Below, in pieces: positions 1-42,140 of a stretch of DNA of 42,140 nucleotides. This DNA comes from Mycobacterium sp. UM_WGJ. Lineage in GTDB: Bacteria > Actinomycetota > Actinomycetes > Mycobacteriales > Mycobacteriaceae. Every line of letters begins with the position of its first letter. Within the stretch, counting starts at the first letter, position 1. The stretch is taken from the NCBI RefSeq assembly GCF_000455125.1, contig NZ_AUWR01000088.1:1-42140 (forward strand). Direction: 5' to 3'. The notes beneath the pieces are model-generated. The model saw only the letters and a program-made list of their open reading frames with translations, was not told the origin of the DNA and made no database searches. The position numbers and the translations under genes are program-made.

Positions 1-240
1 CACGGTGTCGTCGTTGGCGATACCGCGCTCGGAGAGCAGCTTGGAAAACGCGGACTCGTCGATGACGTCGCGCCGTACCGGGTCCTGCAAGTCCTTGCGC
101 CAGTCCAGCCGGATCGCGCCCGGGATGTGGTTGATGTCATAGACGCTGGTGTCTTCGTCGACTTCGACGAACACGGTGTTGGGCGCGTCGAGATTGCTCT
201 CAGCCCAGTCGGTGGAGACCAGGACGTCAGAGCGTGCCAT
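1..240 (-). CDS. cysA: thiosulfate sulfurtransferase (rhodanese), N-terminal part only
   Basis: The first 80 residues are visible; the gene runs off the left edge, so the active-site cysteine is not seen. The N-terminus (MARSDVLVSTDWAESNLD) and the following VEVDEDTSVYDINHIPGA stretch are typical of the mycobacterial CysA2/CysA3 rhodanese, which transfers sulfane sulfur from thiosulfate to a thiol acceptor in the cytoplasm. The ATG start is preceded by an AAAGGATT ribosome binding site. It lies 44 bp downstream of the DUF4395 gene on the same strand, so it is probably the second structural gene of the operon controlled by the polycysteine leader. Identity as a CysA-type rhodanese is firm; which paralog is inferred from the thiX-lmeA-glnR neighbourhood. 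Confidence 0.92.
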   Translation of the reverse strand, partial: MARSDVLVSTDWAESNLDAPNTVFVEVDEDTSVYDINHIPGAIRLDWRKDLQDPVRRDVIDESAFSKLLSERGIANDDTV

Positions 241-284
241 GGTGGGAATCCTTTCTGGCTATTCCAGGGGAGATGCTGTGGTGG

Positions 285-749
285 TTACGCCGTATCCGGC
301 CGCAGCCGTACGACGAGTGGGTAGAGCTGGCAGCCCAGACAGATCCCGAAGGCGGCATTGAGAAAAGCGGCCGCCAGCGCAAACGCGGTGGCGATCAGGC
401 CGAGCCCCGGCGCGAACGCGAACCCGGCGACCCCGACCACGGCAAACACCAGGCCGACGAGCTGGGCGAAGCGCAACGGCGCCGTCGGCTCACGCTCGGT
501 GACCGGCCCCAGCCGCGGCGCCACCAGCCGGGCGAACAGCAGGCCGTAAGGGTGGCGGCGGGGGCCCGAGATGGCGCCGATCGCGAAGACGACGGCTTGG
601 GCGGCCAGCAGGCCGGCCGCGACCGCCGGGCGAAATTCGGCGATCAGCAAGACGGCCACCAGTACGGCGGTGGTGATCCAGGCGGCGAACCGGGGACCCC
701 GGACGTCTACCTGTTGTATCTGGGCGGTGTCGGTGTCGATGTCCCGCAT
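285..749 (-). CDS. DUF4395 membrane protein of a sulfur operon
   Basis: A 154-residue integral membrane protein with hydrophobic segments near residues 22-60 and 90-135, then a conserved GICLGCQLY motif (Cys137 and Cys140) near the C-terminus. This CxxC pattern and length fit the DUF4395 family, which is often next to rhodaneses; its reaction is not established. I chose the ATG at 749 over an in-frame ATG at 794 because GGGAG lies 6 bases upstream of it and because the residues before it look non-coding. It sits between the polycysteine leader and cysA, so a role in sulfur-compound uptake or thiol redox chemistry is plausible, but that is inference from context. Confidence 0.88.
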   Translation of the reverse strand: MRDIDTDTAQIQQVDVRGPRFAAWITTAVLVAVLLIAEFRPAVAAGLLAAQAVVFAIGAISGPRRHPYGLLFARLVAPRLGPVTEREPTAPLRFAQLVGLVFAVVGVAGFAFAPGLGLIATAFALAAAFLNAAFGICLGCQLYPLVVRLRPDTA

Positions 750-755
750 GAAATG

Positions 756-864
756 CTCCCTGCTGCTGTCGTGGCGAGTGGCTGGTGGAGACATGCCACG
801 GCTTTCCCGGGCGGCTCCGCTAGCGACGCGAAAACGCGCGTCTCAGCGGCAACGACAACAACAG
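756..864 (-). promoter_or_regulatory. attenuator: polycysteine codons can pair with the DUF4395 RBS region
   Basis: In the transcript the segment from 864 to 853 (CUGUUGUUGUCG, covering the Cys codons) is complementary over 12 consecutive bases, with two G-U pairs, to CGACAGCAGCAG at 771-760, which runs into the GGGAG ribosome binding site (760-756) of the DUF4395 gene. A smaller hairpin, GACGCG/CGCGTC with a six-base loop (825-842), follows directly after the leader stop codon. A ribosome paused on the Cys codons would prevent the long pairing and free the ribosome binding site. The complementarity is read directly; the mechanism follows the published M. smegmatis case. Confidence 0.7.
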
Positions 865-932
865 CAGCCCGCGGTGCGGCACAGGTCGACTGCGCGGCGC
901 TTGGTGAGCACAAGCTCAAGGCGGGCGAACAC
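843..932 (-). CDS. leaderless polycysteine leader peptide (cysteine attenuator)
   Basis: A GTG-initiated frame of 29 residues ending in Cys-Cys-Cys-Cys-Arg-Cys-Arg before TGA; the Cys codons are TGC TGT TGT TGT (866-855) and TGC (851-849), with one more Cys at residue 18. A TAGGCT -10 element ends 7 bases before the GTG, so the transcript should begin at the start codon and be translated without a Shine-Dalgarno sequence. Polycysteine leaderless short ORFs upstream of DUF4395/cysA operons are known in M. smegmatis, where ribosome stalling at the Cys codons under low cysteine opens the next gene. The assignment rests on the peptide, the promoter and the matching downstream operon. Confidence 0.88.
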   Translation of the reverse strand: MFARLELVLTKRRAVDLCRTAGCCCCRCR

Positions 933-939
933 GGCATAC

Positions 940-945
940 AGCCTA
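940..945 (-). promoter_or_regulatory. -10 element of the leaderless cysteine-attenuator transcript
   Basis: TAGGCT fits the mycobacterial TANNNT -10 consensus. Seven bases separate it from the GTG of the leader peptide, placing the predicted transcription start on the first base of the start codon at 932. No good -35 is visible, which is common for this promoter class. It lies just past the thiX stop codon, so the leader-DUF4395-cysA unit has its own promoter. Confidence 0.7.
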
Positions 946-961
946 CCCAACCCAGGGGCGG

Positions 962-1396
962 TCAAGCCAACAGAGGTTCCAGCGCAGAACGCAGGTCCGC
1001 GGTCGTCGGGACGCCCGCGGCGCGGTACCGTCGGCGTCCCTCGCCGTCGAAAATCACAGTGGTCGGCAGTGACAGCACCGAAAACCTGCGCGCGGCTTCG
1101 GGATTGGCGTCGATGTCGATCTCGTGATGGGCCACCTTCGCCGGGCCCCCGAGGTCATCACAGACTTTCTCCACCACCCGGCGCACGCCGGCGCACGGTC
1201 CGCACCACGGCGCCGAGAAATGCACCACCGCGGGGCGTCCCGGTTCCAGCCCCAAGAAGGCGGCCTCGGAAGCGGCGGCGTCGTCGCCTTGAGTCCCGGA
1301 GTCGGGCAGCTGGCGCAACACCCCGGCCCGCCGGTTCAGCCACCATCCGGTCGCGGCGGCGAACACCAGGGCGGCGACGATCGCGACGATGCTCAT
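962..1396 (-). CDS. thiX: membrane-anchored thioredoxin-like protein ThiX
   Basis: 144 residues. An N-terminal hydrophobic segment (about residues 3-20) is a likely signal anchor, followed by a thioredoxin fold with the WCGPC redox motif at residues 64-68 and the usual cis-proline region (LSLPTTVIF). It probably acts as a thiol-disulfide oxidoreductase on the outer face of the membrane. The start ATG overlaps the stop of lmeA by four bases (ATGA), so the two are translationally coupled. The position between lmeA and cysA matches Rv0816c of M. tuberculosis. The stop lies only about 17 bases before the -10 of the cysteine leader. Confidence 0.9.
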   Translation of the reverse strand: MSIVAIVAALVFAAATGWWLNRRAGVLRQLPDSGTQGDDAAASEAAFLGLEPGRPAVVHFSAPWCGPCAGVRRVVEKVCDDLGGPAKVAHHEIDIDANPEAARRFSVLSLPTTVIFDGEGRRRYRAAGVPTTADLRSALEPLLA

Positions 1397-2184
1397 CTTG
1401 GGCGGAACTCCGGCAGGGTGACCGTCATTCCGTCGGCGATGCCCTCGATGATCACATCGGAGCCGCGCGCACCCTGACTGGTCGGTACCAACCCGAACGG
1501 CAGCCGCTGCTGCGGCAAACTGCCGCGGAACGCGGTGAGCACTGCGGCGCGCTGCTCATCCGGCACACTCTGGTCGGCGGTGTCCGGGCCGGTGAGGATG
1601 CCGGTCGGGGTGATCACCAACGTGCTGTGATCTTCCCCACCGATGGACAGGTCCACGGCCACGCTCACCCGCTTGCCGAATCCCTCCGGCGTGCCGGTGA
1701 AGACCAGCCCGTGGCTGCTCGAGATTCCGGACTCCGTGGTGCCGCCGGTGTTGTCGTTGGTCTCGGCCGGCGGCGCCTCCACCATCAGGTCGCGGATGCC
1801 CAGGTAGCGGCCCAAATGCACAGAGCCGATGATAATTCGGCTCTCCAGTCTGGCCACCGGGATCGGGGCGTCCGGCCGAAACCGCCAGGTGGCCTGGGTC
1901 AGGTCGACCGAGTGCATCGTGGCCTCCAGCATCGACTTGCCGATAATCGGCTGCTCGACGGCCGGGGCCTTTATCTCCACCTCGGTGTAGTGATCGCGGC
2001 GCGCCTGCGGCAGAAACGGGAAACCCAGGATCGCCACGAACGGGTCTGCGCGCAGGGCCGTGGCCTGCCGTACTGCCCGTGACAACTGGTACTCGGCGTA
2101 GACGCTCGCGCCGAAATCGACCCCGGCGGTCACCAAGACCAGTGCCGCGATCGCGGCCGACATACCGATAAGCACCCTGCGCAC
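1393..2184 (-). CDS. lmeA: LmeA family phospholipid-binding protein (DUF2993)
   Basis: 263 residues with an N-terminal signal or anchor sequence (about residues 4-25) and an extracytoplasmic body of the DUF2993/LmeA type, including the IKAPAVEQPIIGKSMLEA stretch. In M. smegmatis LmeA is a cell-envelope phospholipid-binding protein needed for mannan elongation of lipomannan. Length and place next to glnR match Rv0817c. The GTG start at 2184 puts Arg-Arg directly before the hydrophobic segment; no strong ribosome binding site precedes it and the -10 at 2211-2206 allows only a short leader. It is divergent from glnR and coupled to thiX by an ATGA overlap. Confidence 0.88.
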   Translation of the reverse strand: MRRVLIGMSAAIAALVLVTAGVDFGASVYAEYQLSRAVRQATALRADPFVAILGFPFLPQARRDHYTEVEIKAPAVEQPIIGKSMLEATMHSVDLTQATWRFRPDAPIPVARLESRIIIGSVHLGRYLGIRDLMVEAPPAETNDNTGGTTESGISSSHGLVFTGTPEGFGKRVSVAVDLSIGGEDHSTLVITPTGILTGPDTADQSVPDEQRAAVLTAFRGSLPQQRLPFGLVPTSQGARGSDVIIEGIADGMTVTLPEFRPR

Positions 2185-2205
2185 TAGGTCATTCTGGCAG
2201 GTCGC

Positions 2206-2239
2206 ACGCTATCGTTAGATCACCTGGGACGCTGGAGGG
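2206..2239. promoter_or_regulatory. overlapping divergent -10 elements for lmeA and glnR
   Basis: TATCGT (2210-2215, plus) and TAGCGT (2211-2206, minus) both fit TANNNT and share two bases, so polymerase could engage only one direction at a time. GGAGGG at 2234-2239 is the glnR ribosome binding site, six bases before its TTG. No convincing -35 is visible on either strand. The overlap implies mutual exclusion between the two promoters. Confidence 0.4.
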
Positions 2240-2245
2240 CCTCTA

Positions 2246-3921
<1,676 letters not shown>

Positions 3922-3937
3922 GGCGGCTCCGGAATCT

Positions 3938-3955
3938 ATTCACCGCCCGTTCATC
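3938..3955 (+). promoter_or_regulatory. PHO-box-like 11-bp direct repeat before the first pst operon
   Basis: ATTCACC at 3938 and GTTCATC at 3949 are separated by GCCC, giving an 11-bp register. This resembles the 7+4 direct-repeat units bound by PhoP/PhoB-type regulators in actinobacteria. A TACGTT -10-like hexamer follows at 3987-3992, upstream of the pstS start at 4034. The SenX3-RegX3 system is the known phosphate regulator in mycobacteria; binding here is inferred. Confidence 0.55.
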
Positions 3956-4033
3956 TGGCAGGTGGTTGCCATCCATAAGTGCCGCATACGTTCCCGGAGA
4001 GATTGGAACGCCGAAGCGAGAAAGCGAGAACTG

Positions 4034-5152
4034 ATGAAACGCACAAAGGCGGGTCTTGCGCTGGTAGCGGCCGCAATGACCGGTCTGGCGCTCAGTGGCT
4101 GCGGCAGCGACGACAACGCCGCAAGTCCGGCGGGAACCGGCACCACCTCCGGCAAAGCCGACTCCGCCGAGTGCGCCGGTAAGGACACGCTGACCGCTGA
4201 GGGATCGACTGCTCAGCAGAACGCGATCGCTGTGTTCAACCAGGTGTGGGGCAAACAGTGCTCGGGCAAGAACCTGTCGTACAACCCGACCGGGTCGGGC
4301 GCGGGCCGCGAGCAGTTCATCGCCGGGCACGTCGACTTCGCCGGGTCGGACTCGCCGCTGAGCGAGGCGCAGGTCGCCGAGGCGGCCGACCGCTGCGGCC
4401 AGAACCCGGCATGGCACCTGCCGCTGGTGTTCGGACCGGTCAGCATCGCCTACCACCTCGACGGGGTGGAGAACCTGGTCCTCAACGGCGACGTGCTGGC
4501 CCGGATCTTCAGCGGCGCCATCACCAGCTGGAACGACCCCGCGTTGGTGGCCCTCAACCCGGGCGAGGAACTGCCGGCGATCGCCATCACGCCGATCTAC
4601 CGCTCGGACTCGTCGGGCACCACCGACAACTTCCAGAAGTACCTCAGCGCGGCAGCGCCGCATACCTGGACCAAGGGCGAGGGCAGCGAATTCCAGGGCG
4701 GCGTCGGCGAGGGCGCGCAGAAGTCGGCCGGCGTCGTGCAGGCGGTCCAGAGCACGCCCGGTGCCGTCGGCTATGTCGAGAAGGGCTTCGCCGACCAGGC
4801 CAACCTGCGGTCGGCGATGATCGACTCGGGCTCTGGAGTGGTCGCCGCAACCGATGAATCGGCTGGTGTCGCGATTCAGTCCGCTGGGTTCGTGTCCGAG
4901 GACAGCAACGACATGCGGCTGGACCTCAGGTCGCTTTACGGCACCAAGCAGGCCGCGGCCTACCCGCTAGTCTTGGTTACCTATGAGATCGTCTGCTCCA
5001 AGGGCTACGACCCCGACACGTCGGCGGCCGTGAAGTCCTTCCTGAGGACGGCCTCCACCAGCGGCCAGGACGAATTGTCGTCCGCTGGTTACGTCCGGCT
5101 GCCGGACCAGTTGAAACGGCGCTTGAGTGCCGCCATCGACGCGATCCAGTAG
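4034..5152 (+). CDS. pstS: phosphate-binding lipoprotein PstS (copy 1)
   Basis: 372 residues from the ATG at 4034. The signal peptide ends in the lipobox LSGC with Cys23 as the lipidation site, so the mature protein is tethered outside the membrane. The PBP-type phosphate-binding core is visible in [28 protein letters not shown] and [16 protein letters not shown]. It delivers phosphate to the PstC-PstA permease encoded directly downstream. The frame is open upstream to 3872 inside mshD, but the signal sequence fixes the start. It is clearly more divergent than copies 2 and 3, which resemble each other. A PHO-box-like repeat precedes it. Confidence 0.93.
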   Translation: MKRTKAGLALVAAAMTGLALSGCGSDDNAASPAGTGTTSGKADSAECAGKDTLTAEGSTAQQNAIAVFNQVWGKQCSGKNLSYNPTGSGAGREQFIAGHVDFAGSDSPLSEAQVAEAADRCGQNPAWHLPLVFGPVSIAYHLDGVENLVLNGDVLARIFSGAITSWNDPALVALNPGEELPAIAITPIYRSDSSGTTDNFQKYLSAAAPHTWTKGEGSEFQGGVGEGAQKSAGVVQAVQSTPGAVGYVEKGFADQANLRSAMIDSGSGVVAATDESAGVAIQSAGFVSEDSNDMRLDLRSLYGTKQAAAYPLVLVTYEIVCSKGYDPDTSAAVKSFLRTASTSGQDELSSAGYVRLPDQLKRRLSAAIDAIQ

Positions 5153-5199
5153 CCGCCGTGCGCAAGCGATGAGGGGGTGTAGGCATCGCTGACTCGTCT

Positions 5200-6180
5200 G
5201 TGTCCGCGCCTGCATCGACGCCGTCGGTGACCCCGACGGCGTTGCGGTCCACCGGAAGCCGACTGCAAGATCGGCTGTTCCGCCTGGTCGCAGAAGGCTC
5301 CGGGGTGCTGATCATCGTCTTGATCAGCGCCGTCGGAGGCTTCCTGCTGCTGCGGGCGATACCCGCGCTGCAGCGCAACCGGGAGAACTTCTTCACCTAC
5401 GGCGGCAGTTGGGTCACCACCAACACCTCCGCCATGCACTTCGGCATCGCGGAGATGCTGCAGGTGACGGTGTTCGTCTCGGTGTTCGCCCTGTTGCTGG
5501 CCATGCCGGTTGCTCTGGGCGTCGCGGTCTATCTCGCCGAATACGCACCGCGACGGCTCGTCGGGATCCTGGGCTACCTGGTCGAACTGCTGGCCGCCGT
5601 GCCGTCGATCATCTACGGAGCCTGGGGCCTGTACGTGCTGGCCCCACAGTTGCGCGGCGTCGCGCTATGGCTCAACGAGCATCTCTCCGGATTCTTCCTG
5701 TTCGCCGACGGCAACGCCTCGGTGGCGGGCGGGGGCACCATCTTCACCGGCGGAATCGTGCTGGCGGTGATGATCCTGCCGATCATCACCGCGGTCACCC
5801 GCGAGGTGCTGGCTCAGACGCCCCGCGGTCAGGTCGAGGCCGCCCTGGCGCTGGGGGCGACCCGCTGGGAGGTGGTCAAGATGGTGATGCTGCCGTTCGG
5901 CCGCTCTGGCTACATCAGTGCCGCGATGCTGGGCTTGGGCCGAGCGCTCGGTGAGACGGTCGCGTTGCTGATCATCCTGCGCTCCACACAGAAGGCGTTC
6001 AACTGGTCGCTGTTCGACGGCGGTTCCACCTTCGCCACCAAGATCGCCGCCACCGCATCGGAATTCAACGATCAGTACAAGGCGGGCGCCTACATCGCAG
6101 CCGGCCTGGTGCTGTTCGTGCTGACACTTATCGTCAACGCGATGGCGCGCGTCGCGATCACCCAGAAGGTTCATTCATGA
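5200..6180 (+). CDS. pstC: phosphate ABC transporter permease PstC (first operon)
   Basis: 326 residues with about six membrane helices and the permease EAA-type loop near [26 protein letters not shown], which contacts the ATPase. It pairs with PstA to form the phosphate channel. The annotated GTG at 5200 has no adjacent ribosome binding site; GAGGGGG at 5171-5177 instead sits seven bases before an in-frame ATC at 5185, so translation may begin five residues earlier at a rare codon. The 3' end overlaps pstA by ATGA. Function is secure, the exact start is not. Confidence 0.92.
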   Translation: MSAPASTPSVTPTALRSTGSRLQDRLFRLVAEGSGVLIIVLISAVGGFLLLRAIPALQRNRENFFTYGGSWVTTNTSAMHFGIAEMLQVTVFVSVFALLLAMPVALGVAVYLAEYAPRRLVGILGYLVELLAAVPSIIYGAWGLYVLAPQLRGVALWLNEHLSGFFLFADGNASVAGGGTIFTGGIVLAVMILPIITAVTREVLAQTPRGQVEAALALGATRWEVVKMVMLPFGRSGYISAAMLGLGRALGETVALLIILRSTQKAFNWSLFDGGSTFATKIAATASEFNDQYKAGAYIAAGLVLFVLTLIVNAMARVAITQKVHS

Positions 6181-7091
6181 CCGCGTTGCTGGACCGGCCC
6201 GTCAAGCTGCGCACTTTCGCGGGGGTGGGCCTGCGCCGACGGGTGGCCGATTCGATTGCGACGGTGCTGGTCACCGCCGCGATGGCCTTGGCGTTGGTGC
6301 CCTTGGTATGGGTGATGTACTCGGTGTTCGACTTCGGTTTCGGTGCCGTCAGCACCAGTACCTGGTGGACCCATTCGCAGGCCGGCATGACGGCGTTCGT
6401 GGCCGGCGGCGGTGCCTACCATGCGATCATCGGGACCCTGCTGCAAGGACTGCTGTGCGCGGCCATCTCGATCCCGATTGGGATCTTCGTCGCGATCTAT
6501 CTGGTCGAATACGGTGCCGGTACCCGACTGGGCAAGCTCGCGACCTTCATGGTCGACATCCTCACCGGGGTGCCGTCGATCGTTGCAGCGCTGTTCGTCT
6601 ACGCGTTGTGGGTGGCCACCTTGGGATTTCACCGGTCCGGCTTCGCGGTGTCGCTGTCGTTGGTGCTGCTGATGGTGCCGGTGATCGTGCGAGCCACCGA
6701 GGAGATGCTGCGGATCATTCCGATGGACCTGCGCGAGGCCAGCTACGCGCTGGGCGCCCCGAAGTGGAAGACCATCACCAGCATCGTGATTCCGACCGCG
6801 CTGTCGGGCATCGTCACCGGAATTCTGTTGGCGCTGGCCCGGGTGATGGGCGAGACCGCGCCGCTGTTGATCCTGGTGGGCTATTCGCAGGCGATCAACT
6901 TCGATATGTTCCACGGCTTCATGGGGTCGCTGCCGGGCATGATGTATGACCAGACGTCGGCCGGTGCGGGCGCGAGCGCGGTTCCCACAGATCGGCTCTG
7001 GGGCGCTGCGCTGACTCTCATCCTGCTGATCGCGATACTCAACGTCGCGGCCAGGTTCGGGGCGCGCATCTTCGCTCCCAAGAAGTTCTAG
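6177..7091 (+). CDS. pstA: phosphate ABC transporter permease PstA (first operon)
   Basis: 304 residues, about six membrane helices, with the coupling loop [27 protein letters not shown]. It is the partner of PstC in the membrane. The ATG overlaps the pstC stop (ATGA), implying coupled translation and a 1:1 permease ratio. A 52-bp gap containing AAGGAG leads to the ATPase gene phoT. Closest in layout to the M. smegmatis pstSCAB operon located between mshD and phoU. Confidence 0.93.
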   Translation: MTALLDRPVKLRTFAGVGLRRRVADSIATVLVTAAMALALVPLVWVMYSVFDFGFGAVSTSTWWTHSQAGMTAFVAGGGAYHAIIGTLLQGLLCAAISIPIGIFVAIYLVEYGAGTRLGKLATFMVDILTGVPSIVAALFVYALWVATLGFHRSGFAVSLSLVLLMVPVIVRATEEMLRIIPMDLREASYALGAPKWKTITSIVIPTALSGIVTGILLALARVMGETAPLLILVGYSQAINFDMFHGFMGSLPGMMYDQTSAGAGASAVPTDRLWGAALTLILLIAILNVAARFGARIFAPKKF

Positions 7092-7143
7092 ATCTGTCTG
7101 GACAACCAGCGCGTAGCGGTGGGCGAACAAGGAGAGCTGCACG

Positions 7144-7920
7144 GTGGCTAAAAGGTTGGATCTCACCGACCTCAACATCTATTACGGGTCGTTTCACGCG
7201 GTGGCCGACGTGTCGCTGTCGGTTGCGCCGCGAAGTGTCACCGCGTTCATCGGTCCGTCCGGATGTGGCAAGTCGACCGTGCTGCGCACCCTCAACCGGA
7301 TGCACGAGACCACGCCGGGGGCCCGGATCGAGGGCTCGGTGCTGCTCGACGGCGAGAACATCTACCGTCCCGGAATCGACCCGGTGGGCGTTCGTCAAGC
7401 CGTCGGAATGGTATTTCAGCGCCCGAATCCCTTCCCCACCATGTCCATTCGCGACAACGTCGTGGCCGGCCTCAAACTGCAGGGAATCCGCAACCGCCGC
7501 ATGCTCGACGAAACCGCGGAGTTCTCCTTGCGTGGGGCGAACTTGTGGAACGAGGTCAAAGACCGGCTGGACAAGCCGGGCGGCGGGCTCTCCGGTGGGC
7601 AACAGCAGCGGTTGTGCATCGCGCGGGCCATCGCGGTGCAACCCGATGTGCTGTTGATGGATGAGCCTTGCTCGGCGCTGGATCCGATCTCGACGATGGC
7701 CATCGAAGAGCTGATCTCCCAGCTCAAGCAGGACTACACCATCGTCATCGTCACCCACAACATGCAGCAGGCGGCGCGGGTGAGTGATCAGACGGCGTTC
7801 TTCAACCTGGAGGCCGTCGGGAAGCCCGGCCGGTTGGTCGAGATCGACGGCACCGAGAAGATCTTCTCTAATCCGAGACTTAAGGAAACCGAGGACTACA
7901 TCTCGGGTCGCTTTGGCTGA
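7144..7920 (+). CDS. phoT: phosphate ABC transporter ATPase PhoT/PstB
   Basis: 258 residues with Walker A GPSGCGKS (37-44), the Q-loop region [10 protein letters not shown], the signature LSGGQQQR and Walker [14 protein letters not shown]. It powers phosphate import from the cytoplasmic face. GTG start with AAGGAG nine bases upstream. It is the only ATPase gene among two sets of permease genes and three PstS genes in this window, so both permease pairs probably use it unless another pstB exists elsewhere. In M. tuberculosis phoT is Rv0820 between mshD and phoY2. Confidence 0.95.
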
Positions 7921-7977
7921 CTTATTACCGGATTCGGCTACCGTGTGGTTGCCACGCCGACTGCCGAAGGAGCGCCG

Positions 7978-9084
7978 TTGAGGATCAACCGATTCGGTAT
8001 CGTCTCGAGCCTACTGGCGGCCGTACTGCTGACGGTCGTGGCTTGCGGTGGTGGCGGATCGTCATCGGTCTCGGGCGCGGGCTCGTCAGCGGTGCAGTGC
8101 GGCGGCAAGCAGAGGCTGACCGCGAGCGGGTCGACGGCCCAGGCGCACGCCATCGAACAGTTCGTTTACGCCTACATCCGGGCTTGCCCCGACTACACCC
8201 TGAACTACCGGGCCAACGGCTCTGGCACCGGCATCGCCGAATTCTCCAGTGGGCAAACGGAATTAGCCGGTTCCGACTCTCCTCTCGATCCGTCGAACGG
8301 TGAGCCGCAGCGGGTGGCCGCGCGGTGCGGCTCAACGCCTTGGCACCTGCCTACGGTCTTCGGTCCGATTGCCGTGACCTACAACATCGGCGGCGTCAAT
8401 GAACTCGACCTCGATGGGCCCACGTTGGCCAAGATCTTCAACGGCACCATCACCAAGTGGGATGACCCCGCGGTGAAAGCTCTCAACAAGGACGCGGCAT
8501 TGCCTGCCGAGCCCATCCACGTGGTGTACCGCAGCGACGACTCCGGAACCACCGACAACTTCCAGAAGTACCTCGACGTCGCCTCCGACGGCTCCTGGGG
8601 CCGCGGCGTGGGCAAGACCTTCAACGGAGGTACCGGGGTCGGAGCCGCCGGCAACGACGGCACCTCGGCGATGCTGCGCACCACCGAGGGGGCGATCACC
8701 TACAACGAGTGGTCCTACGCGGTGGGTCGCGAGCTCAACATGGCCCAGATCATCACGTCGGCGGGTCCGCAACCGGTGAACATCTCCGTCGACTCGGTGG
8801 ATAAGACCATCGCCGGCGCCAAGTTCAGCGGTGCCGGCAACGACCTGGTGGTGGATACCTCGTCGTTCTACAAGCCGACTGTGGCGGGCGCCTACCCGAT
8901 CGTGCTGGTGACCTACGAGATCGTCTGCTCCAAATACCCCGACCCCTCGACGGCGCAAGCGGTCAAGGCGTTTATGCAAGCGGCGATCGGCGACGGACAG
9001 CAGGATCTGGACCAGTACGGCTATATTCCGCTGCCGCCGGAATTCACGTCGAAATTGAAGACGGCGGTCGACGCTATTTCCTGA
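7978..9084 (+). CDS. pstS: phosphate-binding lipoprotein PstS (copy 2)
   Basis: 368 residues from a TTG at 7978, chosen because GAAGGAG lies five bases upstream and the resulting protein begins with a normal lipoprotein signal ending in VVAC (Cys23). An in-frame GTG at 7945 lacks these supports. The phosphate-binding core ([36 protein letters not shown]) is intact. It is much closer to copy 3 on the opposite strand than to copy 1, for example [10 protein letters not shown] and GAITYNEWS are shared. It follows phoT by 57 bp, probably in the same transcript, and may differ from copy 1 in affinity. Confidence 0.92.
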
Positions 9085-9115
9085 TCGTCGAGGTCTGCGG
9101 CGATCCATTTTGACT

Positions 9116-9144
9116 GGTAACCTTTGGTTAATCTTCTGTTCACC
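9116..9144 (+). promoter_or_regulatory. triple PHO-box-like repeat before pknD
   Basis: Three 7-bp units in strict 11-bp register: GGTAACC at 9116, GTTAATC at 9127 and GTTCACC at 9138, separated by TTTG and TTCT. This is the most complete PHO-box-like array of the window and ends about 50 bp before the pknD start, suggesting that the kinase gene is itself induced by phosphate starvation. No TANNNT hexamer is evident between the array and the gene. Regulator assignment (RegX3) is inference. Confidence 0.55.
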
Positions 9145-9193
9145 GCAACAGTTGATCGCGTGATGCCAAACCTGACCGGGTGAATGGAGCGTC

Positions 9194-11212
9194 GTGAACA
9201 ATAACGGACCGGCTTCCCAGGTGGGTTCCCAATTCGGTCCTTACCGGTTGCTTCGGCTGCTGGGGCGAGGTGGCATGGGTGAGGTCTATGAGGCCGAGGA
9301 CACCCGCAAGCACCGATCGGTCGCACTGAAGCTGATCGCCCCCGTACTGTCGGGCAATCCGGCATTCCGAATCCGGATGCAACGCGAGGCCGACGCCGCG
9401 GGCCGGCTGACCGAGCCGCACGTGGTGCCCATCCACGACTACGGCGAGATCGACGGCCAGATGTTCGTCGAGATGCGGCTGATCGACGGCAACGACCTCG
9501 GCATGGAGTTGCAGCGCTCCGGCTCGCTGGCCCCGGCGCGCGCCGTGGCGGTGATCGAACAGGTGGCCGCCGCTCTGGATGCCGCGCACGCCAGCGGAAT
9601 CACCCATCGCGACATCAAGCCGGCGAACATCCTGCTCACCCGCGATGATTTCGCCTACCTGGTCGATTTCGGCATCGCCCGGGCCGCGGCAGATCCCGGC
9701 CTGACCCAGACCGGGATGGCGCTGGGCACCTACAACTACATGGCGCCCGAGCGGTTCAGTGGGGGCGAGGTCGACTACCGTGCCGACATCTATTCGTTGG
9801 CCTGCGTGCTGAGCGAGTGTCTGAGCGGTCAGCCGCCGTACCGGAGCGAGACCATTGAACGACTGATCGCCTCCCATCTGATGGAGCCCGCCCCGCGGCC
9901 CAGCCAGCTGCGGCCGGGCCAGGTACCGATCGGATTGGACCAGGTGATCGCCAGGGGGATGGCGAAGAATCCGCGGGAGCGATACAGCAGCGCCGGCGAC
10001 CTGGCCCGCGCCGCACATGATGCGCTCACCACCGCGGAGCAGCATCAGGCCGCGATGATCGTCCAGCAGGGCGGTGTGGCCACCCGAATGGCCAGCGCCG
10101 TCAGTGCCTCCACCAACGGCGGCGCGAGCTCTCCGGCCAACGGCAACCGCCAACAGCCGGCCGGCTACGCACACCGTGCCTATGAAGCGAACTCCTACGA
10201 CCAGCCACACGAGCAGACTCAGATGCGGCCCGTCCCGAGCGGGTGGCGGGACCGGCCGGCGGCGCAGCCCCCGGCCGCCGCACCGGCGTTTGCCGCCGAG
10301 GCAAAGAACCGTGGGAATCGCCGATGGTTGGTGCCGGCCGCGGCCGCCGCGGCGCTGCTGTTAGCCGCCGGTGTGGGGGGCTACGCGGTCACCCACCGTT
10401 CGGAGACATCGCCCGGGACGACGGTGTCGGCGAACGGGCAGAGTGTGCTGCCCTTGGAGGGGCTGAGCTTCCGGCTCTCCCCGGGTGGATTGGCGCTGGA
10501 CAGCAGCGGAAACGTCTACGTCACCAACCAGAGCATGTACGGCCGCGTGGTGAAGTTGGAACCGGGATCGAACACCCCGGTGATGCTGCCGTTCACCGGG
10601 CTCTACGAACCGCAGGGCGTAGCCGTCGATCGGGCCGGCGCGGTGTACGTCACCGACTTCAACAATCGGGTGGTGAAGCTGGACCCGGATTCCCACGTCC
10701 AGTCCGAGCTGCCCTTCACCGGGCTGAACTACCCGGAAGGCCTGGTGGTGGACAACGACGGCAGCGTCTATGTCGCCGACCGGGGTAACAATCGGGTGGT
10801 CAAGTTGCCGGCCGGGGCCGCCGCCCAGGTGGTGCTGCCGTTCGCCGGGCTGCACAATCCCGACGACGTGGCTGTCGACTCCTCCGGCAATGTCTACGTC
10901 ACCGATACCGACAACGATCGGGTGGTGCGGCTCGCCGCGGGATCCAATACCCAGAGCGTGCTTCCGTTCACCGGTCTCGATGCCCCGTGGGGCGTCGCCG
11001 TCGACGGGGCCGGCAGCGTCTTCGTCACCAACCACGACAGCCACACGGTGGTGAAGCTGACCGCCGGGGCCAACACCCAGACGAAGCTGCCGTTCACCGG
11101 CCTGAACACCCCACTACAGGTCGTGGTCGGTGCGGACGGCACCCTCTACGTCGCCGACCGGGGTAACAACCGGGTGGTGAAACTGGTCGGCGGCACCGAA
11201 CCGCGGGGCTGA
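9194..11212 (+). CDS. pknD: PknD-type Ser/Thr kinase with extracellular NHL propeller
   Basis: 672 residues. The cytoplasmic kinase domain (about 18-280) has the glycine loop GRGGMGEVY, Lys46, HRDIKPAN (138-145), DFG (158-160), the activation-loop threonines T171 and T173, and APE. A proline/alanine-rich juxtamembrane linker leads to one membrane helix (about 378-398). The outside part (about 410-670) is six NHL repeats, each with a VYVTD/VYVAD-like strand followed by NxRVVKL, forming a six-bladed propeller sensor. In M. tuberculosis pknD also lies among pst genes. GTG start with GGAG four bases upstream. The last codons are the first bases of a 57-bp tandem repeat. Confidence 0.94.
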   Translation: MNNNGPASQVGSQFGPYRLLRLLGRGGMGEVYEAEDTRKHRSVALKLIAPVLSGNPAFRIRMQREADAAGRLTEPHVVPIHDYGEIDGQMFVEMRLIDGNDLGMELQRSGSLAPARAVAVIEQVAAALDAAHASGITHRDIKPANILLTRDDFAYLVDFGIARAAADPGLTQTGMALGTYNYMAPERFSGGEVDYRADIYSLACVLSECLSGQPPYRSETIERLIASHLMEPAPRPSQLRPGQVPIGLDQVIARGMAKNPRERYSSAGDLARAAHDALTTAEQHQAAMIVQQGGVATRMASAVSASTNGGASSPANGNRQQPAGYAHRAYEANSYDQPHEQTQMRPVPSGWRDRPAAQPPAAAPAFAAEAKNRGNRRWLVPAAAAAALLLAAGVGGYAVTHRSETSPGTTVSANGQSVLPLEGLSFRLSPGGLALDSSGNVYVTNQSMYGRVVKLEPGSNTPVMLPFTGLYEPQGVAVDRAGAVYVTDFNNRVVKLDPDSHVQSELPFTGLNYPEGLVVDNDGSVYVADRGNNRVVKLPAGAAAQVVLPFAGLHNPDDVAVDSSGNVYVTDTDNDRVVRLAAGSNTQSVLPFTGLDAPWGVAVDGAGSVFVTNHDSHTVVKLTAGANTQTKLPFTGLNTPLQVVVGADGTLYVADRGNNRVVKLVGGTEPRG

Positions 11213-11346
11213 TGCGGCGGTTCCAGCGTCGGCTCTCCTTCGTCGAGCCTCGCTAAACCGCGGGGCTGATGCGGCGGTTCCAGCGTCGGCTCTCCTTCGT
11301 CGAGCCTCGCTAAACCGCCGGGTTGATGCGGCGGTTCCAGCGCCGG
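11201..11346. repeat. 57-bp tandem repeat between convergent pknD and pstA
   Basis: Two identical 57-bp copies (11201-11257 and 11258-11314) followed by a degenerate third copy of about 32 bp (11315-11346). The first copy starts inside pknD, so each full copy repeats the pknD stop codon context. Each full unit contains an inverted repeat GGCTC-N9-GAGCC, and at the third junction AACCGCC-N10-GGCGGTT (11313-11336) gives a perfect seven-base stem. The location between two converging genes suggests a bidirectional transcription barrier, and the length and placement recall mycobacterial VNTR/MIRU elements. Confidence 0.85.
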
Positions 11347-12258
11347 TCAGCGGTCGTGGACGGAGGTGAGCCGCGTCGCCACCGCTGCCACGATCGCGCT
11401 CACTGCGACCAGGATGATCAGCGTCAGCGCGGCACCCCAGACTCGGGCGGCCCCGGCGGCCTCCGGGTTCCCCAGCTCGGAGTAGATCAGCAGCGGCAGC
11501 GAAGACATGTTGTCGCGAAAGACGTCATAGTTGATCGAGCGGCTGTAGCCCACCAGCACCAGTACGGGGGCGGTCTCGCCGATGATCCGGGCGATCGACA
11601 AGAAGATCCCCGACAGGATGCCGGAGAGCGCGGTGGGAATGACGATGCGCAGGATCGTCTTCCATCGCGGCACCCCTAGGGCGTAGCTGGCCTCCCGCAG
11701 CTCGTCGGGGACCAGGCGCAGCATCTCCTCGGTGGAACGCACCACGATCGGCAACATCAGCAGTGCCAGCGCCAGCGACACCGCGAAGGCGCTCTGCTCG
11801 AAGTTGAGGGTGGCGATCCACAGGCTGAAGACGAACAGCGACGCCACGATCGAAGGCACTCCGGCAAGCACGTCGACCATGAAGGTGGTCAAACGCGCCC
11901 AGCGGCCGCCGCCGTACTCGATCAGGTAGATCGCCGTCATCAGCCCCAGCGGTACCGCCAGTACGGTGGCCATCCCGGCTTGCACCAAAGTGCCGTACAG
12001 CGCGTGGTACACCCCGCCGGCGAGCTCTTCGGGCAGTACGCCGCGCAGTGAGTGCGTCCACCAGCTGAGATTGGTGATCGCGTGCCAACCGCGAGACACC
12101 ACGACCCAGAGCAGCCAGACCAATGGGACCGCCGCGACGGCGAACGAGGACACGAACGCCGCCGTGGCGAGCTTGTCCGTCAGCCGACGCCGAAGGCTGA
12201 GGTGATCGCGACGCGGCACCGATGGTTTGACCGGCGTGTCGAGCAGTTGGGCGGTCAT
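11347..12258 (-). CDS. pstA: phosphate ABC transporter permease PstA (second operon)
   Basis: 303 residues with about six membrane helices and the coupling loop [27 protein letters not shown], nearly the same as in the first-operon PstA. The ATG at 12258 overlaps the pstC stop (ATGA); the frame is open further upstream but that part lies inside pstC. It is the last gene of the pstS-pstC-pstA operon and ends at the 57-bp repeat. No ATPase gene follows, so it probably relies on PhoT. Confidence 0.92.
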
Positions 12259-13217
12259 CCGTTGACCTTGCCGCCGGCCACCGCGCGCGCGGCGGCATTG
12301 ACGAAGAATGTGAGTGCGAACAATGCGAACCCCGCGGCGATGTAGGCGCCGGTCGGCAGTGGAGCGCTGAACTCCGATGCCGCCGACGCGATTTTGGAGG
12401 CGAACGTGTACCCGCCATCGAACAGCGACCAGTTCCCGGGCTTGGCCGCGGCCCGCAGGATGATCAGCATCGCGACCGTCTCGCCCAGCGCCCGTCCCAG
12501 GCCCAGCATCGCCGCGGCGATCACGCCGCTGCGGCCATAGGGCAGCACGGCCATGCGGACCACCTCCCACCGAGTGGCGCCCAGGGCTTGGGCGGCTTCG
12601 ATGTGAGCGAATGGGGTCTGCCGGAATACCTCCCGCGAGACCGAGGTGATGATCGGCAGGATCATCACCGCCAGCACGATGCCCGCGGTGAAGATCGTGC
12701 CACCGCCGGCCAGCGACACGTTGCCCTTATGGAACAGGAACAGCCAGCCGAAGTGACTTCGGAGGAATCGCATCATCGGCACCAGCATCGGCGCCAGCAC
12801 AAAGATCCCCCAGAGGCCGAAGATGATGGACGGCACCGCTGCCAGCAGGTCGATCACCACGGCAAACGGTCGGGTCAACCGCCGGGGTGCGTACTGGGTG
12901 AGGAAGATCGCGATGCCCACCGAGATCGGTACCGCCAATATCAACGCGAACACCGAACTCAACACCGTGACCATCAGCAGGTCCCGGATGCCGAACGACA
13001 GGTGATCGGGATCGTTGGTGCGGAAGTCCGGGCTGGTGAAGAAATTCGCCTCGTTGGCCAGCAACGACGGGACGGCGCGCACCAGCAGGAAGATCGCGAT
13101 CAGCGCGATCGCCACCACCACCGTCGATCCGGCCGAGACCGCGGCCGCCCGGAACAGCCGCTCACCGCGCGGCGAGCGGCTGTTCGCCAAGGGCGTCGAG
13201 GGAAGCCCGGGGGTCAC
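12255..13217 (-). CDS. pstC: phosphate ABC transporter permease PstC (second operon)
   Basis: 320 residues, about six membrane helices, coupling loop [26 protein letters not shown]. The GTG start overlaps the pstS stop by four bases (GTGA) and its own stop overlaps pstA, so the whole operon is translationally coupled. It aligns along its full length with the first-operon PstC but differs in its N-terminal 30 residues. It forms the second permease pair with the downstream PstA. Confidence 0.92.
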
Positions 13218-14329
13218 GAGATGGCGTCGACCGCGGACGCCAGGCGAGCCTTGAAAGGCTCGGGGATCGGCACATAGCCGTTGTCGGCCAGACCGCTCTG
13301 GCCCGCGCCGATGGTGGACTTCAGGAACAACCGCACCGCGGTACCGACGTCAGCCTCCGGGTACTTCGAGCACACTACCTCGTAGGTGGCGAGCACGATC
13401 GGGTAAGAGCCCGTCTGAGTCGGCTGGTAGAACGACGCCGTGTCGAGCACCAGGTCGTTACCTTGCCCCTTGATCGTGGCACCGGCGATGGTCTTACCGA
13501 CCGACTCGGTGCTGATCGCGACCGGATCGGGCCCGGCGGAGGTGACGATCTGGGCAGTCGCCAGATTCTTGGCCTGGGCGAATGACCACTCGTTGTAGGT
13601 GATCGCCCCCTCGGTGGAGGCGATGGCTCCGGCCGTGCCGTCGTTGCCCTTGGCGCCTTCACCGACGCCACCATTGAACGACTTGCCGACGCCCTTGCCC
13701 CAGGCCCCGCCGGAGGCGGCATCCAGGTACTGCTGGAAGTTGTCGGTGGTCCCGGACTCGTCGCTGCGGAACACCACGTGGATCGGCTGGGCGGGCAGCG
13801 TGGCCGTCGGGTTGAGCGCCTTGATTGCTGCGTCATCCCAGCTGGTGATGGCTCCGTTGAAGATCTTCGCGGCGGTCGGGCCGTCGAGAATCAGCGTGTC
13901 GACGCCCGGGATGTTGTAGGTGATCGCGATGGGGCCGAACACCACCGGCAGGTTCCATGCCGGGGATTCGCAGCGCTGCTGCGCCTCGGCGTAGTCGTCG
14001 CCGCTCAGCGGAACGTCGGAGCCGGCGAAGTCGGTCTGGCCGCCCACGAACTCCCGGATACCGGCGCCCGATCCGTTGGCCGTGTAGTTGACGTTGTGGT
14101 CGGGACACTCGTCGATGAACGCCTTGACGAACCGGGCCATCGCGTTCTGCTGGGCGGTCGATCCGCTGGCTTTCAGCGTGTCCGTGCCGCCGCAGTTGCC
14201 GCCCGCGGCCGCCGAGCTCGAGGTCGTCTTCTCACCGGTGTCGGCGTTCTTATCGCTGCCGCACCCGGATAACACCAATGCGCCGGTCGCCACAATGCCC
14301 AGCGTCGTGCCAATTCCGTTCAGTTTCAC
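13214..14329 (-). CDS. pstS: phosphate-binding lipoprotein PstS (copy 3)
   Basis: 371 residues from a GTG at 14329 with AAAGGG four bases upstream; the open frame reaches 14386 but the lipoprotein signal (lipobox LSGC, Cys23) fixes this start. The phosphate-binding core ([36 protein letters not shown]) is intact. It resembles copy 2 much more than copy 1, which suggests that copies 2 and 3 arose from one duplication. It opens the second pst operon and is preceded by PHO-box-like repeats on the same strand. Confidence 0.93.
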
Positions 14330-14452
14330 TTTGCCCTTTCGCAGACAAATTAGGGTGATGATCACTGGCGCGCCATCACGGATCAACCCGGCCGGTAATT
14401 CGCAACATCGCGTGCTATCCGGGTCACTTCTCTATTTAATGCGGTGCACGAA

Positions 14453-14504
14453 GGTTACGGTAGGGTGAACAGCCATGATCTAACGGTGGAATTCTGGTGG
14501 AATT
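14453..14504 (-). promoter_or_regulatory. 11-bp-register repeats upstream of pstS copy 3
   Basis: Read on the minus strand, GTTCACC (14470-14464) and CGTAACC (14459-14453) form a PHO-box-like pair separated by CTAC. Farther upstream in the same 11-bp register are two exact copies of ATTCCAC (14503-14497 and 14492-14486), with an unrelated unit at 14481-14475. So four of five successive 11-bp steps carry related heptamers. The array lies between pstS copy 3 and hrpA and could affect both. No -10 fitting TANNNT is clear on the minus strand. Confidence 0.5.
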
Positions 14505-14514
14505 GGGATGACGC

Positions 14515-14521
14515 TGATAAT
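14515..14521 (+). promoter_or_regulatory. candidate extended -10 for hrpA
   Basis: TGATAAT ends ten bases before the hrpA ATG at 14532. If used, the transcript would start within a few bases of the start codon, fitting the absence of a ribosome binding site there. The -10 sequence departs from TANNNT at its first base. Confidence 0.3.
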
Positions 14522-14531
14522 GACTGGCTAA

Positions 14532-17500
14532 ATGCCAGATGACAGGTGGGTCGCCCCGGCCCGTAAGCTTCGCGAAGTGGTGGAACCGTCCGTCGCGCAG
14601 TTGCGCACGCTCCTCGATGAGCTGACCCTGCGGGACGCGGTCTACTTCGGACGGCGCCTGAAGGACCTGCGGGGCGCAAAGCCCGAGCAGGTGCGAAAAC
14701 TGGCCGAGCGGATGGGCGAGGCCCAAGCGCTGGTTGCCGCGCGCCGGGCCGCAGTGCCGGATGTCCGCTATCCCGACCTGCCGGTCAGCGCCCGCCGCGA
14801 CGAGATCGCCGCGGCGATTCGGGATCACCAGGTCGTGGTGGTGGCCGGCGAGACCGGTTCCGGTAAAACCACTCAGCTGCCCAAGATATGCCTGGAGCTC
14901 GGTCGCGGAATTCGCGGCACCATCGGCCACACCCAGCCGCGGCGGCTGGCCGCCCGCACCGTTGCTCAGCGCATCGCCGACGAATTGGCCAGCCCGCTAG
15001 GCGATGTCGTCGGGTACGCGGTCCGGTTCACCGACCGGGTGTCCGATCGGACCCTGATCAAGCTGATGACCGACGGCATCCTGCTCGCCGAGCTCGAACG
15101 CGACCGGCGGTTGCTGCGCTACGACACGCTGATCATCGACGAGGCGCATGAACGCAGCCTCAACATCGACTTTCTGCTCGGCTATCTGCGGGAGTTGTTG
15201 CCGCGCCGGCCAGATCTGAAGGTGATCATCACCTCGGCCACCATCGAACCTCAGCGCTTCGCAGCGCACTTCGCCCACGGCGGTGGCCCTGCGCCGATCG
15301 TCGAGGTGTCCGGCCGCAGCTACCCGGTGGAAATCCGGTATCGCCCACTGGAGCTCCCGGTCAGCCCGGAGGTCGCAGACGATTCCACCGACCCCAACGA
15401 CCCGGATCGAGAGATCATCCGGACCGAGACGCGCGACGAGATCGAGGCGATCGTCGACGCGGTGCACGAACTGTCCGCCGAACCGCCCGGCGACATTCTG
15501 GTGTTCCTGTCCGGCGAACGCGAGATCCGCGACACCGCCGAGGCTCTCGGCGGGCTGCCCAACACCGAGATTCTTCCGTTGTACGCGCGGCTGTCCACCG
15601 CAGAGCAGCAGAAGGTGTTCGCCCGGCCCCGATCGGGGCCGCAGAAGAACCGCATTGTGCTGGCCACCAACGTGGCTGAGACATCGCTGACGGTACCGGG
15701 CATCCGCTACGTGATCGATCCGGGCAACGCACGTATCTCCCGCTACAGTCGCCGGCTGAAGGTGCAGCGGCTCCCGATCGAACCCATCTCGCAGGCCTCC
15801 GCCGCCCAGCGCAGCGGCCGGTGCGGCCGCACGGCGCCCGGGATCTGCATCCGGCTCTACAGCGAAGTCGACTTCGACACGCGACCGCGCTACACCGACC
15901 CCGAGGTGTTGCGCACGAACCTGGCGGCTGTGTTGCTGCGGATGGCGTCGCTGCGGCTGGGTGCGGTGGAAGACTTCGGCTTCCTCGACCCTCCCGATTC
16001 GCGCAGCATCCGCGACGGGGTCGCGTTGCTGGTCGAACTCGGGGCGTTCACCGCGCAGGGGGCGATCACCGATGTGGGCCGTCGGCTGGCACGGCTGCCG
16101 GTGGACCCGCGCTTGGGCCGGATGATCCTGGCTGCTGAGACCGAGGGCTGTGTGCGCGAGATGCTGGTGCTCGCCGCCGCCCTGACCATCCCCGACCCCA
16201 GGGAGCGGCCGGTCGATCGGGAGGAGGCGGCCCGGGCCAAACATGCCCGGTTCGTCGACGACGATTCCGACTTCACCGCCTACCTCAACTTGTGGTCGTA
16301 CCTATCAGAGCAGCGGAAGGCTTTGAGCGGCAGTGCGTTTCGCCGCATGTGCCGTAATGAGTTCCTGCACTACCTGCGGATTCGGGAATGGCAGGACCTG
16401 GTCGGTCAGCTGCGCAGCATCGCCGCCGATATCGGCATCCGTGAATCTGGTGAGCCCGCTCAACCGGCTGCTGTGCACGCTGCGTTGTTGGCCGGGTTGT
16501 TGTCGCATGTCGGGATGCGGCGCGAGGACGGCCGGGAGTTCGCCGGTGCACGCAACTCGAAATTCGTGTTGGCGCCCGGATCGGTGCTGGCCAAACGACC
16601 GCCGCGCTGGACGATGGTCGCTGAACTGGTGGAGACCAGCCGGCTGTTCGGGCGGACCGCCGCGCGCATCCAGCCGGAAACCGTCGAGCGGGTGGCGGGC
16701 GATCTGGTGCAGCGCAGCTACAGCGAGCCGCATTGGGATGCCAAGCGCGGCGAGGTGATGGCCTTCGAAAAGGTGACGCTCTACGGGTTGCCGCTGGTGG
16801 CGCGCCGCCGGGTGGGCTACGCCCGGGTGGAGCCCGTGGTGGCCCGCGCGCTGTTCATCCGGCATGCGCTGGTCGACGGCGACTGGGTGGCCCGGCACCG
16901 ATTCCTCGCCGACAACGCAGCGCTGCGCACCCAGCTGCAGGAGCTGGAGGACAGGGTCCGTCGTCGCGACCTGATCGTCGACGACGACACCGTGTATGAC
17001 CTCTACGACACAAGGATTCCCGCCGAGGTGGTCTCGGCACGGCACTTCGACGGCTGGTGGAAGAAGCAGCAGAAGATTACCCCTGACCTGCTGACCTTCA
17101 CTCGCGATGAGCTGCTGCGGGCCGACGAGACACTCGGCGCCGACCGGCCGGACAGTTGGGCGACCGCCGATCTCGCGTTGCCGCTGAGCTATCGCTTCGA
17201 GCCGGGCGCCGCCGACGACGGGGTCACCGTCCATGTCCCGATCGATGTGCTGGCACGCCTCGGCGGCGACGAGTTCGCCTGGCAGGTACCGGCGCTGCGC
17301 GAAGAGCTGATCACCGCGCTGATCCGCTCCCTGCCCAAAGACCTGCGTCGTAACTTTGTCCCGGCGCCCGACACCGCGCGCGCGGTGCTGTCGTCGATCG
17401 GGCCGTCAGGCGAGCCGCTGCTGGAGACGCTGGTCCACGAGCTGCGTCGCCGCACCGGTGTGCTGGTCGGAATCGATGCCTTCGACCTGGACAAGCTTCC

Positions 17501-18503
17501 CGCGCACTTGAGGGTCACCTTCGCGGTGGAGGCCGCCGACGGCACAGAGGTGGCTCGCGGCAAAGACCTTGGCGTCTTGCAGGATCGGCTGGCGGCGTCC
17601 GCCCGCGCGGCGGTCGCCGATGCGGTCGGCGCGGAGCTGGAACGCAGCGGGCTGCGCAGCTGGCCGGACGACGTGGACACGCTGCCGCGGGTCGTGCAGC
17701 GGGTGGTAGCTGGGCGCGCCGTTCGTGGCTTCCCGGCTTTTGTCGATGCCGGTGCCACCGCGCAGCTGCGGGTGTTCTCCACCCAGGCGCAGCAGGGCTC
17801 CGCGCTCGGCCCCGGTATCCGCCGGTTGCTGCGCTGCGACATTCCTTCGCCGGTCAAAACTGTGGAGCGTCAGCTGGATTCGTCGACCCGGCTGATGCTC
17901 AAGGCGAACCCGGATGGGACGTTGGCCGCGCTCATCGACGACTGTGCCGACGCTGCGACCGATGCGTTGGCACCAATACCGGTGTGGACCCGCGACGAGT
18001 ACACAGTGCTGCGGAATAGGGTGGCCGCCGAGCTGGTGCCGACCACGGTTGACGTGATTACCCGAGTTGCGCAGGTGCTGGCCGCGGCCCGTGACACCCA
18101 AGTGGCGCTGCCGGCGCAGCCGCCGCCCACCCAGGCCGAGGCGTTCGCCGATATCGTCGGCCAGCTGGATGCGCTGCTGGCGCCCGGTTTTGTCACCGCC
18201 ACCGGTCGCGCGCATCTTGGGGATCTCATCCGCTACCTCACCGCGGTCCGTCGCCGGGTGGAGCAGCTGCCCCGCGCGTTGCAGGCTGACCGGGAACGGA
18301 TGGCTCGGGTACACGCGGTGCAGCATGCCTACCAGGACCTCTTGGCGACCCTGCCCACCGCTCGCCATCGCGACAACGATGTGCGCGACATCGCGCGCCA
18401 GATCCAAGAGCTACGGGTGAGTCTGTGGGCTCAGCAGCTCGGTACCCCGCGCCCAGTCAGCGAACAGCGCATCTACCGGGCGATCGACGCGCTACTCGCT
18501 TGA
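14532..18503 (+). CDS. hrpA: DEAH-box ATP-dependent RNA helicase, HrpA type
   Basis: 1323 residues. Helicase motifs are in order: motif I GETGSGKT (106-113), DEAH (203-206), [12 protein letters not shown] and QRSGRCGRT, followed by the helicase-associated and OB-fold regions and the long C-terminal extension (DUF3418 type) usual for bacterial HrpA. It unwinds RNA or ribonucleoprotein using ATP; in other bacteria HrpA acts in mRNA processing and in rescuing collided ribosomes. The ATG at 14532 has no ribosome binding site and may be near-leaderless. The stop overlaps the 3' end of the convergent phoY2 by 12 bases. It interrupts the pst-phoY2 linkage but shows no sign of recent transfer. Confidence 0.92.
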
Positions 18504-19160
18504 CGGCAGGGTGTGCTCGTCGGGAAACTTGCCAGTCGCCTGGAAGATCACCCGACGAGCGACCTCGACGGCGTGGTCGGCGAACCGCTCGTAGAACCGC
18601 CCGAGCAGCGTCACGTCCACGGCTGCGGCCACTCCGTGCCGCCACTCCTTGTCCATCAGCACCGAGAACAGGTGCCGGTGCAGGTCGTCCATCGCGTCGT
18701 CTTCTTCGCGGATCCGGGCGGCCTTTTCCGGGTCGCGCGACAACAGCACCTCTTGCGCACTGTTGCCCAACTCGACTGCAAGCCTGCCCATTTCGGCGAA
18801 GTACCCGTTGACCTCTTCGGGCAGTGCGTGCTGCGGGTGGCGACGGCGGGTGATCTTGGCGACGTGCAGGGCCAATGCGCCCATCCGGTCGATGTCGGCC
18901 ACCATCTGAATGGAGCTGACGATCGCGCGCAGGTCCCCGGCAACCGGGGCCTGCAACGCCAACAGCACAAAGGAGCTTTCCTCGGCGCGGGTACTCATCG
19001 CGGCGATCTGCTCGTGATCGGTGATCACCTGCTCGGCCAGCATCAAGTCGGCTTGCAACAGGGCCTGGGTGGCGCGTTCCATTGCTGCCCCGGCCAAGCC
19101 GCACATCTTGCCGAGCTGTTCGGCCAGATCCGAGAGTTGCTCGTGGTACGCGGTTCGCAT
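18492..19160 (-). CDS. phoY2: PhoU-family phosphate signalling protein PhoY2
   Basis: 222 residues, all-helical, with the two PhoU repeats; the acidic metal-binding type motif [14 protein letters not shown] lies in the middle and [19 protein letters not shown] in the first repeat. PhoU proteins link PstB activity to the SenX3-RegX3 two-component system and keep the phosphate response off when phosphate is plentiful. ATG start with GAGGGC just upstream. Located where Rv0821c lies in M. tuberculosis. The 3' end overlaps hrpA by 12 bases on the opposite strand. Confidence 0.94.
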
Positions 19161-19214
19161 GCCCTCAAGACTAACCGTGGACCGCGATCCGCGCGGGTTG
19201 GGCGGGAGTGGGCG

Positions 19215-21455
19215 CTACTCGCAGGTGGTGTCGGCGGCGTTGGTGACGGTCAGGTCATCGGGTAGTTCGGTCGGCTCGACGCTGGCACCGCGGTTGAGTT
19301 GCACACTGACCTGCGAGCCGCTGGCGACGGGCTTGGTCACGGCACGGAAGTCTGACCCGAGCACGACGCGGACGATGCCGCCCAGTCCGCTGACCCGCTC
19401 GATCGGCGCGCCCGACAATGCCGAGGACACCGTGGCGGCGGCCTGCTCGTTTCCGGGGGAGTACAACACTTTGGTGGCCTTGACGGTGCCGGGGTAGTCG
19501 TCGGCGTTGTCGACGTTGAAGCCCCACCGTTGCAGGCTTTCGGAGGTGGCGCCGGCCAGGCCGGATTGCTCGGTGGCGTTGGACACCCGGACCATGACAT
19601 CGGCGGGTGAGGTCGTGACTGCGTGCACCTGTTCGCTGAGCGGTTTGACCACCGGGTCGGTCGGGGCGCCGGGCACAACGGTGGACGGGGTCGTGGGGCT
19701 GGCTGCCGCCGTGGTCGGAACCGCGGTGGCGTTGTGGTCGTTCTCGCCGGGCAGTGGGTCATCGTTGATGATGGCGTCGAACAGTGCCCGCATGTCATCC
19801 ATCCGGGGGACCTCGTCGCCGTTCTCATCGGTCTCACTTGTCGGCACCGTGACGAAGGTGATGTGGCCGGCGGCGACCTTCTGCAAAGACTGGCCGAGGT
19901 TCACCAGGTCTTTGGTCGTGACGTTGTCCACCGAGCTGTCGCCGATGAACATGTTGACCACGTTGTTGAGCTTGGTCGGCGAGAAGAAGGTGTTGGTGGA
20001 GATCAACGAACGCAGCAGCGACGACAGGAACAGCTGCTGACGCTTGATGCGACCGTAGTCCCCGTTGTCCTCGGTGGTGACGTGCCGGGCTCGTACGTAG
20101 TTCAGCGCGGTGCCGCCGTTGACTCGCTGGCGTCCGGTGTCTTCGAGGACGCTGCCCAGCACCAGGTCGTATAGCGGGCTGGGGGTGCACACCTCGACTC
20201 CGCCCAGCGCGTCGACCATCTTGCCGAATCCGACGAAGTCGACGGCCATGAACCGGTTGATCGCCAGTCCGGACAGTTTCTGAATCTCCTTGACCAGGCA
20301 CTTGGGTCCGCCGAAGGCGTACGTCGAGTTCAGCTTCGTCTCGGTGTAGACGATGTCGTCGCCGTAGGTTCCGGATTCCTCGTCATAGATCGGCCCGTAG
20401 GCACCGGTCGCGGAATTCCAGGCCTCGCACTGGATCGGGGTGATCGCCAGGTCGCGGGGGAACGACACCACCACCACGCGTTTCCGGTTCGCCGGGATGT
20501 TGACCAGCATGATCGTGTCGGAGCGAGCTCCGTCGGCGTCTTCGGTGCTGCCGGCGCCGATGGCGCTGTTGGCGCCGGCGCGGGTGTCGGCGCCGACGAT
20601 CAGGAAGTTCTCGTCGCCGTACTGGCCGGCCGCATCGAGAATGTCGTGCGAGTTGGGGTCCAATGCGCTGACGTGGTTGAGGCTGCGGTTTTTCGAAGAG
20701 CTCCACTGCCAGGCCGACCCGGTCAGCACCAGGGCGAGGATCGCCATCATGGCCGCGACCGCCCGTCCGGCGAGCCGCGCCCGGTGATGGGGCCCGTGCG
20801 GGGCCGGTTCGGCGACCGCCGGCGGCGTGCGGCGAGGCGGGTCGATTCGCGCCGGCGGTTCAGCGAGGTTCGACGGAGGAGAGGCGAAGCTGGGACCGCC
20901 GTATAAACCCCGCAGCATGTCGGGTCCGAATGAACCCGGCAACTCGGTGGTGGCTGGCAACTCGTCCCAGTCGGGGGCACCGGCCGGCTCGAGTGATGTG
21001 CCGTGAATACGGTCGAGGTCGGGCACTTCCGACGGGTAGGCCACTTCGGCGATGTCGGGCATGGGGTCCGCTACATCGGCGAGTTCGAGCGCCGCATACT
21101 CGGACTCGGGCTCGAAAACGGCGGCGGCCTCGGCCGGCTCGACGGGTTCCACGGGTTCGACGAACTCGGCTACTTCGCGACGTTCGGGTGGCACTGCGGC
21201 GGCCCGGCGCTGACTGCGTCCACCGGATGGCGGAGGCTCGGCATTGACCCTGGCGATCAGGTCGGCGACGCTCACCGACCCGTTGCGACGCCGGGACGCG
21301 TTTCGCCGGTGCGGGACGGGGGCGTCCGCAGGCGAGTTCTGCCAGCGCTCCCAAGGTGCGGGTCCGGGCGGTGTCATTGTCATCAGCTGACGGTCGCCGT
21401 CATCGGGGCCCTCCGGAGCCCAGCGGCCAGGAGTGGCGCTATCGCCGTCACTCAT
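19215..21455 (-). CDS. LytR-CpsA-Psr family protein with LytR_C domain
   Basis: 746 residues from the ATG at 21455. A long acidic/proline-rich cytoplasmic N-terminus (about 1-225, with a VEPVEPVEPAE tract) precedes one membrane helix (about 231-248), an LCP catalytic domain (about 275-480; GARSDTIMLV and SFPRDLAI motifs) and a C-terminal LytR_C domain (about 615-715). LCP enzymes join glycopolymers such as arabinogalactan to peptidoglycan outside the membrane. The frame is open to 21629, but a TAGACT -10 at 21597-21592 falls within that extension and GGAGG lies 11 bases before the ATG chosen. Corresponds in position to Rv0822c. Confidence 0.88.
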   Translation of the reverse strand: MSDGDSATPGRWAPEGPDDGDRQLMTMTPPGPAPWERWQNSPADAPVPHRRNASRRRNGSVSVADLIARVNAEPPPSGGRSQRRAAAVPPERREVAEFVEPVEPVEPAEAAAVFEPESEYAALELADVADPMPDIAEVAYPSEVPDLDRIHGTSLEPAGAPDWDELPATTELPGSFGPDMLRGLYGGPSFASPPSNLAEPPARIDPPRRTPPAVAEPAPHGPHHRARLAGRAVAAMMAILALVLTGSAWQWSSSKNRSLNHVSALDPNSHDILDAAGQYGDENFLIVGADTRAGANSAIGAGSTEDADGARSDTIMLVNIPANRKRVVVVSFPRDLAITPIQCEAWNSATGAYGPIYDEESGTYGDDIVYTETKLNSTYAFGGPKCLVKEIQKLSGLAINRFMAVDFVGFGKMVDALGGVEVCTPSPLYDLVLGSVLEDTGRQRVNGGTALNYVRARHVTTEDNGDYGRIKRQQLFLSSLLRSLISTNTFFSPTKLNNVVNMFIGDSSVDNVTTKDLVNLGQSLQKVAAGHITFVTVPTSETDENGDEVPRMDDMRALFDAIINDDPLPGENDHNATAVPTTAAASPTTPSTVVPGAPTDPVVKPLSEQVHAVTTSPADVMVRVSNATEQSGLAGATSESLQRWGFNVDNADDYPGTVKATKVLYSPGNEQAAATVSSALSGAPIERVSGLGGIVRVVLGSDFRAVTKPVASGSQVSVQLNRGASVEPTELPDDLTVTNAADTTCE

Positions 21456-21638
21456 GTCCTCAGGAGCCTCCGAGTCTTCGGTACCAGCGCGCGTCGCTCG
21501 CACGCCGATGCGGTACGGATGATCGGCATTGATCTCCGCACCTGGATCTGCCTCCGCAGAGACGATCCCTGCCTGGGGCAATAAGGTACTTAGTCTACTG
21601 AGAACTTTCCAGACACGCGATGTCGACAAAGTCTCATT

Positions 21639-22793
21639 TCAGCCACCAGAGTGCATAATGTCCGCGCCGGCCGGCACCGCACAGTCATCCGGGTCGTCCA
21701 ACCAGCCTTCGGGCAGGGTGACCTTGGCCGGTGAGCCCTGACGTCCGCGAGGGCCGGTGGCGGCCGCGGGGAAAGGGACGGAGCCGTCCAGCTGCGTGAG
21801 CAGCCCGTCGAGTTCGGACAGCGTGGTCACCATCGCCAGCTCGCGCCGCAGCTCGGAACCGGCGGGGAATCCGTGCAGGTACCAGGCGACATGCTTGCGG
21901 ATCTCGCGCATGCCCTTGTCCTCGCCGAAGTGTTGGGCCAGCAGGTCGCCGTGGCGGCGGATGATGTCGGCGACTTCGCCCAGCGTGGGCGGAGTGGGGG
22001 CGGGCCGGCCTGCGAAAGCCGCCGAGAGCTCGGCGAACAACCACGGGCGCCCCAGGCAGCCACGGCCGATCACTACCCCGTCACAGCCGGTGGCCGCCAT
22101 CATGGCCAGCGCATCGCCGGCTTCGAAGATGTCTCCGTTGCCCAATACCGGAATCGACCGGACCTGCGCTTTGAGCGCCGCGATCTGCTCCCAGTCGGCG
22201 GTGCCGGAATAGCGCTGCGATGCGGTCCGGGCGTGCAGGGCCACCGCTGCGGCCCCTTCGGTCTCGGCGATGCGCCCGGCGTCCAGATGGGTGTGGTGGG
22301 CGTCATCGATGCCGATCCGGAATTTCACGGTCACCGGAATATCGGTGCCGGCAGTGCCGCGCACCGCCGCGGCGACGATATTGCCGAAGAGCCGGCGCTT
22401 GTAGGGCAGCGCCGACCCGCCGCCGAGGCGGGTCACCTTGGGCACCGGGCAGCCGAAATTCATGTCGATGTGGTCGGCGAGTCCTTCATCGGCGATCATC
22501 TTCGCCGCGGCGTAAGTGGTGTCGGGGTCGACGGTGTAAAGCTGCAGCGAGCGCGGTGACTCCTCCGGCCCGAACGTTGTCATGTGCAAGGTGGCGGGGT
22601 GTCGTTCGACGAGCGCGCGTGCGGTCACCATCTCGCAGACATAGAGCCCGCTCACCGTTCCGACCCGGGACTGTTCCAACTCGCGGCACAGAGTGCGGAA
22701 GGCGACGTTGGTGACGCCGGCCATCGGTGCCAGCACCACGGGACTGGCGAGCTGGAGCGATCCGATCCGCAGTGCAGGCTGCGTCTCGACCAG
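21639..22793 (-). CDS. dus: tRNA-dihydrouridine synthase
   Basis: A flavin-dependent TIM-barrel enzyme that reduces uridine in tRNA. Visible motifs: ALRIGSLQLASPVVLAPMAGVTN at the N-terminus, IDMNFGCPVPKV with the catalytic Cys, VKFRIGIDD and ALHART. Gene order matches Rv0823c. The start is a problem: no ATG, GTG or TTG lies in frame between GTG 22910 (deep inside desA1) and GTG 22739, which would remove conserved residues. I end the feature at CTG 22793, which gives the expected length of about 384 residues, but this is a guess; an ATG at 22804 lies in another frame, so a one-base sequence error is also possible. Confidence 0.85.
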   Translation of the reverse strand: MVETQPALRIGSLQLASPVVLAPMAGVTNVAFRTLCRELEQSRVGTVSGLYVCEMVTARALVERHPATLHMTTFGPEESPRSLQLYTVDPDTTYAAAKMIADEGLADHIDMNFGCPVPKVTRLGGGSALPYKRRLFGNIVAAAVRGTAGTDIPVTVKFRIGIDDAHHTHLDAGRIAETEGAAAVALHARTASQRYSGTADWEQIAALKAQVRSIPVLGNGDIFEAGDALAMMAATGCDGVVIGRGCLGRPWLFAELSAAFAGRPAPTPPTLGEVADIIRRHGDLLAQHFGEDKGMREIRKHVAWYLHGFPAGSELRRELAMVTTLSELDGLLTQLDGSVPFPAAATGPRGRQGSPAKVTLPEGWLDDPDDCAVPAGADIMHSGG

Positions 22794-22807
22794 GCCGCCA
22801 CCATTGA

Positions 22808-23809
22808 CTACGGCGCTGATGGCTCCAACACCTTCTTGGCGGCGCGCTTCTCGGCCATCTTGGCCTCGCGCTCGAGCCGGCGTTGCTTGGCCAGCTCGAA
22901 CTTCTCGCACGTGTCGTCCAACTCGGCGACGATCTTGCCGATCTCCTCTTGGTAGCGGGCTGCCTCGCCGCTGAACTCTCGCTCCAGGATGCCCCACTTC
23001 TTCAGCACCGGCATCACCACGTCGTCGCGGTGGATGATGGGGTCATAGACGCCGCCGACTGCGATGATCACGGCCTTGCGGCGAAACTCCGGGACGACGA
23101 ATCCGGGCATCTGGAAGTTGGCCAGCACCCGGTGCAGCGAGCGCATCGCCTGTTCCGGCGCGATGTCGAAGCCGACGGCACTGACATCGCGGTAGAAGAT
23201 CATGTGCAGGTTCTCGTCGTGCGAGATCCGGGCCAGCAGCTGGTCGGCAATCGGGTCGTTGCAGGCCTGGCCGGTGTTGCGATGCGAGATCCGGGTGGCC
23301 AGTTCCTGGAAGCTGACATAGATGACCGAGTCGAACAGGCTCTCGGCGAACAGGTCGCCGGAGACCTGGTGGTTCTGGCCCGGGCTGAAACCGCGGTTGA
23401 CGGTCTCCATCCGCAGCGTTTCCAGTTCGATGGGGTCGCAGTTGCGGGTGACCACCAGGTAGTCGCGCAGGGCGATACCGTGCCGGTTCTCCTCAGCGGT
23501 CCAGCGGTTGACCCAGGTGCCCCAGGGGGCGTCCATGGTGAAGTTCATCGCGATCTCGCGGTGATACGAAGGCAGGTTGTCCTCGGTGAGCAGGTTCTGC
23601 ACCATTGCGGTCCGAGCGACCTCGGACAGTTTCGACTGCTCAGGATGCCAATCTTGCCCACCGAGCGCGTAGTAGTTCTTGCCCTCCGACCAGGGGATGT
23701 AGTCGTGGGGGTTCCAGTCCTTGGCCATCGAGAAGTGTCGGTTGATGAGCTTCTCCACGACAGGCTCGAGCTCGTGCAGCAACTCTACGTCGGTCCATTC
23801 CCGCGTCAT
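22808..23809 (-). CDS. desA1: acyl-[ACP] desaturase DesA1
   Basis: 333 residues, colinear with mycobacterial DesA1. The di-iron ligands of the soluble acyl-ACP desaturase fold are present: Glu76 with His83, EENRH (106-110), Glu169 with His176, and DENLH (198-202). DesA1 introduces a double bond into a long-chain acyl-ACP on the way to mycolic acids and is essential in M. smegmatis. ATG start with GGGGAG seven bases upstream and a good promoter at 23848-23876. The C-terminus is a lysine/arginine-rich helix. It sits next to dus as in M. tuberculosis. Confidence 0.94.
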   Translation of the reverse strand: MTREWTDVELLHELEPVVEKLINRHFSMAKDWNPHDYIPWSEGKNYYALGGQDWHPEQSKLSEVARTAMVQNLLTEDNLPSYHREIAMNFTMDAPWGTWVNRWTAEENRHGIALRDYLVVTRNCDPIELETLRMETVNRGFSPGQNHQVSGDLFAESLFDSVIYVSFQELATRISHRNTGQACNDPIADQLLARISHDENLHMIFYRDVSAVGFDIAPEQAMRSLHRVLANFQMPGFVVPEFRRKAVIIAVGGVYDPIIHRDDVVMPVLKKWGILEREFSGEAARYQEEIGKIVAELDDTCEKFELAKQRRLEREAKMAEKRAAKKVLEPSAP

Positions 23810-23847
23810 GCCAGCTCCCCAGATATCTGTGTCGACTAGTTGCAGGC

Positions 23848-23876
23848 AATATATCTGTACCTGTCGGTAGCATCAA
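23848..23876 (-). promoter_or_regulatory. desA1 promoter
   Basis: TTGATG (23876-23871) and TATATT (23853-23848) are separated by 17 bases, a close match to a housekeeping sigma-A promoter and unusually AT-rich for this genome. ATATCTGT occurs twice on the plus strand (23823 and 23851), 28 bp apart, one copy overlapping the -10, and could be a regulator site. Confidence 0.65.
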
Positions 23877-23918
23877 GTTTTCCCGATGCGTGTTTGGCTG
23901 TGAACTTGCGGCCCCGGC

Positions 23919-24503
23919 TTAGCGCGAGATCTGAGCGCTGAGCAGCATGCCGACGCAGAAGTCGATGAACTGGCCGCGGCTGGCCTGGAGTCGGCCGTCC
24001 AGGTAGGCCGCGAACAGGGTGGTCAGCGCGCCGATCAGGCCGGTCGCCACCATCTGCTGGACTGCCGCATCATCGATACGAGTCAGGGTGCGCTGCAGCA
24101 TCACGATAAAGTCCGGCATCCATTTGGCGCCCGCGCTGGCCAGCGCAGGCTCGCGCTCCGGGGCCAGTAGCAACGCCCGGCCACGCGCTGGGTCATCGAC
24201 CATGAGGGTGATGAAGCCTTCCACGGCTTCTCGGGGGCTGCGGACCGACAGCATCGCCGCCAGCGCCCGTGTGCACACGTCGTCATATACCTCGCGCACA
24301 AACTCGTCGCGGTCGGCGAAGCTCTCGTAGAAATAGCGCTCGGTCAGTGCGGCCGCGCGACATACCGATCGGATAGTCAGCGTGGGTCCACGTGCATCAC
24401 CGAGCAGCTGCACCCCGACGGCGAGAAACTCGTCTCGGCGTAAGGCCTGACGCTCTGCCAGTGGGACCCCGGACCAGCGGTCCCGGCGTTGACTGGAAGA
24501 CAA
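23919..24503 (-). CDS. TetR-family transcriptional regulator of the catabolic cluster
   Basis: 194 residues from a TTG at 24503, supported by GAGGGGAG seven bases upstream. An upstream TTG at 24533 would place the start within an inverted repeat (24525-24548) and is less likely. The N-terminal helix-turn-helix is TIRSVCRAAALTERYFYESFADRDEFV; the C-terminal ligand domain is unassigned. It is divergent from the SDR-Rieske-monooxygenase operon with about 330 bp between them containing several palindromes, so local repression of that operon and of itself is likely. The ligand is unknown. Confidence 0.85.
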   Translation of the reverse strand: MSSSQRRDRWSGVPLAERQALRRDEFLAVGVQLLGDARGPTLTIRSVCRAAALTERYFYESFADRDEFVREVYDDVCTRALAAMLSVRSPREAVEGFITLMVDDPARGRALLLAPEREPALASAGAKWMPDFIVMLQRTLTRIDDAAVQQMVATGLIGALTTLFAAYLDGRLQASRGQFIDFCVGMLLSAQISR

Positions 24504-24524
24504 TTCGCATCTCCCCTCGGCTCG

Positions 24525-24548
24525 ATTTGACAACGTGCGTAGTCAAAT
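24525..24548. promoter_or_regulatory. inverted repeat upstream of the TetR gene
   Basis: ATTTGAC and GTCAAAT flank a ten-base spacer (7-bp perfect arms). It sits 21 bases before the chosen TTG start, where an autoregulatory operator would lie. The sequence differs from the palindromes near the divergent operon, so it may bind a different protein. Confidence 0.45.
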
Positions 24549-24735
24549 TCGGCGACGCTCGATGTGGGTTCCATCATGACGTAAGGCGTTCGGGCCAAGT
24601 GAACGCCCCGCCGGGGCGTGTCGGCCGGTGACGCCGGGCCGTGGCGGCCACACGACGCCCCATTGGTCCAGACAATAAGGCCGACAGGCCCGGAGTCCTC
24701 GCTCTTGACTCTGCGCTCGCCGCTGCGGAATAGTG

Positions 24736-24773
24736 TTCTTCTGAAAGAAGAATGACGTATGTTGTCCGGACAA
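24736..24773. promoter_or_regulatory. two palindromes over a candidate promoter of the SDR-Rieske operon
   Basis: TTCTTCT-GAA-AGAAGAA (24736-24752) is a 7-bp perfect inverted repeat. Nine bases later TTGTCCGGACAA (24762-24773) is a perfect 12-bp palindrome. A TATGTT -10-like hexamer (24758-24763) lies between and overlaps the second palindrome, so the first would fill the -35/-10 spacer and the second would cover the transcription start. The rest of the 24504-24835 gap holds no gene I can support. Confidence 0.5.
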
Positions 24774-24835
24774 ATCCGCGATCTCGGTGCCCGGCGGGCA
24801 TCCGAATCGCGGGCTGTGCCAGGTGAAAGCGGGTC

Positions 24836-25717
24836 ATGGCGGATCATTGCACTCCTCCCAGCCTGTCGAGCGATTTCAACCTCCTGGACCTTCGCGGCCG
24901 GATCGTGGTGGTGTCGGGCGCCGGCGGCGGCGGGATCGGCACGACGATCACCGCGATGGCCGCCCAGGCGGGAGCCACCGTGATCGCGGTGAGCCGCTCG
25001 CAGGAAAACCTCCGCGAGCACATCACGCCGCTGGCCGAGCGGGGCCTGGCGGTGATACCCGTGGCCGCCGACGCCTCCACCGACGAGGGTGTCGCCACGG
25101 TGCTCGAAGTGGCGCAACGTGCCGACGGCCAGCTCTACGGACTGGTCAACGTCGCCGGTGGTGCAGAGCCGGCGACCTGGATGCCGTCGACCCGGGTGGC
25201 GCGCGCCGATTGGCGAAAGATCTTCACCCACAACTTGGAGACCGCCTTTTTCATGAGCCGTGCAGTGGCTGCCGCGCTGGTGGCCCAGCACCGGCCGGGC
25301 TCGATCGTGTCGATCTCCTCGATCAGCGGGATGAACACCGCGCCGTTCCATATCGCCTACGGCACCGCGAAGGCCGCGATCGTCGCGATGACCCGCACCA
25401 TGGCCGTCGAGCTGGCCGCGGCCGGCATTCGGGTCAACGCGGTGGCTCCGGGAGTCACCAACACCGCAGCCTCGGCCACCTACACCGACGATGACCCCGA
25501 TCGCGACCTGCAGGCGATCGCCATGGGGCGCCGCGGGCGGCCCGAGGAGCAGGCCGGGCCGATCCTGTTTCTGCTCTCGGACCTGGCCGGTTACATCACC
25601 GGGCAGACCTTGCTGGTCGACGGCGGGCTCAACCTCAAGTGGAGTCACCTCGACTCCGACAACACCTCGCTGTTCCTCAAGGACGACACCTTCCGCGCCG
25701 CGATAAGGAGGATGTGA
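24836..25717 (+). CDS. short-chain dehydrogenase/reductase (SDR)
   Basis: 293 residues, classical SDR fold. The cofactor loop is SGAGGGGIG (27-35), a glycine-rich variant of TGxxxGIG; NVAG, Ser162 and Tyr175-x3-Lys179 complete the catalytic set. It probably oxidises or reduces a secondary alcohol/ketone with NAD(P). It is the first gene of an operon: its stop overlaps the start of the Rieske oxygenase gene (TGATG). An alcohol dehydrogenase producing the ketone for the later Baeyer-Villiger enzyme would fit. The substrate cannot be stated. Confidence 0.88.
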   Translation: MADHCTPPSLSSDFNLLDLRGRIVVVSGAGGGGIGTTITAMAAQAGATVIAVSRSQENLREHITPLAERGLAVIPVAADASTDEGVATVLEVAQRADGQLYGLVNVAGGAEPATWMPSTRVARADWRKIFTHNLETAFFMSRAVAAALVAQHRPGSIVSISSISGMNTAPFHIAYGTAKAAIVAMTRTMAVELAAAGIRVNAVAPGVTNTAASATYTDDDPDRDLQAIAMGRRGRPEEQAGPILFLLSDLAGYITGQTLLVDGGLNLKWSHLDSDNTSLFLKDDTFRAAIRRM

Positions 25718-27099
25718 TGACCGATCCGGTTCAGGGTTCCGACGAAGAACTCGCACGTCCGGTCACGATCGGTGTTGAGGCCTACACGTGTCCGAACTAC
25801 GCGCGTGCCGAGCGAGACAAGTTGTGGCGCAAGGTATGGCAGCAGGTCGGACGGGTCGAAGATCTACCGGAGGTGGGCAGTTACCTCACCTACGACATCC
25901 TCGACGACTCGGTAATCGTCGTCCGAAGCGGGCCGGACGCCTTTCAGGCTCACCACAACGTCTGCATGCATCGTGGCCGCCGACTGGTCGACACCCCCGC
26001 CGGGGCGAAGAACGCCTGCGCGCGCACCCGCAAGTCGTTCGTGTGCGGTTTCCATGGCTGGACCTACGGACTCGACGGCGCCTGCACCCATATTCGCGAA
26101 CAGGATGACTGGCAGGGGACTCTGACGCCTGCGAACACTCATCTGCGCTCGGTGCGAGTCGCCACCTGGGGCGGCTGGCTCTGGATCAACATGGATCCCG
26201 ACTGCGAATCGTTGGCCGACTACCTGTTCCCGGCCGCGAAGATCCTCGAACCGTTCGGCCTGGAGAACATGCGCTACAAGTGGCGAAAATGGCTGGAGTT
26301 CGACTGCAACTGGAAGGTCGCCATGGAGGCCTTCAACGAGACCTACCACGTCTACACCACCCATCCGGAGTTCAACAGGTTCGGCGAGTTCAAGGGCTGG
26401 GCGCGGGTGCAGGGCAAGCACAGCAACCTCGGTTACGACGCTCCCGACGATCTGGAGGCGACCAAGTCGAAGATTCGGCTGGGGACCGGCGCCGATCCGC
26501 GGGTGTCGACCGCGGAGATGCAGGTTTACACCATGGAGGAGACCAACGCCACCACCACCGCCACTCTGGTGAACGCCGCCAAGCGACTGGTCGACGAGCT
26601 ACCCGAGGGCACCCCGGCCGAGAAGGTCCTCGAACACTGGCTCGCCTCGGCGCGGCGCGACGATGCCGCCCGCGGCGTCATCTGGCCGACGATTCCCGCC
26701 GACGTGCTCGGGCAGGCCGGCACCGCATGGCAGATCTTCCCGAACTTCCAGATCGGCCAGGGGCTGACCAGTGCCCTGTGCTACAGCGCTCGGCCGCACC
26801 CCAGCTACAACCCCGACAAGTGCATCTTCGAGGTCTCGGTGTTCGAACTCTTTCCCAAAGGTGAAGAGCCGCGGACGGAATGGGAGTACACCCCGGTGGG
26901 CGACCCGGGCTGGCGTTCGGTTCTCCCGCAGGACTTCTCCAACATGGCGGCGGTGCAGCAGGGAATGAAATCCCTCGGCTATCCCGGCGCGAAGCCCAAT
27001 CCCTACCGGGAGCGCGCCATCGTCAACCTGCACCACCAGTTATCGAAGTACATGGGCGCCGGTGCACCCCAAGAAATCCCGACAGGAAACGATCGATGA
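25717..27099 (+). CDS. Rieske non-heme iron oxygenase, alpha subunit type
   Basis: 460 residues. The Rieske cluster ligands are Cys83-x-His85 and Cys110-x2-His113; the intervening 24 residues exceed the usual 15-17, an insertion rich in Ala/Arg. The mononuclear iron site is seen in NETYHVYTTH (His211, His216). The enzyme uses electrons from a reductase to activate O2 and hydroxylate or dioxygenate its substrate. AAGGAGG five bases before the ATG gives strong initiation. No beta subunit or separate ferredoxin gene is present, so the KshB-like reductase at 31447-32460 is the likely electron donor. Confidence 0.92.
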   Translation: MTDPVQGSDEELARPVTIGVEAYTCPNYARAERDKLWRKVWQQVGRVEDLPEVGSYLTYDILDDSVIVVRSGPDAFQAHHNVCMHRGRRLVDTPAGAKNACARTRKSFVCGFHGWTYGLDGACTHIREQDDWQGTLTPANTHLRSVRVATWGGWLWINMDPDCESLADYLFPAAKILEPFGLENMRYKWRKWLEFDCNWKVAMEAFNETYHVYTTHPEFNRFGEFKGWARVQGKHSNLGYDAPDDLEATKSKIRLGTGADPRVSTAEMQVYTMEETNATTTATLVNAAKRLVDELPEGTPAEKVLEHWLASARRDDAARGVIWPTIPADVLGQAGTAWQIFPNFQIGQGLTSALCYSARPHPSYNPDKCIFEVSVFELFPKGEEPRTEWEYTPVGDPGWRSVLPQDFSNMAAVQQGMKSLGYPGAKPNPYRERAIVNLHHQLSKYMGAGAPQEIPTGNDR

Positions 27100-28940
27100 C
27101 GGACTGCGCGCCGACCCGGACCCCGGACGACTTCGACATCGAGGCGCTGCGGCGCAAGTACGCCGCCGAGCGTGCCAAGCGCGTTCGCTCCGACGGCTCG
27201 CAGCAGTACCTCGAACTCAAGGATGACTTCGTGGAGTTCGCCGAGGTCGATCCGCACACCGCGGTGACTCCGCGGGAACCCCTCGACGCCGACATCGAGG
27301 TGGTAGTCCTCGGTGGTGGCATTGCCGGACTGCTCGCCGGCGCCTATCTGAAGAAGGCCGGCGTGGCCGACGTGCGGGTTATCGAGATGGGCGGCGACTT
27401 CGGCGGTGTCTGGTACTGGAATCGGTTCCCCGGAATCCAATGCGACAACGACGCGTACTGCTACGTTCCGCTGCTCGAAGAACTCGACTTCATCCCGTCC
27501 AAGAAGTTCGCCGACGGCGCCGAGATCTTCCAGCATTGTCAGAACATCGGAAAGCACTTCGGCCTCTATGACGGGGCGATCTTCTCGACCCAGGTGCGCA
27601 CCGCCCGCTGGGACGAGGAGATCAAGCGCTGGCGGCTGACGACGAACCGGGGCGACGACTTGCGGGCGCGTTTCGTGGTGATGGCGCAGGGGTCCTACAA
27701 CCGGCCCAAGTTGCCCGGCATCGCCGGCATCAAGGACTTCATGGACGCGGGCGGCCACGTCTTCCACTCGGCCCGCTGGGATTACGACTACACCGGCGGT
27801 GACGCGAACGGTGGCCTGGACAAGCTGGCGGACAAGCGGGTAGCTCTGGTGGGCACCGGCGCGACCGGGGTGCAGCTGGTTCCGCACCTGGGCCGAGACG
27901 CCAAACAGCTCTATGTTTTTCAGCGCACGCCGTCGTCGGTCGACTTCCGTCGCAACGAGCCCACCGACCCGCAGTGGGCCGCGTCGCTGCAACCGGGTTG
28001 GCAGGCCGAACGCAAGCGCAACTTTCACCGCTGGTCGCCGTTCGAAGGCGTGGTGTTCGACGCCCCCGATATGGTGTGCGACTTCTGGACCGAGTTGGGG
28101 CGCAACCTGACCGCTCGTATCGGCGCCAGCCCCGACCCGACGGCTCTGAGCGTCGAGGAGATCATGGCGATGCGGGAGGAGGAGGACTACAAGATCATGG
28201 AGCGGCTGCGTCGCCGCATCGACGGTATCGTCGAGGATCCGCAGACCGCTGAGGCGCTCAAGCCGTACTACCGCTTCATGTGCAAACGCCCGACCTCTAG
28301 CGACACTTACCTGCCCGCGTTCAATCGGCCCAACGTCACGCTGGTCGACGTGGCCGAATCCAAGGGTGTCGAAAAACTCACGGAGAAAGGCATTGTCGCC
28401 GGCGGCGTCGAGTACCACGTCGACTGCGTCATCTTCGCCAGCGGTTTCGAGATATCCACGGAGATCAGCCGTCGGTACGCGATCGACGTGATCGAGGGCC
28501 GCGACGGGGTATCGCTGTTCGACCACTGGCGCGACGGGTACCAGACCCTGCATGGGATGACCAGCCGCGGGTTCCCCAATCAGTTCCACACCGGCTTCAT
28601 TCAGGGCGGTGTGTCGGCCAACACCACCGCGATGTTCGAGCAACAGGCCGAGCACATCGCCTACATCATTGCCGAGGCTGTCAAACGGGAGGCGACGGTC
28701 GTCGAGCCCAGTGCGGAGGGACAGAACGCCTGGGTCAACACCATCCGTGAGTTGGCATTCGACAACTCGGCCTTCGACTTATCCTGCACACCAGGCTATT
28801 ACAACAACGAGGGCCGCGGATTCGGCGACGCCAGCCGCTCGTTCTTGGGTGAGGTCTACTCGCCGGGCTTCTACGCCTTCGATGATCTGTTGAGGCAGTG
28901 GCGCGACGCCGGCGACCTGAAAGGCCTGGATCTGCAGTGA
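27096..28940 (+). CDS. Baeyer-Villiger-type FAD monooxygenase
   Basis: 614 residues. Features in order: an N-terminal extension of about 65 residues, the FAD Rossmann motif GGGIAG (73-78), GGVWYWNRFPGIQCD (103-117), the Baeyer-Villiger fingerprint region GGHVFHSARWD near 219-229 and the NADPH Rossmann motif GTGATG (253-258). Such enzymes insert oxygen next to a ketone to give an ester or lactone. The extension resembles that of large cyclic-ketone or steroid monooxygenases. The ATG overlaps the Rieske stop (ATGA), so the two oxygenases are made together. Confidence 0.92.
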   Translation: MTDCAPTRTPDDFDIEALRRKYAAERAKRVRSDGSQQYLELKDDFVEFAEVDPHTAVTPREPLDADIEVVVLGGGIAGLLAGAYLKKAGVADVRVIEMGGDFGGVWYWNRFPGIQCDNDAYCYVPLLEELDFIPSKKFADGAEIFQHCQNIGKHFGLYDGAIFSTQVRTARWDEEIKRWRLTTNRGDDLRARFVVMAQGSYNRPKLPGIAGIKDFMDAGGHVFHSARWDYDYTGGDANGGLDKLADKRVALVGTGATGVQLVPHLGRDAKQLYVFQRTPSSVDFRRNEPTDPQWAASLQPGWQAERKRNFHRWSPFEGVVFDAPDMVCDFWTELGRNLTARIGASPDPTALSVEEIMAMREEEDYKIMERLRRRIDGIVEDPQTAEALKPYYRFMCKRPTSSDTYLPAFNRPNVTLVDVAESKGVEKLTEKGIVAGGVEYHVDCVIFASGFEISTEISRRYAIDVIEGRDGVSLFDHWRDGYQTLHGMTSRGFPNQFHTGFIQGGVSANTTAMFEQQAEHIAYIIAEAVKREATVVEPSAEGQNAWVNTIRELAFDNSAFDLSCTPGYYNNEGRGFGDASRSFLGEVYSPGFYAFDDLLRQWRDAGDLKGLDLQ

Positions 28941-29046
28941 CATCGACGTCGAGGGCTACGACACTGCCGATACGAGAACGCAGCGAGCGGATCGAAACTT
29001 CCGTACTGGCAGACCGGATGCTGCACCGAACCGAGGAACCGTTCGC

Positions 29047-30000
29047 TTGAGCCGACACCGGACTGCGGGTCTGAACTTCGATGGCCGTGTTGCCGTCGTG
29101 ACCGGTGCCGGGCGGGGACTGGGTCGCGCCTATGCGCAGCTGCTGGCGCAGCGAGGTGCCGCTGTCGTCGTCAATGACACCGGTGGTGACCTCACCGGCG
29201 ACGGCCTGCACGCAGGCCTCGCCGAGCAGGTGGCCGCCGAGATCCGTGATGCGGGCGGCGCCGCGGTGGGCTGCACCGCGTCGGTCGCCACACCCGAGGG
29301 CGGGGCGGCCATCGTCGACGCAGCGCTGAAGCGCTACGGGAGGGTCGACATCCTGATCCACAATGCCGGAAACGTCCGCCGGGCGCCGTTACGTCAGATG
29401 AGTTCGCACGACTTCGAGGCGGTCCTGGACGTGCACCTGCGTGGCGCGTTCCATGTGGTGCGGGCGGCCTTCGGCGCCATGTGTGACGCAGGCTACGGTC
29501 GCATAGTGCTGACCTCGTCGATCGGCGGAATCTACGGCAACGCCGATGTGGCCAACTATGCGGCCGCGAAGGCGGGCGTGATCGGGCTGAGCAACGTCGC
29601 GGCGCTGGAGGGCGCGGCTCACGGAGTCCGCTGCAACGTGGTGGTCCCGGCGGCGGTGACCCGGATGGCCGAGGGGATCGACACGTCGGCGTACCCGCCG
29701 ATGGAACCCGAGCTGGTGGCGCCCGTGGTGGGGTGGCTGGCACACGAGTCCTGTTCGGTCACCGGTGAAGTGTTGATCGCGCTGGCCGGGCGGGTGGCGC
29801 GCGCCGCATTGGTTGAGAGTCCCGGTGTTTACCAACCGTCCTGGACGATCGAGGACATCGACGCGCGGATCGAGGCGATCCGCGACGTCACCGAGCCGGT
29901 GAGCTTCCCGGTGGTGCCCGACGGGCACGCCGCGCATATCCGCTACAGCTTCGGGATGGCCCAATCAGACGGAACCCAAGTAGTCGAAGGAGAGTTGTGA
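29047..30000 (+). CDS. short-chain dehydrogenase, 17beta-HSD4-like
   Basis: 317 residues with TGAGRGLG (19-26), NAG (106-108), Ser158, Tyr171-x3-Lys175, and a C-terminal extension of about 60 residues ending in a SFGMAQSDG-type tail. This resembles the dehydrogenase part of peroxisomal type-2 multifunctional enzyme and mycobacterial homologs acting on 3-hydroxyacyl-CoA or steroid alcohols. Start TTG at 29047 with AGGAA eight bases upstream; 106 bp separate it from the monooxygenase gene, with no clear promoter. The stop abuts the aldehyde dehydrogenase start (TGATG). Confidence 0.87.
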   Translation: MSRHRTAGLNFDGRVAVVTGAGRGLGRAYAQLLAQRGAAVVVNDTGGDLTGDGLHAGLAEQVAAEIRDAGGAAVGCTASVATPEGGAAIVDAALKRYGRVDILIHNAGNVRRAPLRQMSSHDFEAVLDVHLRGAFHVVRAAFGAMCDAGYGRIVLTSSIGGIYGNADVANYAAAKAGVIGLSNVAALEGAAHGVRCNVVVPAAVTRMAEGIDTSAYPPMEPELVAPVVGWLAHESCSVTGEVLIALAGRVARAALVESPGVYQPSWTIEDIDARIEAIRDVTEPVSFPVVPDGHAAHIRYSFGMAQSDGTQVVEGEL

Positions 30001-31433
30001 TGCGCGATTACACCCAGTTCTACATCGACGGCCGGTGGGTGGACCCGGCCGAAGCGAAGACGCTCGACGTCGACAATCCGGCCACTGAAAAGGTCTGCGG
30101 GAAGATCGCACTGGGCTCGGCGGCCGACGTCGACCTCGCGGTCGCGGCGGCCCGGCGGGCCTTTGACAGCTGGTCGCAGAGCAGCCGCGCGGAGCGGCTG
30201 GAGCTGCTGCAGGCGATCCTGGCCGAGTATCAACGTCGCAGCGGCGATCTTGCCGACGCGGTGAGCGAAGAGATGGGGGCACCACCCAGCCTGGCCGCCG
30301 GAGTCCAGGTCAATCTCGGGGCGGGTCACCTCGTCACCGCGATCGATGCCCTGAAGAACTTCTCGTTCAGCGAGCAGCGCGGTGACACCTTGGTGGAACG
30401 CGACCCGATCGGGGTGTGCGGTCTCATCACACCCTGGAACTGGCCGCTGAACCAGATCGCGGTGAAGGTGTACCCGGCGTTGTCCACCGGCTGCACCATG
30501 GTGCTCAAGCCGTCGGAGGTCGCGCCGTTCTCGGCCTACGTCTTCACCGAGATCATGCATGCCGCGGGTGTCCCGGCCGGCGTGTACAACATGGTCAACG
30601 GCGACGGCCCCGGGGTGGGGGTGGCGTTGTCGCGGCACCCGGACGTCGACATGGTGTCGTTCACCGGCTCCACCCGCGCCGGCGTGGCGGTGGCGGAGAA
30701 CGCCGCACCGACCGTGAAGCGGGTGACCCAGGAGCTGGGCGGCAAGAGCGCCAACATCGTGCTCGACGACGACGCGTTCGTCGACAGTGTCACCGCCGGG
30801 GTTTCGACCATGATGGTCAACTCCGGGCAGAGCTGTAATGCCCCGTCGCGGATGCTGGTGCCGAACTCGCGCATGGACGAGGCCATCGCGATCGCCCATG
30901 CGGTCGCCGAACAGGTCAAGGTCGGCGACCCCGTCGATCCGAAAGCGATCGGTCCGGTGGCGTCAGCGGCGCAGTTCGCCAAGGTGCAGCGCCTGATCGA
31001 GCAGGGTATCGCCGAGGGCGCTACGGTCGCCGCCGGCGGCGTGGGCCGGCCGGACGGGATTGAGACCGGCTACTTCGTCCGGCCGACTGTCTTCGCACGG
31101 GTGACGAACCAGATGACGATCGCGCGCGAAGAGATCTTCGGCCCGGTGCTGTGCATCCTCGGCTATGACGACCTCGACGAGGCCGTCGAGATCGCCAACG
31201 ACACCGAGTACGGCCTGGCCGGCTACGTCTCGGGCGCCGATCTCGACGCCGCGCGGGGCATCGCCCGCCGGATCCGGGCCGGCTGGGTGGCGATCAACCA
31301 CGCTTTCGACCTGAACGCACCGTTCGGCGGCTACAAGCGCAGCGGCAACGGCCGGGAGTGGGGCGACGCCGGATTCCACGAATACCTGGAGACCAAGAGC
31401 ACTTTGGGCTACGGGGTGGGTGCCGCCGGCTGA
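30000..31433 (+). CDS. NAD(P)-dependent aldehyde dehydrogenase
   Basis: 477 residues with the full catalytic set: PWNWPLNQ, FTGSTRAG, the general base in QELGGKSA and the nucleophile in NSGQSCNAPSR. It oxidises an aldehyde to a carboxylic acid, here probably the product of ester or lactone cleavage after the Baeyer-Villiger step, giving a substrate for the acyl-CoA ligase downstream. ATG at 30000 with GAAGGAG seven bases before it; a GTG three bases earlier is closer to the ribosome binding site and less likely. The gene is convergent with the reductase gene, 13 bp apart. Confidence 0.93.
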   Translation: MRDYTQFYIDGRWVDPAEAKTLDVDNPATEKVCGKIALGSAADVDLAVAAARRAFDSWSQSSRAERLELLQAILAEYQRRSGDLADAVSEEMGAPPSLAAGVQVNLGAGHLVTAIDALKNFSFSEQRGDTLVERDPIGVCGLITPWNWPLNQIAVKVYPALSTGCTMVLKPSEVAPFSAYVFTEIMHAAGVPAGVYNMVNGDGPGVGVALSRHPDVDMVSFTGSTRAGVAVAENAAPTVKRVTQELGGKSANIVLDDDAFVDSVTAGVSTMMVNSGQSCNAPSRMLVPNSRMDEAIAIAHAVAEQVKVGDPVDPKAIGPVASAAQFAKVQRLIEQGIAEGATVAAGGVGRPDGIETGYFVRPTVFARVTNQMTIAREEIFGPVLCILGYDDLDEAVEIANDTEYGLAGYVSGADLDAARGIARRIRAGWVAINHAFDLNAPFGGYKRSGNGREWGDAGFHEYLETKSTLGYGVGAAG

Positions 31434-31446
31434 GATGGCGCCCGCG

Positions 31447-32460
31447 CTATTCGTAGTGCACGGTGATCGAGCCGCCTTCGGGAAGGGCCTGGCAGGTCAG
31501 GATGTAACCGTCGGCCACTTCGTCGTCGTCGAGCACGGTGTTGTTGAGCATGGTCGCGCTGCCCTCGGTGATCTGGGCGATGCAGGTGCCGCAGTTGCCC
31601 GCCTCGCAGGAGAACGGCGGAGCCAGTCCGGCGCGGCGGGCGCTCTCCAGCAGGGTCTCGCGAGGGACCCGCGGCACCGATTCCTTCTGGCGCCCCAGGT
31701 GGATCGTGACGGTCCCCGACACCTCGGTGTCGGGCGCCGGGGCCGCCGACGACGGGGCCGGCGCCGGGACGGTCGCCACATCGAAGTCCTCGATGAACAG
31801 CCGGCCCGGACCGGGCCAGGCCGCGCGCACCACATCCATGAATCCGGCCGGCCCGCACACGTAGCAGTCCGCGCCGGTGTCGGCGCCGACGAATTCCGTG
31901 ACCGCCGTGGCGTCCAGGAGTCCGTCGTCGGCGTCGCGGTGGCGGTGCACGGACAGTCGCCCGGGGTAGCGGGCGGCGAGTTCGTCCAGCGCGCGTTCGA
32001 AGATCGCCGCGGTAGCGTCCCGATCGGCGCAGAGCAGTCGCACGGCGCGGTCGGTGGTCGCCAGTGCGCTCTTGGCCAGCGAAAGGATGGGAGTGATCCC
32101 GCTGCCGCCGGAGAACGCCAGCAGCGGAGCCGCCGACTCTTGCAGGCAGAAGGTCCCCGCCGCGCGGGTCATGACCAGCTCGTCGCCTTCGGCGACGTTG
32201 TCCAGCAACCAGTTCGACACCTTGCCGCCGGGAACACGCTTGACCGTGGTCGTCAGCTCGGTGTCGGTCTCTGGCGCGCTCGACATCGAGTAGGACCGGT
32301 ACAACTCCTCGCCGTCGACCCGTACCTGGAACGTCGAATACTGGCCGGCCCGGTAGGGAAACGGTGTCTCGTGGGGCGCCAGCACGAAGGTGTAGGCGTC
32401 GGCGGTCTCTTTGACGATGCGCGTCACGGTCGCTCGCTGGAAAACATGAGTGACCGCCAT
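31447..32460 (-). CDS. ferredoxin-NAD(P)H reductase, KshB-like
   Basis: 337 residues: an FAD-binding domain with RSYSMSS, an NAD-binding domain with GGSGITPI and CGPAGFM, then a plant-type 2Fe-2S domain with Cys-x4-Cys-x2-Cys-x29-Cys. This FAD-NAD-2Fe-2S order is that of KshB, the reductase of 3-ketosteroid 9alpha-hydroxylase, and of related class IA electron-transfer proteins. It likely supplies electrons to the Rieske oxygenase at 25717-27099. ATG at 32460 with GAAGGGG upstream. Divergent from the acyl-CoA ligase across a perfect palindrome. Substrate specificity for steroids is not implied. Confidence 0.9.
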   Translation of the reverse strand: MAVTHVFQRATVTRIVKETADAYTFVLAPHETPFPYRAGQYSTFQVRVDGEELYRSYSMSSAPETDTELTTTVKRVPGGKVSNWLLDNVAEGDELVMTRAAGTFCLQESAAPLLAFSGGSGITPILSLAKSALATTDRAVRLLCADRDATAAIFERALDELAARYPGRLSVHRHRDADDGLLDATAVTEFVGADTGADCYVCGPAGFMDVVRAAWPGPGRLFIEDFDVATVPAPAPSSAAPAPDTEVSGTVTIHLGRQKESVPRVPRETLLESARRAGLAPPFSCEAGNCGTCIAQITEGSATMLNNTVLDDDEVADGYILTCQALPEGGSITVHYE

Positions 32461-32489
32461 GCCCACCCCTTCTGGTTTGCGTTCTTCAC

Positions 32490-32512
32490 TTGAGAGAATA
32501 CTATTCTCTCAA
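32490..32512. promoter_or_regulatory. perfect 23-bp palindromic operator
   Basis: TTGAGAGAATA, a central C, then its exact reverse complement TATTCTCTCAA. It lies between the divergent reductase and ligase genes. A TAGTAT -10-like hexamer for the reductase is at its centre (minus, 32503-32498), and a TAGGAT -10 for the ligase (32518-32523) starts six bases after it. A bound dimer would block both promoters. This form is typical of TetR/FadR-type repressors. Confidence 0.8.
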
Positions 32513-32517
32513 ACCGA

Positions 32518-32523
32518 TAGGAT
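32518..32523 (+). promoter_or_regulatory. -10 element of a leaderless acyl-CoA ligase transcript
   Basis: TAGGAT fits TANNNT and ends eight bases before the ATG at 32532, predicting a transcript that begins at or one to two bases before the start codon. No ribosome binding site precedes the ATG. Confidence 0.55.
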
Positions 32524-32531
32524 CTTCTCAA

Positions 32532-33974
32532 ATGTCGCCAGGATCGTCCACAGCAGTGCTTGCGTTCGAGGATCGGCAGTGGCGGCTGCCCGAACTCGAC
32601 GCGCTGGCCGGCGACCTGGCCGCCGTGCTGGCGACCGACGGCGTGCGCACCGGAGACCGGGTGGCGCTGATGTCATCGAATCGCCCGGAGTTCGTCATCG
32701 CGGTGCGCGCCATCTGGCGCCTGGGTGCGGTCGCCGCCCTGATCAGCCCGGCCTGGAAGCGCGACGAGGTGGCGCACGCGCTCGCGCTGGTGCAACCCCG
32801 GTGCGCCCTCGGCGACCACCCGGTACTGGCCGAGCTGATGCCGATGCGGCACCTCGATGAAGTGATGGCCGAGATTCCGGCCGCCACCTGGGAGGGTGAT
32901 CCACCGCAGGCCGGCTCCGACGCGCTGCTGGTGTTCAGTTCCGGCACCACCGGGTTGCCCAAAGCCGTCCGGCACACCCACGCCTCGCTGGCCGCGGCGG
33001 TGGGGCACTGGCGGGATGCCTTGGGGCTGAGCGCCGCCGACCGGATCCAAGTGGCGACACCGCCGTCGCACATCCTGGGGCTGCTCAACATCCTGACCGC
33101 GCTGCAGGTCGGGGCGTGGGTGCGGTTGCACCGCCGGTTCGACATCGACGCGATGCTCACATCGATCGGTACCGACAAGATCACCGTGGAGATGGCCGTG
33201 GCACCGATCGCCCTGGCCATCGCCGCGCATCCGGACCTGGAATCATTCGACCTGTCCTCCCTGCGTTTCATCATGTGGGGTGCCACCCCGGTGACCGCGG
33301 TCGTCGCGGACACCGTCACCCGGCGCACCGGCGTGCCGTTTGTGCCGGCCTACGGCACCAGCGAACTGCCGGTGATCGCCTGCAATCCCGTCGATGGGGC
33401 GCGACGCAACCTGGCGGTTCCGGACACCGTGGGCCGGCCCGTGCCCGGGGTCGAGCTGAAGGTGGTGGACCTGGATGCCGACGATGCCGACCCCGAGCCG
33501 TTGCCGCCCGGAGCTCTCGGCGAGATCCTGGTCCGGTCCGAATCCCTGATGGCCGGCTACCTTCCCGCCTCGGCGACCGCAGAGGTGGTGCGCGACGGAT
33601 GGTTTCATACCGGCGACGTGGGCTACCTCGACGCCGGCGGCCGGTTGCGGATCACCGATCGCTGCAAGGAGATGATCAAGGTCCGCGGCTTTCAGGTCGC
33701 CCCCGCCGAGATCGAGGCGGTGTTGCACGAGCACCCGGCGGTCGCTGACTGCGGCGTGTTCGGGGTGCCCGACGAGCGTGACGGTGAGGCCGTCGTCGCC
33801 GCGGTCGCACTGCACGCCCCGGTCAGCGCCGAGGAACTGTGCGCGCTGGTCGGCGACCGCCTCGCGTCCTACAAGCGGCTGCGCCGGGTGGTGTTCGTAC
33901 CTGAGATCCCTCGGTTGCCTTCCGGAAAGCTGTTGCGCCGACTACTGAAGGAGCGCCTATGGATGTCCGGCTGA
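32532..33974 (+). CDS. acyl-CoA synthetase (AMP-forming, FadD-like)
   Basis: 480 residues, ANL superfamily. P-loop FSSGTTGLPKAV, the motif YGTSE, GWFHTGDVG and the C-terminal catalytic lysine in LPSGKLLRR are intact. It activates a carboxylic acid to its CoA ester through an acyl-adenylate. The open frame extends to 32490, but that region is the operator; ATG 32532 follows the -10 directly, so the mRNA is probably leaderless. It leads an operon with two acyl-CoA dehydrogenases, a crotonase and a MeaB-type GTPase; its stop overlaps the next gene by 16 bp. Confidence 0.92.
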   Translation: MSPGSSTAVLAFEDRQWRLPELDALAGDLAAVLATDGVRTGDRVALMSSNRPEFVIAVRAIWRLGAVAALISPAWKRDEVAHALALVQPRCALGDHPVLAELMPMRHLDEVMAEIPAATWEGDPPQAGSDALLVFSSGTTGLPKAVRHTHASLAAAVGHWRDALGLSAADRIQVATPPSHILGLLNILTALQVGAWVRLHRRFDIDAMLTSIGTDKITVEMAVAPIALAIAAHPDLESFDLSSLRFIMWGATPVTAVVADTVTRRTGVPFVPAYGTSELPVIACNPVDGARRNLAVPDTVGRPVPGVELKVVDLDADDADPEPLPPGALGEILVRSESLMAGYLPASATAEVVRDGWFHTGDVGYLDAGGRLRITDRCKEMIKVRGFQVAPAEIEAVLHEHPAVADCGVFGVPDERDGEAVVAAVALHAPVSAEELCALVGDRLASYKRLRRVVFVPEIPRLPSGKLLRRLLKERLWMSG

Positions 33975-34864
33975 ATGCCGAGCAGCGTCAACTGCGAGAC
34001 GCCTCGGCCAAGCTCGCCGACGATCTGGGGCCGGGCTCGGTGGCCGACCTCGACGATGCGAGCCGGATAGCCCGCCTGGAACGCGCCGTCGAGCAGACCG
34101 GCTGGCGCGCTTTACGTTCCGACGGCGCCTCGGGAGTCGAGGTGGCGATCGTCGCCGAGGAGTTCGGGCGCGGCCTCATCGATGTGCCGTTCCTCGGACC
34201 GGTACTCGCCGACGACCTGCACCGCCGGGTTGCCCTGGGCGAGGACCCGACCACCGTTGCGGTCGGTGACACCGCCATCGACGCCCGCGGTGCCGCGAAG
34301 GCGGTGACGGTACGCGGTCGCACGGTGCTGACCGCCCCCGTCGGCGCGCTGCGCACCAGCGCCGACCTGACCCGGCCCGTCGCGGGTCTTGCCGGTGCGC
34401 CGCAGCGGGTCGGTGAGCTCGGCGCCGAGGACGCATTGCGGTGGCAGGCGCTGGCGCTGGTGACGACGTGCGCCGATCTGGTCGGCACCGCGCGTGGTGC
34501 GCACGGTCTGGCATGCGATTACGCCAAGCTCCGTGAGCAGTACGGCAAACCCATCGGGTCCTATCAGGCCATCGCACACCTGCTCGCCGAGGGACTGGCG
34601 CTGATCGAGGGCTCGGTGAGCGTGCTGCGGCACGCGGCCTGGGCGGTTGACGAGGCGCCCGCGGCCGACGCGGTGCGTGCCGCCCGGATCGCCAAGATCT
34701 ACTCGGCACGCACCGCGCGGACGGTCTGCGAGACCGCGATCCAGGTGCACGGCGGCATCGGCAACACCTGGGAGTGCGCGGCGCACGTCTACCTGCGGCG
34801 GGCGCTGACTTCGACCGGCCTGTGGCCCGTGACGATAAGGGAGATCGCAGATGGACTTTCGTGA
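33959..34864 (+). CDS. acyl-CoA dehydrogenase, short subunit
   Basis: 301 residues, about 80 fewer than a typical acyl-CoA dehydrogenase; the middle beta domain is reduced. The C-terminal FAD/dimer helices are clear (REQYGKPIGSYQAIAH and VHGGIGNTWE). In mycobacteria such short FadE proteins form alpha2beta2 heterotetramers with the adjacent FadE, as in the ChsE enzymes of cholesterol side-chain degradation. ATG with AAGGAG six bases upstream, overlapping the ligase 3' end by 16 bp and the next gene by 14 bp. It probably works only with that neighbour. Confidence 0.88.
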   Translation: MDVRLNAEQRQLRDASAKLADDLGPGSVADLDDASRIARLERAVEQTGWRALRSDGASGVEVAIVAEEFGRGLIDVPFLGPVLADDLHRRVALGEDPTTVAVGDTAIDARGAAKAVTVRGRTVLTAPVGALRTSADLTRPVAGLAGAPQRVGELGAEDALRWQALALVTTCADLVGTARGAHGLACDYAKLREQYGKPIGSYQAIAHLLAEGLALIEGSVSVLRHAAWAVDEAPAADAVRAARIAKIYSARTARTVCETAIQVHGGIGNTWECAAHVYLRRALTSTGLWPVTIREIADGLS

Positions 34865-35936
34865 TTCGCCCGCCGAAGCCGACTTCCGCAGCAGGCTTCG
34901 GGCCTGGCTGACGGAGCGCGCCGGTACCTTCCCCGCCGCCGGCGACGACGAATACTGGGCGCGCCAGGGTGAGTGGCATCAGGCACTGTATGCGGGCGGA
35001 TTCTTCGGGGTGTCCTGGCCGCGGGAGTACGGCGGCCAGGATCTGCCGCCGGTCTATGACGTGATCGTCGACGAGGAGCTGGCGGTCGCGGGCGCCCCGC
35101 CGCGGCCGAGTCTGGGGTATCTGGTGGTCGGGCTGGGCCGGCACGCCAGTGACGAACTGCAGCAACGGTTCCTGCCCGGCATGATCGACGGCACCCAGCG
35201 CTGGTGCCAGGGCTTCTCCGAACCCGGGGCGGGTTCGGATCTGGCATCGCTGACCACCACGGCGACCCGGGAAGGCGACGACTACGTCATTCACGGGCAC
35301 AAGATCTGGACCAGTTACTCCGATGTCGCCGACTGGTGTCTGCTGCTGGCCCGCACCGACAAGGACGCTCCCCGGCATCGCGGTATCTCGGCGTTCGTCA
35401 TCTCGATGCACCAGCCCGGAATCGAGCAGCGGCCGTTGCAGATGATCAACGGGGTCACCACGGAATTCGGCCAGGTGCTGTTCGACGGTGCGCGGGTGCC
35501 GGCGAGTCAGATGATCGGGGCTCCAGGGGAGGGCTGGGCGCTGGCGATGACGGTCGTTGGTCATGAGCGCGAACCGTCGACCCTGGGATACTCGGCGCGC
35601 TACGGCAAGTTGGTGCGCCAGATGGCGAACCGTGTACCGGGGGACGTGCCGGAGGAATTGGCCTGGGCAGCAGTCGAAACCGAGATGCTGCGGTTGCATG
35701 TGCGCCGGCGGCTCTCCGAACAGCTCGACGGCCTCTCGCACGGGCCGGAGGGTTCGTTGGACAAGCTGCTGATGACCTGGGTGGAGCAGTCCGTCGGCCA
35801 CGCCGCGCTGGCGGTCGGCGGGGTCGACGACCCGGACCTGCTCAGCGCCTACCTGTACAGCCGTGCCCAGAGCGTGATGGGCGGGACTTCGCAGATTCAG
35901 AAGAACATCATTGCCGGCCGAATACTGGGGTTGTAG
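34851..35936 (+). CDS. acyl-CoA dehydrogenase, long subunit
   Basis: 361 residues with the FAD motif FSEPGAGSDLA (near 122-132), KIWTSY and C-terminal MGGTSQIQKNIIA. The glutamate of the medium-chain type (YEGT) is replaced by Gly in MGGT; the Glu in GHER could be the base, as in the isovaleryl/long-chain type. It introduces the alpha-beta double bond into the acyl-CoA, probably as the partner of the short subunit encoded immediately upstream. ATG with AGGGAG seven bases before it. Confidence 0.9.
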   Translation: MDFRDSPAEADFRSRLRAWLTERAGTFPAAGDDEYWARQGEWHQALYAGGFFGVSWPREYGGQDLPPVYDVIVDEELAVAGAPPRPSLGYLVVGLGRHASDELQQRFLPGMIDGTQRWCQGFSEPGAGSDLASLTTTATREGDDYVIHGHKIWTSYSDVADWCLLLARTDKDAPRHRGISAFVISMHQPGIEQRPLQMINGVTTEFGQVLFDGARVPASQMIGAPGEGWALAMTVVGHEREPSTLGYSARYGKLVRQMANRVPGDVPEELAWAAVETEMLRLHVRRRLSEQLDGLSHGPEGSLDKLLMTWVEQSVGHAALAVGGVDDPDLLSAYLYSRAQSVMGGTSQIQKNIIAGRILGL

Positions 35937-35955
35937 ACCCGCGAAGGAGTCTGAC

Positions 35956-36723
35956 ATGTACGACATGCCCGCCGAGATCGACGTGCGCGCCGAGGGACCG
36001 CTGCGGATCATCACGCTGAATCGCCCCGACGCGCTCAATGCGGTCAACGATGCGCTGCACACCGGTCTGGCGAAACTGTGGCCCCGGTTGGAGGAAGACG
36101 ACGAGGCGCGGGCGGCGGTGCTGACCGGCAGCGGGCGGACGTTCTCCGCCGGAGGCGATTTCGCCTACCTCGACGAACTCCGCCGCGATGAGAAGCTGCG
36201 TGCCAAGACGATCGCGCACGGCCGCGATATCGTGCTGGGCATGGCACGCTGCCGTACCCCGGTCATCGCGGCGGTGAACGGCCCCGCTATCGGCCTGGGT
36301 TGCAGTCTCGTGGCGCTGAGCGACATCGTCTACATCTCGGAATCGGCCTACCTGGCCGACCCGCACGTGCAGGTGGGTCTGGTCGCCGCCGACGGCGGCC
36401 CGCTGACCTGGCCGTTGCAGATGAGTCTGTTGCTGGCCAAGGAATACGCCCTGACCGGAGCACGTATTCCGGCGGCCCGGGCAGTGGAGCTGGGTCTGGC
36501 CAATCACGTAGCCGAAGATCCGCTGGCGGAAGCGATTTCGTGTGCCAAGCGAATCGCTGAGTTGCCTCGCCAGGCGGTGGAGAGCACCAAACGGCTGCTC
36601 AACATCCACCTGGAGCGTGCGGTACTGGCCACGCTGGATTTCGCCAATATGGCCGAAGATCAGTCCTTCAAGACCGACGACTTCGCGGCTATCGTCGATC
36701 GGCTCACCGCGAACAAGAACTGA
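35956..36723 (+). CDS. enoyl-CoA hydratase/isomerase family protein lacking both catalytic Glu
   Basis: 255 residues, crotonase fold. The oxyanion-hole segments SAGGDF and NGPAIGLG are present. The two glutamates of true hydratases are not: the first position is Ser117 (GLGCSL) and the second is His137 in ADPHVQVGL. This pattern is known in crotonases with isomerase, lyase or decarboxylase activity, so a plain hydratase assignment is unsafe. ATG at 35956 with GAAGGAG six bases upstream. It follows the dehydrogenase gene by 19 bp in the same operon. Confidence 0.88.
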   Translation: MYDMPAEIDVRAEGPLRIITLNRPDALNAVNDALHTGLAKLWPRLEEDDEARAAVLTGSGRTFSAGGDFAYLDELRRDEKLRAKTIAHGRDIVLGMARCRTPVIAAVNGPAIGLGCSLVALSDIVYISESAYLADPHVQVGLVAADGGPLTWPLQMSLLLAKEYALTGARIPAARAVELGLANHVAEDPLAEAISCAKRIAELPRQAVESTKRLLNIHLERAVLATLDFANMAEDQSFKTDDFAAIVDRLTANKN

Positions 36724-36731
36724 CGGTACCG

Positions 36732-37601
36732 ATGACCATTGCCGAGTTGCTGGCCGCGGCGCGCGGGGGCTCCGTCCGCGCCACCGGCCGGTTGCTCAGC
36801 TTGGTCGAAAGCGGCCGGCGGGCCGAAGTCCTGGCCGCCGTGGGGCCGGCGGCCGCGCGCGTCATCGGGGTGACCGGGCCGCCGGGGGCGGGCAAGTCCA
36901 CCACGATCGCTGCCCTGGTGGGGGCTTACCGACAGCGCGGCCTGCGGGTGGCGGTGCTGGCCGTCGACCCGTCCTCGCCGTTCAGCGGCGGGGCACTGCT
37001 GGGTGATCGCATCCGGATGGCTGCCCACATCAACGACCCGGAGGTGCTCATCCGGTCGGTGGCGGCCCGCGGCCACCTGGGCGGACTGGCCGAGGGGGTG
37101 CCCGCAGCCCTGCAGCTGCTCGCCGCGCTCGGCTTCGACGTGCTGCTGCTGGAAACGGTCGGGGTGGGCCAATCCGAGATCGAGATCGCCGCGATCGCCG
37201 ATCCGACAATCGTGGTGCTCAATCCTGGCGCCGGTGACGCGGTCCAGGCCGCCAAGGCCGGATTGCTGGAAGTCGGCGACATCGTGGTGGTCAACAAGGC
37301 CGACCGCGAGGGTGCCGAGCAGACCGTGCGCGACCTTCGGGTCGAGCTGATGCACACCGGCGCACCGATTCTCACCCTGATCGCTGCGCGCGGCGACGGT
37401 CTCGACGAGTTGGTGGACACCATCGAAGCCCATCACCGCACCGACAGCCGGGAGCGTCGGCTGGCCCGGGCCCGGGCGCAGATCCTGTCCTTGGCTCAGA
37501 CCCGGTTGCGCACCCATCCCGCGCTGGACCGGCTCACCGAACAGGTTGTCGACGGTGCCGATGATCCCTACTCCGCGGCGGAGCGGCTGTTGTCTGACTA
37601 G
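36732..37601 (+). CDS. MeaB/ArgK-type G-protein chaperone
   Basis: 289 residues with P-loop GPPGAGKS (49-56), the switch region DPSSPFSGGALLGDRIRM, ETVGVGQSE and NKAD for guanine recognition. MeaB proteins protect and reload adenosylcobalamin-dependent acyl-CoA mutases such as methylmalonyl-CoA or isobutyryl-CoA mutase. No mutase gene is in this window. It starts nine bases after the crotonase stop without a clear ribosome binding site, so it is probably translated from the ligase operon. Its presence suggests that the pathway releases a branched acyl-CoA or propionyl-CoA. Confidence 0.88.
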   Translation: MTIAELLAAARGGSVRATGRLLSLVESGRRAEVLAAVGPAAARVIGVTGPPGAGKSTTIAALVGAYRQRGLRVAVLAVDPSSPFSGGALLGDRIRMAAHINDPEVLIRSVAARGHLGGLAEGVPAALQLLAALGFDVLLLETVGVGQSEIEIAAIADPTIVVLNPGAGDAVQAAKAGLLEVGDIVVVNKADREGAEQTVRDLRVELMHTGAPILTLIAARGDGLDELVDTIEAHHRTDSRERRLARARAQILSLAQTRLRTHPALDRLTEQVVDGADDPYSAAERLLSD

Positions 37602-37616
37602 CCGACTGGCTACTCT
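37599..37616 (+). promoter_or_regulatory. operator copy A and leaderless -10 of the second TetR gene
   Basis: TAGCCGACTGGCTA (37599-37612) has the TAGCC-N4-GGCTA form found twice more before the membrane operon. It overlaps the TACTCT -10 hexamer (37611-37616), which ends six bases before the ATG at 37623. This predicts a leaderless, autorepressed gene. Confidence 0.65.
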
Positions 37617-37622
37617 CATCGC

Positions 37623-38216
37623 ATGGCTTCCACTCCGGCCGCTGCCCAGTTCCGCTTCATTCCCCGCAGCGCGGCGCAGACGCGCATTCTCGACGCTGCG
37701 CTGCAGTTGATCGGCGAACACGGCGTCGGCGGAACGTCGTTGCAGATGATCGCCGACGTGATCGGGGTGACCAAGGCGGCGGTCTATCACCAGTTCAAAA
37801 CCAAGGATGAGATCGTCGTCGCGCTCACCGAGCGGGAATTGGGGGCGTTGGAGGACGCGCTGGAGGCCGCCGAGGCCGAGCAGAGTCGGCCGCGGGCTCG
37901 AGAAGTGTTGCTCGACGGGGTCATCGACATGGCGGTGCGTAGGCGGGGTGCGGCCAGCACCCTGCAGTTCGATCCGGTGATCGTCCGGCTGCTGGCCGAG
38001 CATCAGCCTTTTCAAGAGTTCATCGCGCGGTTGTACGGGGTGCTCGTCGGCGAAGCCGGCGACGACGCCGTGGTGTCGGCGGCGATGTTGTCCGGTGCCA
38101 TCGCTGTTGGGGTGATGCATCCACTGGTGGGCCACGTCGACGACGACACGCTGCGTGCCCAATTGCTGCGACTTACCAAGCGCTTCATCGAGGCGCCGGA
38201 CGGCGCCGGAGGGTGA
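37623..38216 (+). CDS. TetR-family regulator of the membrane operon
   Basis: 197 residues; N-terminal helix-turn-helix MIADVIGVTKAAVYHQFKTKDEIV and a C-terminal ligand domain of unknown specificity. The start ATG is placed directly after a -10 element with no ribosome binding site. Copies of a TAGCC-N4-GGCTA site occur at its own promoter and at the promoter 120 bp downstream, so it very likely controls itself and the four-gene membrane operon. It is separated by 21 bp from the MeaB-type gene but has its own promoter. Confidence 0.9.
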   Translation: MASTPAAAQFRFIPRSAAQTRILDAALQLIGEHGVGGTSLQMIADVIGVTKAAVYHQFKTKDEIVVALTERELGALEDALEAAEAEQSRPRAREVLLDGVIDMAVRRRGAASTLQFDPVIVRLLAEHQPFQEFIARLYGVLVGEAGDDAVVSAAMLSGAIAVGVMHPLVGHVDDDTLRAQLLRLTKRFIEAPDGAGG

Positions 38217-38222
38217 AGGCCA

Positions 38223-38271
38223 TTGACCGTGAGATAGCCGATCGGCTATCTTTCGGGTAGTCGATCGGCTA
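38223..38271 (+). promoter_or_regulatory. promoter with operator copies B and C before the membrane operon
   Basis: TTGACC (38223-38228), an 18-base spacer and TATCTT (38247-38252) form the promoter. A perfect 20-bp palindrome, AGATAGCCGATCGGCTATCT (38232-38251), fills the spacer and -10; its core is operator copy B (38235-38248). A second near-perfect copy C, TAGTCGATCGGCTA (38258-38271), starts 23 bp later, just at the predicted transcription start. Confidence 0.75.
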
Positions 38272-38335
38272 GGGCGGTTCGGTCCCGACGGCCGCCCGGC
38301 TGGTGTCGCCGGGCGAGCAGCGGAGGAATCACGCC

Positions 38336-39079
38336 ATGCAGATGATCGCTGAGGCGGAGGAGACTCCGCAGGCCACCGCATTCCGGGCGCAGTTGGTGCT
38401 GCTGTGGTCGGGTCCCGCGGTCGGCGCGGTGTTGCTCGTGCTGTTCGCGACCTTCCCGGGGTTCTTCCCGCCGATGTCACCGACCATGTCCGCGGCGCAG
38501 GTTGCCGAGTTCTATGACCAACACCGATCGTGGATCCGTCTCAGCATGGTCGGATTCAACCTGTGCGGGATCATGATCGTGCCGTTCCTGGTGCTGATCG
38601 TGGGCCAGATGAAACGGATGTCCACCCAGAGTCACGTGTTCGCCTACGGGTATCTGGCCGCGGTGGTCAGCGGGGCGACGCTTTTCGCGCTGTCCAACAT
38701 CTTCTTCGGGGTGGCGGCCTTTCGGTCCGATCGCAGCCCCGAGGTGATCGAGGCGCTCAACGACCTGGCGTGGATGTCGTTCATCGCACCTGTCGGGATG
38801 ATCGTCGGCCAGTTCGCGATGTTGGCTTGCGCCGTCTACGCCGACCGCGGTCCCGATCCGGTGTTCCCGCGCTGGGTGGCCCACCTGTCCGTGATCACCG
38901 CGTTGGCCATGCTGCCGTCGGTCGCCGCCACGGTGTTCAAGACCGGGCCGTTGGCCTGGGACGGTCTCATCTCGTTCTGGGTGCGTAACGGGGCCTTCGC
39001 GGTGTTCGTGTTCGCGATGTTCTTCGCGCTACGAGATGCCCTGTATCGGCAGGGCGTTGCCGAGGGTGTGCTGCGGTGA
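38336..39079 (+). CDS. multi-pass membrane protein of unknown function (paralog 1)
   Basis: 247 residues, about six hydrophobic segments. I do not recognise a characterised family. Landmarks: AAQVAEFYDQHRSWIRLSMVGF before a helix, FRSDRSPEVIEALNDLAWMSF in the middle and GPLAWDGLISFWV near the C-terminus. Each has a counterpart in the next gene, so the two are paralogs. ATG 38336 follows GGAGGAA by eight bases; an in-frame GTG at 38303 lacks this. First gene of an operon with NorE- and NorF-like subunits; a role in a respiratory or oxygen-reactive membrane complex is inferred from context only. Confidence 0.8.
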   Translation: MQMIAEAEETPQATAFRAQLVLLWSGPAVGAVLLVLFATFPGFFPPMSPTMSAAQVAEFYDQHRSWIRLSMVGFNLCGIMIVPFLVLIVGQMKRMSTQSHVFAYGYLAAVVSGATLFALSNIFFGVAAFRSDRSPEVIEALNDLAWMSFIAPVGMIVGQFAMLACAVYADRGPDPVFPRWVAHLSVITALAMLPSVAATVFKTGPLAWDGLISFWVRNGAFAVFVFAMFFALRDALYRQGVAEGVLR

Positions 39080-39834
39080 ACGTCGCCACCCTGCTCTACG
39101 GCGACAGCAATATCGAAGCCACCCCGCCGCCCGGTGCGGGCAAACCCGATGTGCGCGTGGTGTGGTGGATCTTCGTGGTGTTCTACGGCCTGATGGGCCT
39201 GGGGGTGTGTCTGCTCGGCCGGGTGACACCGCCACCAAGACCCGACGTGGGCCCGGAGGCGATGCAGGCCTGGTTCGCCCAGCACGCGATGACCATGCAC
39301 TTCGGCTTCGTGTTGTTGCTTGCCATCACCGGTGGGGCTGCGATCTCCAACGGCCTGGTCGGCTACCACATGATGCGGATGACATCGGGCAAAGTGTTGG
39401 CCTACGCCTACGTCGGCGGCATGGCGGTGGGAGCCGTCCCCGGCTTCCAGATGGTGATTCTGTGCTACTCGCTCGGGGCGTTCCGTCCGGACCGTGACCC
39501 GGAGATGGTGCGGTTCTTCTACGACCTGGGAATGTTGTCCTACAACGGCTCGCTGGGTTGCTTCACCGCCGCGTACTTCAGCCTGGCCATCGCGATCTTC
39601 TATGACAAGAACAACATCTTCCCCAAATGGTTTGCTTACGTGAGTATCTGGCAGATCGTTACCGAGGTGATCGCCAGCCAGATGTGGCTCTTCGACTCCG
39701 GTGCGTTCGCTTGGAACGGGGTCATCACGTTCTACATCGCCGTCGTGGTGTTCTGTGTCTGGCTGGCGGCGTTGATCGTATTCCTACAGGTGACGGGCGC
39801 CCGCGAACCCGTCGATTCACCACCGATCGTCTGA
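39076..39834 (+). CDS. multi-pass membrane protein of unknown function (paralog 2)
   Basis: 252 residues, about six membrane segments, paralogous to the preceding protein: AMQAWFAQHAMTMHFGFVLL, FRPDRDPEMVRFFYDLGMLSY and GAFAWNGVITFYI match its three landmarks in order. It has a longer N-terminus (about 30 residues) before the first helix. The GTG start overlaps the upstream stop (GTGA), implying coupled synthesis and a possible heterodimer. Function unknown. Confidence 0.8.
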   Translation: MNVATLLYGDSNIEATPPPGAGKPDVRVVWWIFVVFYGLMGLGVCLLGRVTPPPRPDVGPEAMQAWFAQHAMTMHFGFVLLLAITGGAAISNGLVGYHMMRMTSGKVLAYAYVGGMAVGAVPGFQMVILCYSLGAFRPDRDPEMVRFFYDLGMLSYNGSLGCFTAAYFSLAIAIFYDKNNIFPKWFAYVSIWQIVTEVIASQMWLFDSGAFAWNGVITFYIAVVVFCVWLAALIVFLQVTGAREPVDSPPIV

Positions 39835-39856
39835 CTCTCCGGCTGGAGGCGCATTG

Positions 39857-40459
39857 ATGACTGACCAGAAAGCACCGACCGTGCGTCGGCTGGGGGCCGC
39901 CGGACGGCGCCCAGCGACTCATCTGCCCGGTGACGGGCACATGTGGTTCATGGTGCTGGGTGATCTGTTCATCTTCGGTAGTTACTTCGTGGCGTACATA
40001 GTGTTCCGGGCAACGGCTCCCGAGGAGTTCCTGGCCGATCAGCAACACCTCAACGTCACCCTCGGCGTCGTCAACACCATCGTGTTGATCACCAGCTCGT
40101 GGCTGATCGTCGAGAGCGTGCACGCGGCTCGGGACGGCAATCGGGCCGGCGCCATCGACCTGGTCCGCGGGGGAATGTTCTGCGGTGTGGTGTTCGCGGT
40201 CATCAAGGTCTATGAATGGACCGCTGAAATCCAAGCGGGATACACCAATTCGAGTACATTCTTCAGCTTCTACTACGTCCTGACCGGGGTGCACCTGTTC
40301 CATGTGGGTCTGGGCCTGATCATTCTCGGCGTGGTGATCCGCGACCTGCGCAATCCGCACCGGGCCCGGATCAGCATGGTCGAACAGGGCGCAACCTATT
40401 GGCACATGGTCGATCTGCTCTGGGTCGTGATATTCGCACTGCTCTACGTGATGAGGTGA
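39857..40459 (+). CDS. heme-copper oxidase subunit III family protein (NorE-like)
   Basis: 200 residues with five membrane helices, the NorE/short CoxIII layout. Family signatures are visible: LTGVHLFHVGLGLIIL in helix 4 and YWHMVDLLWVVIFALLY in helix 5. Subunit III stabilises the catalytic subunit of cytochrome oxidases; NorE accompanies some nitric oxide reductases. No subunit I, subunit II or NorB/NorC gene is in the window. ATG 39857 with GGAGGC upstream; an in-frame TTG three bases earlier is possible. Third gene of the TetR-controlled operon. Confidence 0.87.
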   Translation: MTDQKAPTVRRLGAAGRRPATHLPGDGHMWFMVLGDLFIFGSYFVAYIVFRATAPEEFLADQQHLNVTLGVVNTIVLITSSWLIVESVHAARDGNRAGAIDLVRGGMFCGVVFAVIKVYEWTAEIQAGYTNSSTFFSFYYVLTGVHLFHVGLGLIILGVVIRDLRNPHRARISMVEQGATYWHMVDLLWVVIFALLYVMR

Positions 40460-40465
40460 ATCGGC

Positions 40466-40765
40466 GTGACCGCACAGCCAGAATCGATACTCGAGCACCG
40501 GCCGGAGCGCCTGACCGCCGCCACCTGGCTTGTCCTGGTGGCCATCACCGTGCTGGCCTGGTGGCTGGCTCCGGGGCACAGTGCCGGCCCTGTCGAGCCC
40601 AGCATCCCGATCACCGTCACGGTGATCGCACTGTCGGCCGTCAAGGCCCGGTTGATCATCCGCAACTTCATGGAGGTGCGCAGCGCACCGATCTGGTTGC
40701 GCCGCACCACCGACACCTGGCTGGCGGTGCTGTGCGCGGCCGTGCTGGTGATCTACCTGTGCTGA
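40466..40765 (+). CDS. cytochrome oxidase subunit IV-like small membrane protein (NorF-like)
   Basis: 99 residues with three hydrophobic segments (about 20-37, 46-63, 79-98) and the KARLIIRNFMEVR loop typical of prokaryotic Cox4/NorF proteins. It follows the NorE-like gene by six bases; GTG start with GAGGTGA upstream. NorE-NorF pairs usually travel with nitric oxide reductase or oxidase genes, which are missing here. The last 13 bases overlap the convergent DapB-like gene. Confidence 0.82.
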   Translation: MTAQPESILEHRPERLTAATWLVLVAITVLAWWLAPGHSAGPVEPSIPITVTVIALSAVKARLIIRNFMEVRSAPIWLRRTTDTWLAVLCAAVLVIYLC

Positions 40766-41829
40766 GCGGGAAACCGGGGCAGGTTCAACGGCAGATCGTT
40801 GTAGGTGGCTATCCCGGGTTCGGCGGCGACGACGGCCGGGATGGCGTTGATCGGCGGCATCGCGGTCATGATGTGGCCGAGCTCGAAGAAGTCGTCCAGG
40901 GACTTGGCCGAGGCGATCAGGTCGGGTGGCGGAGTGAAGCCGACCTGCATGTTGACCGTTGGCCGGCCGTCGACGGTGATCTTCCAGCCGTCGCCGCCGA
41001 GCTGCCAGTCCGGCTCCAGCGTTTGACCTTTGCGCCACCGCACGTTGATGTCGATGACGCATCTGCCATTGACGATTCCCTGCCAGCTGGCGAACACCCC
41101 GGCCACCTGACCGGCCCGGATCGTCCATGAGGCCATCGGGAGATCCGCGGTGGTCTGGGCGTATTCGCAGGAGCAGGTGATCTCGTCGAGTTCGACGCCC
41201 ATCGCGTCGGCGAGCAGCCGGACCGCCTCGGCGAAGACCGCCGTGCCGCGCGCGGCCATGGGTTCCAGCTCCGGGTCATCGATCGCGGTTCCGAAACCCA
41301 CCGGCCGTTCGGTGTCGGGGGAGTCGTAGAGGGTGGTGTCGGCCGTCTCGGTGATGGTGATCTTGTCGACCCGGTCGCATGCCGTCGCCGCCACGATCGC
41401 CAGCAGTTCGGCGAAGCCCGGGCTGACGCCGGAGCCGAACAGGGTGGACCCGCCCTTGCGGCACGCCTCGTCGAGCCGGGCACGGTCGTCGCCGAGGTTA
41501 TGCCCAGTGATGAAAGACGCTGACGTCACGACGTTTACGCCCGCCGACAGGATCTGCACCAGCTCATCGACGTTGATCCACATCGGGTTGTAGACCACGC
41601 AGTCGGGCTTGAGTGCCAGCAGCGCCGCGGCGTCGTTGGTCGCGGTGACGCCGAGCGGGTCGATGCCGGCCAGCTCGCCGGCGTCGCGGCCGACTTTGTT
41701 GTCCGACCAGGCGAAGAGGCCGACGAGTTCGTAATTGGGGTTGCCGGCGATCGCCCGGACGGAACTCTTGCCGACGTTGCCGGTCGTCCACTGGACGACC
41801 CGGTAGGGGGAGGCGGGTGAGTCAACCAT
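40753..41829 (-). CDS. DapB-like NAD(P)-dependent oxidoreductase
   Basis: 358 residues. The N-terminal Rossmann motif is VVQWTTGNVGKSSVRAI, followed by a dihydrodipicolinate reductase-like fold with SGVSPGFAE and a C-terminal substrate domain. Several copies of this family occur in mycobacterial genomes, often beside lipid or steroid catabolic genes; the substrate is generally unknown. It is too long for true DapB (about 245 residues). ATG at 41829 chosen because residues upstream in the frame (to 42045) lie antisense-like over the neighbouring aldehyde dehydrogenase. No strong ribosome binding site. Overlaps the NorF-like gene by 13 bp at the 3' end. Confidence 0.82.
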   Translation of the reverse strand: MVDSPASPYRVVQWTTGNVGKSSVRAIAGNPNYELVGLFAWSDNKVGRDAGELAGIDPLGVTATNDAAALLALKPDCVVYNPMWINVDELVQILSAGVNVVTSASFITGHNLGDDRARLDEACRKGGSTLFGSGVSPGFAELLAIVAATACDRVDKITITETADTTLYDSPDTERPVGFGTAIDDPELEPMAARGTAVFAEAVRLLADAMGVELDEITCSCEYAQTTADLPMASWTIRAGQVAGVFASWQGIVNGRCVIDINVRWRKGQTLEPDWQLGGDGWKITVDGRPTVNMQVGFTPPPDLIASAKSLDDFFELGHIMTAMPPINAIPAVVAAEPGIATYNDLPLNLPRFPAQHR

Positions 41830-41849
41830 GTCGTTATCGCGTTCCGCGG

Positions 41850-42140
41850 CTACATCTGCGCCCAGACGATCTTGGTCTGAAGATAGGTCTCGATGCCCGC
41901 CTTGCCGGATTCGTAACCCCAGCCGGACTGCTTGTATCCGCCGAACGGCATCGAGTGGTCGAACTGCATCTGACAGTTCAGCCCGACCGTTCCCGCCTTG
42001 AGCCGCTTGGCCAGTCGATGGGCCCGGCCCAGGTTGGACGTCCACGCGGTGGCGGCCAGTCCGTAGCTGCTGTTGTTGGCCAGGGCGATCGCCTCGTCGT
42101 CGTCGTCGAACGGCAGGATCGTGACCACCGGGCCGAAGAT
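41850..42140 (-). CDS. aldehyde dehydrogenase, C-terminal part only
   Basis: The last 96 residues of an NAD(P)-dependent aldehyde dehydrogenase; the rest, including the catalytic Cys, lies beyond the right edge. The visible part has IFGPVVTILPFDDDDEAIALAN, YGLAA, the PFGGYKQSGWG motif and the terminal ETYLQTKIVW. It is upstream of and codirectional with the DapB-like gene, 20 bp apart, so the two may share an operon. It is not a duplicate of the ALDH at 30000-31433, as the tail sequences differ. Confidence 0.93.
   Translation of the reverse strand: MFGPVVTILPFDDDDEAIALANNSSYGLAATAWTSNLGRAHRLAKRLKAGTVGLNCQMQFDHSMPFGGYKQSGWGYESGKAGIETYLQTKIVWAQM

Follow-up and report, generated by a model that had tools for sequence, protein, structure and literature searches.

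The window examined here, a stretch of 42,140 nt from Mycobacterium sp. UM_WGJ, carries a short Cys-rich leader ORF that is the orthologue of Ms5788A, and we read this leader, with a probability of roughly 0.85, as an attenuator that responds to cysteine and most likely works at the level of translation. A second proposition, to which we give about even odds, is that the 5′ two thirds of the ORF in the Ms5788A family has a dual use: it is translated, yet selection would also maintain it as a three-way junction of RNA belonging to the switch, and the “conserved leader peptide” would be largely a by-product. The full junction is claimed for the Ms5788A family alone. This RNA inside the ORF is the part that is possibly new; the rest is a known cysteine attenuator in another species. 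If the junction is true, it changes the meaning of the “conserved” residues in a curated leader-peptide family, and it carries a prediction: synonymous recoding should break the switch.

Locus, leader ORF and promoter

On the minus strand, the genes follow the order LmeA-like, thioredoxin-like, the promoter element TAGGCT, the GTG leader ORF, DUF4395 and rhodanese-like, with a 93-nt spacer between the leader stop and the DUF4395 start (Table 1). The leader accordingly sits upstream of a DUF4395/rhodanese pair linked to sulfur metabolism, the operon context of the Ms5788A family. Among the matches listed, the DUF4395 protein has its best named relative in Mycolicibacter heraklionensis (86%). 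The rhodanese-like piece comprises 80 residues and has no NCBIfam match; we take this gene to be the one named CysA. Two further features of the window may be recorded. At 2246-3921 on the plus strand, the ORFs of a GlnR-type regulator and a GNAT acetyltransferase run divergently from the LmeA and thioredoxin genes, an order that, we presume, recalls the glnR-mshD neighbourhood. At 23424-23491 (+), there is a match to Rfam RF01781 ASdes, “ASdes TB sRNA”, with 64.5 bits against a gathering threshold of 40.

Table 1. Features of the leader region and its neighbours in the window, with the evidence for each.
Feature	Position	Strand	Evidence
Thioredoxin-like gene, 5′ of leader	962..1396	-	PF00085
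-10 element TAGGCT of a predicted leaderless promoter	940..945	-	sequence; conserved spacing to start
GTG leader ORF, probably leaderless, 29 codons, Ms5788A-family Cys-rich peptide	843..932	-	NF042933/NF042934 matches
P1 5′ strand GCCCGC, leader nt 7-12	921..926	-	fold, codon null, consensus, A2
P2 hairpin GAGC-UUGU-GCUC, leader nt 16-27	906..917	-	99% of 103 leaders
P3 hairpin GCGCAG-UCGAC-CUGUGC, leader nt 38-54, codons 12-17	879..895	-	96% of 103 leaders
P1 3′ strand GCGGGC, leader nt 61-66, adjoins Cys codons	867..872	-	fold, codon null, consensus, A2
Cys-codon tract Cys22-25, Arg26, Cys27: sensor and 5′ arm of lock	849..866	-	sequence, helix scoring
Lock 5′ arm, in either of two registers (864-852, 867-855)	852..867	-	helix scoring, energies
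Post-stop hairpin GACGCG-CGUUUU-CGCGUC	825..842	-	fold; no terminator; shuffle-level stability
Lock 3′ arm ACGACAGCAGCAG, overlaps first G of Shine-Dalgarno	760..772	-	helix scoring, consensus fold
Shine-Dalgarno GGGAG of DUF4395	756..760	-	6 nt 5′ of ATG 749
DUF4395 gene, first after leader	285..749	-	PF14340, 139.7 bits
Rhodanese-like gene, truncated by window end	1..240	-	PF00581, 22.8 bits vs cut-off 22.2

The preliminary description of this DNA, made from its letters alone, had placed the leader in a class known from M. smegmatis, and this assignment holds: the peptide scores 46.9 bits with NF042933 (“Ms5788A family Cys-rich leader peptide”, curated cut-off 45), which makes it the orthologue of a named and studied leader, and 38.3 bits with NF042934 (“putative leader peptide”, cut-off 27). 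Equally sound are the other elements that it read directly, namely a TAGGCT (945-940) separated by seven bases (939-933) from the GTG at 932, and 29 codons ending in CCCCRCR with the stop at 845-843. The leaderless promoter that it proposed gains from comparison. A TANNNT motif ends 6-7 nt 5′ of the start in 90 of 91 distinct non-outgroup upstream sequences (85 at 7 nt, five at 6 nt), and this conserved spacing supports a leaderless transcript that would start at or next to GTG 932.

A search for a GC hairpin and a U run before the gene returned no terminator-like site in 700-1020, which rules out a classical transcription attenuator with an intrinsic terminator, so that any termination would be of the Rho type. 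Rfam gave no match over the leader at E up to 5 in 1-3000, the sole weak match lying elsewhere (2586-2659). The extra hairpin that had been described right after the leader stop can be drawn, yet shuffled sequences do as well: over the 40 nt that follow the stop, the median rank for stability is 0.7, with 1 of 95 distinct spacers at or below 0.05 and the window at 0.8, and the hairpin was dropped as a conserved part.

Sample of related leaders

A scan of a genome collection provided 80 of 232 loci encoding a relative. A genus search found DUF4395 in 187 of 198 genomes and a family search in 226 of 251, and 30 loci were taken from each. Together with the window, the collection and genus loci (n = 110) comprise 101 with a clear leader, four with a diverged one (L023, L038, L069 and L081) and five with none; among them, L055 and L057 are titled as MAGs of other phyla or classes, and L059 is Rhodococcoides. 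The leader is present at 27 of the 30 family loci; 20 of these leaders were used and seven more were left out, including one whose genome was already represented. In all, 133 leaders entered the analysis. L040 was dropped, its LTHRR being outside the search pattern. The lock tests omit L057, L112, L114, L148, L156 and L160, where the position of the Shine-Dalgarno is unclear, while that of L036 was set by hand. “Mycolicibacter-type” denotes a peptide rule (VFAR... ending in R) and not taxonomy; it includes L158 and excludes L012 (M. acidiphilus).

Pairing of the Cys codons with the ribosome site

Central to the proposed attenuator is a helix between the Cys codons and the region before the DUF4395 Shine-Dalgarno, here called the lock. 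In the window, CUGUUGUUGUCG at 864-853 pairs with CGACAGCAGCAG at 771-760, the 12-bp helix of the preliminary description, in which two of the pairs are G-U. The description had also placed this helix directly abutting GGGAG; the helix does adjoin it, but it takes in base 760, the first G of GGGAG (760-756). On its own, the 12-bp lock has an energy of -17.5 kcal/mol, its 13-bp extension (864-852/772-760) reaches -19.2 kcal/mol, and a helix shifted by one codon towards the start of the ORF (867-855/772-760) is equally good at -19.5 kcal/mol, such competition being expected because the Cys codons are repeated.

Is this pairing more than chance? Gap-free helices were scored between the Cys tract and the 24 nt before the Shine-Dalgarno plus GGAG, against a background of 289 pre-Shine-Dalgarno regions that precede other ORFs of these loci, and the score of the window is attained by a fraction of 0.007 of that background. 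Duplex energy with loops discriminates less well: when the window's own pre-Shine-Dalgarno region is shuffled by dinucleotides, 29 of 100 versions match it. Chance pairing is thus rejected by the 289 background regions, though not by the window's own shuffles. The Ms5788A-family feature of a Cys tract that can pair at the ribosome site of the 3′ gene is present here, as pairing only.

The same kind of pairing recurs in relatives. Helices at or below 0.05 of background occur in 45 of 92 distinct non-outgroup pairs (other Mycobacterium 38/73, Mycolicibacter-type 7/17, Mycobacteroides 0/2), and by the same gap-free scoring none of the 17 outgroup pairs rises above background. A motif, CAACAGGAG, is found in 49 of 88 distinct non-outgroup pre-Shine-Dalgarno regions, in 0 of 16 from the outgroup, and in none of the 289 background regions. 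When partners were permuted among 90 pairs, 2 of 5000 permutations (20-nt region) and 6 of 5000 (28-nt region) reached the mean observed with each tract's own partner. The Cys tracts of other Mycobacterium pair better with Mycolicibacter-type partners (20.8) than with their own (18.6-18.9), because G also pairs with U. The 12 bp drawn for the window is not the conserved unit, even if the explicit pairing itself recurs: the 17 distinct Mycolicibacter-type pairs form helices of 7-13 bp, and among the nearest relatives the lock has 8 bp in L002, L083 and L029, 9 in L084, 10 in L008, and 12 in L024 and L087. In relatives the helices span 7-12 bp and mostly end 2-4 nt short of GGAG, and in L004, L007, L037, L054 and others the matching bases lie 7-9 nt 5′ of the Shine-Dalgarno.

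The lock also emerges from an alignment (A1) of 54 of 64 representatives, which omits L034, L052, L063, L074, L097, L103, L149, L151, L154 and L157. Its RNAalifold consensus has 21 pairs, consisting of the junction described below and, unprompted, five lock pairs (columns 83-87/224-228). Extended to seven pairs, the lock is paired in 94.8% of cells and has 21 cells changed on both sides, compared with 6.9 (sd 2.0) in shuffles, of which 0 of 500 reach that number, and with at most five in slid versions; the register one codon earlier is paired in 95.2% of cells, with weaker covariation. Columns 85/226 show the clearest change, with U-A in 41 and C-G in 10 of 54 leaders: Mycolicibacter leaders have UGU-CGU with ACGACA, whereas UGU-UGU goes with ACAACA in the others. 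On a rapidly built tree of the upstream sequences, which has two very long branches, these columns require three parsimony changes per side, always in the same direction, but only one independent pair of changes falls on supported branches, and at columns 87/224 the changes are not concerted. The search for compensatory changes that the preliminary description had proposed thus finds both-side changes at 85/226, few of them phylogenetically independent, and for these reasons the covariation is suggestive, not strong. The comparison confirms that in the relatives, too, the Cys codons double as an arm of the lock, with a Cys-to-Arg codon change linked to a change in the other arm. As for the outgroup, CCUGUGC (Cys-Leu-Cys codons) in L123, L126, L129 and L139 can pair with GCGCAGG, including the first bases of the Shine-Dalgarno; this is a possible shifted lock of 7 bp, at a level not above background.

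A simpler account of these data would be plain coupling or re-initiation, with the leader merely delivering ribosomes to DUF4395 and the pairing incidental to a CAG/CAA-rich region before the Shine-Dalgarno. The shuffles of the window's own sequence fit this account, and so does the finding, detailed below, that covering the Cys codons leaves the window's ribosome site closed. The distance speaks against it, since the leader stop and the DUF4395 start lie 61-107 nt apart (median 90) in 100 non-outgroup leaders, which is far for coupling; so do the absence of CAACAGGAG from the 289 other regions and the consensus lock pairing with its both-side changes. We consider this account very unlikely.

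A proposed three-way junction inside the ORF

Another question is what the remainder of the leader does. Most of 42 representatives, and the consensus as well, share one fold of the first 66 nt, made up of a closing stem, P1, and two hairpins, P2 and P3, with the general forms GAGC NNNN GCUC for P2 and, for P3, GCRCAG and CUGUGC around a five-base loop. The preliminary description had missed this structured 5′ part.

The argument rests on codons. Codon tables were compiled from 103 distinct leaders, 85 genus-type and 18 from the outgroup (the first 66 nt of the window's leader are those of L083 and are counted under it), and compared with a null in which the same peptides were given codons from local usage in 300 draws. 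Complete P1, P2 and P3 occur in 78, 99 and 96% of the leaders, as against 8, 17 and 11% in the null, whose maxima are 15, 27 and 18%. Third positions vary less inside the stems than outside (p 0.0003; 10 vs 11 positions). Natural RNA is stabler than GC-matched synonymous versions, with a mean z of -1.5 and 17 of 42 representatives in the best 5%. As related sequences are not independent, these statistics are effect sizes more than probabilities.

Single codons tell the same story. Codon 7 ends in G in 103/103 leaders while encoding M, V, L, S, T, A, R or K; codon 6 begins with C in 102/103 and is variable at its third base. Leu8 is CTC in 103/103, Leu16 is CTG in 102/103, and Cys17 is TGC in 102/103, whereas both TGT and TGC occur within the Cys tract. 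Among the 85 genus-type leaders, alanine is GCC at position 2 (66/66), GCA at position 13 (72/74) and GCG at position 20 (84/84), and GCA is the rarest Ala codon in the long ORFs of these loci (0.07). The stem bases are fixed and the amino acids vary, and the codon tables show why the “peptide” is conserved; a junction in the 5′ part of the ORF would make much of this conservation an RNA constraint.

The stems hardly vary, and the support for P2 and P3 is therefore a constraint at the codon level and not covariation: in the genus alignment no junction pair is changed on both sides. A second alignment (A2) holds 48 of 56 leaders, omitting L057, L100, L109, L110, L114, L127, L136 and L160. It has six junction cells changed on both sides, versus 1.4 in shuffles (0/500), although one slid control has eight; five of the six belong to outgroup leaders, in which P1 pair 10/63 goes from C-G to A-U. 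Of the 48 leaders, 12 lack P1 pair 11/62. Of the diverged leaders, L038 retains P2 and loses one pair in each of P1 and P3, and L023, being one codon shorter, is out of register for the pair count.

Perhaps the peptide itself matters. LTKRRAVDLCRxAG could act in the exit tunnel as an arrest peptide, cysteine being just one input, and two observations would agree with this: RRxVDLxR recurs across a large actinobacterial leader family, with NF042934 matches in 136 of 197 class genomes, and, of 64 distinct leaders of other types, 37 have no stem at the P2 position. What argues against it is that the Ms5788A family keeps its stem nucleotides constant but varies residues 2, 6 and 7, that L069 (D15E, C17R) and L081 (D15A) change the peptide core and keep all P1, P2 and P3 pairs, and that the other 27 leaders do have a 4-bp stem at that position, six of them GAGC/GCUC in another codon phase. 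An arrest peptide appears quite unlikely to us.

These six exact stems have a five-base loop and encode Met-Ser or Leu-Ser instead of Glu; two more stems are CAGC/GCUG, and most of the remainder are GGGG/CCUC with one G-U, from closely related leaders. Stems free of G-U number eight, against 1.5 (sd 1.2) in shuffles and a maximum of seven among 500. The same stem in another codon phase favours RNA over peptide for P2, with the reservation that many of the leaders concerned are closely related. Searched with a covariance model of the junction (R1), the window's genome yields a single strong copy and no second one, the next match having an E of 0.23. With E up to 0.01, the model also has matches in 100 of 150 order genomes, and 40 of 40 fetched stretches match again, but codon similarity in VDLCR carries part of the score.

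Several side observations concern the wider family. A single genome may hold up to 14 leaders of the NF042934 type. In CLC-ending leaders of the class and order, inspected by eye, the last Cys codon is TGT and the preceding one mostly TGC. The genome of L143 has a second short Cys-rich leader-like ORF (G000:C8, ~321771-321827) with the sequence ..VARRHIDFKRVCSCRCLP and an NF042934 score of 16.2 bits, below the cut-off. The ORF downstream of it resembles, by eye, what we presume to be nirA/sulfite reductase, and its Shine-Dalgarno lies, also by eye, within a local CUCC/GGAG hairpin.

Folding with a ribosome on the Cys codons

Can the site downstream be opened by a ribosome that covers these codons? 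In ribosome-free RNA the predicted fraction of lock pairing exceeds 0.3 in 17/18 Mycolicibacter-type leaders, 73/81 of other Mycobacterium, 0/3 of Mycobacteroides and 9/19 of the outgroup. Stalling was modelled by a mask that covers the Cys codons, with the second Cys in the A site, and read out as the cost of opening the ribosome site. Under this mask the cost falls by more than 1 kcal/mol in 43/81 leaders of other Mycobacterium, 3/3 of Mycobacteroides, 12/19 of the outgroup and 5/18 of the Mycolicibacter type, and it rises in 8/81, in 0/19 of the outgroup and in 8/18 of the Mycolicibacter type. A control mask at codon 12 lowers it in two leaders of other Mycobacterium, one of the outgroup, and none of Mycobacteroides or the Mycolicibacter type. 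A mask on the stop codon reduces the mean cost in other Mycobacterium from 6.7 to 5.0, compared with 5.2 for the stall, and with two masks so similar the model cannot separate stalling from finishing.

For the window, the folding check that the preliminary description had suggested did not come out in its favour: two attempts at equilibrium folding saw no release of its ribosome site by a stalled ribosome. The opening cost goes from 6.4 to 9.5 kcal/mol under the stall mask, with 7.7 at the best of four stall positions, and with the Cys codons masked the mean unpaired fraction of the Shine-Dalgarno goes from 0.26 to 0.02 in a longer RNA and from 0.33 to 0.44 in a shorter one. The description had called the attenuator complete, but folding alone does not show completeness. 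The switch is preferred despite these results because of the reported behaviour of the orthologue, the conservation, and a co-transcriptional time scale that the model ignores.

The mechanism that we propose runs as follows. Judging from the promoter spacing, the mRNA would start at or next to GTG 932, and ribosomes would load directly on the leader ORF. With ample Cys-tRNA they would finish the leader and leave; this would free the Cys codons to pair with one base of the DUF4395 Shine-Dalgarno and those just 5′ of it, and so presumably to hinder loading there. With Cys-tRNA in short supply, a ribosome would stall on the Cys codons and block the pairing, and DUF4395 and rhodanese would be translated, an effect that has been reported for M. 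smegmatis. The closing stem of the junction adjoins the Cys tract, and the junction may help to present the tract of ribosome-free RNA to the lock.

Persistence of the leader without DUF4395

Of the genus genomes with no DUF4395 (11) or a weak or partial one (four), 13 of 15 have a leader above cut-off, the two misses being in genomes that are 87% and 63% complete, and a MARSDV.. rhodanese-like ORF was seen downstream in nine of the 13. At eight loci (L149, L150, L152-L155, L158 and L159) with no or a weak DUF4395 match, the CAACAGGAG lock persists before a short remnant ORF, with a rhodanese-like ORF seen downstream in seven of the eight; there the switch outlives the gene once behind it.

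These loci bear on a reading in which the output is transcriptional: once the leader is finished and DUF4395 stays untranslated, Rho would terminate in or after the leader, and the pairing would act via polarity. The lack of an intrinsic terminator would suit this reading, and so would the retention of the leader where DUF4395 is missing or broken, since a remnant ORF precedes the rhodanese-like gene and polarity could carry the signal. It is nonetheless unlikely, given that the conserved 3′ arm is located at the Shine-Dalgarno and that PMC13236596 describes translation attenuation for the M. smegmatis genes.

The reverse situation, a thioredoxin-DUF4395 copy without a leader, was seen at L019, L020, L025, L050 and L071 (M. 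persicum, M. gastri, M. innocens, M. simulans and M. asiaticum). Loss of the leader was rejected here, as the junction RNA is found elsewhere in the four of four genomes searched, that of L071 being outside the search. Three of the RNA matches precede a DUF4395 start read by eye (L291-L293), and the fourth, L294, has an E of 7.8e-9. The leaderless DUF4395 loci are therefore second copies and not losses.

Comparison with known systems

How does this leader relate to the attenuators already described? The ilvB1 attenuator of M. tuberculosis (PMC13236596) is similar in that it has a uORF with the sensing codons and stalling that selects between RNA folds; it uses an intrinsic terminator, whereas none was found for the window leader. 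The NF042934 (cis_reg_atten) family shares the RRxVDLxR core and the terminal Cys codons, but its leaders differ in that only some of those of other types, the 27 of 64 counted above, have a stem at the P2 position.

In M. tuberculosis and M. smegmatis, the cysA2 uORF (Shell et al. 2015, PMC4633059, Fig. 7A) is leaderless and ends in a conserved cluster of Cys codons; the passages on it propose attenuation without giving a pairing, and report 70S occupancy in M. smegmatis. Two further papers describe attenuation by leaderless ORFs whose Cys codons are contiguous, with an effect on the translation of what follows (PMC9031893), and translation attenuation of cysteine biosynthetic genes in M. smegmatis (PMC13236596).

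The window leader differs from most of its relatives in ending with CCCCRCR, where theirs end with CCCCCCSC or CCCCCCC, and its lock has the 3′ arm CGACAGCAGCAG, which matches the Arg codon, instead of the (A/G)CAACAG that is common among them. It also belongs to another species than that of Ms5788A. In the M. smegmatis leader, ribosomes stalled on the Cys codons reportedly block structures that hide the ribosome site of the 3′ gene (Canestrari et al. 2020, Mol Microbiol 114:93-108). The window leader and Ms5788A have in common an ORF, in the window probably leaderless, with a run of Cys codons, membership in the same NF042933 family, and the same kind of operon downstream.
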